A stretch of 64,000 bases of DNA, taken from Cutibacterium namnetense (GTDB taxonomy: Bacteria > Actinomycetota > Actinomycetes > Propionibacteriales > Propionibacteriaceae). The notes below the pieces were generated by a model. That model was not told the origin of the DNA. It saw only the letters and a program-made list of their open reading frames with translations, and did not search any database. This document shows positions 1-64,000 of the stretch, in pieces. The position numbers and the translations under genes were made by a program. The stretch lies in the NCBI RefSeq assembly GCF_001642025.1, contig NZ_LWHO01000010.1, forward strand, positions 49,240-113,239. Direction: 5' to 3'. Every line of letters starts with the position of its first letter. Within the stretch, counting starts at the first letter, position 1.

Positions 1-2132
1 GTCACCTAATCCCGACCCATCCTCATCTGGTCAAGGGCCGTGCACCAGCCACGCTAGACGAGGTAGCCGTCAACCAGTCCACCGCCGACAATAACGCCGC
101 AATCGGCTCGAAGATCACCGTCAACGATCCTTCCCGAGACGGGGCAAAGTCCATCACCCTCACGGTGGTCGGCGTGCTCGACCCGAACTCCCGCACCACG
201 ACTACCCCGACCTCCCCGGAGGTCTATCTGTCGGCCGCCAGCCTCGCAAGCATCAGCGGTCACCGCGGTGCCAACACCGTGTATGTGAACTCCGATCGCC
301 CCGCCGCACAGATCGTCCGGGAGGTCTCAAAGGTCGTTGGCACCACGGCAACGGTCCGCACCGCCGACGACGAGCGAGCCCATCAAGCCGATCAAGCCTC
401 CCAGGGATTCGCCGCCATGACGGCCTTCATGACAGCCTTCACCGTAATCGCCTTGGCTGTCGCTGCGATGGTTATCGTCAACACCTTTACGATCCTCGTC
501 GCACAACGCACTCGCACCCTTGCCCTGGCGCGCTGCATCGGTGCCACCCGGAAGCAGGTGAGACGTTCGGTTCTCGGGGAGGCGCTCCTCACCGGTCTCA
601 TCGGATCGGTTGTCGGAACCGGCCTGGGCATCGGCGTCACCCAGCTAATGCTTATAGGTCTCAAGGCCGCTGGGTCCCCGATCGACACCTCGGTGAGCGT
701 CACCGTGAGGTCCGCCATCATCCCGGTCCTCGTGGGCGTCGTCGTCACGACTCTGGCTGCCCTGCGTCCGGCGCGACGCGCCACCAAAGTCACTCCAGTG
801 GCGGCCCTCCAGCCGGTGACCGAAGCGCCCGCCCACAAGATTGGACGGGTCCGCGTCGTGTTCGGAACGCTGCTCTTCCTCGCCGGTGCTGCCCTCGTCG
901 TCATCTGCGCGGCGGGTAGCATGGAGACGAAGAACGCCGTTATGTGCGGGGTTGCCGGCGGGCTGATTAGTTTCGCCGGAGTACTCGTACTGGCTCCTGT
1001 CCTCATCAGCAGTCTGAGCCGAACCATCGGTGCCGCTCACCTTGGTGGGATCCCCGGGGAACTGGCTGTTGAAAACACCCAGCGCAACCCGCGACGCACT
1101 GCGACGACGGCATCGGCCTTGCTTATCGGCGTCACCCTCATCGCCACCGTGGCCACGGGTGCAGCCACCGGCCGGGCCTCTATTGGCAAGATGATGAACG
1201 GACACTTCCCCGTTGACGCTACCGTGAGAGCCCAGGGCCCACTGGACAGCACGACCATTCACGACGCTAAGAAGTCCGACGGCGTCTCACAGGTAGCCAC
1301 TGTGACGACGGTCTCCGGCACGGTTGAGGCCGGTGGCACTGCCACAGAGGTTGCTGTCCAGGGAGTGTCTCCGGAGTTCCCCAAGGTCGTCCGTGACGAG
1401 TCCGCCGCCGAGGGACTTGACGACAACCACGTTGTGGGGGCTTTACCTGGGGTTGCCGATGGCAGCAAGATCACCGTCACCATTCATGGCAAGACGGCCA
1501 ACTTGACCCTGATCCGGCACGGCGAGGAGAACGAGGGACTTATCGCCACCCGAAGCGTCGTCACCAAGCTGGCGCCCCATGCCCGGCCCACCGAAATGCA
1601 AGTGCGCTACCAGGACGGCACAGACCACGCCAAGGCCACCCAGGCCCTCTCCAAGTCGATGTCGGCCCACTCAGGGGTGACGGTCACGTCGTCGGCCGAT
1701 CAGCAGGTCCAGATCGACAAGATCATCAATACCATGCTTGGGATGGTCGTCGGGTTGCTGGTGATATCGGTCATCATCGCCATGGTCGGCGTCGCGAACA
1801 CCCTAGGGCTATCGGTGGTAGAGCGCACCCGCGAGATCGGACTATTACGCGCTCTCGGTCTGACCCGCGCACAAGTCCGATCGATGTTCGGCAAGGAAGC
1901 ACTCATGCTTTCGGGCATCGCGACGCTCCTAGGCATCACCCTGGGAATCGGGTACGGCATCGCCGGATCCCACGCCCTCTTCAGCTCTCTCCTGACCGTT
2001 CAGGCATCCGTGCCGTGGTTGCAGCTGCTCATTGTCGCCCTTGTGGCCGTGCTGGCCGGATGGCTGGCCTCCGTGATTCCAGGCCGCCGGGGAGCCAACA
2101 TCGAGCCAGCGGTAGCACTGACCGAAGAGTGA
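1..2132 (+). CDS. ABC transporter permease, MacB/FtsX type (5' end outside window)
   Basis: This is the permease half of an ABC system of the MacB/FtsX class, which usually acts in export of lipids or peptides or in envelope remodelling. The reading frame is open from the first complete codon (position 3), so the true start lies upstream; translation before the first ATG reads like the end of a MacB-type extracytoplasmic domain. Two FtsX modules follow, at about 415-840 and 1710-2130. Each has a long hydrophobic segment and the family motif around 'RCIGATRKQV' or 'RALGLTRAQV', with a second extracytoplasmic domain between them. This two-module layout is typical of actinobacterial permeases of about 800 residues or more. 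The cognate ATPase is probably just upstream of the window. The substrate cannot be told. Confidence 0.9.
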   Translation, partial: HLIPTHPHLVKGRAPATLDEVAVNQSTADNNAAIGSKITVNDPSRDGAKSITLTVVGVLDPNSRTTTTPTSPEVYLSAASLASISGHRGANTVYVNSDRPAAQIVREVSKVVGTTATVRTADDERAHQADQASQGFAAMTAFMTAFTVIALAVAAMVIVNTFTILVAQRTRTLALARCIGATRKQVRRSVLGEALLTGLIGSVVGTGLGIGVTQLMLIGLKAAGSPIDTSVSVTVRSAIIPVLVGVVVTTLAALRPARRATKVTPVAALQPVTEAPAHKIGRVRVVFGTLLFLAGAALVVICAAGSMETKNAVMCGVAGGLISFAGVLVLAPVLISSLSRTIGAAHLGGIPGELAVENTQRNPRRTATTASALLIGVTLIATVATGAATGRASIGKMMNGHFPVDATVRAQGPLDSTTIHDAKKSDGVSQVATVTTVSGTVEAGGTATEVAVQGVSPEFPKVVRDESAAEGLDDNHVVGALPGVADGSKITVTIHGKTANLTLIRHGEENEGLIATRSVVTKLAPHARPTEMQVRYQDGTDHAKATQALSKSMSAHSGVTVTSSADQQVQIDKIINTMLGMVVGLLVISVIIAMVGVANTLGLSVVERTREIGLLRALGLTRAQVRSMFGKEALMLSGIATLLGITLGIGYGIAGSHALFSSLLTVQASVPWLQLLIVALVAVLAGWLASVIPGRRGANIEPAVALTEE

Positions 2133-2168
2133 GCAGACTTGAGCGCGCCCCAAAGGGCTAGGTGACGT

Positions 2169-2627
2169 TCAGAGCAGGCCCTGCTGTTGCAAGGCCGGAA
2201 TCACCCGGTCGCGCAGCAAAGGGGCCTGCCGCACGTCGTTGTGACAGTGGTCGAGGTCGGTCCACTCGTACTCGACGATCTCGGAGTCCGCGATGGGCTC
2301 GGGGTAGGTCTCACACCAGTTGCACAGGTAGACCGCGCACCGGATGCCGTCAGCGTCATGGTTAGCTGCGGGGGCTTCGAAGGTGCCGAGGTGAGTGAGG
2401 TCGGCAGGGTCAAGGACGAGACGGGTTTCCTCCCGGGCCTCGCGGATGGCGGCCTCCAGCGAGGTCTCTCCCGGCTCGATCTTGCCTCCCGGCAAGATGA
2501 CGTGATCGGCTCCCCTCTTGCGGACGTTGAGGCAGGTTCGGCCGCGCATCAAGCACACGGCAGCAAGATTGAGTATCACGCGGTCAGAGTACTCGGCGCC
2601 CCGGGACCCATCCCACGGAGCCGCCAC
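2169..2627 (-). CDS. Nudix hydrolase
   Basis: A 152-residue single-domain Nudix protein, which would cleave a nucleoside diphosphate linked to another moiety. The Nudix box is at about residues 48-70: GGKIEPGE, then REAREE. The glycine normally found two residues after the last glutamate is replaced by arginine (EETRL), so substrate class or activity may be atypical. The GTG start at 2627 has no clear Shine-Dalgarno sequence, and an internal GTG about 17 codons downstream is an alternative. The gene converges on the ABC permease with only 36 bp between their stops and is divergent from the amino-acid permease. Substrate unknown. Confidence 0.85.
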   Translation of the reverse strand: MAAPWDGSRGAEYSDRVILNLAAVCLMRGRTCLNVRKRGADHVILPGGKIEPGETSLEAAIREAREETRLVLDPADLTHLGTFEAPAANHDADGIRCAVYLCNWCETYPEPIADSEIVEYEWTDLDHCHNDVRQAPLLRDRVIPALQQQGLL

Positions 2628-2710
2628 ACGCCGGATTGATGACGTCTGGTCGCGCTCACCCCTCGATCAGCACCGGAAGGTGCCAACACCCGCCTCTAAA
2701 CTCACACACC

Positions 2711-4069
2711 GTGACCGAACCCGACCAGCAACTGCATCGCAGCCTGCGCAATCGACACATCCAGCTCATCGCCTTGGGCGGCGCGATCGGAACCGGTCTG
2801 TTCTACGGAGCAGCCGACTCGATCACAACCGCCGGACCGGCGGTCATCGTCAGCTACCTCGTTGGTGGCGTGGTGATTTATCTCATTATGCGAGCCCTTG
2901 GCGAGATGAGCGTCCATAACCCAACTTCGGGTGCCTTCAGCGAGTACGCGCATCGATGGTGGGGAGATCTCCCCGGGTTCATCTCCGGCTGGAACTACTG
3001 GTTCAACTACATCTTCGTGTCGATGGCCGAGCTCTCGGTGGTCGGAATCTATATCAACTACTGGTTCCCTGCCGTCCCCCGGTGGGTGTCAGCGGCGGTA
3101 CTGCTCGCCATCGTCACCACCGTCAACCTTCTCCACGTTCGCGCCTACGGAGAGGTGGAGTTCTGGTTCGCTATCGTGAAGGTCGTCGCGATCATGGCCA
3201 TGATCGTCCTGGGGCTGTGGGTCATGTTCTTCGGCGCCCCCTCCGCCCCAGCAACTGGCATCGGCAACCTGTGGCGCCATGGCGGATTCTTACCTCACGG
3301 CATCACCGGGATGCTCGCCGGGATTATCATCGTCATGTTTTCCTTTGGCGGCACCGAACTCATCGGCATCACCGCCGGTGAGGCCGAAGATCCGCAGCGT
3401 TCCATCCCCAAGGCCATTAACCGAGTCGTCGGGCGCATCCTGCTGTTCTACATTGGTGCTCTCATCGTCATGGTGGCGATTGTCCCGTGGACGAAGATCG
3501 ACGGAAATGCCAGCCCCTTCGTCCAAATTTTCGACCTTGTCGGGATCCCGGGAGCGGCGGCCATCCTCAACCTCGTCGTCCTCACCGCAGCGGTCTCAGC
3601 GTATAACTCTGGTTTATACGCCAATGGACGTATGCTCCACACTTTGGCTCATCAGGGGGATGCCCCCGCCTTCCTTGGCAAGGTTAATAAAGCCGGATCA
3701 CCGTGGGCTGGAGTACTGCTATCTAGCGCGGTGACAGCCATCGCGGTAGTTGTCGTCGGGCTGCTGCCAGAACAGGCGTTCATGTACATCATGTCGATCG
3801 CCATGATCGCCGCCATCATCAACTGGGCGACGATCATCATCACCCAGATGTTCTTCCGTCGCCGCCTCGACTCCGAGTCCCGCGCCAAACTGCGTTTCAC
3901 GATGCCGGGGGCCCCCATCACCAACTGGATCGTGCTGACCTTCTTGATGCTCATGGTCGTCGTCATGACGATCATGCCGCCCTACCGGATCGCGGTGGCC
4001 ATCGGCCCGATCTGGCTGGCTGCCCTGACTCTCGGGTGGCGGCTGTCACGGCACCGTCAGACCTCATAA
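2711..4069 (+). CDS. Amino acid permease (APC superfamily)
   Basis: A proton-coupled amino-acid importer of the AAT branch of the APC superfamily, in the inner membrane, with about 12 predicted membrane segments in 452 residues. The family motif GGAIGTGLF lies near the N terminus, and EAEDPQRSIPKAI marks the conserved cytoplasmic loop. The open frame extends upstream to 2636, but the extra residues are hydrophilic and unlike the family, so I chose the GTG at 2711, which begins VTEPDQQ. There is no good Shine-Dalgarno sequence. A TAAACT hexamer lies 8 nt before this GTG, compatible with a leaderless transcript. Amino-acid specificity cannot be assigned. Confidence 0.9.
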   Translation: MTEPDQQLHRSLRNRHIQLIALGGAIGTGLFYGAADSITTAGPAVIVSYLVGGVVIYLIMRALGEMSVHNPTSGAFSEYAHRWWGDLPGFISGWNYWFNYIFVSMAELSVVGIYINYWFPAVPRWVSAAVLLAIVTTVNLLHVRAYGEVEFWFAIVKVVAIMAMIVLGLWVMFFGAPSAPATGIGNLWRHGGFLPHGITGMLAGIIIVMFSFGGTELIGITAGEAEDPQRSIPKAINRVVGRILLFYIGALIVMVAIVPWTKIDGNASPFVQIFDLVGIPGAAAILNLVVLTAAVSAYNSGLYANGRMLHTLAHQGDAPAFLGKVNKAGSPWAGVLLSSAVTAIAVVVVGLLPEQAFMYIMSIAMIAAIINWATIIITQMFFRRRLDSESRAKLRFTMPGAPITNWIVLTFLMLMVVVMTIMPPYRIAVAIGPIWLAALTLGWRLSRHRQTS

Positions 4070-4106
4070 GCGGGCAGATCGGTGATCGAACAGCGCCCAC
4101 GGCCGT

Positions 4107-5684
4107 TCAGACCAACACGATCACCTGTACCAGCAAGATCTTGACGATAGTTCCCAGCGCGAACAGGGCACCATAGGCGGACTCGATTCGTTCATCGTTA
4201 ACGAGGGAGTTGGCGTAGCTAAGGATGGCCGGCTGGCCGACGAACCCTGCGAAGGCACCCGTAGCGCGCTGGGCCGAAAGCCTCATGAACCAGGCTGCCG
4301 CGATGACGACCGCACCACCAAGGACCAGGGTGACTGCCGAGACGCCAATAACCGCCAAGCCCGTCCAGCTCACTGCCTGGGACAGGAATGCCGGCCCGGA
4401 GGCCAGCCCGACGCATGCCAGGAAAATCATCAGGCCGAGCTGACGCAGGATCGCGTTCGTTGCGTGCGGCAGCTGCCAACGCAACGGCCCCGTCCGGTGA
4501 ATCGAGCCCAAGATCATGCCCATGACCAGCGGCCCTGCAGCGGTTCCCAGCTCGAACTGCAAGCCCCCGGGCAGTGCCACCATGAGAGCGCCGAGCAACA
4601 AGCCAAGGGCGGCGCCCAACCCCAGAGACAAGGCGTCCACTTGGGAAACACGAGCTTCCGAGTCACCGAAGAGGTCCGCAGCGTCGGAAAGGCGATGAGC
4701 AGGCACAACGCACAGCACCCGGTCGCCGGGCTGCAGGACGAGGTCGTCGCGCGCCAACATATCGAGGTCCCTGCGACGCACTCGCGTCACCTTGCCACTG
4801 GTGCGCCCGCGCACATCGATGCTACCCAGAGTGCGACCCACCAGGGCTGGGTTGGATACCAGGAAGCGTCGGAAATCGATCTCGTTGCGCTCATTGGTGA
4901 GGCTGCGCTCGGAGACGTGGCCGAGGTGTTCGACAGCGCGATCAACATCGTCAGGGTTTCCGACCACCAGCACTTGGTCACCAACGTGGAGGTCGTCGTC
5001 AGGGGTGGCCAACCGCATCTGGCCATCACGCAGCAGATAGGACATCCGAATCTGGTCGTCAGTAAAGCCTGGGGTCTCCCGGATCGACGTCTCCTGGTCG
5101 ACGACCGTCGACACCGAGGTAAGCCCAGCCTCAGCCATCGAGGTGTTGTCCTTGGTGGCCGACCAACGCTTTTTAGCAATAAATGCCACCATGATGAGCC
5201 CGACGACGACCCCGACGGGATAGGACAGCGCGTACCCCACGAGAGTGTCCCCGGCCCCGTGCGTAGCCGTCGAGGCGGCATCAATGGCTGGTGAGGTGAG
5301 GACACCGGCGTACAGACCCGCGACGTGGGCCGGAGTTAAACCGAACAGTCGCCCCAGGCCTAGTCCCGCTGCGGCCATCGCTGCCAACCCGACGACACCG
5401 GCGAGCATGAGGCCCCACTGGCGCTTGAGGTCAGATAAGAAGGTCGATCCAGCAGCCAGGCCGACGGTATAGCAGAACAGCACGACGCCCAGGCCCTTGA
5501 TCATCCCGAGGTTGTGGCCGAAGCGAGGATCGAGCGCACCCACGACCAGTCCCATAAACAGGGCTCCAGCGGCACCGAACCTCAGCGGGCCGAACTTGAC
5601 TTGGCCTAACAGGGCCCCGGAGGCCAGGACGATCAGGATCGTCAGCAGTTGATGCGTGGCGAGAAAGTCAGTCAGTACTGTCAT
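4107..5684 (-). CDS. AspT/YidE-family transporter with two RCK_C domains
   Basis: A 525-residue membrane protein of the aspartate:alanine exchanger family. It has a hydrophobic block of about five segments, then two consecutive RCK_C (TrkA-C) regulatory domains at roughly residues 200-365 (each ending in a GDxVL motif), then a second hydrophobic block. The small-residue motifs VGLAAGSTFL and VGLASGPAFL mark the two symmetrical halves. The open frame starts 20 codons upstream, but ATG 5684 has a good AGGAGC ribosome site, so I chose it. Characterized members exchange aspartate and alanine; many, like the YidE/YbjL group, have unknown substrates. No amino-acid decarboxylase partner is adjacent. 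Confidence 0.87.
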   Translation of the reverse strand: MTVLTDFLATHQLLTILIVLASGALLGQVKFGPLRFGAAGALFMGLVVGALDPRFGHNLGMIKGLGVVLFCYTVGLAAGSTFLSDLKRQWGLMLAGVVGLAAMAAAGLGLGRLFGLTPAHVAGLYAGVLTSPAIDAASTATHGAGDTLVGYALSYPVGVVVGLIMVAFIAKKRWSATKDNTSMAEAGLTSVSTVVDQETSIRETPGFTDDQIRMSYLLRDGQMRLATPDDDLHVGDQVLVVGNPDDVDRAVEHLGHVSERSLTNERNEIDFRRFLVSNPALVGRTLGSIDVRGRTSGKVTRVRRRDLDMLARDDLVLQPGDRVLCVVPAHRLSDAADLFGDSEARVSQVDALSLGLGAALGLLLGALMVALPGGLQFELGTAAGPLVMGMILGSIHRTGPLRWQLPHATNAILRQLGLMIFLACVGLASGPAFLSQAVSWTGLAVIGVSAVTLVLGGAVVIAAAWFMRLSAQRATGAFAGFVGQPAILSYANSLVNDERIESAYGALFALGTIVKILLVQVIVLV

Positions 5685-5895
5685 GAAGCTCCTGGCATCG
5701 TGCAGACGCTCCCGCCGCGACGGCAGGATGCGTCGTCGCAGCAATCCCGGTAGATCCGGGACCTAACCCTTGGATTGTAGGCCTTAGCTCAGACACAGAC
5801 GCCGCACACAGCTGCATGGATCAATACCATCCAACGTGAAAGTGGCGCCGCACCGAGTCGCGACGGCACCGGGGATGCGCCAAGTAGGACTACCA

Positions 5896-6942
5896 TCACG
5901 GCTTGACGAAAATGCGAATTGGGTTGCCCTGGTGGGACTCAAGTTCCTCGATCCCCGTCTCGATCTCCTTCAGGGGGATGACCTTTGAGATCGACTCCGT
6001 GAGGTCCAGGCGGTGGTAGGACAGCATCTCGGCAAGCATGGCGATGTCCTGAGATTTGTAACCGAGGTGGCCGAGGACCTGCTTGCGGTGCAGGTTAAAG
6101 TTCAGGAACGGGCCAGCGTCAATATCCTGGGGGGACAACCCGACCGAAACTGCTTTGCCATCGACGTCGAGAGAATCGACGCAGGCCCGCAGGGTGGGCT
6201 CGATACCAACGGCATCGAAGGCAACGTCGATCATCCGCCCATGAGTAATGTCCTCGATCTTCTGCATGAGCTCAGGGTCATCGCTACGCAGGGTGTGATC
6301 GGCGCCGAGTCGCTTGGCACGCTCGAGGACGGCATCATTGAGGTCCACAGCAATAACAGGGACGCCGCCGGCAAGTTTGGCCAGCTGGACGAGGTGGGTT
6401 CCAACACGACCGACGCCCCAAATGGCCACGGCATTGCCCATGTGGACCTTGCCGGTACGCACGACGGCAGCGTACGGGGTGGATACGGCGTCGGCGAGCA
6501 GAGCGGCCTGGTCCATCGGAACGTTGTCAGGGATTTTTGTCATGCCGGAGGCCTGGGCAATGTGGTACTCAGCCCACGCGCCGTCGTAGGCGAAAGCCAT
6601 GAGGTTCAGATCCAGGCAGTCAGTGAAGGCGCCGCGACGGCACTTGCGACACTTGAGGCAGGGACGGCCAGCAGAGGGGATAACGCGATCACCTTCCTTC
6701 CAGCCAATGACCCCGGCACCAAGTTCGACGATGGTTCCGGCCGCCTCATGGCCCTGGGTCACTACCGGAAGAGATGCCGGGAATGCGCCGCTAATGAGAC
6801 TCAGGTCAGAGTGGCAAATACCGCAGTAAGCGACTTTGACGAGCACCTCACCGGGACCCGGGTGCGGGATTGGGATGTCCTCGAGGGTGATGGACCGATC
6901 TGCGGCGTGGAAACGTTCGGCAAGCATGGTTTCTGTCATCAT
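5896..6942 (-). CDS. Zinc-dependent alcohol dehydrogenase (MDR family)
   Basis: A 348-residue medium-chain dehydrogenase/reductase interconverting alcohols with aldehydes or ketones using NAD(P). Catalytic zinc ligands are visible as CGICHSD and GHEAAG. The structural-zinc lobe is the four-cysteine stretch CLKCRKC..C near residue 100. The nucleotide-binding Rossmann motif is GVGRVG near residue 180. The start shows two consecutive ATG codons; an AAGGGA ribosome site lies too close to the first and about 6 nt from the second (6939), so the second is probably used. It is transcribed alone. Sequence alone does not tell ethanol from other substrates. Confidence 0.92.
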   Translation of the reverse strand: MMTETMLAERFHAADRSITLEDIPIPHPGPGEVLVKVAYCGICHSDLSLISGAFPASLPVVTQGHEAAGTIVELGAGVIGWKEGDRVIPSAGRPCLKCRKCRRGAFTDCLDLNLMAFAYDGAWAEYHIAQASGMTKIPDNVPMDQAALLADAVSTPYAAVVRTGKVHMGNAVAIWGVGRVGTHLVQLAKLAGGVPVIAVDLNDAVLERAKRLGADHTLRSDDPELMQKIEDITHGRMIDVAFDAVGIEPTLRACVDSLDVDGKAVSVGLSPQDIDAGPFLNFNLHRKQVLGHLGYKSQDIAMLAEMLSYHRLDLTESISKVIPLKEIETGIEELESHQGNPIRIFVKP

Positions 6943-7082
6943 TGATCCCTTGTGAGCGCGCCGACCCCGTTGCCGACACTACTGGTACCGAGGGTATTAC
7001 GAACGGAGTGATTCATCTCCCGAAGCTCGATCGAAGACTCAGCTGCAGGATGCTGTTCGATGTCGGCGTAACCCCCAGCTAG

Positions 7083-7991
7083 TCAGGACAGTGCGGCCTC
7101 GACAGCCTTGGCCAGCACCTTGTGTCCTTCCTCGGATGGGTGATCTCCGTCGTCAGTGAGCAGCGCCGTGTCATCACGCATGCCATCTGCTCCCCTGAAC
7201 GGGGTACGGACGTCGACGTAGACCGCGCCAACCTCATCGGCGATCTTCTTGACGTTGGCGTTGAACGCTTCGGTGATCATATCGGTCACCTTGACGTAGT
7301 CGGGCCCGTTATCGCGGCCGGCCTTGCCGTCTAGCCCCACATCCGAATACCCGGTGACGACAACAGTCGCCTTCGGCGTCTTCATCCCGGCCTTGACACG
7401 CTCCAGGATCGTCCGCACTCGATCAGCCACATCGTTAACATCATCAGCTACACATGACGCATCGGAATGGGCGCACTGTCCCACCATCGTGTCGAGGTCG
7501 AAGTCATTCGCTCCGATCGTCACTATCGTTAGATCAGACGTTGCCAGCAGAGCTTTCGCACTATTGGACTCAAGCTGGGTCAACACATCAGCGGTCTGGT
7601 AGCCCGATACTGATTCGTTATGCACAGCAGCCTTCGCCCCGGCTTTACGTGCCATATCGGTACCGACCCTCTCGACGAACGTCGTGCAGCCGATACAGGT
7701 GCCTCCCTGCGGTACCGAATCGCCCAGGCCCAGAGTCGTCAAAGTTCCGCCATGGCCTGTCAGGTGCCGGGTTGCGTGCGCCACGGGTATTGGGGCCGCT
7801 GACGGCGTAACCATCGACGGGACAGCCGAGAACATGGTCACTGCTGGGTCCGGCACGCTCGCAGCGTCGGATCCGTGGCGAATTTGAAACACTGACCCGA
7901 AGGCATGGGAATGAGGTCGCAACCCGATCGCGGCCCCTGCTACGACCGCCACGACGACCACAACACTGAGAATCCTAAGAATTCTCTTCAT
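7083..7991 (-). CDS. Secreted SGNH/GDSL-family esterase or lipase
   Basis: A 302-residue SGNH hydrolase predicted to be exported: the N terminus MKRILR is followed by about 20 hydrophobic residues. The catalytic blocks are in order: GLGDSVPQGG (block I, nucleophile Ser), the GAND block (TIGANDFD) and DGDHPSEEGH (Asp and His). Members hydrolyse acyl esters, and such enzymes could contribute to skin-lipid breakdown. The open frame begins 17 codons earlier, but ATG 7991 places the signal sequence at the N terminus and was chosen; its ribosome site is weak. The residues between the signal and block I are Pro/Ser/Ala-rich and probably a linker. Confidence 0.87.
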   Translation of the reverse strand: MKRILRILSVVVVVAVVAGAAIGLRPHSHAFGSVFQIRHGSDAASVPDPAVTMFSAVPSMVTPSAAPIPVAHATRHLTGHGGTLTTLGLGDSVPQGGTCIGCTTFVERVGTDMARKAGAKAAVHNESVSGYQTADVLTQLESNSAKALLATSDLTIVTIGANDFDLDTMVGQCAHSDASCVADDVNDVADRVRTILERVKAGMKTPKATVVVTGYSDVGLDGKAGRDNGPDYVKVTDMITEAFNANVKKIADEVGAVYVDVRTPFRGADGMRDDTALLTDDGDHPSEEGHKVLAKAVEAALS

Positions 7992-8095
7992 ACTCTCATC
8001 ATGCCTTGTTGAACCCCACCTGTCTGCTCCCCAGAGCGGCAATCCGATCGGCTTTCAGCGGATCCGCAGCAAGCCCACGCCGACGTGGTCTGAGG

Positions 8096-8557
8096 TTAAC
8101 CGCGGTGAGAAGGCAGTGCCAACTGGGCATGAACGACCGTCCGCCCCATATGCACCCGGCCGGTCGACTCGGCAGTAAAGACCCTCGGATCCTCACTGCC
8201 CTGGTAACGCGCCACTTGCATCCCACGCATGGTGTCGGTGAGCTCGTCCACCTGCTCCGACAGCTGCTCGATCCGACGCTCCATCTGGAGGATTCGTCGG
8301 ATCCCGTTTAGGTTAATCCCCTCTTCCTGGGACAGATGCTGAACCATCCGCAAAGCAGCGACGTCACGCATTGAGTAGCGACGCCCCCGTCCCCGAGTGC
8401 GTTCGGGCACCACAAGCCCGAGCCGATCGTAGGTGCGCAAGGTCTGCGGATGCATTCCGGCAAGCTCTGCCGCCACCGAGATAGCGAAGATGGCAGCGTC
8501 TTTGTCGATCACTGCCAGATCGACGGCGTCGGACAGGTTTCTGCTGCGCCGCACCAT
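8096..8557 (-). CDS. hspR: Heat-shock repressor HspR (MerR family)
   Basis: A 153-residue MerR-type DNA-binding protein, last gene of the dnaK operon. The winged helix region contains the HspR signature AAELAGMHPQTLRTYDR, followed by RGRGRRYS and the conserved EEGINLNGIRRIL. A coiled-coil dimerization helix follows (about residues 88-112). In Streptomyces and mycobacteria, HspR with DnaK as co-repressor binds HAIR sites (CTTGAGT-N7-ACTCAAG) upstream of dnaK and clpB. Three such sites lie upstream of dnaK here, so autoregulation is expected. Its ATG lies 1 nt after the dnaJ stop codon, indicating translational coupling. The C-terminal tail is polar and poorly conserved. Confidence 0.95.
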   Translation of the reverse strand: MVRRSRNLSDAVDLAVIDKDAAIFAISVAAELAGMHPQTLRTYDRLGLVVPERTRGRGRRYSMRDVAALRMVQHLSQEEGINLNGIRRILQMERRIEQLSEQVDELTDTMRGMQVARYQGSEDPRVFTAESTGRVHMGRTVVHAQLALPSHRG

Positions 8558-8558
8558 C

Positions 8559-9701
8559 TCACTTCACCTCCCACGGTCGCGGAGAGTCCTGCCGGATAGC
8601 GTCCCGAAGCCTCTCCACGGCATACCGGGCGTTGTCGTCAAGATTCTCCGGGACGGTGATCTCAACGGTAGCCAGCAAGTCCCCCCTGCTGCCGTCAGAA
8701 CGCGGCACACCACGTCCTCGCACCCGGAAGGTCCGGCCATTCGGTGTCCCGGCCGGAATCCGAAGCCGGACGGTCGTTCCCGTCAGAGTGGGCACCTCGA
8801 CCTCAGCCCCCAGAGCGGCCTCCGGAAAAGTCACCGGCACGGTGACGGTGAGGTTGTGACCGTCACGGCCAAAGATCTCGTGAGAACGCACCGCCACCTT
8901 GACGTAAAGATCACCCGCCTTACCACCGTTCTCTCCTGGGGACCCCTTGCCCTTAATGCGAATGCGTTGGCCATCCTCCACGCCGGCAGGGATACGGATC
9001 TGCATGGACTTGGTGGACTTGGCCCGACCCGATCCGTGGCAGACCTGGCAAGGATCCTCGACGACCATGCCTCGACCGTGGCAGTCGGGACAAGGCTCGG
9101 ACATCTCGAACACCCCACCAACCGAACTGGCGTGCATGCCCGACCCCTGACACGTCGAGCACACTCTCGGCACAGTCCCAGCGCGAGCTCCAGTCCCCCG
9201 ACATGCCTGGCAGGGGGCCTGAGAGACCAAGTCCATAGTGACGGTAGTCCCAGACACGGCGTCATCGAAGGAGATTGTCGTCTCCCCTTCAACGTCAGCT
9301 CCCCGACGTGGCGACCGGGATGCCGTGCGCCGGCCTCCGCTAGCCCCAAAGAGATTGCCGAACAAGTCACCGAACCCGTCCCCGTTAGAGGCAGTGCGGA
9401 GGAAATCCTCTACGTTAACGTTGGTCTGCGCTCCACCACGCGGGAACCGGAACCCACCTGCCGACCCAAACAGGCTACGAGCCTGGTCATACTCCTTGCG
9501 CTTCTTGGCATTCGACAGCACGTCGTTGGCCTCCGAAGCCTCCTTGAAACGGGCCTCAGCACTTTTATCACCAGGGTGGGAGTCGGGATGGTTGTCCCGG
9601 GCGATCGTGCGGAACGCTTTCTTAATTTCTTCGGGCTTTGCGTCCTTGGAGACGCCAAGGATCTTGTAGTAGTCCTTCTCGGCCCAGTCTTTGGTACTCA
9701 T
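8559..9701 (-). CDS. dnaJ: Chaperone DnaJ (Hsp40)
   Basis: A 380-residue type I J-protein that stimulates the DnaK ATPase and delivers unfolded substrates. The J-domain has the HPD motif (NHPDSHPGD) near residue 38. It is followed by a Gly/Phe-containing region and a zinc-binding domain with four CxxCxGxG repeats (CQACRGTG, CSTCQGSG, CPDCHGRG, CQVCHGSG) near residues 145-210. The C-terminal substrate-binding domains complete the protein. Length and order match DnaJ1 of actinobacterial dnaK operons. It lies about 80 bp after grpE and directly upstream of hspR on the same strand. Regulation should be through the HspR sites before dnaK. Confidence 0.97.
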   Translation of the reverse strand: MSTKDWAEKDYYKILGVSKDAKPEEIKKAFRTIARDNHPDSHPGDKSAEARFKEASEANDVLSNAKKRKEYDQARSLFGSAGGFRFPRGGAQTNVNVEDFLRTASNGDGFGDLFGNLFGASGGRRTASRSPRRGADVEGETTISFDDAVSGTTVTMDLVSQAPCQACRGTGARAGTVPRVCSTCQGSGMHASSVGGVFEMSEPCPDCHGRGMVVEDPCQVCHGSGRAKSTKSMQIRIPAGVEDGQRIRIKGKGSPGENGGKAGDLYVKVAVRSHEIFGRDGHNLTVTVPVTFPEAALGAEVEVPTLTGTTVRLRIPAGTPNGRTFRVRGRGVPRSDGSRGDLLATVEITVPENLDDNARYAVERLRDAIRQDSPRPWEVK

Positions 9702-9779
9702 CTAGTTCCTCCCTCCCTGGTCATCGTCGGGTTTGCGGCCATGACCGCCTTCTTCAATCATTGTCGGCCAACAGCGCCG

Positions 9780-10445
9780 TCACTCGTTACGCGGCGTCTC
9801 GTCGGTCTCGTCCGCCGCAGCGGACTCGTCATCAGCTTGGCCGGACTCATCGGGCGATGTTGCGTTGGGATCCGGGTCCGAAACAGCCACGCGCGCCGGA
9901 CGCACGACGCGATCGCCAAGCTTGTAGCCGGGCTGCATTACCTGACTAACGGAGGTGACACAGACCCCCTCCATCGGCATCTGCATGAGTGCCTCGTGGA
10001 GGTTCGGGTCGAAGGCGTCGCCCACCTCACCGAAGCTGGTCAGCCCGTGATTGCTGGCAACCTTCTCTAACTCGTCGACAACGAGCTTGAAACCACCCTC
10101 AACCTCACCGTGCTGACGAGCCATGGCGATTGAGTCGAGCACTGGCATGAGGTCGGTGATGACCTTGTCCACGCCGGACTGACGCGACAACGCGCGGTCA
10201 CGGTCAACGCGCCTCTTGTAATTGACGTATTCGGCTTGTAGACGCTGCAGATCCTCGGTGCGCTCAGCCAGCAGGGCCTCTAGTTGGGATTCGCGGGATA
10301 GCTCCTCGGGGGCCTGCGAGTCAGTGGCCGACTGATCAGCGTCGATGTCGACGTCACCAACAATGTCGGCAAAGCGCTCGTCAACGTTGTCGTCGCGATT
10401 TTCGTCGGCCTGGTTGTCGTCAGGATTGACGTTCTTATCAGTCAT
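9780..10445 (-). CDS. grpE: Nucleotide exchange factor GrpE
   Basis: A 221-residue GrpE that releases ADP from DnaK. It has an acidic, disordered N terminus of about 60 residues. A long coiled-coil helix follows ([16 protein letters not shown]), then the C-terminal beta domain carrying the signature [12 protein letters not shown] second acidic, disordered tail ends the protein. It sits between dnaK and dnaJ on the same strand and is expected to be co-transcribed with them. The long acidic ends are usual in actinobacteria. Confidence 0.96.
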
Positions 10446-10529
10446 CTGTGTTCCTCCACGTGAGTGCCGACCGCCGGGCCGTCGTTACGGCGACCCGGCG
10501 GCGGAATTGGGGTCAGGCCGTGGCCCCGG

Positions 10530-12383
10530 TCACTTCTTCTCGTCTTCGTCGTCTACGATCTCCGCGTCGACGACGCTGTCATCGCCGGACTCCGAGCTGG
10601 CCGACTCACCATCCTGCCCCTGCGGGTTCTCAGCCTGGGCCTGCTGAGCGGCGGCGTAGATCGCCTGGCCCATGGCAGAGGCCTTCTGGTTGAGGTCGTC
10701 CATGGCGGCCTTAACCTCATCGTCGTTGTCGGTGCCTTTCAAGGTCTCCTTCAACTTGGCGATGGCCTCGGTCACCGGGGCCTTGGTGCCCTCGGGGATC
10801 TTGTCGGAGTTCTCGTCGAGGAGTTTCTCGGTGCGGAATGCCAGGGCGTCGGCTTCGTTACGCATCTCGACGGCCTCGCGGCGCTTCTTGTCAGCCTCGG
10901 CGTTGGCCTCAGCCTCCTTGACCATGCGATCGATCTCATCCTTACCCAGGGCGGACCCGCCGGTGACAGTCATGGACTGCTCCTTGCCGGTGGCCATGTC
11001 CTTGGCGTGAACGTGGACGATGCCGTTGGCGTCGATATCGAAGGACACCTCGATCTGCGGGATGCCGCGCGGAGCCGGCATCAGGCCGGTCAGCTCAAAG
11101 TTGCCCAGCGATTTGTTATCGCGGACGAACTCACGCTCACCCTGGAAGACCTGAATCATCACCGACGGCTGGTTGTCTTCAGCAGTGGTGAACACCTCCG
11201 AACGCTTGGTCGGAATGGTGGTGTTGCGCTCGATGATCTTGGTCATCACGCCACCCTTGGTCTCAATGCCAAGGCTCAGCGGAGTGACGTCGAGCAGCAG
11301 CACATCTTTGACCTCACCCTTCAGCACACCAGCCTGCAGAGAGGCACCGAGGGCAACAACCTCATCGGGGTTGACGCCCTTGTGCGGCTCCTTGCCAGCG
11401 AGTTCCTTGACGAGCTCAGCGACGGCGGGCATGCGGGTCGAGCCACCAACGAGGATGATCTCGTCAATCTGCGAGACGTTGAGGCCAGCATCCTTCATGA
11501 CGGCGTTGAACGGAGTGCGGCAGCGCTCGAGGAGATCGGAGGTCATGCGCTGGAACTCGGCGCGGGTCAGCTTCTCGTCCAGGTGGAGAGGTCCGGCTGC
11601 ACCAGCGGTGATGTAAGGCAGATTGATGTGGGTCTCAGAAGCCTGCGACAGCTCGATCTTGGCGCGCTCGGCAGCCTCCTGCAGACGCTGCTTGGCCATT
11701 TTGTCAGCGGCCAGATCGATGCCGTTGGCGTTCTTGAACTGGGTGACGAGCCAGTCGACGATGCGCTGGTCCCAATCGTCACCACCCAGGTGGTTGTCGC
11801 CATTGGTGGCCTTCACCTCGAAAACGCCGTCGGAGATATCGAGCAGGGAGACGTCGAAGGTGCCACCACCAAGATCGAAGACCAGGACGGTCTGCTCTTT
11901 GTCAGTCTTATCGAGGCCATATGCCAGGGCGGCTGCGGTGGGCTCGTTGACGATACGGTCGACGGTCAGGCCCGCGATCTCGCCGGCCTCCTTGGTGGCC
12001 TGACGCTGGGCGTCAGAGAAGTAAGCCGGGACGGTGATGACGGCGTTCGTAACGGGTTCACCGAGGTAAGCCTCGGCATCCCTCTTGAGCTTCTGCAGAA
12101 TGAACGCGCTGATCTGCTGGGGCTTGTAGGTCTTGTCGTCGACGCCCATGGTCCACGTTTCGCCCATATGACGCTTCACAGAGCGGACGGTGCGGTCAAC
12201 GTTGGTGACGGCCTGACGCTTGGCGACCTCGCCGACGAGAGTCTCACCGGAGTTAGTGAAAGCGACCACCGACGGGGTGGTGCGGGCACCCTCAGCGTTC
12301 GGGATGACGGTGGGCTCGCCGCCCTCGAGGACCGCGACGCACGAGTTGGTGGTTCCGAGGTCGATACCGACTGAACGAGCCAT
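10530..12383 (-). CDS. dnaK: Chaperone DnaK (Hsp70)
   Basis: A 617-residue Hsp70 chaperone. The N-terminal actin-like ATPase domain begins [20 protein letters not shown], has the phosphate-2 motif [12 protein letters not shown] and the adenosine motif [12 protein letters not shown]. The substrate-binding domain includes [14 protein letters not shown] and a helical lid, and the protein ends in an acidic Asp/Glu-rich tail (DDEDEKK). The start has a strong AGGAGGAA ribosome site 7 nt upstream. It is the first gene of dnaK-grpE-dnaJ-hspR. Its upstream region carries three HAIR-type inverted repeats, so induction on heat stress by loss of HspR binding is expected. Confidence 0.98.
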
Positions 12384-12427
12384 AGTTGATTTCCTCCTGA
12401 TGGACGAATGTTCTGGGACTACATCCC

Positions 12428-12448
12428 CTTGAGCGACTTCGACTCAAC
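12428..12448. promoter_or_regulatory. HAIR operator 1 (HspR site) upstream of dnaK
   Basis: The sequence is CTTGAGC-N7-ACTCAAC, which differs from the HspR consensus CTTGAGT-N7-ACTCAAG only at the outermost base of one arm and the innermost base of the other. It lies 45 bp before the dnaK start and overlaps the predicted -10 region. Confidence 0.88.
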
Positions 12449-12475
12449 CTTAGACTCTGAGTCCCCGGCACTCAA
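12447..12475 (-). promoter_or_regulatory. Predicted dnaK operon promoter
   Basis: On the minus strand, TTGAGT (12475-12470) and TAAGGT (12452-12447) are separated by exactly 17 bp and resemble a vegetative sigma promoter. The -35 lies within HAIR site 2 and the -10 touches HAIR site 1, so HspR bound there would block RNA polymerase. This is inference from sequence only. Confidence 0.55.
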
Positions 12476-12476
12476 G
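12456..12476. promoter_or_regulatory. HAIR operator 2 (HspR site) upstream of dnaK
   Basis: The sequence is TCTGAGT-N7-ACTCAAG. One arm is perfect and the other has two mismatches to the HspR consensus. Its perfect arm overlaps the predicted -35 hexamer of the dnaK promoter. Confidence 0.8.
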
Positions 12477-12501
12477 TTGACGTAGGCTGATTTTCCAAGA
12501 A

Positions 12502-12522
12502 ATTGAGCTCAGTAGACTCAAC
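12502..12522. promoter_or_regulatory. HAIR operator 3 (HspR site) upstream of dnaK
   Basis: The sequence is ATTGAGC-N7-ACTCAAC, a near-consensus HspR inverted repeat located upstream of the predicted -35. As I recall, Streptomyces dnaK also has three such repeats. Confidence 0.82.
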
Positions 12523-12597
12523 CGATGGGCCGCCGGGGGTATTCCAAACCCATCGAAACTCTGCCAGGACACCTTCAGATGGCTCTGTGCGGCCATG

Positions 12598-12627
12598 AAA
12601 AATGCCGGACGGACAACCCGCCCGGCA
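12598..12627 (-). terminator. Terminator after the phosphate-transport genes
   Basis: On the minus strand a GC-rich hairpin (TGCCGGGCGGG pairing with CCGTCCGGCA, one mismatch) is followed by five U residues encoded by the A-run at 12598-12602. It lies about 20 bp after the stop of the small membrane-protein gene and separates that unit from the dnaK control region. Confidence 0.75.
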
Positions 12628-12648
12628 CGGCAGCTTCCGTACGTCAGA

Positions 12649-12882
12649 TCAGTGGAAATACGGGATGAGCAAGTACAACCCGTACAAGACGATGAGGCCT
12701 GCGACGCCAATCGCCGTCCAGCCCAGCGCCACCAGCCCGGCGGCACCGTCACTGCCAGCCTCCGTGCGAGCATGCGCCCGGTCCAGCATTAATGCCCCAC
12801 CCGAAACGACGGAGACAATGAGAACAGTGGCCGCGATAGTGACGATGGACACCAGCCCTAGCGAAGTCCAATCGATATTCAT
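12649..12882 (-). CDS. Small two-helix membrane protein linked to PiT transporter
   Basis: A 77-residue hydrophobic protein with two predicted membrane helices, at about residues 8-34 and 47-72, joined by a polar loop rich in Ala, Gly and Arg. I do not recognise a named family. Its ATG overlaps the stop codon of the phosphate transporter gene by 4 nt (ATGA), so the two are almost certainly translationally coupled. A terminator follows it. A similarly small membrane protein accompanies pit genes in several actinobacteria as far as I recall, so an accessory role in phosphate transport is plausible but unproven. Confidence 0.8.
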   Translation of the reverse strand: MNIDWTSLGLVSIVTIAATVLIVSVVSGGALMLDRAHARTEAGSDGAAGLVALGWTAIGVAGLIVLYGLYLLIPYFH

Positions 12883-14024
12883 GCTGCAGTCCCTCCGGCT
12901 ACGGCGGAGCCCTTACGGACGCCCACCTGGGTGGAGTCGTTAACGTTCCTATGGTCAACCTTGTGCTGGTTGGCCTGATGCACGATCAATGCGGCCATGA
13001 TTGCCAGCAAGGCGAGGTCGACAATGACGCCCCAAGTACCGACACCGGCGACGGCGGAGGTGACGGCACCTACCAGAGCGGCTGCCGGCAATGTGACGAG
13101 CCACGCGATGACCATCTTTCCAGCGGTGGCCCAGCGAACCTCAGTACGACGGCCGATGCCCGAACCCAAGATCGACCCCGAACAGACGTGGGTGGTCGAT
13201 AGCGCGAAGCCCAAGTGTGAGGAGGCCAGAATGGCGGCAGTGGAGGCCGTCTCAGCCGCAAAACCCTGCGGAGATTCGATATCACATAGACCCTTGCCCA
13301 TGGTCCGCATGATGCGCCAACCACCCGAGTAGGTACCTAGACCAATGGCACAACCAGCAGCCAGGATGACCCACCATTCCGGGCCAGTGCCGGAGGCCTG
13401 GTATCCAGCCGAAATGAGGACCAACGTTATGACACCCATCGTCTTTTGGCCGTCAGAAGTGCCATGCGCCAGAGCGACCATGGAGGCTGAGGCCCGCTGG
13501 CCATTGAGGAACATCCGCGAGGAGTGGTGGGCAGTGTGGTCGGTGATGCGGTAAGCCAGCCAGGTGGCCAATAAAGCCGCGATACCTGCAACGAACGGGG
13601 CGACTAAAGCCGGCAGGACGATCTTGCTCATAATCTTGCCAGCGTCGATGCCGCCCATGCCGGCCTCAACCAGCACGGCGCCGATAAGGCCACCAAAGAG
13701 AGCGTGGGAGGAGCTGGATGGCAGACCAAACAGCCACGTTGCCAAGTTCCAGATGATGGCGCCGATAAGCCCTGCAAACACCATGGGGGCGGTAACCAGG
13801 TGGTCGTTGACGATCCCGCCTGAGATCGTCTTGGCGACCTCAGTCGACAGGCAAGCGCCTACGACATTGAGCACGGCCGCGATAATGACAGCCACCTTGG
13901 GCTTGAGCGCTCCGGTTGCCACCGACGTCGCCATAGCGTTGGCCGAGTCATGGAAGCCGTTAGTGAAGTCGAATGCCAACGCCGTCACAACGACGATGAC
14001 CACGATTAACAGAGTCGAACTCAT
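12879..14024 (-). CDS. pit: Low-affinity inorganic phosphate transporter (PiT family)
   Basis: A 381-residue membrane transporter that imports phosphate, usually as a metal-phosphate complex driven by protons. The PiT signature FDFTNGFHDSANAMATSVATGAL is near the N terminus (residues about 17-39). The second signature, ALAHGTSDGQKTMGV, lies in the second half; both repeats together define the family. The open frame extends 76 codons upstream, but ATG 14024 has a GAAGGA ribosome site and starts exactly at the membrane protein, so I chose it. It overlaps the following small gene by 4 nt. Three 11-bp-spaced repeats resembling PhoP boxes lie about 300 bp upstream, suggesting phosphate control. 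Confidence 0.95.
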   Translation of the reverse strand: MSSTLLIVVIVVVTALAFDFTNGFHDSANAMATSVATGALKPKVAVIIAAVLNVVGACLSTEVAKTISGGIVNDHLVTAPMVFAGLIGAIIWNLATWLFGLPSSSSHALFGGLIGAVLVEAGMGGIDAGKIMSKIVLPALVAPFVAGIAALLATWLAYRITDHTAHHSSRMFLNGQRASASMVALAHGTSDGQKTMGVITLVLISAGYQASGTGPEWWVILAAGCAIGLGTYSGGWRIMRTMGKGLCDIESPQGFAAETASTAAILASSHLGFALSTTHVCSGSILGSGIGRRTEVRWATAGKMVIAWLVTLPAAALVGAVTSAVAGVGTWGVIVDLALLAIMAALIVHQANQHKVDHRNVNDSTQVGVRKGSAVAGGTAA

Positions 14025-14315
14025 GCAAGATCCTTCGTGCGGGCCGTAACGCCCCCGGACGACGAGCTGGGATCCCCCGCCCCTCACCGGAGCGGGGAGG
14101 ACGGTCAGCCAGAACCCGGGAGCAGCTCCGGCCGGCTGACACGTTACGCCCAGTTGGCCCATCTTCGCGCGGCGGGATCGACTCAAATGACATCGAGGTG
14201 AACGATTTTCGCCTGCCGCACTGCGTATCTGGCGCAAGGTTTCACCGGGCAAGCCTGACGATCACGGTATTTGGCATGGCAGTCCCCGCCATCGCACCAC
14301 CGTGCTCATACTCTC

Positions 14316-14344
14316 GTTAGCCAAGAGTTCACCATGAGTTCACA
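14316..14344. promoter_or_regulatory. PHO-box-like direct repeats (candidate PhoP site)
   Basis: Three heptamers repeat with exact 11-bp periodicity: GTTAGCC (14316), GTTCACC (14327) and GTTCACA (14338). Actinobacterial PhoP binds direct 11-bp repeats with a GTTCACC core. The site lies about 290 bp upstream of pit (minus strand) and 180 bp upstream of deoC (plus strand). Pit is the more likely target because of its function. The rest of the 14025-14524 gap shows no gene that I can support. Confidence 0.6.
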
Positions 14345-14524
14345 TCAACGCTGACCCCAACAGGCGCTAAGTCCTTTCCATCCACACCGGGGAGCACGAA
14401 GGCCACCAGGCAAAGCTGATTTTTCGCATTGCCCCTTGATTCATGGCACTCCCCCGCAACCTCACAGCTCTAGCCGCGCCCATGCCAGTAGGCTGGATGC
14501 ACTTATCCAACCGAAGGAGTCGGC

Positions 14525-15199
14525 ATGTCCCCCGCCCCACTGTCTGCCACCAAGCTGGCCCGCATGATCGATCACACCCTGCTGACCCCTGAGGCCACCC
14601 ACGACGATGTCGCCAAGTTGGTCGCCGATGCCAAAGAGTATGGGACGTGGTCGGTGTGTGTGTCACCGTCGATGCTGCCGCTGGACCTCGACATGGGGGA
14701 CGTGCATTTGGCTGTCGTATGCGGGTTCCCGTCAGGCAAGCACACCAGCGCTGTGAAAGCCGCTGAGGCTCGCGAGGCTATCGCCGCTGGAGCCGAGGAA
14801 GTCGACATGGTGATCAATCTTGGGCTGGTCAAGGAGGGACGTTGGAAAGACGTCACCGCCGATATCGCCGCCGTCAAGCAAGCCGTTCCGGATCCGAAAA
14901 TCCTCAAAGTCATCATCGAGTCGGCGGTACTGACCGACGACGAGATCGTGCGGGCGTGCAGGGCTGCGGAGGGAGCCGGCGCCGACTTCGTCAAGACCTC
15001 GACGGGTTTCCACCCCAGCGGCGGCGCGAGCGTCGCGGCAGTCAAGACCATGGCCGACACCGTCGGTGGACGGCTGGGCGTCAAAGCTTCAGGTGGCATC
15101 CGCGACTACCAGACGGCATGCGCGATGGTCGAGGCCGGGGCGACGCGGCTAGGAGTTTCCTCGACCGCCAAGATCCTTGCCGGAGCACCCCAGGAGTGA
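14525..15199 (+). CDS. deoC: Deoxyribose-phosphate aldolase
   Basis: A 224-residue class I aldolase that splits 2-deoxyribose 5-phosphate into glyceraldehyde 3-phosphate and acetaldehyde in deoxynucleoside catabolism. The (beta/alpha)8 barrel shows the motifs IDHTLL near residue 15, EVDMVINLG near residue 92, and the Schiff-base lysine in DFVKTSTGF near residue 155. The second conserved lysine is in VKASGGIRD. The start has a good GAAGGAG ribosome site. It is a single gene, convergent with the ThuA-like gene. No other deo genes are nearby, although a nucleoside hydrolase occurs further along the window. Confidence 0.96.
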
Positions 15200-15222
15200 C
15201 GCCGTGAGCGGGGTTTGCGCTG

Positions 15223-15951
15223 TCAAAGCACAGGCTGGGTCGGCTCGGGGGTGACCTGAGCCGCGGCCTTGGCAGCAGTCTCGCGGCGCTTCCAGTTGAG
15301 CAGCCACGAAACTTCGTTGCATAGCAGTTGGCGGCGCGACGCCGAATAATACGAGCGCGGCGAATGGCCCATACCGTCGTATACGACGCTATTGCCTATC
15401 ACCCAGCACATCGGCTGGAATTCCTCGCCGGTCTCGTGAAACAGCAGCGGAGTCGCAAGTGGGTTAATGTCCAAGTCGGAGTAGCGTTCGTCATAAACCA
15501 CTACCTGCTCAACACCGCGCAGAATCGGGTGATCTGCCGCTTCAGGCATAGGCTCAAAAACGGCGTAGGACCTCTCAGGATGTCCACTCGTTCCCAGCAC
15601 CCATTTACCGCCAAGGATGGACGGCCACAGCTCCCAGTCACAGAAGGTGTTGCATGCGGTGTGTAATCCGAGGATCGGCTTGCCAGCCTCGTGATGTTCC
15701 AGGATCTTGTTGTGGGCACGCGACCACTCCGGGATGTAGTCCCACTCCTCCTCCGGGTCACCACCCCCAGTATTGACAATGAGCAGATCCGCACCGGCGA
15801 GGTGATCCAAGGCTTCCGGGTAGGAACGCCTCACCTCCACCTGATGGCCCCGCTCAGTTAAAATCTGGGAGACGGCCTCAGAGGTCGCGTCAAAATCGTG
15901 GATGGTGTCCGCATAACGCCCAGCCCCCGATAACACGAGAATGTGTCCCAT
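15223..15951 (-). CDS. ThuA-like glutamine-amidotransferase-fold protein
   Basis: A 242-residue protein of the ThuA / class I glutamine-amidotransferase-like fold. It begins MGHILVLSGAGRYADTIHDF, has a central LLIVNTGGGDPEEEW segment, and GKPILGLHTACNTF at the position of the nucleophile elbow. ThuA homologues are linked to trehalose or other sugar catabolism, for example conversion of 3-keto sugars in some bacteria, but most are uncharacterized. The start at 15951 has a GGAAGGAAG ribosome site. The C-terminal 25 residues are Ala/Lys/Pro-rich and probably disordered. No sugar genes adjoin it, so the substrate is open. Confidence 0.8.
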   Translation of the reverse strand: MGHILVLSGAGRYADTIHDFDATSEAVSQILTERGHQVEVRRSYPEALDHLAGADLLIVNTGGGDPEEEWDYIPEWSRAHNKILEHHEAGKPILGLHTACNTFCDWELWPSILGGKWVLGTSGHPERSYAVFEPMPEAADHPILRGVEQVVVYDERYSDLDINPLATPLLFHETGEEFQPMCWVIGNSVVYDGMGHSPRSYYSASRRQLLCNEVSWLLNWKRRETAAKAAAQVTPEPTQPVL

Positions 15952-16103
15952 CGGACTTCCTTCCTGATCCTGGGTAAACCCAAGGGATCACACTAGGAGA
16001 CTAGCCCGCAAAGGGCGAACCGGTGGCGTTAGAGCTTATTGTCGAACCCTCCTGCCAAGACCGGGGCAGCGACGTTCTTAGACATCCGCATCCGCCAGCC
16101 TTG

Positions 16104-17390
16104 TCAGCCTCGATAAGCCTCGATAGTGACAACGACGCCATCGCCTAGATCGACCGAATCACCGGTAGACAGGTCGACCGTCTGGCCGCTCTCCAACTGC
16201 AACGGCTCCTGGCCCACGCGATGAATGATGGTGCCGTTCGTCGAGTGCATGTCAGTGACCTCAATCCCCCACTGACCGGGGGCGAATCTGACGTGCGTAC
16301 GGCTGATGTCTTGTCGCGGGGATGGCACCCGCATGATGCCCTCGCCATTCTCGCTTCGCGGAGCGCGCCCAATAAGAACGGGACGGTTGAGGTGGGCCAC
16401 CTCTCCAGTGCTTGAGACGAGGGTGGCAGCCGCAGCATCCGAGCGCGAGGACAAGCGGCTGGCTGTCGAGCCCGACGCGAAGCGCCAATCGTCGTTGTCG
16501 TGGGAATAGCCCTGAGACTGGTCGAACCGCGGCTCATCAAGCTGCTTAGCAGCGGTATCCGGGGCGAGGGCTGCGACGACGTCCACGGACTCCGGGTGTA
16601 CTCCCACCGGCTGGCTACCGGTATGGACTTCACCACCAGTTTGTACCGACTCGTCTTGGGTTTCACCGTCACCAGCGCCCTCCACAGATCCCGGCACGGC
16701 AGCATGCGCCGGCACGGAGCTGACGGGTTCGTACCCGGTAGCCGCATCCTCGCGATCAGGCCCCCAGATCTCGTCAGTTGTAGCGGCCCCCGTGAGCGGG
16801 GTCGACTCGGGGACCTCGCCCGGAGCTGGAACCTCCACGAATCCGGGAGTGCGATCCTCATCATCGGGAGTCTTTCCCGAATCCGAAATCCACGGCCTGA
16901 GCGCATCGTCGGTCTGTGGCACGACGAAAGGTTCAACGGTGCCGGTAGCATCAATAATGAGTTTGCTCGCCTGGGCGACGCCCAGCAGCAACGGCATTGA
17001 CAATCCCTGCTCGGCCTGCTCCATCTCGACGATGACGGTTGCCGGGTCTAGCTTCTTTTCGCTCCACGTCAACAGATCGTCACCGTGGTTGACGACCTCG
17101 CCGGTGGAGGCGTCCTTGACGACGATCTGGCCACGCGCCAGGGAATACATCTCCCCGTTAGTCCAGAAGAACAGCCCCAAGCTTGGCATCTTGGCCAGCC
17201 CGATGGCCGAGAGGGTTTTGACAAGCGACTCGGGACTTTCAGCCTCAGCTACTTGCCGCCAGATAGACGACACCAGGCCAGAGTGACGCGGGGCGGCCGG
17301 CTGCATGACGACGAGGCTGCTCGGCCCGGCCAGCACCACCCAGGAACCAGGGGTGTAAGTGGCACGCCAGGCACCGAAAGTCTGGGACAT
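16104..17390 (-). CDS. FHA-domain protein
   Basis: A 428-residue cytoplasmic protein. A C-terminal FHA domain (about residues 330-428) has the conserved phosphothreonine-binding elements: IGRAP, the SRTH motif, and STNGT. The first 160 residues are an uncharacterized domain rich in short hydrophobic strands (GSWVVLAGPSSLVV, ASKLIIDATG). The middle 160 residues are acidic and Pro/Thr/Ser-rich, probably disordered and a likely kinase target. In actinobacteria such proteins usually report on Ser/Thr kinases that act on cell-wall or secretion functions. A GGAGG ribosome site supports the start. It is alone between ppdK and the ThuA-like gene; no kinase is adjacent. Confidence 0.82.
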   Translation of the reverse strand: MSQTFGAWRATYTPGSWVVLAGPSSLVVMQPAAPRHSGLVSSIWRQVAEAESPESLVKTLSAIGLAKMPSLGLFFWTNGEMYSLARGQIVVKDASTGEVVNHGDDLLTWSEKKLDPATVIVEMEQAEQGLSMPLLLGVAQASKLIIDATGTVEPFVVPQTDDALRPWISDSGKTPDDEDRTPGFVEVPAPGEVPESTPLTGAATTDEIWGPDREDAATGYEPVSSVPAHAAVPGSVEGAGDGETQDESVQTGGEVHTGSQPVGVHPESVDVVAALAPDTAAKQLDEPRFDQSQGYSHDNDDWRFASGSTASRLSSRSDAAAATLVSSTGEVAHLNRPVLIGRAPRSENGEGIMRVPSPRQDISRTHVRFAPGQWGIEVTDMHSTNGTIIHRVGQEPLQLESGQTVDLSTGDSVDLGDGVVVTIEAYRG

Positions 17391-17481
17391 TGATCCTCCA
17401 GAAGTCGAGGCACGTTTAAAGCCATTATCCCGCGGACATGGCTCCCACGTCGACGAACCCCCTCAATCGGCCGCGAATTGG

Positions 17482-17495
17482 CCGGTACGTACCGG
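17482..17495. promoter_or_regulatory. 14-bp perfect palindrome upstream of the FHA gene
   Basis: CCGGTACGTACCGG is a perfect palindrome lying 92 bp before the FHA start codon. It could be an operator half-site pair or part of the adjoining terminator region. No regulator can be assigned. Confidence 0.4.
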
Positions 17496-17501
17496 TACAC
17501 A

Positions 17502-17533
17502 TGTGGCCTCTCCACCGCGGTGGAGAGGCCACA
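17502..17533. terminator. Long inverted repeat after ppdK
   Basis: A 32-bp perfect palindrome with arms TGTGGCCTCTCCACCG and its complement lies 50 bp past the ppdK stop codon. It has no U tract, which is common for actinobacterial terminators. It most likely ends the ppdK transcript. Confidence 0.65.
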
Positions 17534-17582
17534 CAGTCGCATCGGGGCAGCATCACATCAGTGACGCGATGGCGTCCTCAGA

Positions 17583-20234
<2,652 letters not shown>

Positions 20235-20282
20235 GCCTGATCTCCTTCGATCTGTGCCAGCCTGTTCATCGAATCACGGCGT

Positions 20283-20336
20283 TCGGGTCCGCGCGACTGC
20301 GCCGCGAACCCGAGGCCCGGCCCTCAGTTGGGCCGG
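20283..20336 (-). terminator. Tandem hairpins between the PPDK regulator gene and ppdK
   Basis: Two GC-rich inverted repeats lie in tandem: 20317-20336 (CCGGCCC / GGGCCGG, 6-nt loop) and 20283-20313 (11-bp stem with one mismatch). They fall in the 216-bp gap between the regulator gene and ppdK. They could terminate the regulator transcript or attenuate read-through into ppdK. Neither is followed by a clear U tract. Confidence 0.45.
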
Positions 20337-20450
20337 ATACGGTCATTCTTTCACGCTCAGGGCGCATTTTCACTCGCGGGGACACCCATGAATGACGGAT
20401 AACACCGTAGTCGTCGCCATCGAGCCCCCGAGCCACCTCGCTCTTCACGG

Positions 20451-21335
20451 TCAGGGGCGCGTGCGATACGACCCCGCAGGTCTGCGCAGCCGAGTGCCCG
20501 CCGTCTTGGCTCGCTGATCAACGACGTCGATGACCTTCGTTGCTGACTCCTCCAGGGCCAAGCCAGTCGTGTCCATGATGGGGCACCCTAGTCGGCGCTG
20601 AATTTTGCCAACCTCGTCCAGCTCGTCGTAAATCGCGGCGAGGTCCGCGTACCCGTCCTCGTTACCGTACCCGCCTAGTCCGCGCACTCGGCGTCCACGG
20701 ATTTCCAGCAGACGCTGAGCGTCGATCGTCAACCCAACGATGCGCCACCGATCCACTGCAGCGAGCTCGGCCGGCGGAGCGATGCCAGGAACCAGCGGGA
20801 CGTTGACCGTCTTGTAGCCCAGATAGCCCAGGTAGATCGACAATGGCGTCTTACCTGAGCGGCTCACGCCCACCAGGCAAATATCAGCCTCGGTCAGGCG
20901 GTCGGGAATAGCGCCGTCGTCGTTACGGACCGCGAATTCCATCGCGGAGATCCGGGTGAAGTAGTCGGCCTCCACACCTACCGGACGACGCGGGACCGCA
21001 TCAGCATCCAGGCCAGAGGCCTCCTCCATCGCGTCGAGCATCGGGCCCATGAGGTTGAGTTCACGAATACCCATCTCCTCACACGCATCGGAGACCATTC
21101 GGCGCATATCGGGCAGCACCAAGGTATGTACAACGCACACCCACTGCCCTGCCTCGTGGGCCTCCGAAACAGCTTCCAGCGCTGAAACCATTTCCGGGAC
21201 GGTGCCAATCATGGGATGGCGCACGATGTGCCAATGGACCCCCTCGAACTGACTGCGGGCAGCCCGAGCCAGACGAACGGCGGTCTCACCCGTCGAATCG
21301 GCGATGACGTGTATTTCTAGGGGCGACTCTGCCAT
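20451..21335 (-). CDS. PPDK regulatory protein (bifunctional kinase/pyrophosphorylase, DUF299)
   Basis: A 294-residue protein of the DUF299 family, which both inactivates PPDK (or PEP synthase) by ADP-dependent Thr phosphorylation and reactivates it by phosphate-dependent dephosphorylation. The N terminus has IHVIADSTGETAVRLARA, the P-loop-like motif GVSRSGKTPLSIYLG is near residue 155, and VPLVPGIAPP follows, as in family members. It lies about 215 bp upstream of ppdK in the same direction, which strongly supports PPDK rather than PEP synthase as target. An AGGA ribosome site precedes ATG 21335. The C-terminal tail is basic. Confidence 0.93.
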   Translation of the reverse strand: MAESPLEIHVIADSTGETAVRLARAARSQFEGVHWHIVRHPMIGTVPEMVSALEAVSEAHEAGQWVCVVHTLVLPDMRRMVSDACEEMGIRELNLMGPMLDAMEEASGLDADAVPRRPVGVEADYFTRISAMEFAVRNDDGAIPDRLTEADICLVGVSRSGKTPLSIYLGYLGYKTVNVPLVPGIAPPAELAAVDRWRIVGLTIDAQRLLEIRGRRVRGLGGYGNEDGYADLAAIYDELDEVGKIQRRLGCPIMDTTGLALEESATKVIDVVDQRAKTAGTRLRRPAGSYRTRP

Positions 21336-21446
21336 GTCGCCATCCTAGGACTGCCGCGGCCGGTGATGCTCTTCCCCCGCCGCATCGAAACTAGCGCGCC
21401 CTACCCCTGCGCGGCCCCTACCGTCCAACTACTATCCGTAGCCGTC

Positions 21447-21469
21447 AAAAAATGCCCCGAACCGGGGGC
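21447..21469 (-). terminator. Short GC hairpin with six-U tail, minus strand
   Basis: On the minus strand GCCCC pairs with GGGGC around a small loop and is followed by A and six U residues (A-run 21447-21452). No minus-strand gene lies closely upstream. It sits about 110 bp before the PPDK regulator start and so might act as a leader terminator, or it may be fortuitous. Confidence 0.4.
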
Positions 21470-21509
21470 GTCAACATCACCATCAACGTGTCAACGTCAC
21501 CACCAACGT
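21470..21509. repeat. Tandem 20-bp direct repeat in a divergent intergenic region
   Basis: Two adjacent 20-bp units, GTCAACATCACCATCAACGT and a copy with two substitutions, lie head to tail. They fall between the PPDK regulator gene (minus) and the methyltransferase gene (plus). They may be a regulator-binding array or a simple duplication. The rest of the 21336-21569 gap shows only the hairpin listed separately. Confidence 0.75.
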
Positions 21510-21569
21510 TTCTGGGCAGCTACGGGCAGCAGGGCCAAATAGGTCACCCCAATCTGGGAGACTGCCACC

Positions 21570-22574
21570 ATGGACGCTGCTATCCAGGACCCCGTTGACG
21601 AGCTCATCGTCGCCGAATCGCCACAAGCCAACCCGATTTGGGTGCTGGGGCGTCCTTCTTTGGTGCAAGTGGCCGGGAAACGGGTCGCGGCGTGGGCCGA
21701 CGACTGCCGCAATATCGTCGACATCCCTGACGCCATCCGCCTCAACCCCTGGACCACCGGCGACGCCTCAGACAGCGCCGTGGTGTGGATGGGCCTGCCT
21801 ACCAGCCTCGATGAGCTCGACGAACTGTTAGGGAAACTCTGGCACCTCCTTGGACCTGACGCACATATCGTCGCCGGTGGACGTATCAAGCACATGACCC
21901 GGTCCATGAATGACGTCGCCGCCCGCTGGTTTGACGACGTCCACGCCAGCCTCGGGGTGCGCAAAGCCCGTGTACTGCACTTCTCGTCACCTCGGGAACG
22001 ACCCGCCGTCATCGGTGAATGGCCGCGCACTAACACCATCAAAGGATTGACGATCCGAGCTCATGGAGGCGTCTTCCATACCGCCGGACTCGACGCCGGA
22101 ACTTCCCTGCTGCTCGACCACCTCGACGCCATCGCAGCCGACGTCCACTCCGACGCCGTCGACCTGGGGTGCGGAAACGGTGTCATTTCCGCCCACCTGG
22201 CCCGACAGCTCCCCCAGGCCACGATCCACGCTACCGACGTCTCATGGCAAGCCGTCAACTCCACCCGGCTCACCGCTGAGGCGAACGGGCTCAACATCGT
22301 CACTCATTGGTGTGACGGGCTAGTCGATGTCCCCGACGAGAGCGTCGACGTCGTCGTCACCAATCCGCCCTTCCACCAAGGCACTGCCCAGGATCACGCC
22401 CCAACCCTGGCCATGCTGGCTGACGCTGCCCGCGTGCTGCGCCCCGGCGGGGCCCTGTGGTGCGTGTACAACAATCACCTCCCGTGGGCGTCACATGTGC
22501 AGCGCACTGTTGGGCCGACCCGCCAAGTCGCGCGGAATCGTCGGTACACCGTCATCAGAACAGTGCGTCGATAA
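21570..22574 (+). CDS. RsmC/RlmG-like rRNA methyltransferase
   Basis: A 334-residue SAM-dependent methyltransferase. The C-terminal half has motif I VDLGCGNGVISAHLA near residue 192 and motif IV NPPFHQG near residue 266, which identifies an N-methyltransferase of guanine in rRNA (RsmC / RlmG type). The N-terminal half is the degenerate domain typical of this family. The length matches the family. ATG 21570 has a GGGAG ribosome site. Whether it modifies 16S or 23S rRNA cannot be told from the sequence. It is followed by serB about 90 bp downstream on the same strand. Confidence 0.85.
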   Translation: MDAAIQDPVDELIVAESPQANPIWVLGRPSLVQVAGKRVAAWADDCRNIVDIPDAIRLNPWTTGDASDSAVVWMGLPTSLDELDELLGKLWHLLGPDAHIVAGGRIKHMTRSMNDVAARWFDDVHASLGVRKARVLHFSSPRERPAVIGEWPRTNTIKGLTIRAHGGVFHTAGLDAGTSLLLDHLDAIAADVHSDAVDLGCGNGVISAHLARQLPQATIHATDVSWQAVNSTRLTAEANGLNIVTHWCDGLVDVPDESVDVVVTNPPFHQGTAQDHAPTLAMLADAARVLRPGGALWCVYNNHLPWASHVQRTVGPTRQVARNRRYTVIRTVRR

Positions 22575-22662
22575 GCCGATCGCACAACGGTCCGCAAGGT
22601 TCACACCGTGTCGCGAGTCACGACCTCGACCGAACCCGCTCAAACGCACCTACCGTAGTCTC

Positions 22663-23520
22663 ATGAGTTCTCGCGTCATCCTCGTCAGCGACGATCGCTC
22701 CAGTCTTCGCTCCCCCGGCACTTTGCTATGGCCTGATGCCGCCGGCATGCGCGGCATTCACACTGGTGAGTGGGCCGCCCATATTTTCGAGTACGCCATA
22801 TCTTTTGAGGGGAATATGACGCAGGTGCGGGAGCTAGCTGCCACCAACGGTGTCGGCGTACTGCATCCCCACGGCACTCTGGCCACCGAGCCGCCTGGCC
22901 TCATCGTCTGCGACGTCGACTCGACCGTCACACGCACTGAGGCCATCGACCTACTGGCCGAGTGTGCCGGGAAAGCCGACGAGGTCCGTGAGGTCACCGC
23001 CCGCGCTATGGCCGGAGAATTGGACTTCGCAGAGTCCTTACGGGCGCGAGTGAAATGTTTGGAAGGGTTGCATATCGGGGCCTTCGAGGAGGCACGGAAA
23101 GCCACTGTCGTCACCCCTGGTGCAGCTGAGCTGGTGGCCAGCGCACATGAGATTGGGGCTGCTGTCGGATTGGTATCTGGTGGGTTCACGGCCCTGGTTG
23201 ATCCATTGGCCGAACAAATCGGGGCTGACTTCGCAGCCTCCAACGAGCTTGAGATCGTCGATGGCCACCTCACCGGACGAGTGGTTGGTGACATCGTCGA
23301 CCGGGCCGCGAAAGCGACCTGGCTAGGCCGCTGGGCCTTGGAATGTGGGGTCGATCTTGAACGGACGATAGCCCTAGGCGATGGCGCTAACGACCTCGAT
23401 ATGTTCGCAATCGCCGGGCTGCCGATCGCCTTTTGCGCGAAGGCGGTCGCCGTCGAGGCTGCACGAAACACCATCAGGTGTGAGCGGATAGACGCAGTCC
23501 GCGCCGTGTGGGCTCAGTGA
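22663..23520 (+). CDS. serB: Phosphoserine phosphatase
   Basis: A 285-residue HAD-superfamily phosphatase that makes serine from phosphoserine. Motif I is DVDSTVTRTEAIDLLAE (nucleophile Asp), motif II is the Ser of VSGGFTALV, motif III is the Lys in RAAKATW, and motif IV is GDGANDLDM. An N-terminal region of about 75 residues precedes the catalytic domain, as in other long SerB proteins. The frame is open far upstream into the preceding gene, but ATG 22663 begins where family similarity does. It has no Shine-Dalgarno sequence; a TACCGT hexamer ends 6 nt before the ATG, compatible with leaderless expression. Confidence 0.93.
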   Translation: MSSRVILVSDDRSSLRSPGTLLWPDAAGMRGIHTGEWAAHIFEYAISFEGNMTQVRELAATNGVGVLHPHGTLATEPPGLIVCDVDSTVTRTEAIDLLAECAGKADEVREVTARAMAGELDFAESLRARVKCLEGLHIGAFEEARKATVVTPGAAELVASAHEIGAAVGLVSGGFTALVDPLAEQIGADFAASNELEIVDGHLTGRVVGDIVDRAAKATWLGRWALECGVDLERTIALGDGANDLDMFAIAGLPIAFCAKAVAVEAARNTIRCERIDAVRAVWAQ

Positions 23521-23536
23521 CCATGATCATAAGAGC

Positions 23537-24331
23537 ATGAGCATCCTTCCTGGAACCCTTCATTCGGCCCATGACGGCGCTTGGCAGGTCGCAGAGCATG
23601 GCTGTCAGGTACTGGCCTGGCAGGCCGACGACAAACCCGTCATCTGGTTCGACACCGAGCACGCTGATGAGTCCGAGGCGGTAATCCGGGGAGGAATTCC
23701 GCTGTGTGCCCCGTGGTTCGGTCACGGCCCCAACAACGACCAGGATCCCCAACATGGCCTGGCGCGTCGAACCGACTTCGAGGTAACGGTCGCTGCTCCT
23801 TTCCGCGTCGTCGGGGTTGCGGAGACAGCGTCCATCGGAATTCGTCACGAAGTCGTCATGACCAACGCGGCCTTGGAGATGACGCTCACCCTCACCAACC
23901 ATGATCAAAAGCCACGCCTCGTCGAAGGGATGTGGCACACCTACCTGCGCGTCGGAGATGCTGCACAGGCGCGGGTTAGGGGCGTTCGCGGCGCCAGCTG
24001 GCACAATTTCGCCACCGGTGGCAAAGGGTTCTGCGACGCTGACGAGCTTGCCATGGTTCCTGATACTGACACCGTCATCCAGGGAGTCGGACCAGCCCTA
24101 GCCCTCCTCGACCCAGCATGGGGACGCCAGATCCACCTGGAGACAACGAGTTGCCCCAGCGCTGTGGTCTGGAACCCACGCTCGTCGTTGGCAAATGTCG
24201 CTAACCCGACGACCCAGGCGTGGCGCGATTTCGTGTGCGTCGAGACCGGGGTTTGCAAGGACAATGCGGTTGTTCTCAGCCCAGGCGGCAACCTCACCAT
24301 GTCCACGCGGATCAGCGTCGAAGCATTGTGA
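23537..24331 (+). CDS. D-hexose-6-phosphate mutarotase-like (aldose 1-epimerase family)
   Basis: A 264-residue galactose-mutarotase-fold protein of the YeaD group, which interconverts the anomers of glucose 6-phosphate-type sugars. Diagnostic segments are RGGIPLCAPWFG and QHGLARRTDF near residues 50-80. The catalytic histidine lies in MWHTYLRVGD near residue 140 and the catalytic glutamate in DFVCVETG near residue 238. It begins 16 bp after serB and is likely co-transcribed with it. The family is widespread and its physiological substrate is seldom established. Confidence 0.88.
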   Translation: MSILPGTLHSAHDGAWQVAEHGCQVLAWQADDKPVIWFDTEHADESEAVIRGGIPLCAPWFGHGPNNDQDPQHGLARRTDFEVTVAAPFRVVGVAETASIGIRHEVVMTNAALEMTLTLTNHDQKPRLVEGMWHTYLRVGDAAQARVRGVRGASWHNFATGGKGFCDADELAMVPDTDTVIQGVGPALALLDPAWGRQIHLETTSCPSAVVWNPRSSLANVANPTTQAWRDFVCVETGVCKDNAVVLSPGGNLTMSTRISVEAL

Positions 24332-24614
24332 TCATGGCCAACATCAGACGCCATCGCGATCGATGACGCGCCCGACCAGACACGTGGAGCTGCGCCGCGA
24401 ACAGCTGTGCGAACACTTCGACCATCCACGAGCAACAGTGCTCACCTGGTCTCAAATAGCAGGGGTGGCCCATCCCACACCAAAGAACGCCATATACAGT
24501 GTTGTCACGGTTTAGGACCGCCTTCACCGGGAACGAAACAGTGTTTCTTCGACGGCTCACAGGTTGCGCTGTGTACCGTCACCGACAACCAGCCGCACGG
24601 CGGCAGGAGGACAG

Positions 24615-26126
24615 ATGTCAGAGCGGATTGCCAACGCAGCCCTGCGTCAGAAAGTGATGAGCGCGGACGACGCGGCTGCCCTCATCCATGACGGCGACCA
24701 GATCGGATTCGGTGGATTCACTGGGTCGGGCTACCCCAAGGTGCTGCCAGGCGCACTGGCCAAGCGCATCCAGGAATCCCACGATCGTGGTGAGAAGTTC
24801 ACCGTCAACGTCTTCACCGGAGCCTCGACCGCTCCTGAACTCGACGGCACCCTTGCCTCCGTTGACGGCATCGGCTGGCGCATGCCGTATCAGTCCGATC
24901 CCCAGATGCGAAGCAAGATCAACGACGGCACTTCCTTCTACACCGACATCCATCTGTCACAGTCGGGCATGATGGTGCGTCAAGGCTTCTTCGGCAAGGT
25001 TGACTTCGCCGTCATCGAGGCCACCCGGATCACCGCGGACGGAGATGTTGTCCTCACCTCATCGGTCGGCAACAATGCGGTCTACTGCGACACCGCCGAG
25101 AAGGTCATCATCGAGGTCAACTCATGGCAGTCCGACGACCTCGAAGGAATGCACGACATCTACGGTGGTTTCGCGCTTCCCCCGAACCGGGTGCCGATCC
25201 CGATCACCCATCCCGGTGACCGGATCGGTGACAAGTTCCTCCACATTCCCCAGGACAAGGTTGCGGCGATCATCGAGACCGATGGCCCCGACCGCAACAC
25301 CCCGTTCAAGCCGATCGACGACGACTCCCGCAAGATCGCCGGATTCCTGCTCGACTTTTACGACCACGAGGTCAAGCAGGGACGCATACCCAAGAACCTG
25401 CTGCCGCTGCAGTCCGGCGTCGGCAACATCCCGAACGCCGTCCTTGACGGCCTGCTCCACTCCGACCTGGAACACCTGACCTCCTACACCGAGGTTATCC
25501 AGGACGGCATGATCGACCTCATCGATGCCGGCAAACTCGACGTCGCTTCCGCCACCGCCTTCTCGCTGTCGCCTGACTACGCGCACAAGATGAACGAGAA
25601 CGCGGCCTTCTACCGCGATCACATCATCTTGCGCCCACAGGAGATCTCGAACCACCCCGAGGTCATTCGCCGCCTCGGCGTCATCGGCGCCAACGGCATG
25701 ATCGAGGCCGACATCTATGGCAACGTCAACTCGACCCATGTCATGGGCTCGCGGATGATGAACGGCATCGGTGGATCCGGCGACTTCACCCGCAATGCCT
25801 ACATTTCAGCCTTCGTGTCCCCGTCGACGGCCAAGGGAGGCGCCATCTCGGCGATCGTCCCGATGGTCTCCCACGTCGACCACACTGAGCATGACGGCAT
25901 GGTCATCATCACCGAGCAGGGCATCGCCGATCTGCGTGGTCTGGCACCGCGTCAGCGCGCCCCGAAGATCATCGAGAACTGCGCCCACCCGGACTACCGT
26001 CCGATGCTGATGGACTACTACGAGCGTGCACTGCGTGGCAAGTTCAAGCACACCCCGCACCTGCTGGGTGAGGCGTACTCATGGCACACCCGGTTCCTCG
26101 AGACCGGCACCATGAAGAAGGACTGA
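24615..26126 (+). CDS. Acetyl-CoA hydrolase/transferase family: succinyl-CoA:acetate or propionate CoA-transferase
   Basis: A 503-residue class I CoA transferase. In propionibacteria the related enzyme swaps CoA between propionyl-CoA and succinate (and can use acetate), closing the Wood-Werkman propionate cycle. Family signatures include GDQIGFGGFTGSGYPKVLP near the N terminus and IEADIYGNVNSTHVMGS with GGSGDFTRNA in the C-terminal half. The conserved EQGIADLRGLAPRQRA segment is near the C terminus. The start is fixed by an excellent AGGAGG site 4 nt before ATG 24615. The gene is monocistronic and ends at a strong hairpin. The 280-bp gap before it shows no other gene. Substrate preference is inferred from the organism type. 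Confidence 0.92.
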   Translation: MSERIANAALRQKVMSADDAAALIHDGDQIGFGGFTGSGYPKVLPGALAKRIQESHDRGEKFTVNVFTGASTAPELDGTLASVDGIGWRMPYQSDPQMRSKINDGTSFYTDIHLSQSGMMVRQGFFGKVDFAVIEATRITADGDVVLTSSVGNNAVYCDTAEKVIIEVNSWQSDDLEGMHDIYGGFALPPNRVPIPITHPGDRIGDKFLHIPQDKVAAIIETDGPDRNTPFKPIDDDSRKIAGFLLDFYDHEVKQGRIPKNLLPLQSGVGNIPNAVLDGLLHSDLEHLTSYTEVIQDGMIDLIDAGKLDVASATAFSLSPDYAHKMNENAAFYRDHIILRPQEISNHPEVIRRLGVIGANGMIEADIYGNVNSTHVMGSRMMNGIGGSGDFTRNAYISAFVSPSTAKGGAISAIVPMVSHVDHTEHDGMVIITEQGIADLRGLAPRQRAPKIIENCAHPDYRPMLMDYYERALRGKFKHTPHLLGEAYSWHTRFLETGTMKKD

Positions 26127-26148
26127 AATCTCACAGCCCAGACCCACA

Positions 26149-26181
26149 ATCGCCCCAGAACCGTTTCGGTTCTGGGGCGAT
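26149..26181 (+). terminator. Terminator after the CoA-transferase gene
   Basis: A perfect 15-bp stem (ATCGCCCCAGAACCG and its complement) with a 3-nt loop TTT lies 22 bp after the stop codon. A T-poor tail follows. A second small hairpin at 26206-26222 (GTGACG / CGTCAC) lies further on. I see no gene in 26127-26361. Confidence 0.88.
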
Positions 26182-26361
26182 CATTATGTGCGATAGTCCC
26201 GGCAGGTGACGATTTTCGTCACGCCACGTCATGGTGCGCGGCCACACACAGTGACTGCGCGCAAGTCAACATGCAAAAATTCCCGCCCCATCCCACAGAC
26301 AGGCACGCTGGCGCTGCCACCACAGGCGAGTCGGGAGTTTTGATCAACGGTGACTGCACTC

Positions 26362-27783
26362 TCAGTCCCGAGCATGCTCAAGGGCACATCCGAGTGCCAG
26401 GAGGGTGGCCTCGTCGTATAGCCGGCCGCCAATCATGATGCCGATCGGCAGTTCGACGCCGCCAATCATGATGCCGATCGGCAGTTCGACGCCGCCGATC
26501 CTCGTGGTGTGCAGCGGCAAGCTCATCGCCGGACGCCCGGTGATGTTCCACAGGCTGGTCCACGGCGTGAAACGGCACTGAGCATCAAAATCGGCGGCTG
26601 GGTCCTCGTCGTCGCGCAAGGCTCCCACCGGCAAAGGAGGCTGGGCCAGGGTCGGGCTGACAATAACGTCGAATCGCTGCCAGTGCTGTCCGACTTGACG
26701 CGCCACCATCTGAATGCCCGCCAACCCCTCGGCCAGCTCGATTCCGCTACGGCGTCGACCCCCAGCCCGCAACCATCGCGACATTGGAGTGCAGAACTCT
26801 TCACGTTCGGGTGGAACCGGGATCGCAGCCGCCCCCACCTCCCATACGCACCGGAAAGAGTCCCATTCACGCGGGCCGAACGGGGCACTCGTCGGCTCGA
26901 CAAGGTGGCCCATGGACTCCAGGGTGGCGGCCGTCCGGTCCAGCGCTGCCAAGATATCCGGATGAACGCAGGCGTCGGCTATGACCGGTTCGCGCAGGAG
27001 GCCGATGCGCAGCCGTCTCGGCTCACGTTCGCACGCCGACAGGAAGGACTCGGTCGGGGCCGGGGCGTGGAACGGGTCCCCGGGCCACGGCTCGGATAGC
27101 ACATCGAGGGCGGCAGCGGTGTCGCGCACCGTGCGAGTCAGCACCCCACCACAGACCAGTCCGGGACCATCGACCCCGTGGGGTCCGGCCGAAACTCGGC
27201 CGCGGCTGGGCTTGAGGCCGACGACACCGCAGCAGGAAGCCGGAATGCGTATCGACCCGCCGCCATCGGATCCTTGGGCGATCGATACTTGACCCGCACC
27301 GACCGCGGCCGCAGCACCACCAGAAGACCCGCCAGCCATTCGGGCATGATCCCACGGGGTGACGGTCGCCGCCCGACCGTCCGGCTCGGTGTAACAGGGA
27401 AGCCCGAACTCGGGAGCGGCCGTGGTGCCGATGGGGATGGCACCGGCGGCCTTGAGCCGAGTGACAATGCCGTCGTCGTAGCGCGATGGTGTCCCGCCGA
27501 CAGCTCGACTCCCGACGGCTCGGGGCGCCCCAGCCAAGGCGTTGAGGTCCTTGACCGGGCAAGGAACGCCATATAGCGGGCCGGGACGAACCTGCCCGGC
27601 ATCGAGTTGACGCTGGAGTTCACGGGCGGTGTTCTGAGCCCCCTCGTCATCAATCCAGGTCCAAGCGTGACATTCGTCGGCATGTGCCGCTTCGAGGGCA
27701 GCATCAACAACGTCAAGGATCCCGACGTCACCGGCGGCGATGCAGGTGGAGGTTTCCAGAGTGGTCAATGGATCCATACTCAT
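26362..27783 (-). CDS. Amidase (amidase signature family)
   Basis: A roughly 470-residue amidase-signature hydrolase with the Ser-cisSer-Lys triad: the lysine in PVKDLNA, the cis-serine in GGSSGGAAAAV, and the nucleophile region GSDGGGSIRIP. It would hydrolyse a small amide; the substrate is unknown, and it lacks the gatB partner of a GatA subunit. The open frame goes up to 27873. The start at 27783 or 27777 is better because the upstream part is hydrophilic and a TAGGA sequence precedes these ATGs. Near the C terminus an 11-residue block, GGVELPIGIMI, is present twice in tandem because of a 33-bp duplication. The second copy may disturb the fold. Confidence 0.88.
   Translation of the reverse strand: MSMDPLTTLETSTCIAAGDVGILDVVDAALEAAHADECHAWTWIDDEGAQNTARELQRQLDAGQVRPGPLYGVPCPVKDLNALAGAPRAVGSRAVGGTPSRYDDGIVTRLKAAGAIPIGTTAAPEFGLPCYTEPDGRAATVTPWDHARMAGGSSGGAAAAVGAGQVSIAQGSDGGGSIRIPASCCGVVGLKPSRGRVSAGPHGVDGPGLVCGGVLTRTVRDTAAALDVLSEPWPGDPFHAPAPTESFLSACEREPRRLRIGLLREPVIADACVHPDILAALDRTAATLESMGHLVEPTSAPFGPREWDSFRCVWEVGAAAIPVPPEREEFCTPMSRWLRAGGRRRSGIELAEGLAGIQMVARQVGQHWQRFDVIVSPTLAQPPLPVGALRDDEDPAADFDAQCRFTPWTSLWNITGRPAMSLPLHTTRIGGVELPIGIMIGGVELPIGIMIGGRLYDEATLLALGCALEHARD
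26431..26496. repeat. Perfect 33-bp tandem duplication inside the amidase gene
   Basis: Two identical 33-bp units (26431-26463 and 26464-26496) lie head to tail and keep the reading frame. They encode 11 residues twice. A single copy would match the normal amidase C terminus, so this looks like a recent strand-slippage event. Confidence 0.95.
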
Positions 27784-27952
27784 GGTCCTACCACATTCGG
27801 TGTCTTTGCCTTTCCCCTTTGAAGTCCAGTTATCGTGATCATCTAGTCGATGCGCAACGAAGAGATTTCGCATGACAAGCCACTCGGGTCAGGATCTGTT
27901 CACTTGGCCGACCACTACGTCTAGGCTAGAGCAACACGTCGCCAGGAGGATC

Positions 27953-28564
27953 GTGACCGAGCAGCCCACGTACCCACAGCCCCGCCATGCAGAGCCAGAA
28001 AATGTCTCACCGAGCGCACCACTACGTGCCAGCGCGGAGACAATCGCCACTCTCCCCCCACCCGAAGCCCCCGAGGCCCAGGCCACGTCGTCGGCAAAGG
28101 TGGGACGGATCGCCGCCGGGTTCTACCTCGCCGCAGCAGTCACTGCCGCCGTTGCACTCTTAATCGCGTGGTGGCAGTCCATTCACATGCGGACTTTCAT
28201 CCAGGCCACAAATCTCATGACGTGGACTCACCCCCGCCCCGGGTCCCTGGCGTCGGTTCTGCTGGCTACTGCCATGATGTCGATCGCCGCCGCGATGGTG
28301 GCCATGCCTGGGATCCTAGCCGTCAACACCTGGTTGGGACGCCGCTGGGTACGTTGGGGTGCCATCGGCGGCGTTGCCGTCGGGTGCGCGGCAGTGACCC
28401 TCAACTGGGTGTCATGGATCGGGATGCCCTTCCTCGTAGCCGCCGGCGTCATGGTCTGGCTGCCGCCGGTGAGACGCTGGATGGACTCACTGCGACCGGT
28501 CACTCACGAAGCCAAGCGCCCGACCGCCCCAGTGCGGTACGGCAGGGTTCCGCAACACTACTGA
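27953..28564 (+). CDS. Membrane protein of unknown function
   Basis: A 203-residue protein. The cytoplasmic N-terminal 45 residues are Pro/Ala/Glu-rich. Four predicted membrane helices lie at about residues 53-75, 95-120, 130-148 and 150-170, and the tail is basic (VRYGRVPQHY). I do not recognise a family. The frame is open from 27872, but GTG 27953 follows an AGGAGG ribosome site by 3 nt and gives a sensible N terminus, so it is preferred. It is divergent from the amidase and is followed by tRNA-Gly 60 bp downstream. Confidence 0.7.
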   Translation: MTEQPTYPQPRHAEPENVSPSAPLRASAETIATLPPPEAPEAQATSSAKVGRIAAGFYLAAAVTAAVALLIAWWQSIHMRTFIQATNLMTWTHPRPGSLASVLLATAMMSIAAAMVAMPGILAVNTWLGRRWVRWGAIGGVAVGCAAVTLNWVSWIGMPFLVAAGVMVWLPPVRRWMDSLRPVTHEAKRPTAPVRYGRVPQHY

Positions 28565-28625
28565 GGCATCCGGGTTCGCACAGTTGCGATGTAGTGCGCT
28601 AAACTATCCCAAGTCTTCAGACATT

Positions 28626-28699
28626 GCGGGCGTAGCTCAATGGTAGAGCGCCAGCTTCCCAAGCTGGATACGCGGGTTCGATTCCCGTCGCCCGCTCCA
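28626..28699 (+). tRNA. tRNA-Gly (anticodon CCC), CCA encoded
   Basis: A complete cloverleaf is visible. The 7-bp acceptor stem is GCGGGCG pairing with CGCCCGC; the D arm contains AGCTCAATGGTAGAGC. The anticodon stem CCAGC / GCTGG encloses loop TTCCCAA (anticodon CCC, reading GGG), and the T arm is CGGG-TTCGATT-CCCG. Discriminator T and a genome-encoded CCA follow (28697-28699). Confidence 0.96.
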
Positions 28700-28880
28700 C
28701 ACGGAGGGCCTTGTCAACGAACAGTTGGCAGGGTCTTTCATCATTCTCAAAGCCTGCCAGTACGCCATTTCGTGCCCAGCTACCTCGCGGACCCGCCCTG
28801 GACCATGCTGTCCAGTGTGTCCGCAATCGCCCAGCCGCGGCCCTCGGTGGCGTGCTGGTAGATGCATGTTGGGATCACTC

Positions 28881-29103
28881 ATGCGGATCGTCAAGTCCTT
28901 GGTGAACGCACCCGACCCCACGCAGACGTGGTCATGACCGCTTGTGCGGCTGAGCGCGCCTGCAGATCGGCTGGAGCTGCTCGGCATCTGCCTCGACATG
29001 CTGTGCCAGGACATTACAGATGCTCTGCTAGTCGAGCTCGCCGAGAACGGCCTACACGTATCAGCACTCTTCCTTGATAGCGTTCGCGGGCACTTTGGTT
29101 GAC
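28881..29103 (+). pseudogene. Possible decayed coding fragment downstream of tRNA-Gly
   Basis: One frame reads MRIVKSLVNAPDPTQTWS, a TGA at 28935, and then continues in the same frame as a plausible amphipathic protein end (SAPADRLELLGICLDML, later ELAENGLHVSALFL) to a TGA at 29101. This looks like the 3' end of a gene interrupted by a nonsense codon and lacking its 5' part. I cannot name the family. The rest of 28700-29290 contains nothing else I can support; the antisense ORFs over the tRNA are artefacts. Confidence 0.35.
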
Positions 29104-29290
29104 GAATGGTATGTGACGCGTCCGCAACCGTGAGTGGATTCTCTGCTGTGCATAGACCACCGAGCCCGCTCGCAGAGACGGCGCGCCAAGGTTTCAAAGT
29201 CCAGGGCACCGGCATCAAGTTAAGACGGTTCAGCCCAAGCACCAAGGCACCTCAGTCAAATAGGCTTGGGAAAACACTAGTTATTCAGTA

Positions 29291-30298
29291 TCAGCTTTTG
29301 ATGACGATCGTGGGATTCTGAGACGGATCAAGCCACCGCAACGTAGCCTCCAACTCCGCATGAGAGTTCACCCCCACGCACCCGCCCGTATGCCTCGTCG
29401 CATAATGCAAGAAAATACCGGCACCCGAACCCGCACCCCGACGAACCGGCGAAGCATAGTTATACGACAACACCACCGCCTGCCGATACAACGAACCCGC
29501 ATAATCAGCCAAACGCTCATTATTACTCGTCGACAAATGAGAACAATCCTCACGCCACCGGTTGTAATCCTTAGCCGCCGGATCCTCAATCCACCACGAA
29601 CACCGACCAATCGTCCGATACGACAACTTCGTACCCGGATTACCCACACCAAACGCCGACACCACACCAAACGTGCCCGCCGGAGTCGTATTCGTCCCCT
29701 GACGACGCCGCCCCGCATCAACAACCCCACCAGAGCCGAACACCGACCCCACACCAGCAGCAGACACCCTCACCCAACCACGCGAAGACCCCCTCCACTG
29801 ATAACGAACCCACGTACCATGAGTACCCGACGTACGATCAGCAACCATCACCTGCCGCGACGAACGCCACGACACCCGAGTACCAGGCGCATACACCGAC
29901 ACCGCCGACGATGTAGCCGCGTGACTCCTAGTCGCACGAGGTTGAACAGCATGAGCTTGGTTGGCATGAGACCGAACTGGATGACCCGGCTGTAGCGCGG
30001 CCGCCACCGCGTGCCGGGAGGTCAACTTCTTGGGCCGAGCCGGCGTCGCACCCTGGCGCGGAGACGTCGAAGCCGTGCGACGCTTCCCGGGCGATTGTCG
30101 ATTACGCGACGGCGTGGAGTGCGGTTTCGGTGAAGCCGTCGGGATCGGTGCCGACGAACTCGTGGTCGGCGATGAGGCAGCTGACGAACTCGTCGACGCC
30201 ACCGCGTCAGCCGGAACCGCTGATTGCTTCTCGTCCCTGGTACATCCGGTCGCAGCTACGGCCACCGCTGCCGCAAGAACGCAGGCAACTCCACGCAT
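29291..30298 (-). CDS. L,D-transpeptidase-like (YkuD) lipoprotein
   Basis: A 335-residue exported protein. The signal peptide ends in a lipobox VAATGC (Cys about residue 19), so a lipoprotein anchor is predicted. Residues 20-130 are Ser/Thr/Pro/Arg-rich low complexity, a likely wall-spanning linker. The C-terminal half resembles YkuD L,D-transpeptidases, with IFLHYATRHTGGCVGV carrying the catalytic-type His and Cys, though the usual S/T-H-G-C motif is changed to T-G-G-C. Such enzymes cross-link peptidoglycan. ATG 30298 has a GGGAGGA site. The C-terminal two thirds use T- and G-ending codons (GGT, GTG, TTG, CGG) unlike neighbouring genes, a sign of transfer. Confidence 0.78.
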   Translation of the reverse strand: MRGVACVLAAAVAVAATGCTRDEKQSAVPADAVASTSSSAASSPTTSSSAPIPTASPKPHSTPSRNRQSPGKRRTASTSPRQGATPARPKKLTSRHAVAAALQPGHPVRSHANQAHAVQPRATRSHAATSSAVSVYAPGTRVSWRSSRQVMVADRTSGTHGTWVRYQWRGSSRGWVRVSAAGVGSVFGSGGVVDAGRRRQGTNTTPAGTFGVVSAFGVGNPGTKLSYRTIGRCSWWIEDPAAKDYNRWREDCSHLSTSNNERLADYAGSLYRQAVVLSYNYASPVRRGAGSGAGIFLHYATRHTGGCVGVNSHAELEATLRWLDPSQNPTIVIKS

Positions 30299-30365
30299 GA
30301 TTCGTCCTCCCGCTTAACCTGGCCATCCCGTACCAGTTGATCTGCATCGCCTAGATTACTTTCCC

Positions 30366-31331
30366 TCAGCTCAATCCCGTCCGCAATGTCGTCAAAAGAT
30401 GCTCAATGAACCCCTCAGCATCGACGTCGCACAACAGATCGACGTTGGGTTCCTTGCCCCAGCGCCCCAACTCGTCACCGACAGTTTGACCGCGAGTCAG
30501 CGTCCCGGCTAGTTCGACATCGACAGCCAACGGGCGCGTGCTGGCAAATCTCCCCGTCACAGCGTTGGCGACCACCAAGGGATCATGCAGATAGGCGCAC
30601 CACCCCAGGCCGTCAGCCTGGTGAAACTGGAAGTAGAACCGCAAAGCGTCACTCAGGACGGCTATGACCGGGTGATCCCCCAGATTTTCCACGGCGTGCA
30701 GATGCTCGTCGTCGAGACGAATGACCTCGGTAGCCTGCAGCGCCCCCAGCACAACTCGCCTCGACGCCTTCCCCCACGCCTCGAACACCTCATGGCCGGC
30801 TTCTGGGTCCACCGCGATGTTCCACTCACTCGTCGGCCCAGTGTTGCCACGATGATTGATCGCCCCGCCCATGACGTGCAGCCCCCGCAACAACCGCGGC
30901 AATTCCGGTTCCTCCCGCAGCGCCAGCGCGAGATTCGTCAATGGCCCGGTGACGATACCCACCAACTCTCCTGGGTACCGGTGCGCCAGATCAACCCACA
31001 GTTGTGCCCCACTACGCGAATCCGGGCGGCGCCCGCACTCCCCTAGCACAGCGTGCCCCAACCCGTGCGGCCCGTGGGTCTCCTCGGCGGTCTTGAAAGG
31101 CTCGGCGAGCGGAACGTCCGCCCCTCGGGCAACCGGCGCGTCCATCCCAAGAAGATCAGTCAGCCCAAGCGCGTTTCGCAGCACATCGTCTTGTCCCACG
31201 TTGCCGGCTGTCGTCACCACTCCGACGGTCTCAACGTCGTCACGACAGGCCAAGTAGGCCAGGGCGAAGGCGTCATCAATACCCGGATCACAGTCCAACA
31301 GAACGGGCAGGGAGCGCGTAGAAGTCGGCAT
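30366..31331 (-). CDS. Nucleoside hydrolase (inosine/uridine-preferring family)
   Basis: A 321-residue N-ribohydrolase that cleaves nucleosides to base and ribose. The calcium-binding family signature LLDCDPGIDDAFAL is at residues 10-23. VTGPLTNLALAL near residue 125, EWNIAVDPEA near residue 167, and the active-site segment YLHDPLVV near residue 245 complete the family pattern. Length is typical. It would provide salvage of purines or pyrimidines together with deoxyribose use by deoC elsewhere in the window. It lies 70 bp after the TetR gene of the next operon on the same strand and may be read through from it. Base preference is not visible. Confidence 0.92.
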   Translation of the reverse strand: MPTSTRSLPVLLDCDPGIDDAFALAYLACRDDVETVGVVTTAGNVGQDDVLRNALGLTDLLGMDAPVARGADVPLAEPFKTAEETHGPHGLGHAVLGECGRRPDSRSGAQLWVDLAHRYPGELVGIVTGPLTNLALALREEPELPRLLRGLHVMGGAINHRGNTGPTSEWNIAVDPEAGHEVFEAWGKASRRVVLGALQATEVIRLDDEHLHAVENLGDHPVIAVLSDALRFYFQFHQADGLGWCAYLHDPLVVANAVTGRFASTRPLAVDVELAGTLTRGQTVGDELGRWGKEPNVDLLCDVDAEGFIEHLLTTLRTGLS

Positions 31332-31400
31332 GTCGCCACACTAGGACTTCGACCGATGAAACGTCATCCTCCGATGAGCCCACCAGACTTGTGACGAGGT

Positions 31401-32039
31401 TTACGCCGACGTTCCGGGGAACAGACCGTGCTCCATCCCCGCGATGATGAACTCAATCTTGAGATCGAGATTCCCGCGCTCCCCCATGTTCTGCATTCCG
31501 AACAGTTCTGGCAGCTCACCGACGATCCCCGCGAACCTGTCCAACCCGGTGCGACCGTCCTCGTCGAGGGTTTGGTACGGCTGGATCGACATGTACGTCT
31601 CCAGGACCGTGTCCCCCGCGAAATCCATGGCGAAGGCTGCCCCGTCCTTACCCCCGGGGATACCAAGCCCGGCTAACCTTTCCACGATCGCCGTGATCCG
31701 CGGCAGAGCTACTCCGAACGCCTCGGGTCGGGTGACGATGACGGTGGCCGCCTCCGGATAGCGGGCACACATCTGCCACTGCCGATCCACGACGTCGCGC
31801 AGCACCTCCTGCCAGGTGCACAACTGGGGATCCGGTTCAATCTCGGCGGCTATCGCACTAATCGCGGCAAGCTGCAACTCCTGGCGAGAACTGAACTCCC
31901 GGTACAAGGCGGTGGCCTTCACGCCGAGACGCTCAGCAACCGCCCGAAGGGTGAAACTGCCAATTCCTTCAGCCAGGGCGGCGTCAATGACCTGACGTCG
32001 TGTGAACGCCGGCTTACGCCCCGGCCGTTTGCTGATCAC
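31401..32039 (-). CDS. TetR-family transcriptional regulator of the ECF/ABC operon
   Basis: A 212-residue TetR-type regulator. The helix-turn-helix is in residues about 10-45 (FTRRQVIDAALAEG, then LRAVAERLGVKATALYREF). The rest is the all-helical ligand domain. Its GTG start at 32039 overlaps the stop codon of the preceding ABC transporter gene by 4 nt (GTGA), so it is the last cistron of the six-gene operon. The longer frame upstream lies inside that ABC gene and was not used. It may regulate its own operon or respond to the transported compound. The ligand is unknown. Confidence 0.88.
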   Translation of the reverse strand: MISKRPGRKPAFTRRQVIDAALAEGIGSFTLRAVAERLGVKATALYREFSSRQELQLAAISAIAAEIEPDPQLCTWQEVLRDVVDRQWQMCARYPEAATVIVTRPEAFGVALPRITAIVERLAGLGIPGGKDGAAFAMDFAGDTVLETYMSIQPYQTLDEDGRTGLDRFAGIVGELPELFGMQNMGERGNLDLKIEFIIAGMEHGLFPGTSA

Positions 32040-33826
32040 CGCTGGCCCACAAGCGACCACCCCACAGCCCGTTCCCGGGCATGCCACAGATCGGCATACC
32101 GGCCGCTGCTGGCGATGAGATCGTCATGGGTTCCCACTTGGCAAACCCTACCAGTGCGATCGACGACGACTATCTGATCCGCCGAACGAATAGTGTCGAG
32201 CTTGTGGGCGATAACCACAATTGTCGAATTCTGTCGCAGTTGCGTCATAGCCGCCTCGACGTGGGCCTCATTGTCCGGGTCCAAGGCCGAAGTAGCTTCG
32301 TCGAAGAGCAAGATCGGGGCGCGTTTGAGCAAGGCCCGAGCCACTGACACCCGCTGACGTTCACCACCTGAAAGTCGACGACCGCCCTCTCCGACGCTGG
32401 CATCCCAACCGCCCGGAAGACGAGCAGCAATCTCATCGACACCGGCCAGGGCTCCGGCCTGACGCACTTGCTCGTCGGTGGCGTCCGGGCAACCGATGCG
32501 GATGTTCTCGGCCAAAGTGGAGTCGTAGAGGTAGACGTCCTGGAAAACCATGGCGAGCTGGCCCATGAGCTGCTCGGTGGTCTGATCGCGGACATCAGCC
32601 CCACCAACCCGCACCGTTCCAGAATCAACATCCCAGAACCTCGCAATAAGCCGGAACAGGGTGGTCTTGCCAGCGCCCGAGGGCCCGACGATGGCCGTCA
32701 GTCCACCTGCCGGAGCAGTGAACGAGATGTCATGGACGACAGGGCAAGCCTGATCGTAACCGAAAGAGACACCCTCGAAGCTCACCTCACCGGGAGCGGG
32801 AAGACCCGCCGGGACGTCTGGCTCAGCAAGCACGGTAGCCGAGAGGATCTCGTCAACCTCGGCGACCGGTTCACGGGCCATCTCAATGCCTAGGGTCGCG
32901 GCGCAGACGTCCTCCAACACCTTCGTGTAGCGCAACGAGACGCCAATGAAGGCCACCGCCACGACCGGGCTCAGCCGTCCTGATCCGCCCAGGTTCGCAG
33001 CGAGCACGATGAGGGTCACGGCAATGCCCTGAGCCGCCAGCCCAGAGACGAAATTCGCCAACACCTCTAGCCACAGATCCTTGCGGGCAGCACGCCCACT
33101 AGCCACCTGGGCATCGTGAAGAGGTTTGTAGCCGCTGGCGCGCCCAGCTGCCCGCAGTGCAGGCTGGGACTGGCAGAACTCGACGATTCGAGCCGCCAAT
33201 TCTTGCTCAGTGGGGTACGTCAACGCCTCACCGCGAAGCTTGAGGGCGCGCGAGGCGATCGTAAGAAGGTAGATGATCGGGATGGCAAGGAGCAGGGCCA
33301 ACCCCAACTCCCACGACCACACCCAGGCCAAGACCATCATGACGAGGGTAGTGGTCATACCTTTCACCAGCGGGGCGGTGAAATGCCCTAAGCACTCACC
33401 CAGCGTCATGAGTCCGCGCGTCAACAAGCGCGAGAGGCGGGCAGGAAAGCTCGACCGGAACCACCCCAATGGCAGGCTGGCAACGTGATCACCGATACGG
33501 GTGCTGAGGTGACTCAAGACGTCCATCCCGCAGAGATACCCAGTACTCGCCTGAAGGTACGACACCACAGCCCCGGCAACGGCCAGGGCAGCGAGCACCC
33601 ACACCCAGCCCCACCAAGTCAGGCCCAATGAGGACTGTCCCATCACGAAAGCGGTAAACGTCGGGATGACGGCAAATAAACCGACTCCCTCGATCACTCC
33701 TAGCGCACCGGCCCACGCCAAAGAACTGTGAAACCGCCGGGTGCCCTCGTCGGTCAATAATGGTTGGAATGCCCGTGCCAGGAGGATGTCCCCGGCCCAG
33801 GAAAGACGTGACGACGTGGTGCTCAT
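32036..33826 (-). CDS. ABC transporter half-molecule, exporter fold (second of pair)
   Basis: A 596-residue fusion of a six-helix membrane domain (residues about 30-320) and an ATPase domain. Walker A is GPSGAGKTTLF, the signature is LSGGERQRVS, Walker B is ILLFDEATSALD and the H-loop is VIAHKLDTI; all catalytic elements are intact. It pairs with the preceding half-transporter, overlapping it by 4 nt (ATGA). Exporter-fold pairs placed with metallophore genes, such as IrtAB and YbtPQ, act as importers. The DtxR-like box on this operon makes a similar iron-related role plausible here. Drug export is the alternative. Confidence 0.9.
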   Translation of the reverse strand: MSTTSSRLSWAGDILLARAFQPLLTDEGTRRFHSSLAWAGALGVIEGVGLFAVIPTFTAFVMGQSSLGLTWWGWVWVLAALAVAGAVVSYLQASTGYLCGMDVLSHLSTRIGDHVASLPLGWFRSSFPARLSRLLTRGLMTLGECLGHFTAPLVKGMTTTLVMMVLAWVWSWELGLALLLAIPIIYLLTIASRALKLRGEALTYPTEQELAARIVEFCQSQPALRAAGRASGYKPLHDAQVASGRAARKDLWLEVLANFVSGLAAQGIAVTLIVLAANLGGSGRLSPVVAVAFIGVSLRYTKVLEDVCAATLGIEMAREPVAEVDEILSATVLAEPDVPAGLPAPGEVSFEGVSFGYDQACPVVHDISFTAPAGGLTAIVGPSGAGKTTLFRLIARFWDVDSGTVRVGGADVRDQTTEQLMGQLAMVFQDVYLYDSTLAENIRIGCPDATDEQVRQAGALAGVDEIAARLPGGWDASVGEGGRRLSGGERQRVSVARALLKRAPILLFDEATSALDPDNEAHVEAAMTQLRQNSTIVVIAHKLDTIRSADQIVVVDRTGRVCQVGTHDDLIASSGRYADLWHARERAVGWSLVGQR

Positions 33827-35688
33827 CGGGTGGCCCCCGCCATGATTCGTCCCGCCGACAGCCGCACCCAGTAGGGCTGGTCGGCTAATTGCTCAGCGGT
33901 ACCGCAGGCTGTGATGGAGCCGTTCTCCATGACGCAAATGACATCAGCCCCAGTCACCGACTCAGCGTGATGACCGATGACCAGCACAGTTCGGCCTCGG
34001 GCCAAAGCGGCCAGGGCCTGCTGAATCTCAACCTCGCAGTCTGGATCGGTGGCCGCGGTCGCCTCGTCCAGGACGAGGATCGGAGCATCGGCCAGCACCG
34101 CGCGCGCAATGGACAGACGCTGCTTTTGTCCACCCGAGAAGTTGGTGTCCTCACCCAGCACGGTGTCGAAACCGGCAGGCAGGGCATCGATGTCGGCGAG
34201 GATCTGGGCCGTGCGGGCGGCGTCACGAATCTGCTTATCGGTGGCATCAGGACGAGCCAGGGCGATGACGTCACGGATGGATCGACGCTGCAGATACGGG
34301 TCCTGCAGCACGAAGGAGACGAGTCGGTAGAGGTCCGCCGGGGCGAGGTCCTTGAGGTCCACCCCACCGATGCGCACCGTACCGAGATCGGGATCGCGGA
34401 ATCGAGCCAGCATCGTCGCGAGGGTCGACTTGCCCGACCCGGACGGCCCCACCAGGGCCGTGACGGTACCCGGACGTAACGTCAAGCAGACGTGGTTGAG
34501 GGCCGGGACGTCACCGTCAGGAGTGTGATACGAGACGCTGACGTCGTCAAAGGTGACCGTCGTGTCCTCGGGAATCACAGAGCTGGCACTAGGTTGGTCG
34601 ATTTGTTCGATGGACAGGACCTCCTGCAGACGCAACGCTGCGCCACCGGCCTGCTGGTACATCCACGCCGTATTCCCCAGCACCTCGATGGTGCGGGGCA
34701 GCACTAGGGCGATAAGGGAGCAGGTGAGGACATCGGCGACGCCCACCCAGCCGGCCCTGGCCATGAGCAGACCGAAACCGAGATTGATCGCCATAAGCGC
34801 AGGCACCGAAATCACCGACTGCGACAGGGCAGACGCCTTGATGAGCGGGCCGCACCAGTCCCAGTAGAACCGGGCAAACTCCTGGCAAGCAGCAGTGAAG
34901 CGGCGGTGAGCCTTGCCTGTCTGGCCGAAGTTCTTGACGACGTGGACGCCCTCGGTCAACTCGATGGCGTTGGCCGAGATGTCGGCAAGCTTGTCGTCCA
35001 TCTCGGCAGTCTTAGCGGCCATCCCCCGCATCGACCACCACTGCAACAGGGCGTAGATCGGGAACGTCGCAAGGCAGAGCAAACCTAGCCGCCAGTCCAC
35101 CACGAAGGCGTAAACGAGCAGCACCAGGGGAATGCCGATCGCCGCGGTCTGATCCACCGGGGCGTGGGCGACAAGTGCATGCACCTGGACGGTGTCGTCT
35201 TGAATGGCTTTGCGGACCCGCCCGGTGGACGATGAGCTGAACCACGCCAGCGGTGCTCGGCAGAGGCGCCCGATGATGCGATCCTGCATGATGCTGCGCA
35301 GTTTGAGATCAGCGAAATGTGTGACGACAAGGGCTACCACGTAGAGCAGGGCCTGAGTGCAAAAGGCCACCACCAACAGGTTCGCGGTGTGTACGAGGGC
35401 ATCGTGGTCGACGTGGGCGCTCAGCAGGATGGTGCCGAGCTTCGTCAGGGCCAGATAGGGGGCCACAGCAACGACACAGGAGGCGACCACGATAGTCCGC
35501 GCCAGCAGGATCCGTCCCCGGATCGGTCGCATGAGCGATGAAAGGGCTCTGTCACCGGCACGATGCTTGGCCTGGTAGTCGTGGGGGCTCGCAGCGGATG
35601 CAGCGGCTTGGGCGGTCACGGGGGCTGGCATCACCGGCTGGGACGAGCCAACGGTGAGAGCAGGATCAGCTGGGGTGGCCCTGCTCAC
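33823..35688 (-). CDS. ABC transporter half-molecule, exporter fold (first of pair)
   Basis: A 621-residue half-transporter with a membrane domain from about residue 55 to 350 and a C-terminal ATPase. Walker A is GPSGSGKSTLATM, the signature FSGGQKQRLS, Walker B ILVLDEATAATD and the H-loop region VIGHHAESV. Residues 1-50 form a Pro/Ala-rich cytoplasmic extension. The GTG start at 35688 overlaps the stop of the S-component gene by 4 nt (GTGA); the frame continues upstream inside that gene but was not used. With the next gene it should form a heterodimer. See the operon finding for its likely iron-related function. Confidence 0.9.
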   Translation of the reverse strand: MSRATPADPALTVGSSQPVMPAPVTAQAAASAASPHDYQAKHRAGDRALSSLMRPIRGRILLARTIVVASCVVAVAPYLALTKLGTILLSAHVDHDALVHTANLLVVAFCTQALLYVVALVVTHFADLKLRSIMQDRIIGRLCRAPLAWFSSSSTGRVRKAIQDDTVQVHALVAHAPVDQTAAIGIPLVLLVYAFVVDWRLGLLCLATFPIYALLQWWSMRGMAAKTAEMDDKLADISANAIELTEGVHVVKNFGQTGKAHRRFTAACQEFARFYWDWCGPLIKASALSQSVISVPALMAINLGFGLLMARAGWVGVADVLTCSLIALVLPRTIEVLGNTAWMYQQAGGAALRLQEVLSIEQIDQPSASSVIPEDTTVTFDDVSVSYHTPDGDVPALNHVCLTLRPGTVTALVGPSGSGKSTLATMLARFRDPDLGTVRIGGVDLKDLAPADLYRLVSFVLQDPYLQRRSIRDVIALARPDATDKQIRDAARTAQILADIDALPAGFDTVLGEDTNFSGGQKQRLSIARAVLADAPILVLDEATAATDPDCEVEIQQALAALARGRTVLVIGHHAESVTGADVICVMENGSITACGTAEQLADQPYWVRLSAGRIMAGATR

Positions 35689-36278
35689 TTCGTCAGTCCC
35701 GCCCGCTGGAAGTGCTTGCGCCCCATCTTGATGCCCAGCCAGCCGCCAAGGAGCCCAACCAGAAACACCACGACGGACCATCCGGCGATCAGGCCCGGGG
35801 TGAACAGTGCTCGCATCTTATTGGAGTAATCGGCACCCATTTGCTTGGTGATCATGTCGTAGTACTCATCGGCGTTCACAACGATCGGTATCAGTGGCAC
35901 GATCATCCAGAGAATGAAGACCGCGTAGCCGAGGGATGCCCGGCGCGGGTCCAGGCGAACATTGCGCCCGGCATTAGTGGCGATGAGGTCAGCAATGAAA
36001 CCAAGCACGAGTCCGGCAGGGATCATCCAGATGGTGTGGCTGGGCGTCATGCCAAGCCCGACAAGCAGCCCAGTGATCGTCAAGGTGCCCATCTTCGGAA
36101 CACGAGTCATTGACAAGATCAAGACAACGCCACCCAGCAATATACCGAGGATCCAACCGACGAACATAAACGCAGGGCCGGCGAAACCGATCATCCCGCA
36201 GGCGTAGAAAGCGACAAAGAAAATCACCGCGAAGATGGCGACAGTCACCAGATCGCGTGTGGTTAGGCGTGAGTTCAT
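35685..36278 (-). CDS. ECF transporter S component (MptD/Trep_Strep-like)
   Basis: A 197-residue membrane protein with about six predicted helices and short loops. It begins MNSRLTTRDLVTVAIFAVIFFVAF, and the family-like segment GxxxGxxADLIA occurs in the middle. It resembles the MptD / Trep_Strep family of ECF substrate-binding subunits, which give the transporter its specificity. ATG 36278 overlaps the stop of the fused ATPase gene by 4 nt (ATGA). With EcfT and the double ATPase it forms a complete ECF importer. The ligand cannot be told from sequence; the iron-type operator suggests heme, a siderophore or a metal complex. Confidence 0.82.
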   Translation of the reverse strand: MNSRLTTRDLVTVAIFAVIFFVAFYACGMIGFAGPAFMFVGWILGILLGGVVLILSMTRVPKMGTLTITGLLVGLGMTPSHTIWMIPAGLVLGFIADLIATNAGRNVRLDPRRASLGYAVFILWMIVPLIPIVVNADEYYDMITKQMGADYSNKMRALFTPGLIAGWSVVVFLVGLLGGWLGIKMGRKHFQRAGLTK

Positions 36279-37807
36279 GATTTCCCTTTCAAGGTGGCGA
36301 TATTGACCAGATAGTCCCCACACCGGGCCATGAGCTCCGGGTCGTGAGTGATGACGATGACAACTTTCCCGGCGGTGGCGAGTCCTGCGACGAGATCAGC
36401 GATGGAGGCGAGATGCCGGCGGTCGACGCCCGAGGTGGGTTCATCGAAGATGACGATCTCCTTGTCCTGCGCGATGGTGGCCGCGACGACGAGTCGCTGG
36501 GCCTGCCCGCCTGACAAGGACAAAGGGTGACGATCACGTTCGTCGGCCAGGTCGAGACGTTCCAGAAGTCCTGATGTGTCAGCGGCATCTCGATGCGGAG
36601 TATCAAGGCCGAGCGTGATCTCACGCTCCACCGATTCGCTAAAAAGCTGACGACGAACGTCCTGCATCACCATCCCGCAACATTTCTGACGCCTGCCGGG
36701 GGTCCAGGGCACTCCCATGCCGATGCGAGCTTCGGGAGGGGATTTTTCGAGCCCGCACACGATTCGAGCCAACGTCGACTTCCCCGCACCGTTCGGGCCG
36801 GTCAGAATCGTCACCGCACCAGCAGGCAGGAACAGGGAATCGATGTCGAGAATCGTCGAGCCGGGACGGTAGGAGAAAGTGAGGTGCTCGATGGTCAGCC
36901 CTGCCGGGATTTTCGTGCCGCCGGCTGCGGTGGAATCGGAGCGCATGAGCTTGCCTCGAATCACCGGAGCAAAAGGTGCTGGGGCCTGCGGTGGCGTGGG
37001 CAGGTCAACTGGGTGCACGTCGAGACTGCGCAGACCCCGCTCCAGCAACTCCTCCTCCGTCAAGACAAACAAGTCGCTACGACTCATCCGCTCAACAATC
37101 TGTCCACCGGAGACACGATGAACGTCGTCAACAAGTCCGCGGAACAGGTGCAAGCGGTGCTCAGCGATCACGAGGGTTTTGTTGGCGGCCTTGAGCTCGC
37201 CAACGAGGGTGCGAAAATCGTCGATTCCCTCGGCTGAGAGGTTCGAGGTCGGTTCATCGAAAAGTAGCAGGTCAACATCAGCCACCAATGCACAGGCGCA
37301 GGCGACCCGTTGCAGTTCCCCGCCTGAAAGAGTGTCGAGGTGGCGGTCGAGCAGGTGGGAGATACCGGTTTGGGCGACCGCACGGCAGACGGCTTGGCGG
37401 ATCTCATCGGGATCGACCCCGTAGTTCTCCAGTCCGAAAGCCAGCTCGGTGCGCACGTTGGAGGTAAAGAACTGAGTGCGGGGGTTTTGGAAGATCATCG
37501 CGCAGGTGCGGCCGACATCATGCAGTTCGACACCGGCCAGGTCGGTGCCCTGGACCATGACTTGGCCTCGCAGCGTTCCCCCGAAGAACTTGGGGACGAG
37601 TCCATTCATTGTCCTCAGCAGGGTGGACTTCCCTGATCCCGACGCCCCTACCAGCAGGGTGAGCGTGCCCGGCCGGATCGTCATCGTGATGTCACGGAGT
37701 TGCTCGACGACCTCCCGCACGGGAGACGGGCCGTCGGCGAACGGCGAGGAGTCGGGGTCGAATGACGGGTAGCCGTAGCTGATGCTGTCGAGGCTGACGA
37801 TGCTCAC
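36275..37807 (-). CDS. Fused ECF transporter ATPase (EcfA-EcfA' in one chain)
   Basis: A 510-residue protein with two complete ABC ATPase domains. Domain 1 has Walker A GASGSGKSTLL, a Q-loop IFQNPRTQFF, signature LSGGELQRV and Walker B LLLFDEPTSNL. Domain 2, from about residue 300, has GPNGAGKSTLA, LSGGQAQRL, IVIFDEPTSGVD and ITHDPEL. Two separate EcfA subunits are the rule in Firmicutes; a fusion is common in actinobacteria. The GTG start at 37807 overlaps the EcfT stop by 4 nt (GTGA). It powers the ECF importer encoded by its neighbours. Confidence 0.93.
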   Translation of the reverse strand: MSIVSLDSISYGYPSFDPDSSPFADGPSPVREVVEQLRDITMTIRPGTLTLLVGASGSGKSTLLRTMNGLVPKFFGGTLRGQVMVQGTDLAGVELHDVGRTCAMIFQNPRTQFFTSNVRTELAFGLENYGVDPDEIRQAVCRAVAQTGISHLLDRHLDTLSGGELQRVACACALVADVDLLLFDEPTSNLSAEGIDDFRTLVGELKAANKTLVIAEHRLHLFRGLVDDVHRVSGGQIVERMSRSDLFVLTEEELLERGLRSLDVHPVDLPTPPQAPAPFAPVIRGKLMRSDSTAAGGTKIPAGLTIEHLTFSYRPGSTILDIDSLFLPAGAVTILTGPNGAGKSTLARIVCGLEKSPPEARIGMGVPWTPGRRQKCCGMVMQDVRRQLFSESVEREITLGLDTPHRDAADTSGLLERLDLADERDRHPLSLSGGQAQRLVVAATIAQDKEIVIFDEPTSGVDRRHLASIADLVAGLATAGKVVIVITHDPELMARCGDYLVNIATLKGKS

Positions 37808-38622
37808 GCGATCACCTCGCTGGCACGCCACACAACCAGAGCGGCCAAAATCGTCAGCACGAGGGCGTCGCCGACACGAAAACGACTCGGCTGGGTGGTT
37901 GATCGGGATTTTTGTGCACCGAGCCCCTTAATGATGGCGGCTGCGGAAAGTTCATCGGCAATGCGGGCGGCCGAGGCCAGGAAAGGGATGACGACGTACT
38001 CGGCGGTGCGCATCGGGTGACGCACAGCCGACCGCGCCCCAGGGTTGAGGCCACGCAGGGTCATGGCTTGGACGATCGCTCGCAATTCACGTACCGCCAT
38101 CGGGAAGAACCGCACTACTACCATGACGGGCACGTAGACGACCTGCGGAGCATGCATCCGGGTGAGGACCGCGCCGACCTGAGTGACATCGAGGACCTTG
38201 ATCGCTGCCACCGCCGCGCCGAAAACCCCGGCGAAGCGGAACATCCAGAAGGCGATAAAGACCAGGAACGCCGATACCGTTGAGCGCCACAGCATTGGGA
38301 GCAGGAAGCAGCAGAAAATCCACACCAGGACGAAGATCGTCCAGTTGAGCCAGGTCCGCGGTCGGGTGGTTAGGACCAGGAATACTCCAACGACCCCAAG
38401 GCTGGCCATCACGAGGGCTGTCGATCCTGCCCCCATGAGCAGGATGTTGAGAACGATGACGTAGAGGGCGAGGGTGCGTGGATCCACTGTGCCGAACAGC
38501 TGTCGAGAGTGGCGAGTGCGGACTGCCGGAGTGACGCCGAAACCTGCCCCGGCAACCGGGCAGCCATTGGGAAGGCGGTGAGCTCCTCCAGGCAACGCCA
38601 GGGTCACCTCGTCATGCTTCAT
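37804..38622 (-). CDS. ECF transporter transmembrane coupling component (EcfT/CbiQ)
   Basis: A 272-residue membrane protein of the CbiQ/EcfT family, the scaffold joining the S component to the ATPases. About five predicted helices fill residues 45-155. The two short coupling motifs near MTLRGLNPG and IIKGLGAQ correspond to the ATPase-contacting ARG-type motifs. It is the first gene of the operon. No ribosome site precedes ATG 38622; a TAGGGT hexamer ends 6 nt before it, so the mRNA may be leaderless. A DtxR/IdeR-like box overlaps this promoter and abuts the start codon. Confidence 0.9.
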   Translation of the reverse strand: MKHDEVTLALPGGAHRLPNGCPVAGAGFGVTPAVRTRHSRQLFGTVDPRTLALYVIVLNILLMGAGSTALVMASLGVVGVFLVLTTRPRTWLNWTIFVLVWIFCCFLLPMLWRSTVSAFLVFIAFWMFRFAGVFGAAVAAIKVLDVTQVGAVLTRMHAPQVVYVPVMVVVRFFPMAVRELRAIVQAMTLRGLNPGARSAVRHPMRTAEYVVIPFLASAARIADELSAAAIIKGLGAQKSRSTTQPSRFRVGDALVLTILAALVVWRASEVIA

Positions 38623-38640
38623 AAGGTAACCCTATCCCAT
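38622..38640. promoter_or_regulatory. DtxR/IdeR-like iron box at the ECF/ABC operon promoter
   Basis: Read on the plus strand the 19-bp site is TAAGGTAACCCTATCCCAT. By hand alignment it matches 14 of 19 positions of the DtxR/IdeR consensus TWAGGTTAGSCTAACCTWA. It covers the predicted minus-strand -10 (TAGGGT, 38634-38629), with TTAACA at 38656-38651 as -35 (16-bp spacer). Binding of an iron-loaded repressor would block initiation. Confidence 0.6.
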
Positions 38641-38776
38641 AAATGATTGCTGTTAACAAATACCTCCTCTCCCGCCTTGGCCCGGAGTTGGCATAGCAGC
38701 GCCGTATAAGCCCCCTGCCACCACGTGAGGCACGATGGAAGGGCCGACGACCAGTTACCGAAGAACAGGTGTGAGC

Positions 38777-39190
38777 ATGACTAACTTGGAGAAGACCCCA
38801 TCTCGCGGCGAGAAGATTCTCGCCGCTGTGGTCGCCTTCGCCCTCTGGATGGCCGTGGTATTCGCGATTGTGGCGATTTTCGTCGGCTGGCGGTGGTCGC
38901 TGCGGTTGTTCGTCGGGGTGCTCCTCGTCGGCATCCCCGGAGAAGTCATTATTGAACTTGTCGGTCGAGGACAGCTGCCGAGCGGCGCATCCAGAGCCCG
39001 AGGCTCCCGCGGCTCGCGATTACTCCTCTCGGCACTCATCCTTATCGCCTGGGCGTTCATCGTTCTCGCGGCGACTGCCCTCATCCAGCCGTGGTACGGC
39101 GCTACTGGTGACATGGCCTGGGTGATGGTCGTGGGGATTGCGGCGATCCTCATGCAGGAGGGCATCGACACCCGAAAGAAAAAGTCCTAG
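38777..39190 (+). CDS. Four-helix membrane protein, unknown function
   Basis: A 137-residue integral membrane protein with four predicted helices at about residues 15-37, 42-62, 82-105 and 112-130, and a basic C terminus (TRKKKS). The loop between helices 2 and 3 is rich in Arg, Ser and Gly. I do not recognise a family. A GTG at 38771 in the same frame is an alternative start; neither has a strong ribosome site. It is divergent from the ECF operon across about 150 bp and followed 200 bp downstream by the EcsC-family gene. Confidence 0.7.
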   Translation: MTNLEKTPSRGEKILAAVVAFALWMAVVFAIVAIFVGWRWSLRLFVGVLLVGIPGEVIIELVGRGQLPSGASRARGSRGSRLLLSALILIAWAFIVLAATALIQPWYGATGDMAWVMVVGIAAILMQEGIDTRKKKS

Positions 39191-39392
39191 TCTTGCGAGA
39201 ATCATTCCTGGCGAGAGGATTTGCCGGCTCCCCGCATGTGAGGTGCTGGCGAGCAGAACGTACGGGTTCGATCTCGCCATCGCCAATCGGTCGACGCGAG
39301 GTATGCCTCCACGCCATCCCATGGCGAACATCCACCGATCCGCTCCCCAACCGCGGCTACCCTGGAACACAGTTCATCGAGAGGAGACCCGC

Positions 39393-40076
39393 GTGGGCAT
39401 CGGAAGCAACATCGGCAAGGCACTGCTGGCCCAAGCCCCCGACATGGCACCTGGCGCAGCCGTCTCATTACTGCGCGGCATCCTCGGATTCGCTATTGAC
39501 GGCGCCTCGGGGTTGCCGGGGGTGCGTCAGGCCGCCGGGAAGACCCTCACGAAACACGACGGCGATGTCGAGCAGGCGATCAACTCCTTGGTCAATCAGC
39601 ACATTGCGATGGCCGGGGCCCAGGGGTTCGTCTCCAACCTCGGCGGCATCGTCACCCTGGCCGTAACTATTCCCGCCAATATTTCCGGCGTTGCGATCGT
39701 GCAGGCTCGCATGGTGGCCGCCATCGCCCACCTGCGCGGTTACGATCTCGACGACCAACGGGTCCGCACCGCCATCCTTGCGACACTCATGGGCCAGCAC
39801 GAGGTCGACAGCCTCATCCACGAGAAGAAGCTGCCGACGACACCAATGGGCATCGCTACCGCTCCGGTCGGTGACGCCGATCTCGAAAAGGCCGTCGCCC
39901 GGAACCTCGTCAATGTCCTCATGGGGCAGGTCGCAGGCAAGAAGCTACCGGTCTTCGTCTCCAAGCGGGTCCCTGTGCTTGGCGGCGGAGTCGGTGCCAC
40001 CGCAGACGGGTTCACCACCTGGAACGTAGCTCGCTACGCCCGTAAGCAGTTCCCTACCCGCCGCCCACGCAACTGA
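39393..40076 (+). CDS. EcsC-family protein
   Basis: A 227-residue protein related to the EcsC family, recognised by the segment AIAHLRGYDLDDQRVRTAIL near residue 110 and the following LVNVLMGQVAGKKL. A glycine-rich hydrophobic stretch (ANISGVAIVQARM) suggests membrane association. The GTG start at 39393 is preceded by a GAGGAG ribosome site 7 nt upstream; the frame is open further up but without family similarity. EcsC accompanies EcsAB in Bacillus, but no such ABC genes are adjacent, so the function is unknown. It is convergent with the membrane-protein gene that follows. Confidence 0.8.
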   Translation: MGIGSNIGKALLAQAPDMAPGAAVSLLRGILGFAIDGASGLPGVRQAAGKTLTKHDGDVEQAINSLVNQHIAMAGAQGFVSNLGGIVTLAVTIPANISGVAIVQARMVAAIAHLRGYDLDDQRVRTAILATLMGQHEVDSLIHEKKLPTTPMGIATAPVGDADLEKAVARNLVNVLMGQVAGKKLPVFVSKRVPVLGGGVGATADGFTTWNVARYARKQFPTRRPRN

Positions 40077-40161
40077 TACCCGCACAGGTGCGGGATACGG
40101 CCATGATGATTCGGGGGCAGGAGCGGTGGCCGACCACAGCGACGAGGGGTGTAGTCAGGAT

Positions 40162-40866
40162 TCAGCGACGCAGGGATCGCACCCCGCCTAGCCCCCATGC
40201 GTATCCGGCAACTCCTAGGAGGGCGCAGGCGACGGCACACACCATGGCCACGGTAGACACCGTCGGCGCACTCCCCTCGACGGCGGCCGTTTTTCCTGGA
40301 TAGCCGCCCGGGAGGAATCGCAGGAGGGTGTTTGACTGCGCGACGACCACAACCAGGTAGATCAGGGGACCGCACAATGGTCCGACTCGCCGCGACACCA
40401 TTCCCGTGACGAACAATGCGATCCCGGTACACAGCACGCAAGTCACCGAGAACCCTATGAATGGCGACCACGGCAGCTGAAACCGTGCGGGAATTCCCGG
40501 TACCAGGACGGAATCACCATCAGGTATCAACTCGACGGGCAACGATCTCAGGACCCATCCCATGAGCAATGCAAGGCCAGCTGCGCAGCCGCATATCCAC
40601 AGCCCCATCCACGCATATCCAACCGGGAGGGACCGAACCGATGTCCTCTCGACCCAACCCATGGCCGATGAAATGCACCACATGGTGATGGCACAACCCA
40701 CCAGAGTGATCAGCTCAGGACCAGTCGCAGGGCGATCCCACACGTCTCCGGGCGCCACCGACAGACTCGCCTTCCACAGGAAGAAGGCCACGAGCAAGGC
40801 CACAAGCGGCGCAATGACAAGGGCAATAGCATCGCGCCCCTTCAGGAAAGTCACTGTACCCATCAT
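40162..40866 (-). CDS. Membrane protein, third gene of ABC efflux-like operon
   Basis: A 234-residue protein with about six predicted membrane helices and no catalytic motif that I can see. Its two alternative ATGs (40866, 40863) overlap the stop codon of the preceding ABC permease gene by up to 4 nt, so it belongs to that operon. By position and topology it may be a second permease or accessory subunit of the ABC-2-type transporter. The C terminus is short and basic (GGVRSLRR). Confidence 0.75.
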   Translation of the reverse strand: MMGTVTFLKGRDAIALVIAPLVALLVAFFLWKASLSVAPGDVWDRPATGPELITLVGCAITMWCISSAMGWVERTSVRSLPVGYAWMGLWICGCAAGLALLMGWVLRSLPVELIPDGDSVLVPGIPARFQLPWSPFIGFSVTCVLCTGIALFVTGMVSRRVGPLCGPLIYLVVVVAQSNTLLRFLPGGYPGKTAAVEGSAPTVSTVAMVCAVACALLGVAGYAWGLGGVRSLRR

Positions 40867-42223
40867 CGGTGAAGATCACTAGGGGTCAATGAACACGTAC
40901 TCACCGCGCGATAATGCTTCGCGTACCAATGACGGAATGCGGTTATATCCATGCCGTCAAGACTATTTCGTTCCGAACTCGTCACATCATCATGCTGGAA
41001 TCCAGCCAGCCGAAGAATGGTGCGTTCCACGGAATTGACACCGTTGAGGGCCTCAGTCTGCTGAGATGTCAGCTCTCCGCCTCCGGTCTGACTCATAAAA
41101 GTACATGCGTCTCGGCCTGAAAATGATTGGGCCAGGCCCTCACCCGTCAGATCCGACAATTGCTGAGGGCCATATGAGGTCGGTCGACCGAGATCAATCA
41201 CAAGTTGCCCCGGGTGTGCTTGGTACCCAGACTCAGCAAGCAGGACGTCACGGGAAACCACCGTTCGCGGCAGAACGGATAAGACGCGCTGAGCGGGTTT
41301 CGCGTAGGACGACGCGAGACTGCGATGTGGTGGCGTGACGCATACCCGTACACCTTCGTGCGACGAGCACTCAAAGGCTAGCGGCGCATCACGAAACAAC
41401 GGCACTGGCAAGACGACGCCCACGACAGCAATGATGAGCGGCGGGGCGATCAAGGCCGCACAGGGTGCCACCCGACGCCAGCAGAACCAGTCGGCACGGA
41501 CCTTGGACCAACGACTGGCGGTGAGGAGGCAAGACAAGGTGACGACGCAGAAGAAAATGGCACGCATGACCACGGCCGCGACCGTAACGGTGTGGGTGCC
41601 ACTCGGTTCCGACATCCCCAAAGACCATGCAAAGGCCACCGAGCCATGACCCTTGGCAAGGAGATTTCCGTTGACGACGATCGGCATTTCGACCAGGACG
41701 ATGCACACAACAGGTGCCACCAGCCACACGATGGGGTGGGACACCATTGCGGCCACGAGGTGAGCAACGGCCACCAAAGCCGCGAATGACAGCAGGACGA
41801 CGATTAAGTCAGAGGCTTCAGCGACGGTCGGAGTCGCATTGAGCCACGTCTTAACGACCAGCGGCGCCGCCACGATGACCGTCCCGATGAGGAGGGCAGC
41901 CGTCTGCCGCCAGAACCAGTGCCAGTGGATGCCAAGAATGGACCGCGCCGGAGCAGCGCCCACAACCATGTCCGAAGGTGCCGTGCGCGCCGCCAGGCCC
42001 GCCCCCATGAGGCCAGCCACGATGGCCCACAGCGTACTGGATTCCCGGAGCGTGACGACGACATCCTGCACTTGCCACGCCCCCAGGCCCATCGGTCTCG
42101 CAGCGCAATGAAGCTGCACATGGCTCCACTGACCGTCACAAGAACCATGTTCAATGACGTGAAGGGGAATGCCATGCGGTGAAGACCGCGCAGCGGATGT
42201 ATACCCTGAAGCGAAGTAGGCAT
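40863..42223 (-). pseudogene. ABC-2-type permease, frameshifted at a G5 tract
   Basis: The gene should start at ATG 42223 (MPTSLQGIHPL), which overlaps the ATPase stop as TGATG. Its frame holds for about 45 residues to SFIALRDRWAWG. It then needs one extra base within the G5 tract (plus strand C5 at 42080-42084) to continue as AWQVQDVVVTLRES and read to 40863. The total of 1361 bp is one base short of whole codons, as expected. The rest encodes about six membrane helices and a C-terminal soluble domain. It could be a broken gene, a phase-variable gene or a sequencing error. Confidence 0.75.
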
Positions 42224-42955
42224 CACGCTGCACCCCCGAGAAGTGAGGTATCCAGCCTCAGCATCGTTGGCGTTACGGACTGGATGCCCTCGGCCAACAG
42301 ATTCCAGTTCGGAGTACGAGCCCTCGAAGATCAACTTTCCCTCGGACAGAACGACGAGTTGCGACACGAAGCCCTGGAGATCCTCAAGTAGGTGGGTCGA
42401 AACAATGACCGTCCGATCCTCGGCGAGCTCACCGAAGAGGGATCGCACCCCGATCCTTGATGCCGGGTCAAGGCCTACCGTCGGCTCATCAAGCAGTAGT
42501 ACAGCCGGATCGCCGACAATCGCACACGCGATTCCCAGTCGTTGACGCACTCCACCCGACAGGGACTGAACACGCTCATCGACGCGGTCGAGAAGCCCCA
42601 CACGATCGAGGGCTGCGCGTGCCCTCGCACGGCATTCGCCCGGTTCAACCCCTCGCGCCCAGGCCGCGTATTCCACGACTCTGCGGATGCGGAAGTGCGA
42701 CGGGAGGGAAAACCGCTGGGGCAGGAATCCAACCAAACCACGGATGGTGTCGACGTCATCGCTGACATCGACACCATTGAGCCGAAAGTGGCCGGAGTCC
42801 GGTTCACGCAGTGTCGCGAGGATACTGAGAAGTGTCGATTTTCCGGCCCCATTTGGACCGAGCAGTCCCCACAAACCAGAGCCAAACTCACAGGAAATAT
42901 CAACCAGGCTATGCCGGTGGCGGTACCGGTGTGATACGTGCTCAAGTTCGATCAT
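42223..42955 (-). CDS. ABC transporter ATP-binding protein (frameshift near C terminus)
   Basis: An ATPase of about 243 residues for an ABC-2-type exporter. Walker A is GPNGAGKSTLLS, the signature LSGGVRQRLG, Walker B VLLLDEPTVGLD and the H-loop VSTHLLEDL; the catalytic domain is complete. Near its end a G5 tract (plus strand C5 at 42233-42237) has one base too many: with four Gs the frame would stop at TGA 42225-42223, overlapping the permease ATG as TGATG. As read, the frame runs on into the permease gene and stops only at 41804. The catalytic domain should still work. The substrate is unknown. Confidence 0.85.
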
Positions 42956-43040
42956 TCATCGAACCATAGCGTAACCCGATTTCACCTGGGCTCCAGCCGA
43001 ACTGTCAATCATAAGCTTCCCGGTTCCCCTTAGAACCTAG

Positions 43041-44444
43041 TCAGTACAGCATCGCTGATGCCGGGTCCGAGAGGATCTCCGCAACGTCGTGGAGGAATGT
43101 CGACCCCTGCTCACCGTCGATAAGACGATGGTCGAACCCGAGGCTCATCGTCGTCACCCACCTGGGCACAACACGCTCGTCATCACCAGTCCCGACGACC
43201 CATGGCCGCCGAGCGAGCGCACCGAGCACGAGGATCGCTGACTCTGTCCGGTTGACCACGGGAGTGCCAGCATCGAGCCCGAACACCCCGACGTTCGTAA
43301 TCGAGAAGGTACCGTCGGCATAGTCAGACGGTTGCAGGTTGTCCTCCTTAGCGATCGCGACCACCCGAGTGATCTCCGTCGCCAATTCAAGCATCGTCAT
43401 GTCCTGGGCACCGCGCACTACCGGCACCATGAGGCCGCGCGGCGTGGCAGCGGCAATGCCGAGATTGATGTGGTCGCGGAAGATGATTTCCTCAGCGACG
43501 TCATCCCATGCGGCGTTAATGACGGGTGTGCGCCCCATTGCCAGGCACACCGCCTTGCACCACACCGTCAGCGGGGAGACACGCAGGCCTTTGAAACGAC
43601 GATCGGCACGCAGCCGATCAACTAGCTCCACCGTCGGGGTGACGTCGCAGGTGAGGAAGGCCGTCACGAGGGCCTTAGTATCCAAGGAATCCTTCACGGC
43701 CTTCGCTGTGACCTTGCGCACCCCACGCACTGGCACCTTGCGGGTGTGACCGTCGGGCTCAGTCGGGGCGCCACCGAGGAGACGCCGGGACATCACCGAC
43801 AGGCTCGCCAGCTCGGCGTCGCCAGTAGAAGCACCGGTATCCACCGCTGCAGGAGCACCACGATGAGCAGCCGCTTTGACGTCGCTCCTGGTCACTGCAC
43901 CCTGTGGGCCGGTGCCGGTCACCTCAGACAGCTCGACGCCGAGGTCCGCTGCCAATCGTCGGGCCGGCGGCTTAGCAAGGACGTGCTCGGTGCGGTCCAT
44001 TCGCGGTGGGTCTTGACGAGAAGCCGGCTCGGTCGGGCGCTGCTCCGGTTTCGCCTCGGCGTCGTGTCGAGGTTCCGGTTGCTCAGGATGAGTGTCTGCA
44101 TCCTCCTCGCGCGCCCGCTCAGCCGACACCGCGGCACCCCTGCGGCGCCGACGTCGACGCCCGGGCTCCGCTGTAACGTGGCCAACGAGGAACTCCGGCT
44201 CGTCCTCCGAACCGTCATCAATCGTCGCCAAGGGCGCCCCAACGGCCACCGTCTCACCAGGCTCAGCACACAGTTTTGCGACGGTTCCGGCGAACGGGCT
44301 GGGAAGCTCGACGATCGATTTAGCGGTCTCGACCTCGCACAGCACATCGTTAATCTTGACGGTGTCGCCAGGGGACACTCGCCAAGAGACAACTTCTCCT
44401 TCGGTAAGCCCTTCGCCCGGGTCGGGCATGCAGTAGTTCTTCAT
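43041..44444 (-). CDS. bkdC: Branched-chain 2-oxoacid dehydrogenase E2 (dihydrolipoyl acyltransferase)
   Basis: A 467-residue acyltransferase core of a 2-oxoacid dehydrogenase complex. The lipoyl domain (residues 1-75) has the lipoylated lysine in VETAKSIVE. A long Glu/Arg/Pro linker follows. The peripheral-subunit-binding domain is at about residues 160-195 (PARRLAADLGVELSEVTGTG). The C-terminal catalytic domain ends with the active-site motif FDHRLIDG. It is the last gene after E1 alpha and E1 beta. The complex makes isobutyryl-, isovaleryl- and 2-methylbutyryl-CoA, primers for the iso/anteiso fatty acids typical of propionibacteria. The E3 gene is not in the window. ATG 44444 has a GAGAGG site. 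Confidence 0.93.
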   Translation of the reverse strand: MKNYCMPDPGEGLTEGEVVSWRVSPGDTVKINDVLCEVETAKSIVELPSPFAGTVAKLCAEPGETVAVGAPLATIDDGSEDEPEFLVGHVTAEPGRRRRRRRGAAVSAERAREEDADTHPEQPEPRHDAEAKPEQRPTEPASRQDPPRMDRTEHVLAKPPARRLAADLGVELSEVTGTGPQGAVTRSDVKAAAHRGAPAAVDTGASTGDAELASLSVMSRRLLGGAPTEPDGHTRKVPVRGVRKVTAKAVKDSLDTKALVTAFLTCDVTPTVELVDRLRADRRFKGLRVSPLTVWCKAVCLAMGRTPVINAAWDDVAEEIIFRDHINLGIAAATPRGLMVPVVRGAQDMTMLELATEITRVVAIAKEDNLQPSDYADGTFSITNVGVFGLDAGTPVVNRTESAILVLGALARRPWVVGTGDDERVVPRWVTTMSLGFDHRLIDGEQGSTFLHDVAEILSDPASAMLY

Positions 44445-44461
44445 GTGAATGCCTCTCAGGA

Positions 44462-45466
44462 TCAGAAGGCCAGGGAGCGGTCTACGGCGTCGCGGATGCG
44501 GTCGACGTCCGGGATGTGCTCTCCTTCGGCCTTGGCGGGCGGGTAGGGGGTCGACCAGCCAGTGACTCGCAGCACCGGAGCCTCCATAACGTAATACAGT
44601 TCCTCACCCAGCCGGGCCGCGATCTCCGCGCCAATGCCCTGGGTGCGCGGCGCCTCCTGGACGATGATTGCCCTTGTCGTACGACGCACCGATTCGTAGA
44701 CGGTCGCCATGTCGAGCGGGGAGAGGCTACGCAAGTCGATGACCTCGAGTTTCCGCCCTTCCCCGGACGCCTCCTTCGCCGCCTCCAAGCAAGTATCGAC
44801 CATTGGACCGTAGCAGATCAGGGTGGCCTCCTCGCCGGAGCGCGCGATTCGGGCCTGGTGCAACCCCAGCGTCGGTGTCTGCGCAACTTGGCCACGGGTG
44901 TAGTACCGACGTTTCGGCTCAAAGAAGATCACCGGGTCGGGGCTGTCGATGGACTGACGCAGCATCCAGTAAGCATCGTCAGGGTTGGAGCAGGTGACCA
45001 CCTTGAGGCCCGGCGTGTTCGCGTAGAACCCTTCCGGCGACTCGGAGTGGTGCTCTGGCGAGCCAACGCCGCCACCGAAGGGGATGCGGATCGTCACCGG
45101 CAGGGACCACCGGCCACCGACGCGAGCCCGGTACCGGGCCAGCTGGGAGACGATCTGGTCGAAGGCTGGGGCGCTAAAGCCGTCAAACTGGATTTCTACA
45201 CACGGGCGATACCCGCGCATGGCCATGCCGATTGCTGTTCCGACGATGCCCGATTCTGCCAGTGGCGAATCGATGACTCGACGGCCCCCAAACTGGGCTT
45301 TGAGGCCGTCCGTGATGCGGAAGACACCACCAAGGGTGCCGACGTCCTCCCCCATGAGGACGACGTGATCGTCGGCTGCCAGCGCGTCAGATAAGCCAGC
45401 GTTCAAGGCCTTGGCAAGGGTGGTCTCCCCCTGCGGACGCGCGCTGTGCACTAGTTTCTCGCTCAT
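44462..45466 (-). CDS. bkdB: Branched-chain 2-oxoacid dehydrogenase E1 beta
   Basis: A 334-residue beta subunit of the thiamine-diphosphate-dependent E1 component. Conserved segments are LMGEDVGTLGGVFRITDGL, the GIVGTAIGMAMRGYRPCVEIQF region and HSESPEGFYANTPGLKVV. ATG 45466 overlaps the E1 alpha stop as TGATG and has an AGGA ribosome site 6 nt upstream; a GTG at 45469 is an alternative. It lies 17 bp before the E2 gene. Together with E1 alpha it decarboxylates branched-chain 2-oxoacids and passes the acyl group to E2. Confidence 0.94.
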   Translation of the reverse strand: MSEKLVHSARPQGETTLAKALNAGLSDALAADDHVVLMGEDVGTLGGVFRITDGLKAQFGGRRVIDSPLAESGIVGTAIGMAMRGYRPCVEIQFDGFSAPAFDQIVSQLARYRARVGGRWSLPVTIRIPFGGGVGSPEHHSESPEGFYANTPGLKVVTCSNPDDAYWMLRQSIDSPDPVIFFEPKRRYYTRGQVAQTPTLGLHQARIARSGEEATLICYGPMVDTCLEAAKEASGEGRKLEVIDLRSLSPLDMATVYESVRRTTRAIIVQEAPRTQGIGAEIAARLGEELYYVMEAPVLRVTGWSTPYPPAKAEGEHIPDVDRIRDAVDRSLAF

Positions 45467-46608
45467 CACTTATCCTCCCACGACGCGATTTCCTCAGCGT
45501 CAGCCAAGACGTCGGGGGTCGGCTCGGCGTACACGTCCGACATGAGGTCAGCCATCACGGGCGTGGCATTGTCGTGAACAGCAGCGCGAACCTCAGCGCC
45601 GAAGGCCTCCTCACGCTCAGTGAGGCCGTCAAGCCACGCCTGGTTGATGACTCCGCGGTCTTGCAGATAGGTACGCAATCGGACGATGGGGTCGGTCTTA
45701 CCCCAAGTCGACTCCTCCTCTGCGGTGCGGTAGCGGGTGGGGTCGTCGGTGGTGGTGTGTGCGCCCATGCGGTAGGTCCACGCCTCAACGAACACCGGCC
45801 CCTTTCCGCTACGGGCATATTTGAGGGCCGATCGCAGCACGGCCACCATGGCGATGACGTCGTTACCGTCGACTTGCACCGCAGGGATGCCAAACCCGGT
45901 GGCGCGGCGGAACAGGGATGAGGGCGACTGCACCGTGGTCGGCTCTGAAATCGCCCATTGGTTGTTGACGCATACGAATACCACGGGGGCGTTCATTGAG
46001 GCTGCGAAAACATAGGCCTCGTTCGTGTCTCCCTCGCTCATCGCGCCATCACCGTGGAAATTCAGCACGGCAGCCGGATCACCGCCAGCCTCAACGTCAC
46101 GCTGGACACCCATGGCGTAGCCGACGGCGTGCAAGGTTCCCGACCCGATCATCACCGGATAAGCGCTGAAGCGAGTGGCGACGGTGTCCCAGCCACAATG
46201 GGCGGTGCCATCCCAAGCCCCAAGGATGTCAGCCAGACTGACGCCCATGGCGTGGGCTAAGCCCTGCTCCCGGTAGGTGGGAAACACCTGGTCTTGTTCT
46301 CCCAGGGCTAACCAAGCGCCAGCCTGGGTGGCCTCCTGGCCCAGCAGCGGCGGCCACAGACCCAATTCGCCGTGACGCTGCAGAGCGGTGGCCTCGACGT
46401 CGAGGCGTCGCGTCATGACCATCATTTCGAGGGCCTTGACGAGGTCGTCGTCGCTCAAGTCAACAGGAAAATCGGGGTGTGTGGTGAGGTGTCCCTGCTC
46501 GTCGAGGATCCGCACCATTGCAGGATCAGGACGATTAACGGGGTGTTGCCGCGCCGGAAGGACGAACGGATCCGCACTGCCTTCGTCGGCACAAATGGTC
46601 TCGGTCAC
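45466..46608 (-). CDS. bkdA: Branched-chain 2-oxoacid dehydrogenase E1 alpha
   Basis: A 380-residue alpha subunit with the thiamine-diphosphate motif GDGAMSEGDTNEAYVFAASMNAPVVFVCVNNQ (GDG...NN) near residue 195. PLLGQEATQAGAW near residue 90 and the phosphorylation-loop-like YRMGAHTTTDDPTRYR are also present; the last is typical of branched-chain rather than pyruvate enzymes. The GTG start at 46608 has an AGGAGGAA ribosome site, so the long upstream extension is not used. It is the first gene of the bkd operon. The region before it carries repeated TTAC-N6-GTAA-like sites. Confidence 0.94.
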   Translation of the reverse strand: MTETICADEGSADPFVLPARQHPVNRPDPAMVRILDEQGHLTTHPDFPVDLSDDDLVKALEMMVMTRRLDVEATALQRHGELGLWPPLLGQEATQAGAWLALGEQDQVFPTYREQGLAHAMGVSLADILGAWDGTAHCGWDTVATRFSAYPVMIGSGTLHAVGYAMGVQRDVEAGGDPAAVLNFHGDGAMSEGDTNEAYVFAASMNAPVVFVCVNNQWAISEPTTVQSPSSLFRRATGFGIPAVQVDGNDVIAMVAVLRSALKYARSGKGPVFVEAWTYRMGAHTTTDDPTRYRTAEEESTWGKTDPIVRLRTYLQDRGVINQAWLDGLTEREEAFGAEVRAAVHDNATPVMADLMSDVYAEPTPDVLADAEEIASWEDK

Positions 46609-46677
46609 ATCTTCCTCCTGGTTAAGTGTTCCGTAGCTCAATTCTGGACGCCGACAAGTCCAGTTCCAAGCGAAACC

Positions 46678-46723
46678 TACCGTTCCGTAAAAAGTCACCA
46701 ACGATGAGGTTACCGTTCCGTAA
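46678..46723. promoter_or_regulatory. Repeated operator-like sites between bkd and hemY
   Basis: The 13-nt sequence TACCGTTCCGTAA occurs at 46678-46690 and again at 46711-46723, 33 bp apart (three helical turns). The second copy is TTAC-N6-GTAA, an imperfect palindrome. A partial third copy, GTTCCGTA, is at 46628-46635. They lie in the 177-bp divergent region and could bind a TetR- or Lrp-type regulator of branched-chain oxidation. Confidence 0.6.
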
Positions 46724-46785
46724 GTTGCCCGTGTGGTTCCTACCCCGGACTTCGATTGGTGCAACAACATGCGTACCCTCAAACG

Positions 46786-48168
46786 GTGAGCAAAACAGTG
46801 GCGGTCATCGGCGCCGGGATGACGGGCCTGGCAGCCGCGCACCACCTGCAAAGCCACGGCTGTCGGCCCGTCGTCCTCGAAGCAGGGCAGGGTGTCGGCG
46901 GCCAGGTCAGGTCCCGTCGTCTTGGTTCCGATGTGGTCGATATGGGAGCTGAGGCCGTGCCTCTTCGCGCCCCAGGCGTAGCCGCGCTCGTTGCGGAGCT
47001 GGGGTTGGCAGACTCCATGCGGCACCCTGCTCCGGGGCGCACCTTATTGTCGAGCCGGCGCGGGATCGTCGAGATGCCGGACGGGGTGACACCCGTAGGA
47101 CCCACGAAGTTTCTCCCCACTATTTCCTCGCGCATCCTGTCCCCTGCCGGACTGTTGCGCGCCGCGCTCGAACCCTTCAGCGCTCGCCCGCACCCTGACG
47201 ACATCAGCGTCGGCCAGTTCATCGCCGAGAGGTTCGGTGACGAGGTGAGCCGAGCCGTCGTCGACCCCCTGCTGGGTGGCATTCATGCCGCTGACCTCGA
47301 CACGTTCTCGCTGGCCGTTGCCGCCCCCGCTTTAGGACAGACCGTCAGGAAGGGCGACTCCATCGTCGCCAGGACTCTCAGGCACAACGCCGGCGGATGG
47401 TGGACACGGCTTCGCCACCATTCACAGCGTTCTGGCCCGCGCACCCCTGCCACGGCCACTTGGGAGCACGGCCTAGTGACTTTGCCGGAGGCACTAGCCG
47501 AAGGGCTCACCGTTCATACGAATACCCGTGCCACGGGGATCCGTCAGGTTGGCCACGAGTGGATAGTCGATGCCACCGGCCCGCGTGGCGTCGGATCAGT
47601 TGCTGTTGATGACGTCATCATCGCCACCCCCGCCAGGGTTGCGGCAGCTCTGCTCGCCACCGCATGCCCACCGGCTGCCGAGCTGCTGTCGCAGTGTGAA
47701 AGCACTACGGTTGCCACCCTGGTTATGCGAGCTGACCTCACTGGCCACCCGATCGCCACGGCCCAAACGTGGTTCATCGGTTCCGCGTGGTCTCCTCTGG
47801 TGCGTCAGGTGACCAACCTTTCAACGAAGTGGCACCTTGCCGAACCCACGTTCCGGATCACCGTCGGTCGGCAGGGCGGAACCCCCATCGACGATCTATC
47901 TGACGACGACCTCGTCGCCATAACCGTGGCAGAACTGAGACGCCTCGGATTGGCACTTGACCCCCGCGATCCGATCATTGAACGTCACCGCGGTGCCATG
48001 CCCCAACCGGCTCCCGGCCACCGGGAGCGCATGGCCCAACTCGCCGCGACCCTTGACGGCACCGGCCTCCATGTCGGAGGGGCCGGTATCGACGGCGCCG
48101 GAGTCGGCACTGCAATCGTTGCCGGACACCGTCTTGCACACCACATCACCTCGGAGGAGGAGAATTAG
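46786..48168 (+). CDS. hemY: Protoporphyrinogen/coproporphyrinogen oxidase
   Basis: A 460-residue FAD-dependent oxidase of heme synthesis. In actinobacteria this family usually oxidizes coproporphyrinogen III in the coproporphyrin-dependent pathway. The N-terminal dinucleotide motif is VAVIGAGMTGLAAAHHL, followed by VLEAGQGVGGQVRS. VVDPLLGGIHAADLDTFSL is the family core, and the C-terminal FAD motif is VGGAGIDGAGVGTAI. GTG 46786 is chosen over the upstream ATG at 46756 because it starts just before the FAD motif. It has no ribosome site, and TACCCT ends 6 nt upstream, so a leaderless mRNA is plausible. Its stop overlaps the next start by 1 nt. Confidence 0.93.
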   Translation: MSKTVAVIGAGMTGLAAAHHLQSHGCRPVVLEAGQGVGGQVRSRRLGSDVVDMGAEAVPLRAPGVAALVAELGLADSMRHPAPGRTLLSSRRGIVEMPDGVTPVGPTKFLPTISSRILSPAGLLRAALEPFSARPHPDDISVGQFIAERFGDEVSRAVVDPLLGGIHAADLDTFSLAVAAPALGQTVRKGDSIVARTLRHNAGGWWTRLRHHSQRSGPRTPATATWEHGLVTLPEALAEGLTVHTNTRATGIRQVGHEWIVDATGPRGVGSVAVDDVIIATPARVAAALLATACPPAAELLSQCESTTVATLVMRADLTGHPIATAQTWFIGSAWSPLVRQVTNLSTKWHLAEPTFRITVGRQGGTPIDDLSDDDLVAITVAELRRLGLALDPRDPIIERHRGAMPQPAPGHRERMAQLAATLDGTGLHVGGAGIDGAGVGTAIVAGHRLAHHITSEEEN

Positions 48169-49448
48169 TGACTATCACTGAGCACCCTGGCCACCTGACC
48201 CGTCCCGGCAGTATGCCCGCAGGACACCCCGGCGGCCATCCGGGAGGTCATCCAGGTCATAGCCCGCTCGTCCGCGAGATCAAGCATGACCTCAACGACA
48301 AACCTTTCATCGTCATCTGGGAAGTAACCCGCGCCTGCGCCTTGGTCTGCCAGCACTGCCGCGCAGAGGCCCAGCATCATGCTGCTCCTGGCCAACTCAC
48401 GAATGCCCAGGGTCATGAGCTCATCGATCAGCTCACCAGCTACGAGCGCCCCTACCCGATGCTCATCCTCACCGGCGGCGACTGCTTTGAACGCCCCGAC
48501 CTCGTCGATCTCATCGAATACGGCGTCAGCAAGGGCCTGCACGTGTCAATCTCGCCATCGGTGACCCCACTATTTACCCGTGACCGAGTCCAGGCGGTGC
48601 GGGAAGCCGGGGTGTCGATGATGTCGATGTCCTTGGATGGTGGCTCAGCCGCGACCCACGACGCCTTCCGAGGTTTCCCTGGCACCTTCGACCGCACCGT
48701 CGAGGCCTGCCACATGCTTCGCGAGATTGGGATGAAGTTCCAACTCAATACGGTGTTCACGGCTAAGAACATCCACGAGGCCCCCCAGATGCTCAAAAAC
48801 GCCATCGACCTCGGCGCGGCGACGTTCTACACGTTCATGTTGGTACCGACTGGTCGTGGCGCCCAGCTCGACATGCTCTCGCCCCTGGAGCGCGAGGATG
48901 TCCTGTACTGGCTGCACGACAACTCCACACGCATTGCCATCAAGACCACCGAGGCCCCCCAATACCGACGCATCGCTTTCCAGCGCGAAGCCGTCCGTCA
49001 GGGCAAGGAGCGACCTGTTCGCCACGGCGAGCTCTACGAGTGGCTAACCCGCCAGACCAACGAGCTGCTGGGCGAACATATTGAACAACCGCGCCCGCCG
49101 CGCACCCCGCTGGCGATCAACTCTGGGTCTGGATTCGCGTTCATCGACCACACCGGAGATGTCTACCCATCGGGATTCCTGCCGATCCACTGTGGATCGA
49201 TCAAGGAAAAGCCCTTCCCCGAGATCTACCGCGAATCGCCGGTTTTCCAGAAGCTGCGCGATCCAAAGGGATTCTCCGGTAAGTGCGGGGCGTGCAACTT
49301 CAACCACTTCTGCGGTGGATCCCGCTCAACCGCCTATGCCATGACCGGGGATTACCTCGCCTCTGATCCCTCCTGCGCCTATGTGCCGCCGGGCTATGAC
49401 GGTGAGCTACCTGAAGGTGTTCCCGCCGAGGGGATTCCGCGAGTTTGA
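48168..49448 (+). CDS. Radical SAM/SPASM protein linked to heme synthesis
   Basis: A 426-residue radical SAM enzyme. The cluster motif is CALVCQHC (CxxxCxxC) near residue 57. A C-terminal SPASM-type domain has clustered cysteines (CGACNFNHFCGG, then DPSCAY) for an auxiliary iron-sulfur cluster. Residues 1-35 are His/Gly/Pro-rich with repeated HPGG, perhaps metal-binding. It resembles the heme-related AhbD/NirJ-like group and is translationally coupled to hemY (1-nt overlap, ribosome site GGAGGAG). Its reaction is not known to me; modification of a heme precursor or maturation of a small peptide are both possible. No precursor peptide gene is visible beside it. Confidence 0.88.
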   Translation: MTITEHPGHLTRPGSMPAGHPGGHPGGHPGHSPLVREIKHDLNDKPFIVIWEVTRACALVCQHCRAEAQHHAAPGQLTNAQGHELIDQLTSYERPYPMLILTGGDCFERPDLVDLIEYGVSKGLHVSISPSVTPLFTRDRVQAVREAGVSMMSMSLDGGSAATHDAFRGFPGTFDRTVEACHMLREIGMKFQLNTVFTAKNIHEAPQMLKNAIDLGAATFYTFMLVPTGRGAQLDMLSPLEREDVLYWLHDNSTRIAIKTTEAPQYRRIAFQREAVRQGKERPVRHGELYEWLTRQTNELLGEHIEQPRPPRTPLAINSGSGFAFIDHTGDVYPSGFLPIHCGSIKEKPFPEIYRESPVFQKLRDPKGFSGKCGACNFNHFCGGSRSTAYAMTGDYLASDPSCAYVPPGYDGELPEGVPAEGIPRV

Positions 49449-49464
49449 TCTCAAAACCTTAAGC

Positions 49465-49492
49465 GACGCCGTGACGAATTCGTCACGGCGTC
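49465..49492 (+). terminator. Terminator after hemY-radical SAM genes
   Basis: A 28-bp perfect palindrome (GACGCCGTGACGAA and its complement) lies 16 bp after the radical SAM stop codon. There is no T tract. The remainder of the gap to 49723 shows only the ribosome site of the next gene. Confidence 0.75.
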
Positions 49493-49723
49493 TGCCGTAT
49501 TCCGGACGTGATCGGCCAGTGCGCCCTGACGAGCGGCGTCGCTGCTAGTACCCACGCGCAAGCACATGTGCCTCATCCTTGACCGCTTTCACGTCAAGGT
49601 ATCGACGAGGTGAATTCCTGGTGGTGAAGTTCGTCAAAGCCATTGCCAGGATGGCCGAGAATAGGCGAAGCTAGCTGTGTATGCCTTGGAGCACACACCA
49701 TCCGGACGAATCCAGGGAGAACC

Positions 49724-51826
49724 ATGAATCACCGACGTAAGGCCCGCATTGCCGGCCTATCGGTGCTGTGCATAGCCGCGGGCAGCTTCGTTACTAACCC
49801 GGCTTTCGCAGCACCGAGCACGAGTGGCACCCGGGCCGCGTCGTGCAATGGCGACAAAAACATCGACGTCTTCAATTTCAACGACTTCCACGGCCGTATC
49901 GCTACCGGGGCCAACCTCTTCACTCCGGTCGTCGAGGCCCGCAACGCCAACGGAAACGACAAGGTCCTGCTGCTCAATGCGGGCGACAATGTCGGCGGCT
50001 CGACCTTCGAGTCTGGCTCCCTCAACGACGAACCCACCATTGACATGCTCAACGCAGCTGGTGTCGAGGCCAATGGCGTCGGCAACCACGAGTTCGACAA
50101 GGGCTGGCAGGACCTGGCCGGGCGCATCGTGCCGCACATCAACAGCCCCTACCTCGGCGCCAACGTCTATGCCAAAGGCACCACGAAGGTGCCTGCTCCC
50201 CTCAAGGCGTCGACGATCATCGTCAAAGACGGGGTGCGCATTGGCGTCGTCGGTGCTGTCACCCACGACCTGCCATCCCTGGTCTCCCCCGCCGGTATCT
50301 CCAACCTCACCATTGGTGATCCGGTCAAGGCCGTGAATGCTGAGGCCAAGCGCCTCAAGAGTGAGGGGCTCGCTGACGTCGTCATTGCCGAATATCACGA
50401 GGGTGCCGCCGACGGATCCGGTGATGCTGCCAGCCAGGGCGGCAACTTCGCGCCAATCTATGCCGACACGTCCAGCGACGTTGACCTTGTTTTCAACGGC
50501 CACACCCACCAGGTGTACTCCTGGAAGGACAAGGCCGGTGCCCCACTCCTGCAGGCCGGCTCCTACGGTCAGCACCTGGCCAAGGTGAACGTGGCGTGGG
50601 ATTCACAGCAGAAGAAACTGTGCTCTACCGACGCCTCAATCATTGACCCGGCCACAACCCCGGCTGACAACCCAACGGTCGCCAAGATCTCTTCGATCTA
50701 CGACGATGCCAAGGCCAAGTCGGACAAGGTTGGCACTACCGTCATTGGGCATGAAACCGCACCGATCACCACGCCGTCGAACGAGTCCGATCAGAAGTTC
50801 GGCGCCGAGGTCCGCGACCGTGAATCGACGATGACCAATATGGTCGCCGACATGTTCAAGGACACCTTGGGCAAAGACGACCCAAACTTCATCGGCCTGC
50901 AGAACCCTGGTGGAACCCGCGCGTCTCTGCTCGACAAGGACATCACCTATAAGCAGGCAGCCCAGGTGCTCCCCTTCGCTAATACGTTGACGACCACCAA
51001 GATCACCGGTGCCCAGTTCAAGAAGGTGCTCGAACAGCAATGGCAGCGCACCGAAAATGGCGAAGGCCCGTCACGTCCGTACCTGCAGCTTGGGGTGTCC
51101 TCGAACGTCACCTACACCTACGACGAGTCACGCAAAGAGGGCGACCGCATCACCTCCATCCAGATCAACGGCAAGCCGATCGATCCCAGGGGCACCTACA
51201 CCGTGGGTTCCGGTTCCTTCCTCATCGCCGGTGGTGACAACTTCACCGAACTCGCCAAGGGATCCAAGCCGGTCGACACCGGAAAGATCGACCTGTCCGC
51301 CTGGGTTGACTGGATCAAGGCTCAGAAGACCCTCAAACCTGACTTCGCCAAGCGTGCCGTCTCCCTGACGACCTCCCTCAAGGAGGGCATGTCCAAGGAT
51401 GCCACCTTCACCATTGGCAAGCCGGCTGACAAGGCAGTTGCCCCCGACACCGTCGACTTCACCTCGAAGGACTCCGTCGTCAACAAGACGATGAAGGCCC
51501 AGATCGTTCAGGGTGATAAGACCGTCGACGTCGCCACCACCCCGGTCAAGGACGGCTCGTCCTCCGTGACCGTCAAAGTACCGACCGCCAAGGGTCTGGT
51601 CAGCGGTGAGGCCACCATCGTCTTCACCTTCCCGGATTCCGGCACCACGGTGCGCTTCGCCGCCAAGCTGTCAGTACCGTCCGGCGATCAGCCTGGTGGC
51701 GCTGTGATCCCGGCCCCGAAGCCGGGCCAGTCTGGCACCCCGGGCCACGACGTCAATCTAGGAACCCCCGGATCTGACAAAGGCTCCAGCAACGGCAAAC
51801 CCGGCCTGCCGAAAACTGGTGTCTGA
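49724..51826 (+). CDS. Secreted 5'-nucleotidase ending in LPKTGV
   Basis: A 700-residue secreted metallo-phosphoesterase. The signal peptide covers residues 1-29 (cleavage near AFA). The catalytic domain has the metal-binding motifs NFNDFHGR, LNAGDNVGG, GNHEFDKG and FNGHTHQVY. The C-terminal nucleotidase domain has FANTLTTTKITGAQ and SFLIAGGDNF. It would release adenosine and phosphate from extracellular nucleotides, as in host purinergic evasion by Gram-positive homologues. The protein ends in a Pro/Gly linker and LPKTGV, a sortase motif, but the stop codon follows at once with no hydrophobic segment or basic tail. It is therefore probably secreted, not anchored. ATG 49724 has an AGGGAGA site. 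Confidence 0.93.
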   Translation: MNHRRKARIAGLSVLCIAAGSFVTNPAFAAPSTSGTRAASCNGDKNIDVFNFNDFHGRIATGANLFTPVVEARNANGNDKVLLLNAGDNVGGSTFESGSLNDEPTIDMLNAAGVEANGVGNHEFDKGWQDLAGRIVPHINSPYLGANVYAKGTTKVPAPLKASTIIVKDGVRIGVVGAVTHDLPSLVSPAGISNLTIGDPVKAVNAEAKRLKSEGLADVVIAEYHEGAADGSGDAASQGGNFAPIYADTSSDVDLVFNGHTHQVYSWKDKAGAPLLQAGSYGQHLAKVNVAWDSQQKKLCSTDASIIDPATTPADNPTVAKISSIYDDAKAKSDKVGTTVIGHETAPITTPSNESDQKFGAEVRDRESTMTNMVADMFKDTLGKDDPNFIGLQNPGGTRASLLDKDITYKQAAQVLPFANTLTTTKITGAQFKKVLEQQWQRTENGEGPSRPYLQLGVSSNVTYTYDESRKEGDRITSIQINGKPIDPRGTYTVGSGSFLIAGGDNFTELAKGSKPVDTGKIDLSAWVDWIKAQKTLKPDFAKRAVSLTTSLKEGMSKDATFTIGKPADKAVAPDTVDFTSKDSVVNKTMKAQIVQGDKTVDVATTPVKDGSSSVTVKVPTAKGLVSGEATIVFTFPDSGTTVRFAAKLSVPSGDQPGGAVIPAPKPGQSGTPGHDVNLGTPGSDKGSSNGKPGLPKTGV

Positions 51827-51856
51827 TCCGAGGATCGACACAACCTCATACTGAAA

Positions 51857-51889
51857 AACTCTGGCCTGAGGGGGTCCCGGGCCAGGGTT
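51857..51889 (+). terminator. Terminator after the 5'-nucleotidase gene
   Basis: A 10-bp stem (AACTCTGGCC with GGCCAGGGTT, one G-U pair) encloses a 13-nt loop and is followed by a T/G-rich tail. It lies 30 bp after the stop codon. Confidence 0.65.
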
Positions 51890-52039
51890 CTTGTGTGTCT
51901 GAGTTGGGGCAGCAAAGAGATGAAGTCTGCCGACGTGGTGGAAATGCCGGTCATGACCGTGAGTGCTGCCACTTGTGGCAGCAACAACCACCATTAGAAT
52001 CGCGATTACCGCACCACGTGATGGTGGCGAGGACGGTAT

Positions 52040-52913
52040 TCAATCCCGCCTCCAAGATTCAGGGTGTGCCTCGGATACGTCGCCGTCAGGCAGGTGACTC
52101 CTACCAGGCTTGTGAAGCCCGACATAGCGTCCTCCCTGGGCCTCCAGCTCGGCCGGGGATCCGTTCTCCTGGATCTGGCTGTGTTCCAGCACGAGCACCC
52201 AATCGGCAATCTCCACCGTCGACAGACGATGGGCAATGATGACGGCGGTCCGGTCGGCAGGGATCGTCCCCAAAGCCCGCTGCACCAAACGCTCCGAGGG
52301 AATGTACAGGGACGAGGATGCCGACTGGAAGGTGTGTAGCTCGAAGAACTGACGAGCGTACAGCAGGAAGGTCGTCAGGACACCGACCGTCGTTCATCTG
52401 CGCAGGGCGGAGTAGCCGCCGGTGAGCAGCATGAGGCCGACGGTGATGTTGCCGATCAAGGTGATGCCCGGCATGAAGATCACGAAGAGCCGCATCGCCC
52501 GGACACTGATGCCGCGACACCGGTCAGCCAGCTAGGTGAAGATCTCCTGATTACGCGGCTCGCGATAGTAGGCCTGGACCGCCTCGATGCCGGTCATCGT
52601 CTCGGAGAACTGGATGATGACCTGGGCCGAGGCGTTGCGGACCTTGCGGAATGTGCGGCTCGACTCCGCCGAAAACCACTTCACCAGCGGTGAGACGAAG
52701 AACAGCGACGCCAGCAGATGAGGCCCAGTCGCCAGTCCATGACAAGCAGCAGCATGGCACCGGTGGCGATGGGGTGAGGACGGCGGACATGCGGCCGTCG
52801 GACCCATGCCCCATAAGCTCGGCGATGCGCTGGTCCTCTGCTGCGCGCTTCTCCTCGGCGGTGGACATCTCGAAAGTGCTGTCGCGTTCAGCCTTCCCGT
52901 CGGTCGCGATCAA
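52040..52913 (-). pseudogene. Degenerate ABC exporter half-transporter
   Basis: Minus-strand pieces in several frames rebuild an ABC exporter. The N terminus (STAEEKRAAEDQRIAELMG) frameshifts to ATGAMLLLVMDWRLG, then to LFFVSPLVKWFSAESSRTFRK and QFSETMTGIEAVQAYYREPRNQEIFT, ended by TAG at 52534. It resumes as FVIFMPGITLIGNITVGLML with TGA at 52397. It then joins directly to the end of the ATPase domain (RTAVIIAHRLSTVEIADWV). Walker A, signature and Walker B are deleted. It is clearly non-functional. The part between 51890 and 52040 shows nothing. Confidence 0.85.
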
Positions 52914-52915
52914 CC

Positions 52916-53085
52916 TACTCTCCCGGATTCTCCACGGACTCGCCGGACATCCCCCTGCTCAGCGTCGTAGGCGCTCAGCAGCTCTCGGTACTCCGGGACT
53001 GTCGCCAAGAGCTCCGAGTGCGTGCCGACGCGGATGATCGTCCCTTCCTGCGGCAAGGCGACCAACGAGGCGCCTGAGATGTACT
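52916..53085 (-). pseudogene. C-terminal remnant of a second ABC half-transporter
   Basis: A minus-strand frame reads EGTIIRVGTHSELLATVPEY, then RELLSAYDAEQ, the characteristic end of an ABC exporter ATPase domain. Nothing of the membrane domain or Walker motifs remains. It lies just upstream of the other ABC relic, so the two were probably an exporter pair. Confidence 0.75.
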
Positions 53086-54036
53086 AACCGGAGACGTTAG
53101 TTGAGCTGTTTGTCGAGTGAGCTCGCATGATCTGGGCGGCGAGGTCGTGGAACTGTTCGACCGCTTCAGCTGGGTTCAGAATGCGGATGTGGTCGCCGAG
53201 ATAGAGGAGCTGTCGCACCGATTCGACATCGGGGTAGCGGACAGTGATCAGAGTCCACGCATCCTCGGTATAGGTGACGTTGGCCATGCGGGTTCCGAGA
53301 ATTCGTTGGGCCAGGTCCAGGCGGGTTGAGCGCAGCAGCGCATGCACCTCGACGCCGGGGGTCGGCTCGAAGCTGGTCACCAGGTCGTGCCATACCGACC
53401 GCAGGTCTTAGTCTGGTCGGAGCACCGCGACATCCGTGAGGGGATCGCGCTCTTCGATACGGCTGGTGTTGAACATGCGGGGGTGCCCATCGACGTCGGC
53501 CACGAGATACCAGGAGCCAGCCTTGTTCACGAGCCCGTACGGGTCCGCGGTGAGCCATTGCTCGCTGGTTTCTCCGCTCCGTCGGTAGCACAGGCGGATG
53601 CGACGTCGCTCTCTCGCTGCGGTCAGCAGGCCGAGTTCCTTTCCGGTCGTGAACCACCCTGATGGGTCGATGAGGAGTACCTCGGACAGGGGCGGGGTAC
53701 CAAGCACCTGTCCTCGCGTGGCGACGGCCGTCATTTTCTCCTGGGCGCTGGCGTGGACTGCCTGCAGCCCGACCTGCTCAAGAAGGTCGGCGTCCAGCCC
53801 CGCGACAGTGAGCAGCTGAAGCTCTCCCGGATCGAGACGAGCGACGTCCAGCCGAGCCCGGCCGTCCAGCACGATCGCGCCACCGTGTGAATCGGAACGC
53901 CCGCAGCTGGCAATGCTTCGACGTCACGCAGGATCGTGCGCGGTGAGACCTCGAATCGTCGGGTCAATTCTTGGCTCGTCATCCGCTCATGGGCCTGTAG
54001 GAGCAGCAGGATCGACAACAGCCTCGAGGACTTCAT
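53084..54036 (-). pseudogene. WYL-domain transcriptional regulator, frameshifted and with a nonsense codon
   Basis: From ATG 54036 the first 50 residues are a DeoR/HTH_11-type winged helix (MKSSRLLSILLLLQAHERMT, then SQELTRRFEVSPRTILRDVE). After VPIHT the frame shifts near 53880 to GAIVLDGRARLDVARLDPGE. The WYL region (RRIRLCYRRSGETSEQWLTADPYGL in full) follows. A TAA at 53408-53410, perhaps from CAA, interrupts it before the C-terminal part, which reads from DLVTSFEPTPGV to VSG at 53087. The undamaged gene would make about 315 residues. It lies divergent from the VOC gene, which it may once have controlled. Confidence 0.85.
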
Positions 54037-54125
54037 GGCCCCGATCCTCGCAGAAAACATGACATGAGTTGTCCTGTTTTGGTGATCGGCTAGTGCCAAA
54101 TGATCCACTGACCCGAGAGACACCC

Positions 54126-54491
54126 ATGTCGGCACCCAACCTGTTCCTGACCTACGTCAGCGACGCCAAGCGGTCCACCGCCTTCTACAGCGACTTGTTC
54201 GACATCGAGCCCAACTTCACCAGCCCGCGCTACGTCGCCTTCGAGGTGACACCCGGGGTGCTGTTCGCCATCTGGACCGGCCGCAACGGGGACACCACCC
54301 GCGACACGCCCCGCACGAGCGAGATCGGGCTCATGGTCCCCCGGTCGTCCGCGGCGGTCGATGACGCCTACCGAGAGGGGGTCGCGAAGGGCGTACACGT
54401 CATCGAGGAACCGCACGACGATGTGTTCGGCCGCACCTTCGTGATCGCCAACCCCGACGGCAACCTCATCCGGGTCAGCCCCGTCGACTGA
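54126..54491 (+). CDS. VOC-superfamily (glyoxalase/bleomycin-resistance-like) protein
   Basis: A 121-residue protein with two beta-alpha-beta-beta-beta modules of the vicinal-oxygen-chelate fold. NLFLTYVSDAKRSTAFYSDLF begins the first module and RTFVIANPDGNLIRV closes the second. It resembles the PhnB/antibiotic-resistance subgroup, but a specific substrate cannot be given. ATG 54126 is preceded by GAGAG; the upstream extension of the frame is not needed. It is divergent from the broken WYL regulator and is directly followed by a transposase relic. It may be part of the accessory segment. Confidence 0.85.
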   Translation: MSAPNLFLTYVSDAKRSTAFYSDLFDIEPNFTSPRYVAFEVTPGVLFAIWTGRNGDTTRDTPRTSEIGLMVPRSSAAVDDAYREGVAKGVHVIEEPHDDVFGRTFVIANPDGNLIRVSPVD

Positions 54492-54521
54492 CCCGACAAC
54501 CGATCCCCACGTCGCGGCGAG

Positions 54522-54848
54522 CACCAGCGCGGCGTCACCGTGGAGCGGGTCCTGTCCGACAACGGCGGCGTCTACCGCTCACACCTGTGGCGCAACACCT
54601 GCAACGAGCTCGGCATCAAGCACAAGCGCACCCGCCCGTACCGGCCGCAGACCAACAGCAAGATCGAACGGTTCCACTGCACCCTGGCCGACGGCTGGGC
54701 CTACGCCCGCTGCTACACCTCCGAGGCGGAGCGCCGTGGCAAGCTCGGCGACTGGCTGCACTACTACAACCACCACCGGCCCCACCCGGCCTGCGGGAAC
54801 CAGCCACCCTTCTCACGATTGACCAACATCCCCGGTCAGTTCACTTAG
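54522..54848 (+). mobile_element. IS481-type transposase relic (C-terminal half)
   Basis: An open frame continues from the VOC stop without its own good start and reads like the end of a DDE integrase-type transposase: ERVLSDNGGVYRS (second catalytic Asp), RTRPYRPQTNSKIERF (catalytic Glu), and YNHHRPHPACGNQPP. The N-terminal half, with the helix-turn-helix and first Asp, is missing. No terminal inverted repeats or target duplication are visible. It marks past insertion-sequence activity here. I see nothing in 54849-55025. Confidence 0.85.
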
Positions 54849-55025
54849 CGGTGAACGTACAGGTAGTCACCCACGCAGACGACGCGCCCACCACGACCTA
54901 ACCCTGATGGACGACATGGCAGCGCCACCCGGCACAAGGCAGGGACCGAGCTACTGTTCGTTGTCACCACAGTCGTGGTTGGTGGCCACGCCGCACGGCG
55001 CTGGAGAACCCTGACCTGCCACAGT

Positions 55026-56045
55026 TCATGCAGCATCCGTGGTGGATACGGGCAGAACCCGGGGCCGCCACGTGCAGGAGATCTCTCGTGGGTGGTTCGG
55101 ATCGAGGGCGTTGAGCACCATCTGGTAGGCGACGGGATCATAGGGTAGGCCGCCGTGGCCATAGGCATCCAGAGGGCAGGCGTCCTGCACGGTCATGTTC
55201 TTGGCGCCCTTGAGGAAGGCTTGCGTGTAGGGCGTGACCGTCATGTCGAGCCGGGTGGAGATGACGGTGTAGGCGATACCCGGGACGGTGTCGCCGTCAC
55301 GGTAAACCTGTTGCATCAACGCTGATCCCTTGAGCTGCTGGCCGTAGGCCTCCATGTTGTGGTCGTAGCTCCACGTGCTAAGGAAATCCTTCACGGCCTC
55401 GGGCAGGCCGTGGACGAGCTTGTCGAGACCGCCGGCAGTGGTGCCGTGGTTGGCGGCCACCAGTCCGATCAGCTTGTCGACCTTGGACGCTCCGCCGTAC
55501 ATCTTGATGTAGGTGTTCGGCAGGATGCCGCCACCCTGCGAATGCCCGACGAGGTCGACCTTCTCGGAGCCCGTCGCCTTCCGGACCCGATCCACAAAGA
55601 CACCCAGCGCCTGCGCGGAGGCGCGCACATCACCAGTGAAGCCCCAACCCTCGTCGAGGATCCCCACGGGGACATTGGTGGTGAAGGTGTAGACGCAATA
55701 CCCCTCATGGGCCAGATGGGGCCCGTAGAAGGACCACGTGGCGAACGCGTTGCCGCCAGTACCGGGAATCAGGATGACCGGTCGGTCGCCGGGCTTGACC
55801 TTGCAGGAGAAGTCGTTCACACCCCGCGGCGCCACGCCCAGGTGCTTCTCGCTGTAGGAACGCGCCATCGACGACGCGTGGAATTCCGGCCCGACGCCGT
55901 TACCGGGAATACCGTCGGGGCTGTGGACTGCCGGGATCAGGGGATGGATATCCCCCGGCGAAGGAACGGCCTGCGCAATCGGCGCGGCAGCCATCAGGAC
56001 GGCCACGCTCGCGGCCATGACGGCGAATCGTGCTTTGATCTTCAT
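55026..56045 (-). CDS. gehA: Secreted triacylglycerol lipase
   Basis: A 339-residue secreted lipase matching the length and features of C. acnes GehA, which hydrolyses sebum triglycerides to free fatty acids and glycerol. The signal peptide spans residues 1-26 (cleavage after AQA). The alpha/beta-hydrolase has an oxyanion segment ILIPGTGGNAF, the nucleophile elbow GHSQGG (Ser about 169), and a C-terminal YGHGGLPYDP likely carrying the catalytic His. ATG 56045 has a GAGGAG ribosome site; the 12-codon upstream extension is not needed. It is divergent from the endoglycoceramidase gene. Its intact state among pseudogenes argues for selection. Confidence 0.93.
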   Translation of the reverse strand: MKIKARFAVMAASVAVLMAAAPIAQAVPSPGDIHPLIPAVHSPDGIPGNGVGPEFHASSMARSYSEKHLGVAPRGVNDFSCKVKPGDRPVILIPGTGGNAFATWSFYGPHLAHEGYCVYTFTTNVPVGILDEGWGFTGDVRASAQALGVFVDRVRKATGSEKVDLVGHSQGGGILPNTYIKMYGGASKVDKLIGLVAANHGTTAGGLDKLVHGLPEAVKDFLSTWSYDHNMEAYGQQLKGSALMQQVYRDGDTVPGIAYTVISTRLDMTVTPYTQAFLKGAKNMTVQDACPLDAYGHGGLPYDPVAYQMVLNALDPNHPREISCTWRPRVLPVSTTDAA

Positions 56046-56649
56046 CAGTGACTCCTCAGTGGAACACGGGGAAAATTCCATGAATTAATTTATTCATTTC
56101 AAAAAGGGTGGACTATAATAGTTTCATCACAAGTGGCGACCTGAACGATGCATCACATTGAGAATTCTCCTCGCTCGGTCAGTGAGGTCATTCACCCTCC
56201 TAAGGTAATTTCCGAGAGTTTCCATACGACTTGGTGGCGGGGGATCAGCGAAGGCGCAGCTCTCCGCCAAGTAGACGTTCCTCGGGGTGTCCTGCAGCAG
56301 ACTTTTGGCGTTCCACATCTGGCCTGCTGCAGACCTTTGGCCTTCTAGCCAGACAGGCGCCACGCCCAAGACCGACTGAAGCCATCCGCATGATCCGACC
56401 CCAGCGAGGCTCCCTGCAACAAATAACCGCCAACTGTGAACGAAAGTTACCTAATATGTCCGAAAGCTATCTTTCGTGAGCCCGCCGATCATGCTAATTT
56501 CGCGGCTACTTGGCGCGCTATAGCTCCGTGTATCACGCTCGTCACCCCACCGAAGCGCCCTCTTCATATATGCTGGTACCTCGCCAGTCATCTCCAGCCC
56601 GATTCACCCTGGCGGCTGCTGGTAGTTGACATTAGAAGAAGGAATTGCC
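56046..56649. other. Intergenic region between gehA and endoglycoceramidase
   Basis: About 600 bp without a gene that I can support. AT-rich sequence lies next to gehA, including a plus-strand TATAAT at 56114-56119. A direct repeat of 18 bp (CTGCAGCAGACTTTTGGC at 56292 and a variant at 56324) follows. The element TGTGAACGAAAGTTA-N10-CCGAAAGCT lies at 56435-56468. Confidence 0.7.
56435..56468 (+). promoter_or_regulatory. Promoter-region element shared with the inverted relic
   Basis: TGTGAACGAAAGTTA-N10-CCGAAAGCT is found here and, in inverted orientation with identical spacing, at 59096-59129 next to the endoglycoceramidase relic. CGAAAG-N4-CTTTCG immediately follows as an inverted repeat (56461-56476). 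Conservation of the element suggests a regulatory role for endoglycoceramidase expression, but shared ancestry alone could explain it. Confidence 0.5.
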
Positions 56650-58152
56650 ATGCGTCGAAAGTCTGCCCTCGGATTTGTAGCTTTGTCCCTGTTCGCCACA
56701 GGGATGGGCGTTGCCGCAGCAACACCGGCAACTGCCTCGCCGGCGGATACGGCAGCGCCAGTTCGCGTCGACGCTTCACGGTGGACCACCCAGGGGCGTT
56801 GGGTGACCGACGCCCAGCACCGCGTGGTCATCACGCAGGGGATCAACGAGGTCGCCAAGAGCGCCCCCTACGCCCCCGATGCCGTCGGTTTCGGTGAAGA
56901 CGACGCAGCCTTCCTCGAGGCGCAGGGGTTCACCAGCGTCCGGCTGGGGGTGCTGTGGGCCGGCGTCGAGCCTCGGCCGGGCGTCTACGACGACGCTTAC
57001 CTGGCCCGGGTCGAACGCACCGTGCGGATCCTCAACGCCCACGGCATCGCCAGTGTCCTCGACTTCCATCAGGACATGGTCAACGAGAAGTACCAGGGGG
57101 AGGGGTGGCCTGCCTGGGCCGCGCTCGACCACGGCATGCCCAACATCGTCAAGACGGGCTTCCCCGGCAACTATTTCCTCAACGAGGCCGTCAAATACTC
57201 CTTCGACTCCTTCTACGACAACACCAAGGCCTCCGACGGCATCGGTGTTGCCGACCACTACGCCAGCGCCTGGCGACATGTGGCCGAGCATTTCCGAAAC
57301 GTGCCCGGCGTGCAGGGCTACGACCTGTTCAACGAGCCGTTCCCGGGCCACCGCTACACGCGGTGCCTCACGCAGCTCGGTTGCCGCGCTGCTGACGCGC
57401 GACTGTCGGCCGTCCAGCAGAAGACTGTCGACGCGATCCGCTCGGTCGACAAGGCCACCACTGTCTGGTACGAGCCGATGCAGTTCTTCAATATAGGTGT
57501 CGGGACCAACGTCCGGCTCACGGGATCCAACCTGGGGTTGAGCTTCCACGACTACTGCACCAGCCAGGCCACCCTCCACTCCTATGTCGGGTGCACTGCG
57601 CCCGACAACCGGGTCTTCACTAACGCAGAGAAGCATTCACGTCAGACCGGGTCGGGGCTGATGCTCACCGAGTTCGGCGCCATCACGACCCCCGCGGTGA
57701 TCACGTCCCAGATGGACCTGGCAGCTCGCAACCGGGTCGGCGTCCAGTGGTGGGCCTACACTGCCGGTGATCCCACCACAGCCGGCCCGGGCACCGAGCA
57801 AGCCCTCGTCGACGACCCAGCTCGGCCACCCCAGGGGACCAACGTCGAAAGCGCCAAGCTGACGCTGATCGCCGTTCCCCACCCGGACCGTGTCGCGGGC
57901 ACCCCATCCGCGTACCACCACGACCGGTCCCGACGCGTGTTCACCATGACCTGGACCGCCCAGCGGCCCGACGGGTCGCGCGCGGAGGAGTCGGACGAGA
58001 CGACTGTGGTGGTTCCTGCCATCTCGGCCCCCCACGGGTACGACGTGCAGGCGTCCGGCGCTCACGTCACCTCGCACCCGGGCGACCGGGTGGTGCGATT
58101 GCACCTCAACCAAGGCAGTGCCACGGCGAAGGTCACGATCACCCTGCGCTAA
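56650..58152 (+). CDS. Secreted endoglycoceramidase (GH5)
   Basis: A 500-residue secreted glycoside hydrolase of family 5, which releases the intact glycan from glycosphingolipids. The signal peptide spans about residues 1-30 (ending TATAS). The catalytic barrel has GYDLFNEPFPG (acid/base Glu) and LMLTEFGAITT (nucleophile Glu), both intact. The C-terminal 110 residues form a beta-rich accessory domain (VVVPAISAPHGYDVQASGAHV). ATG 56650 is preceded by AAGGA. It is divergent from gehA; together they attack host lipids. A truncated inverted relic of the same gene lies just downstream at 58851-59129. Confidence 0.92.
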   Translation: MRRKSALGFVALSLFATGMGVAAATPATASPADTAAPVRVDASRWTTQGRWVTDAQHRVVITQGINEVAKSAPYAPDAVGFGEDDAAFLEAQGFTSVRLGVLWAGVEPRPGVYDDAYLARVERTVRILNAHGIASVLDFHQDMVNEKYQGEGWPAWAALDHGMPNIVKTGFPGNYFLNEAVKYSFDSFYDNTKASDGIGVADHYASAWRHVAEHFRNVPGVQGYDLFNEPFPGHRYTRCLTQLGCRAADARLSAVQQKTVDAIRSVDKATTVWYEPMQFFNIGVGTNVRLTGSNLGLSFHDYCTSQATLHSYVGCTAPDNRVFTNAEKHSRQTGSGLMLTEFGAITTPAVITSQMDLAARNRVGVQWWAYTAGDPTTAGPGTEQALVDDPARPPQGTNVESAKLTLIAVPHPDRVAGTPSAYHHDRSRRVFTMTWTAQRPDGSRAEESDETTVVVPAISAPHGYDVQASGAHVTSHPGDRVVRLHLNQGSATAKVTITLR

Positions 58153-58202
58153 CCCTTCAAGTGTCTTCAACACCGACCTACAAGTCTCCCAGACACTTTT
58201 AC

Positions 58203-58237
58203 GACCGGCCCTCCTCCTTGAGGTGGGCCGGTCCTTT
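58203..58237 (+). terminator. Terminator after the endoglycoceramidase gene
   Basis: A perfect 9-bp stem (GACCGGCCC with GGGCCGGTC) whose inner part also pairs (CCTC with GAGG) is followed by TTTT. It lies 50 bp after the stop codon. Confidence 0.9.
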
Positions 58238-58394
58238 TCGTGTCACGGGATGCACCTGGCAACACCGCCTCCGGCCCCATGGAGAACAGTTGGTGTCCAC
58301 GCAGGGTATTACGGCCAAAGCATATTTGACGTTCCACGCTTGCCACTGCCGTCTTAGGGCCATGCTGCCGCCAAGCGGCTGAGACGGTGACCAA

Positions 58395-58565
58395 TCAGGG
58401 TGACTGGTTGCCGTAGCCCATGTGAGGCCGGTGGTAGTTGTAGTGGTGTGCTCAGCCCCCGAACCCACCCCGCCATTCAGTCGCAGAGGTGTGGCAAGCG
58501 GACGTAAGCTCAGCTAATCAGTCAAAGCGTGGTGGAATCTCTCGGTCTTCCCATTGACACACACG
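58395..58565 (-). mobile_element. IS481-type transposase relic (two short pieces)
   Basis: On the minus strand, NGKTERFHHALTD (58514-58555) matches the catalytic-Glu segment of an IS481 transposase. HYNYHRPHMGYGNQSP (58395-58445) matches its usual C terminus. About 60 bp of scrambled sequence separate them, and a stop codon lies between. Nothing functional remains. The stretch 58238-58394 shows no gene. Confidence 0.75.
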
Positions 58566-58801
58566 CGATATATCCGAGTCCACTGGCGTGTGATACCCAG
58601 TATCAGCGCCACGAGGACGGTCAGCCACCCCAACGTCACCTGCAGCGCGTGGGCATGGGGAGTGGGCAGGGCGTTGAAACGCACGACCACCACAGCGAGG
58701 GAAATTGTTAGAACGAGGAATAGGCACGATGCCGCTACCCCGCCGACAGAGTCAGCACGTTTGAGGCAGTGGGCAGCTATAGCCTCATGGCAGATCCACA
58801 A
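58514..58801 (-). pseudogene. Chimeric membrane-protein fragment fused to transposase relic
   Basis: A 95-codon frame has two hydrophobic segments (SCLFLVLTISLAVVVVRF and LGWLTVLVALILGI) and then runs straight into the transposase piece NGKTERFHHALTD. It looks like a fragment of an unidentified membrane-protein gene truncated by the insertion event. I cannot name the family, and expression is doubtful. Confidence 0.45.
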
Positions 58802-58850
58802 TCAGCAGAACTCCCGCAGTCGTCAGGTTCGCGGCCGTGGGAGGTTTCGT

Positions 58851-59129
58851 GGACGGGGTGCCCGCGACACGGTCCGGGTGGGGAACGGTGATCAGCGCCA
58901 GCTTGACGCCTTCGACGTTGATCCCCTCTGTGATGACCACGCGGCGCTGTGCATCGGTCACCCAGCGTCACTGAGTGGTCCACCGTGAAGCGACAACGCA
59001 AACCGGCGCTGCCGTATCCGCCGGCGAGGCAGTTGCCGGTGTTGCTGCGGCAATGCCCATCCCTGTGGCGAACAACAAATCCGAGGAATGAGTAGAGCTT
59101 TCGGTCAGATTGAATAACTTTCGTTCACA
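58851..59129 (-). pseudogene. Inverted relic of the endoglycoceramidase gene with internal deletion
   Basis: On the minus strand this region matches the promoter element and N-terminal coding region of the endoglycoceramidase gene (MGIAAATPATASPADTAAP, then VVITEGIN). It then jumps directly to the C-terminal part (VEGVKLALITVPHPDRVAGTP). The junction falls at the 13-nt repeat CAGGGGAYCAACG that occurs twice in the intact gene, 996 bp apart, so deletion between these repeats explains it. It also has a TGA codon in place of GGG, and 11 bp are missing in the signal-peptide region. It is a degenerate inverted paralogue. Confidence 0.88.
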
Positions 59130-59231
59130 ATCGTGGCGGGGAGGTTAGATAAGGGGTTCTGACGAGAGAAGGACTTTGATACTCACTGATCGGCCCCAAT
59201 GGCTGTTCCACATCCCTCGAGGAGGATTCCC

Positions 59232-60018
59232 ATGAACCGTTCGGCTCTTATCATCCCGATTTTGACCGGGGCAGTGCTTGCACCGGTGGCGCCCGCGGTC
59301 GCCGTGGCGGCGCCAGCATGCCCAGGTCGACGCCGAGCAGGCGCTCGCACAGGTCAATGCCCGCATCGCCGGGCTGCATAAGATGCCCCAGGCGCAGGTT
59401 CCCGCGAGCGAGGCTCCGAAGGTCAACTACGGCGAGGAGATCCGCAAGCTCCTCGACACGGCCTTCGAACTGCGCACCGCGATCGAGTCGATCATTGCCG
59501 GCAAGGTGCCGCCGGTGGATCTGTCCACCATCCCGGCTCGTGTCGACCTGCTGACCACCAGCGTGAAGACCATCCAGCAGGCCAACCATAACCTGGTCAA
59601 CAAGGTGGAGGCTGCTCACGTCGAGCTGGGCTTCTCGATCACACGCGCCCTGATCCGCACGATCAACCCAACCAGCACCGCGGCGCAGTTGGCCGAGAGC
59701 AAGACCGACGTGCTGTCCACGTACGCGAAGGTCGCGGCCTACCGCGACCTCAAGCCCACCGACGCGGCGACCGTGTACGTCAAGAACCGCCTCAACACGA
59801 AGATCTGGCAGACACGGATCAACCGTGACAAGTACCTCCTCGGCAAGAACGCAGAGGGGTACAAAGCGATCAACAAGGCGCTCACCCACGCAACCGGTGT
59901 GTGGTTCAATCCCGCCACCACCGTCCAGCAGGTTGACGACGAGGTGAAGGCTCTGGACCTCGCCTTCCAGGCCGCTCTGGACCGGGGGCCGGCTGACGGG
60001 AAGTTGCGCGCCAACTGA
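59232..60018 (+). pseudogene. Secreted protein gene with frameshift after the signal peptide
   Basis: ATG 59232, with an AGGAGG site, encodes a clear signal peptide MNRSALIIPILTGAVLAPVA, cleaved near VAVAAPA. The mature part is in another frame from about 59315: HAQVDAEQALAQVNARIAGL, about 235 residues to RGPADGKLRAN. It is alpha-helical, rich in Lys, Ala and Thr, and resembles nothing I recognise. The total of 787 bp is one base over whole codons. A single-base indel near GGCGGCGCCAGC breaks the frame. As written, the mature part would be made only from an internal ATG without a signal peptide. A sequencing error is possible. Confidence 0.75.
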
Positions 60019-60052
60019 TCCCAGCCCTCCCCAATCCTCTTGGGGTTTACGT

Positions 60053-60097
60053 GGAAGGAGACCGGACTCACTTTGCCAGTGAGTCCGGTCTTCTTCC
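60053..60097 (+). terminator. Strong terminator after the secreted-protein gene
   Basis: A long stem, GACCGGACTCAC pairing perfectly with GTGAGTCCGGTC and extended outward by seven further pairs including one G-U, encloses a 7-nt loop. The T/C-rich tail TTCTTCCCC follows. It lies 35 bp after the stop codon. Confidence 0.9.
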
Positions 60098-60183
60098 CCT
60101 GTCGATGTATCGTCCAGGGCCTGGTCCGCGACGGATTCGCCCCACGGGCCGTCCACTTGGTGGATCATTTGTGGCACACGAGA

Positions 60184-60225
60184 GTTCACAGCCGTGATCG
60201 TTCAGGAACGGTCACGGCTGTGAAC
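60184..60225. repeat. Near-perfect 18-bp inverted repeat beside a transposase relic
   Basis: GTTCACAGCCGTGATCGTT pairs with AACGGTCACGGCTGTGAAC (one G-U). It may be a terminator for the relic's original transcript or part of an insertion-sequence end. Confidence 0.7.
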
Positions 60226-60239
60226 GCGTCCAGTCGGTG

Positions 60240-60400
60240 CAGCGTCAAGAGGTGTTCGGCGTCGTTGCCCAGAAGGGTTCGGGCGGTATTGGTTGTAGCG
60301 GTGGAGCCAGAGTCCAGCACGCTGCGTCGTTCGGTTTCCGAGGTGTAGCAGCGGGCGTTGACGAAGTGGCCACTGGCAGTGGCTTGGCGGGTGACGTCGA
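60240..60400 (-). mobile_element. IS481-type transposase relic
   Basis: The minus strand reads NARCYTSETERRSVLDS and then, after a frameshift, WLHRYNQYRPNPSGQRRR. This is the end of an IS481 transposase comparable to the piece at 54700 (YARCYTSEAERRGK, then WLHYYNHHRPH). It is truncated at both ends. The following stretch, 60400-60735, contains no gene that I can support. Confidence 0.75.
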
Positions 60401-60735
60401 GTGCTCCGGTGCGCCAGGGTGCCGCGGTGTCTAAGCCAAGTTGCGTGGCCCAGTCCTGGGAGGTGACCCCAACGGGCATGGCCAGCTGAACCCCTCGTTC
60501 GCGGTCGGTCGTGACTCAGGATCTCGTGATTTGAGGATATTGCAGGTAGGAGTATTCTGTCTGGGATTCAAGTCTCCATCATCCAAAGCTGCCCAAAAAT
60601 CTCGCTGTTGACGTTCGCATCGCCGAATCGGGGCATCTCCTGGCAGCTCCGTGTAGTTCGCCGCGAGTTTGAACACCGGCAAAACCCTCCCCACACCAGG
60701 CAGACTGGACCCACCAACCATGGAAGGGACCCCCT

Positions 60736-61212
60736 GTGAGCAACGAGAACACCCCGTCCGTCATCTTCGTGTGCTGGGGAAACATCTGTCGTTCCCCGAT
60801 GGCTGAATTCGTCGCCAGGAAGATCTTCGCCGACGAAGGCCTGGATGCCCGCATCACCAGCGCCGGTGTCAGCGATGAGGAACACGGCGGCCCGATGGAC
60901 TCGCGAGCCAAATCCGTCCTGACCTCCCACGGATACCCCTGCTCGGGCCACAACGCCCACCAGATCGACGAGTCCGAGATCATGTCCGCAGACCTTGTCA
61001 TCGCCGCGGAACCGCGCCACCTCCAGATGATGAAGCAGATGGCCCCTGACGCCGACAACCTGCGCCTCATCCGCGACTACGACCCATCCCGTAAGCCGGG
61101 AACCTCGTTGCCTGATCCTTGGTATGGATCCGTCGATGGCTTTGAGGACACCCTCAACGCCATCGAGGCCGCAATGCCCGGAATCGTCGATGAGGTGCGC
61201 TCATTATCTTGA
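60736..61212 (+). CDS. Low-molecular-weight protein-tyrosine phosphatase
   Basis: A 158-residue phosphatase of the LMW-PTP family, which removes phosphate from tyrosines of proteins. The P-loop VCWGNICRSPMAEF (CX5R) is at residues 12-25 and the general-acid Asp is in LPDPWYGS near residue 128. The length is typical. The GTG start has a GGAAGGGA site. In actinobacteria such enzymes act in polysaccharide or envelope regulation, and some are secreted into host cells; no tyrosine kinase is adjacent, so the target is unknown. No signal peptide is present. Confidence 0.93.
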   Translation: MSNENTPSVIFVCWGNICRSPMAEFVARKIFADEGLDARITSAGVSDEEHGGPMDSRAKSVLTSHGYPCSGHNAHQIDESEIMSADLVIAAEPRHLQMMKQMAPDADNLRLIRDYDPSRKPGTSLPDPWYGSVDGFEDTLNAIEAAMPGIVDEVRSLS

Positions 61213-61276
61213 ACGAATGCTCCGTTCATCGTGCTGGCACCCCGAGCCGGGGGGTAGAGTACTATAGGCTGTCCTC

Positions 61277-62317
61277 ATGAGCTTGTTCTTGGTCGGTGGA
61301 GGGTGCGACGACTCGCTGTCAGAGGTCTACGACGAGTTCGTCTCCCAGGCCCGCCATCACAACGCGAACGCTCCGGTCGCGGTAGTCGTGGCCGGGCCGG
61401 CTTCCGAATCCGCCGATCACGCCGCAGAACTCACGCGCATCGTCACGTCCCGGTGGGCCGAGGCGGATGTCCTCACTATTCACCTCGATGGCCCCGGCAC
61501 CGCTCCCACCGCGGGTGATCCTGCAACACCGCTGTGGTCTGAAGACGAATCTTTCCAGCTTCCCGAGGGTCTCGACACCCTTGCAGGAATCATCGTCGGT
61601 GGCGGTGCTGTTCCGAGCTACATCAACGGGCTTGCCCCGGCAGCCGAGCAGCTATCCATGCTGGTGCGCGCAGGCGCCCCCTGGCTCGGCTTCTCAGCCG
61701 GTGCAATGGCTCCGTGCGTCACTGCCCTGGCAGGTGGCTGGAAGCTACGAGGTCGTCAGGTTGGCCCGCTTGCCGGGGCTGAAGGATTTGACGACGTCAC
61801 CTTCGTCGAGGGCCTCGGGCTCGTCAGCCTGACCGTCACCACCCACAACGACGCACTCTGCGGCGACGGTCTGCTCATCTCCGCAGTTGAGAACGGCATC
61901 GTGCCCGCCGCAGTCGCTGTTGACGAGGCCACCTGCCTACGAATCGACGCGTCGACCGGCCATACTGAGGTTATGGGGCATGGCCTTGTCCGGTGGTTTA
62001 CACGCGAGGTCAACGGCGTCATGGTGCGCTCCCAGCACACTGCCGTCCCCGAATCAACTCCCCCTGCACCAAAACCCCATTTCGAGGGCCTGGCTAAGGT
62101 GGCTGCGGCCACCCGTGCAGCCCATGACAAGGAAGAACGCGAAAACGCAGCCCGTCAACGCGCTCAAGCCAGACGCCGTGCCCGCAAGGCGAAACCCGGC
62201 ACCACTGATGACACCACGCCCACCAATGAGGAGTCGGCTCCTCCTGAAGCCATCCCAACACTCGGTGCGGATACCGATCCCACCTCGTCAACCTCGACGG
62301 AGGACGTCAGGCCATGA
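61277..62317 (+). CDS. Cyanophycinase/peptidase S51-fold protein with disordered tail
   Basis: A 346-residue protein. Residues 1-255 have the glutamine-amidotransferase-like fold of peptidase E and cyanophycinase: MSLFLVGGG at the start, [13 protein letters not shown] near residue 105 and the nucleophile elbow [12 protein letters not shown] near residue 138. Residues 260-346 are Ala/Glu/Arg/Pro/Thr-rich and probably disordered, a feature not usual in S51 enzymes. Its substrate is unknown. Its stop overlaps the response regulator start by 4 nt (ATGA), so it is in the same operon as a two-component system. TACTAT at 61259-61264 may be its -10. Confidence 0.78.
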
Positions 62318-63012
62318 GCATGCACATTCTCGTCGTTGACGACGACCGCGCGGTGCGCGAATCTCTCGCCCGATCCCTGCAATACAGCGGCTACGAGGTC
62401 GATAGCGTCGCCGACGGTGTGGAGGCTCTTGCCCACCTGTCCGGGAGTCACCCTGACGCCGTCATTATGGACGTCATGATGCCGCGTCTGGACGGCTTAG
62501 AGGCCACCCGGATGCTGCGCAGCAACGGCAACGACGTCCCGCTCCTCATCCTCACCGCCCGCGATGCTGTCGATGATCGCGTTGACGGTCTGGACGCTGG
62601 CGCCGACGACTACATGGTCAAGCCGTTTGCCCTCGACGAGCTCCTCGCCCGACTGCGCGCTCTCACCCGTCGTTCCCGCCCCGAACCGGATCCGGAGGAA
62701 GCCCCTGAACAGTTGTCCTTCGCTGATCTCACCCTTGATCCAGGTTCCCGTGAGGTCACCCGCGGCAACCGTCGCATCAGTTTGACGCGCACCGAGTTCG
62801 CTTTGCTGACCGTCTTCTTGCAAAACCCAGAGAAGGTGCTGGAGCGGTCCTGGCTACTCCATGAGGTGTGGGGATTCGACTTCCCAACCACTGCGAACTC
62901 CCTTGAGGTGTATATCGGATATCTGCGCCGCAAGACTGAGCATGGTGGTGAGGCGCGTCTCATCCACACCGTTCGCGGCGTCGGATATGTACTGCGGGAA
63001 GCGAATTCGTGA
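62314..63012 (+). CDS. OmpR-family response regulator (MprA-like)
   Basis: A 232-residue response regulator. The receiver domain has [16 protein letters not shown], the phosphoacceptor Asp in [12 protein letters not shown] (about residue 53), and the conserved Lys in [13 protein letters not shown]. The C-terminal winged-helix domain ends with [30 protein letters not shown]. It resembles the MprA/TcrA group of actinobacterial regulators that respond to envelope stress. It overlaps the preceding gene by 4 nt and the histidine kinase gene by 4 nt (GTGA), so all three are co-translated. Target genes are unknown. Confidence 0.95.
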
Positions 63013-64000
63013 TCCGTCGCTGGTGGCGAAGGCTGCTCGATTGGCGTCCGCGCCCCCTACGCATGACCATGGGGCGCCGCGTCAGCCTCCTAGTGTCGGC
63101 GTCTGTCGTCGTCGCGGTCGCTCTAACCTCGTTGTCTGCGTGGCTCATGACCCGTATCTCGCTGTATAGCGAGCTTGACGAGCAACTCACCCGGATGGCA
63201 GCCACCATCTCGCCAAGTGTCGCCGCCGACCCTCAAAACCTCGGTGGGTTGGAAGCCAGTTCCCTGACCGCCACAAACACCACCCTCATCCTGGTACGCG
63301 CCGACGGCCAAGTCACCACGCCTCCCGGAGCTGAGGTCACCGTCACCACGGGGCCCCAAGAGCTAGCAGTCGCCCGCACCGGGATCGGGATCAAAGCTCA
63401 CACCGTCATTGACTCCCGCGGTGTTCCGGTACGCATCGTCGCGGTCCCCTTCACCTCAGATGGCGTCCACTACGCTCTCGTCACAGGCCAGGACCTCACC
63501 GGGACCAGGGCCACCCTAGGGTCGCTATGGATCGTCCTCGTCGGCACCGGATTCGTAGGCATCGTACTCACCGCCATCGCTGGATACGTGGCAGGCAACT
63601 CTGCGACCAGCCCTTTGCGCGACCTCTCGCGAGCTGTTCATCACGTCACTACCACCGAAGATCTGACGCCCATCCAGGTCCACTCTCATGATGAGCTAGG
63701 CGATCTTGCCGTGTCGTTCAACAACATGCTGTCCTCCTTGTCGAACTCCCGGGAGCGTCAGAAGCAGCTCATCGCTGACGCCTCGCACGAACTGCGAACC
63801 CCCCTGACCTCGATGCGCACCAACGTCGAGTTGCTGATGGCCGACCAGAAGAGCCACATGCTCCCGGAGGAAGCACGCAGGGAGATCCTTGACGACGTGG
63901 CCGCCCAGCTTGGTGAGTTCTCCAGCCTCATTGGCGACCTCGTCCAGCTCTCGCGCGAGGACGCTCCTCCCCCGCGTCCGGAGTATTTCGACTTGTCATA
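63009..64000 (+). CDS. Sensor histidine kinase (MprB-like), 3' end outside window
   Basis: Translation from GTG 63009, which overlaps the regulator stop by 4 nt, gives a sensor kinase. It has a membrane helix near residues 24-48, an extracytoplasmic domain of about 110 residues, a second helix ([15 protein letters not shown]) and a HAMP domain. The dimerization helix has the phosphoacceptor His in [16 protein letters not shown]. The catalytic ATPase domain lies beyond the window end. The pair resembles MprAB-type envelope-stress systems. No signal is indicated by the sequence. Confidence 0.93.

Follow-up and report, generated by a model that had tools for sequence, protein, structure and literature searches.

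The window analysed here, a 64,000-nt stretch of the Cutibacterium namnetense genome, contains six minus-strand genes (38622-31401) encoding, in order, EcfT, EcfAA, S, ABC1, ABC2 and TetR, linked by five 4-nt NTGA overlaps. The six genes form an operon, and its features are the following:

38622..38640, minus strand: DtxR/IdeR-like box (putative), 15/19 against a degenerate consensus; it ends on the A of the EcfT start codon ATG.
37804..38622, minus strand: EcfT, transmembrane component of the ECF module, 272 aa (PF02361 CbiQ, 28.9 bits, cut-off 25).
36275..37807, minus strand: fused EcfA-EcfA' ATPase, start refined to the GTG at 37807 (two ABC_tran stretches; 4-nt overlap).
35685..36278, minus strand: S component, Trep_Strep/MptD family, 197 aa, start refined to the ATG at 36278 (PF09605, TIGR02185).
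35838..36038, minus strand: S-component H81, Y118 and M147 (three single codons), from the S-family alignment.
33823..35688, minus strand: ABC1, exporter-fold half-transporter of IrtA/YbtP type, 621 aa, start refined to the GTG at 35688 (TMD-only PDB search).
35164..35319, minus strand: ABC1 H124, H170 and H175 (one codon each), which align with the metal-binding residues H356, H402 and H407 of IrtA.
32036..33826, minus strand: ABC2, exporter-fold half-transporter of IrtB type, 596 aa (TMD-only PDB search).
31401..32039, minus strand: TetR-family regulator, start refined to the GTG at 32039 (PF00440 TetR_N, 32 bits, cut-off 24).

The overlaps can be read in order as GTGA, ATGA, GTGA, ATGA and GTGA, in agreement with the initial annotation, which had claimed a 4-nt overlap at every junction and whose identification of all six genes is backed by Pfam and NCBIfam profiles. 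The S component scores 158.6 bits against PF09605 Trep_Strep (cut-off 28.7) and 87.2 against TIGR02185 MptD (cut-off 76.45), and has the six-helix S-component fold; Foldseek alone returned no match for its model at E<=0.001. EcfT and two EcfA domains are encoded alongside it, as in a dedicated ECF module. EcfT has no NCBIfam match at E 0.001 and shares 74-76% identity with its orthologues in four sister genomes. The top NCBIfam match of EcfAA, TIGR04520 (ECF ATPase), falls under its full-length cut-off and TIGR01166 CbiO lies above its own; Walker A and signature motifs are each present twice. ABC1 and ABC2 both combine ABC_membrane and ABC_tran domains (Pfam). Longer readings of TetR and ABC1 are unlikely, because orthologues carry stop codons just before the refined starts, one residue 5' in four of five orthologues for TetR and ten residues 5' in one of five for ABC1. 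Terminator and promoter scans of both operon ends found neither. The downstream nucleoside hydrolase gene (30366-31331) was considered as a seventh gene and dropped, having no match in the five sister loci compared.

Conservation of the six-gene order had been proposed as a check, and the whole operon is indeed kept in four further Cutibacterium genomes, all five NTGA overlaps recurring in each. The TetR gene is present in all six Cutibacterium loci compared. For the operon genes, dN/dS lies mainly between 0.12 and 0.24, rising as far as 0.98 in close pairs with few synonymous changes; EcfAA comparisons involving genome G003 were ignored, as they set a different gene against EcfAA. G003 retains the ABC pair after loss of the ECF part; the two are therefore separable. 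On its lineage, ABC1 has accumulated 10 synonymous and 5 non-synonymous changes (615 codons), and ABC2 4 and 5 (618 codons). Under neutrality 70% of changes are non-synonymous; against this share the joint binomial probability for the pair is 0.004 (0.27 for ABC2 alone), on a branch that may partly predate the deletion.

Two further genera of the family (G020, G023) share the five-protein module, and loci joining an ECF module to exporter-fold genes were found in Actinomycetes, Firmicutes, Coriobacteria and Treponema. Among 80 named relatives, S, EcfT and EcfAA stand together in 73, an adjacent full-length ABC pair lies in the locus in 54, and the pair belongs to the same gene run in 38. L026, L040, L044, L045 and L047 likewise have a TetR gene on the 3' side of the pair. 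No NRPS was found in the nine ORFs scanned among 17 of at least 1000 aa that neighbour or overlap the relatives' modules; by coordinates, the remaining eight overlap the module or match a scanned ORF in size and place.

The predicted box at 38622-38640 matches 15 of 19 positions of TWAGGTWAGSCTWACCTWA and 12-13 of strict consensuses, so that the 14/19 originally given for it depends on the consensus chosen. It is the sole site of at least 15/19 in the window, where 0.08 are expected per 64 kb (first-order Markov, 200 simulations). Its claimed overlap with the start codon is confirmed; that with a promoter is not, no sigma-70-type promoter having been found at 38500-38800. The position of the box is kept in five sister genomes (14-16/19), and TTGTTAAC is conserved upstream in five of six Cutibacterium sequences, G003 having TTATTAAC. 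Boxes of 19/19 precede the related operons of G020 and G023. Across 29 Actinomycetes loci, with classes taken from record titles and leaving out L018, which has neither box nor pair, as well as L025 (15/19) and L031 (14/19) of Cutibacterium, 12 have a box of at least 16/19 (range 16-19), against none with a reversed-pattern control; the other 17 fall below 16/19, among them the four loci of Corynebacterium in which a TetR gene lies 3' (11-14/19). In the non-Actinomycetes groups, only one of 51 loci reaches 16/19. The C. namnetense genome contains a DtxR-family match, and its four best boxes score 17-18/19, one of them preceding HtaA. The window's own site is weak; a box before the operon, its conservation in relatives and a DtxR-family repressor in the genome nonetheless suggest that the operon belongs to the DtxR/IdeR regulon and is DtxR-controlled, the boxes of orthologues lending weight to the original assignment of the site to this type.

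When membrane domains alone were searched against the PDB, ABC1 matched IrtA (84.7 bits), YbtP (47.9) and CydD (45.3), and ABC2 matched IrtB (63.8 and 43.5) and then P-gp (37.2). The match to IrtA and IrtB holds subunit by subunit, whereas that to YbtPQ is partial: YbtQ is absent among the 43 TMD-only matches of ABC2, and scores 250.6 bits with the full-length query. The best PDB matches of both full-length halves are P-gp-type chains, in which the scores of two halves add up. Walker A, signature, Walker B and H-loop are all canonical in ABC1, as are the nucleotide-binding domain motifs of ABC2. No N-terminal siderophore-interaction domain precedes ABC1, Pfam yielding only ABC_membrane, ABC_tran and overlapping P-loop families on a longer, 652-aa reading. 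These matches place the pair, by inference, in an importer class.

The IrtA metal site is described in PMC10246721, according to excerpts of which its discoverers saw none in another ABC transporter. H-H-H or H-E-H occupies the triad in all 58 ABC1-type halves of related ECF loci, and in 59 of 60 pairs it is the first half that bears the site. ABC1 and ABC2 labels follow the best BLAST score, and halves of at least 500 aa, more than 150 bits and at least 60% coverage were used; nine halves labelled ABC2 also show H-H/E-H and are probably CydC-like or first halves under the wrong label. The triad is absent from five of six other exporter-fold halves checked in the C. namnetense genome, a control that leaves out L127 and L134 (internal stops) and in which several halves matched ABC1 mainly in the ATPase domain, the triad columns being given by the multiple alignment alone. 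The tri-His signature can serve to mark metal-handling pairs in sequence data, and it widens the known occurrence of the IrtA-type metal site to many organisms.

In an alignment of 61 S sequences (the window, 58 of the 80 named loci, L016 and L017, with L065 and L068 left out for stops and 20 others not entered), H81, Y118 and M147 recur in 26, and a second subfamily of 19 has M/H/Y or M/H/F at these positions. The other 16 differ, some with Q, E, D or Y at position 81, and sister genome G004 has Leu there. The H/Y/M version goes with H-H-H in ABC1 in 18 of 19 loci and M/H/Y or M/H/F with H-E-H in 14 of 14, a pairing confounded by phylogeny; the lone exception is L042, whose ABC pair sits on the opposite strand.

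The earlier statement that biosynthetic genes are missing holds for the operon, and the genome returned no matches to PF00668 (NRPS condensation) or PF04183 (IucA/IucC), the two families searched. Elsewhere in the genome, an 18/19 DtxR box precedes a separate heme-type locus (HtaA, binding protein, FecCD, ATPase), with a CydDC-like pair behind this importer and under the same box. PF01126 heme oxygenase, the one heme-degrading family searched, was not found.

On balance, we consider it probable that this iron-repressed operon takes up an iron complex not made by the cell, be it a foreign chelate or heme. To judge from the conservation of the site, iron shortage would release DtxR from 38622-38640 and yield a polycistronic, translationally coupled mRNA. 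The iron complex would be captured by the S component on the outer side of the membrane and imported through toppling by EcfT and the double EcfA; toppling is the established mechanism of the ECF family, to which these proteins belong by sequence. The ABC1/ABC2 pair, of the IrtAB/YbtPQ class and with its tri-His site, would act on the iron complex that the ECF part imports, or on the ligand of that complex. The pair is most likely a further way in for ferric chelates, separable from the first, with return of the ligand as the main alternative; the 3' TetR probably modulates the operon according to the ligand. The conserved operon, the recurrence of its module in relatives, their boxes, the DtxR-family match, the IrtAB match, the metal triad, the lack of PF00668 and PF04183 matches and the precedent of EqbHIJ all point to such uptake; the weak own box, the low box scores of 17 of the 29 Actinomycetes loci, an EqbKL pair not needed for import, the P-gp-type top matches of the full-length halves and the combination of TetR with an exporter-fold pair, which suits drug efflux, speak against it. 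Support for a foreign iron complex is also cited from PMC11296517, an excerpt of which concerns individual C. acnes and ... aureus. The most likely substrate, by inference, is a siderophore-like chelate of foreign origin, heme ranking next, although the iron-related S component LhaS binds heme and not a siderophore according to excerpts of PMC7299338.

It is possible, but rather unlikely, that labour is divided, the ECF part importing the ferric complex and the pair expelling emptied ligand or surplus heme or porphyrin for reuse or detoxification. Excerpts of PMC3672683 report that eqbHIJ is needed for most siderophore-dependent iron accumulation in Streptococcus equi, that the iron-toxicity phenotype persists after eqbKL deletion, with efflux suggested by the authors, and that conditioned medium of the deletion strain is twofold weaker, again with efflux as a possibility. 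The CydDC-like pair behind HtaA repeats the pattern of importer plus exporter-fold pair, and, through this genome's CydC-like half, the first triad His of ABC1 aligns with His85 of E. coli CydC, a heme ligand (excerpts of PMC13337084). E. coli CydC, however, has D131 and R136 at the other two positions, the closest solved half-size relatives IrtAB and YbtPQ are importers, and G003, although it lacks the ECF part, still has the pair, for which a pure recycling role would have no need. The initial annotation had inferred a single combined importer: its iron-linked pair of siderophore-importer class and its ECF importer stand, but their union is conjectural, because in S. equi the ECF part is needed and the pair dispensable, and G003 retains the pair alone.

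A similarly doubtful alternative is that heme itself is the substrate, the operon being a LhaSTA-like importer with an added pair. LhaSTA provides an example of ECF heme import induced by iron chelation (excerpts of PMC7299338), and the CydC heme ligand aligns with one triad His. In the S family, His, Met and Tyr/Phe swap places between the two subfamilies. His, Met and Tyr often ligate heme, but 16 of the 61 sequences differ, with Q, E, D, Y or, in G004, Leu at position 81, and a DtxR-boxed HtaA locus already exists in the genome; this separate locus and the lack of PF01126 argue against heme only mildly. More speculatively still, the loci may constitute a cross-phylum two-stage iron machine, in which the ECF part delivers the iron complex and a pair with an IrtA/CydC-type metal site strips, relays or returns the ligand, S and partner coming in two matched ligand-site versions. 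Very improbable is that a TetR-controlled drug exporter pair and a vitamin-importing ECF part merely share an operon: the 3' TetR, the generic exporter fold and the vitamins bound by other S families suit this, but the iron boxes of orthologues, the metal triad, absent from five of the six other halves checked in the genome, the subunit-specific IrtAB match and the repeated co-occurrence of ECF part and pair in several phyla led us to reject a generic drug pump.

Uptake of an iron complex not made by the cell would bear on how commensals without siderophore synthesis get iron. The large class of ECF plus exporter-fold loci, many with iron-type boxes in Actinomycetes, bears only general names ('MptD family S component', 'ABC transporter'; one example is on a plasmid), and offers a direct test of what an exporter-fold partner adds to an importer that is already complete.

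Among known systems, the nearest is EqbHIJKL from the equibactin locus on Streptococcus equi ICESe2 (excerpts of PMC3672683 and PMC8754150), a real example of the siderophore loci to which the initial annotation had pointed, with an exporter-fold pair and ECF components combined. Compared by annotation, both systems have S, EcfT, duplicated EcfA and two heterodimeric exporter-fold halves together, and equibactin is under DtxR-like control via EqbA. The equibactin genes adjoin an NRPS, whereas this locus has no linked siderophore NRPS and its genome no PF00668 match; the order here is T-AA-S-ABC-ABC, plus TetR. LhaSTA of Staphylococcus lugdunensis, likened by description (excerpts of PMC7299338), is likewise an iron-regulated ECF importer of an iron compound, but comprises S, T and A only, in the isd locus and with a Fur box. 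The CydDC heme/thiol pair is a related exporter-fold heterodimer whose CydC His85 corresponds to the first ABC1 His, although ABC1 scores lower against it than against IrtA (45 vs 85 bits) and the genome has its own, separate CydDC-like pair. The best solved half-size relatives of ABC1/ABC2 are the mycobactin importer IrtAB and the yersiniabactin importer YbtPQ; the window pair differs from them in having no siderophore-interaction domain before ABC1, in standing beside an ECF importer and in an ABC2 membrane domain that by itself misses YbtQ, and it has two canonical ATPase sites and keeps the tri-His site of IrtA.

The six-gene minus-strand operon proposed in the initial annotation is borne out, with its genes as described from 38622 to 31401: EcfT, EcfAA (fused EcfA-EcfA'), a Trep_Strep/MptD S component, the exporter-fold half-transporters ABC1 and ABC2, and a TetR protein with a presumptive role in the operon. 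The claimed 4-nt overlaps can be read as NTGA at 5/5 junctions, and recur at all five junctions in each of four other Cutibacterium genomes (G002, G004, G005, G006).

Gene starts set by NTGA 4-nt overlaps
37807, minus strand, EcfAA
36278, minus strand, S component
35688, minus strand, ABC1
33826, minus strand, ABC2
32039, minus strand, TetR

Full-length S and ABC1 occur in 5/9 genus genomes (the source genome and the four named); G003 lacks the ECF part, and G001, G007 and G008 have neither full-length S nor ABC1 at the thresholds used. The S component of C. avidum ATCC 25577 (locus L025) is 79% identical to that of the window. G003 keeps the ABC1/ABC2 pair and TetR. The deletion of its ECF part runs from approximately residue 58 of EcfT to residue 184 of S and removes the bulk of both proteins together with EcfAA (6057-6296 of L015, G003:C1:2189000-2200500). 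A small divergent ORF upstream of the operon (38735-39190, no Pfam match) has homologues in L013, L014 and L015 on the opposite side, past TetR, and the neighbourhood has thus been rearranged within the genus.

Beyond the genus, 191 relatives were found and the best 80 fetched as loci, which record titles assign to Actinomycetes, Coriobacteria, Firmicutes and Treponema. S, EcfT and EcfAA occur together in 73/80 of these loci, an adjacent full-length ABC pair in 54/80 (within the same gene run in 38/80) and a half with the metal triad described below in 57/80, counts to which prematurely ending contigs and loci with more than one module contribute. NRPS was not found in the nine scanned of their 17 ORFs of at least 1000 aa. 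The five-gene module, with its 18/19 DtxR box, is also present on a mobilizable 20.7-kb Corynebacterium plasmid (L123, NZ_CP068167.1, 8138-14528); two further plasmid records, equal to it in length, have the S component. L049 holds three tandem S-EcfT-EcfAA modules, and the Coriobacteria loci L069 and L071 two each on opposite strands (the second in L071 cut off by the locus end), all with exporter-fold halves nearby. In Mobiluncus porci and Arachnia propionica a cation-efflux gene (CDF, PF01545; L032:16029-16943 and L033:9956-10882) lies directly 3' of the pair.

The iron box claimed at 14/19 positions is present at 38622-38640, matching 15/19 of the degenerate TWAGGTWAGSCTWACCTWA; against strict consensus versions it scores 12-13/19. 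Five sister genomes retain it at the EcfT start (14-16/19) below a TTGTTAAC element, replaced by TTATTAAC in G003, where the box survives despite the deletion and the EcfT ATG reads ACG. Of three genomes from the same family, G020 and G023 have orthologous S-EcfT-EcfAA-ABC1-ABC2 operons with 19/19 boxes before S; in G028 S-EcfT-EcfAA was found, with neither box nor pair found. Boxes of at least 16/19 lie near the module start in 12/29 non-Cutibacterium Actinomycetes loci, against 0/29 with the reversed pattern, and in 1/51 other loci; Fur-like sites (15-16/19) occur in five loci, a raw, uncontrolled count. The source genome has one Fe_dep_repress match above cut-off. Its scan at up to three mismatches gave four sites, against one with the backwards pattern; one precedes an HtaA gene and the rest other ORFs, and two ORFs behind these boxes resemble substrate-binding proteins, judged from their N-termini. 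The conserved boxes suggest that the operon is iron-repressed.

ABC1 H124, H170 and H175 align with the three histidines through which IrtA binds metal (PMC10246721). The triad is present in 58/58 ABC1-type halves of relatives, as H-H-H in 30 and H-E-H in 28. Among the 60 adjacent pairs found in the loci of the best 80 of 191 relatives, a single half of every pair bears the triad, and in 59/60 it is the first. Where both features occur, S components with H/Y/M at positions 81/118/147 accompany H-H-H in 18/19 loci and those with M/H/Y-F accompany H-E-H in 14/14, a match that leaves out 12 further such S loci with no triad half in reach; 15 mixed S types pair with either (11 H-H-H, 4 H-E-H).

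The triad is absent from five of six other exporter-fold halves checked in the source genome; the sixth, CydC-like, has H-E-H. His85 of CydC, a heme ligand (PMC13337084), aligns with the first histidine of this half and, through it, of ABC1, whereas CydC has Asp and Arg at the other two positions. The triad therefore marks iron/heme-type pairs, beyond siderophore importers alone. A CydDC-like pair, one half of which has H-E-H at the triad positions, immediately follows an HtaA, binding protein, FecCD permease and ATPase run with an 18/19 DtxR box (1906-9890 of L152, G000:C2:87500-99500), so that the genome has a second case in which an iron/heme importer is joined by an exporter-fold pair. In G008 a heme oxygenase (PF01126) match (C1:372590-373038) is split in two, with a stop in one of the pieces; PF01126 had no match in the remaining eight genomes of the genus.

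In PDB searches with membrane domains alone, ABC1 matched IrtA (84.7 bits), then YbtP (47.9) and CydD (45.3), and ABC2 matched IrtB (63.8), then P-gp (37.2), with YbtQ not among its 43 matches. Both halves have canonical nucleotide-site motifs; in the exporter TM287/288 one of the sites is degenerate (PMC10246721). The analysis establishes the gene layout, the protein families, the box conservation and the metal-site residues; we infer the pair's transport direction, and likewise the transporters' substrate. A siderophore, as substrate, would most likely be foreign to the cell, since the genome has no NRPS condensation domain and no IucA/IucC. Stimulation by staphyloferrin-producing S. aureus is reported for individual strains of C. 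acnes and C. avidum, in a passage that names no transporter (PMC11296517).

By a non-targeted search of open-licence papers, two things may be new: the orphan operon form in Cutibacterium, accompanied by DtxR-type boxes in relatives, and a tri-His signature shared throughout the ECF-plus-pair class. Heme import by an ECF transporter is described for LhaSTA (PMC7299338). The ECF-plus-pair combination, which the initial annotation mentioned for some siderophore loci, is indeed already known from equibactin, where most siderophore-dependent iron accumulation needs EqbHIJ and the iron-toxicity phenotype does not need EqbKL (PMC3672683); EqbHIJKL comprises the same five kinds of protein as the operon (PMC8754150).
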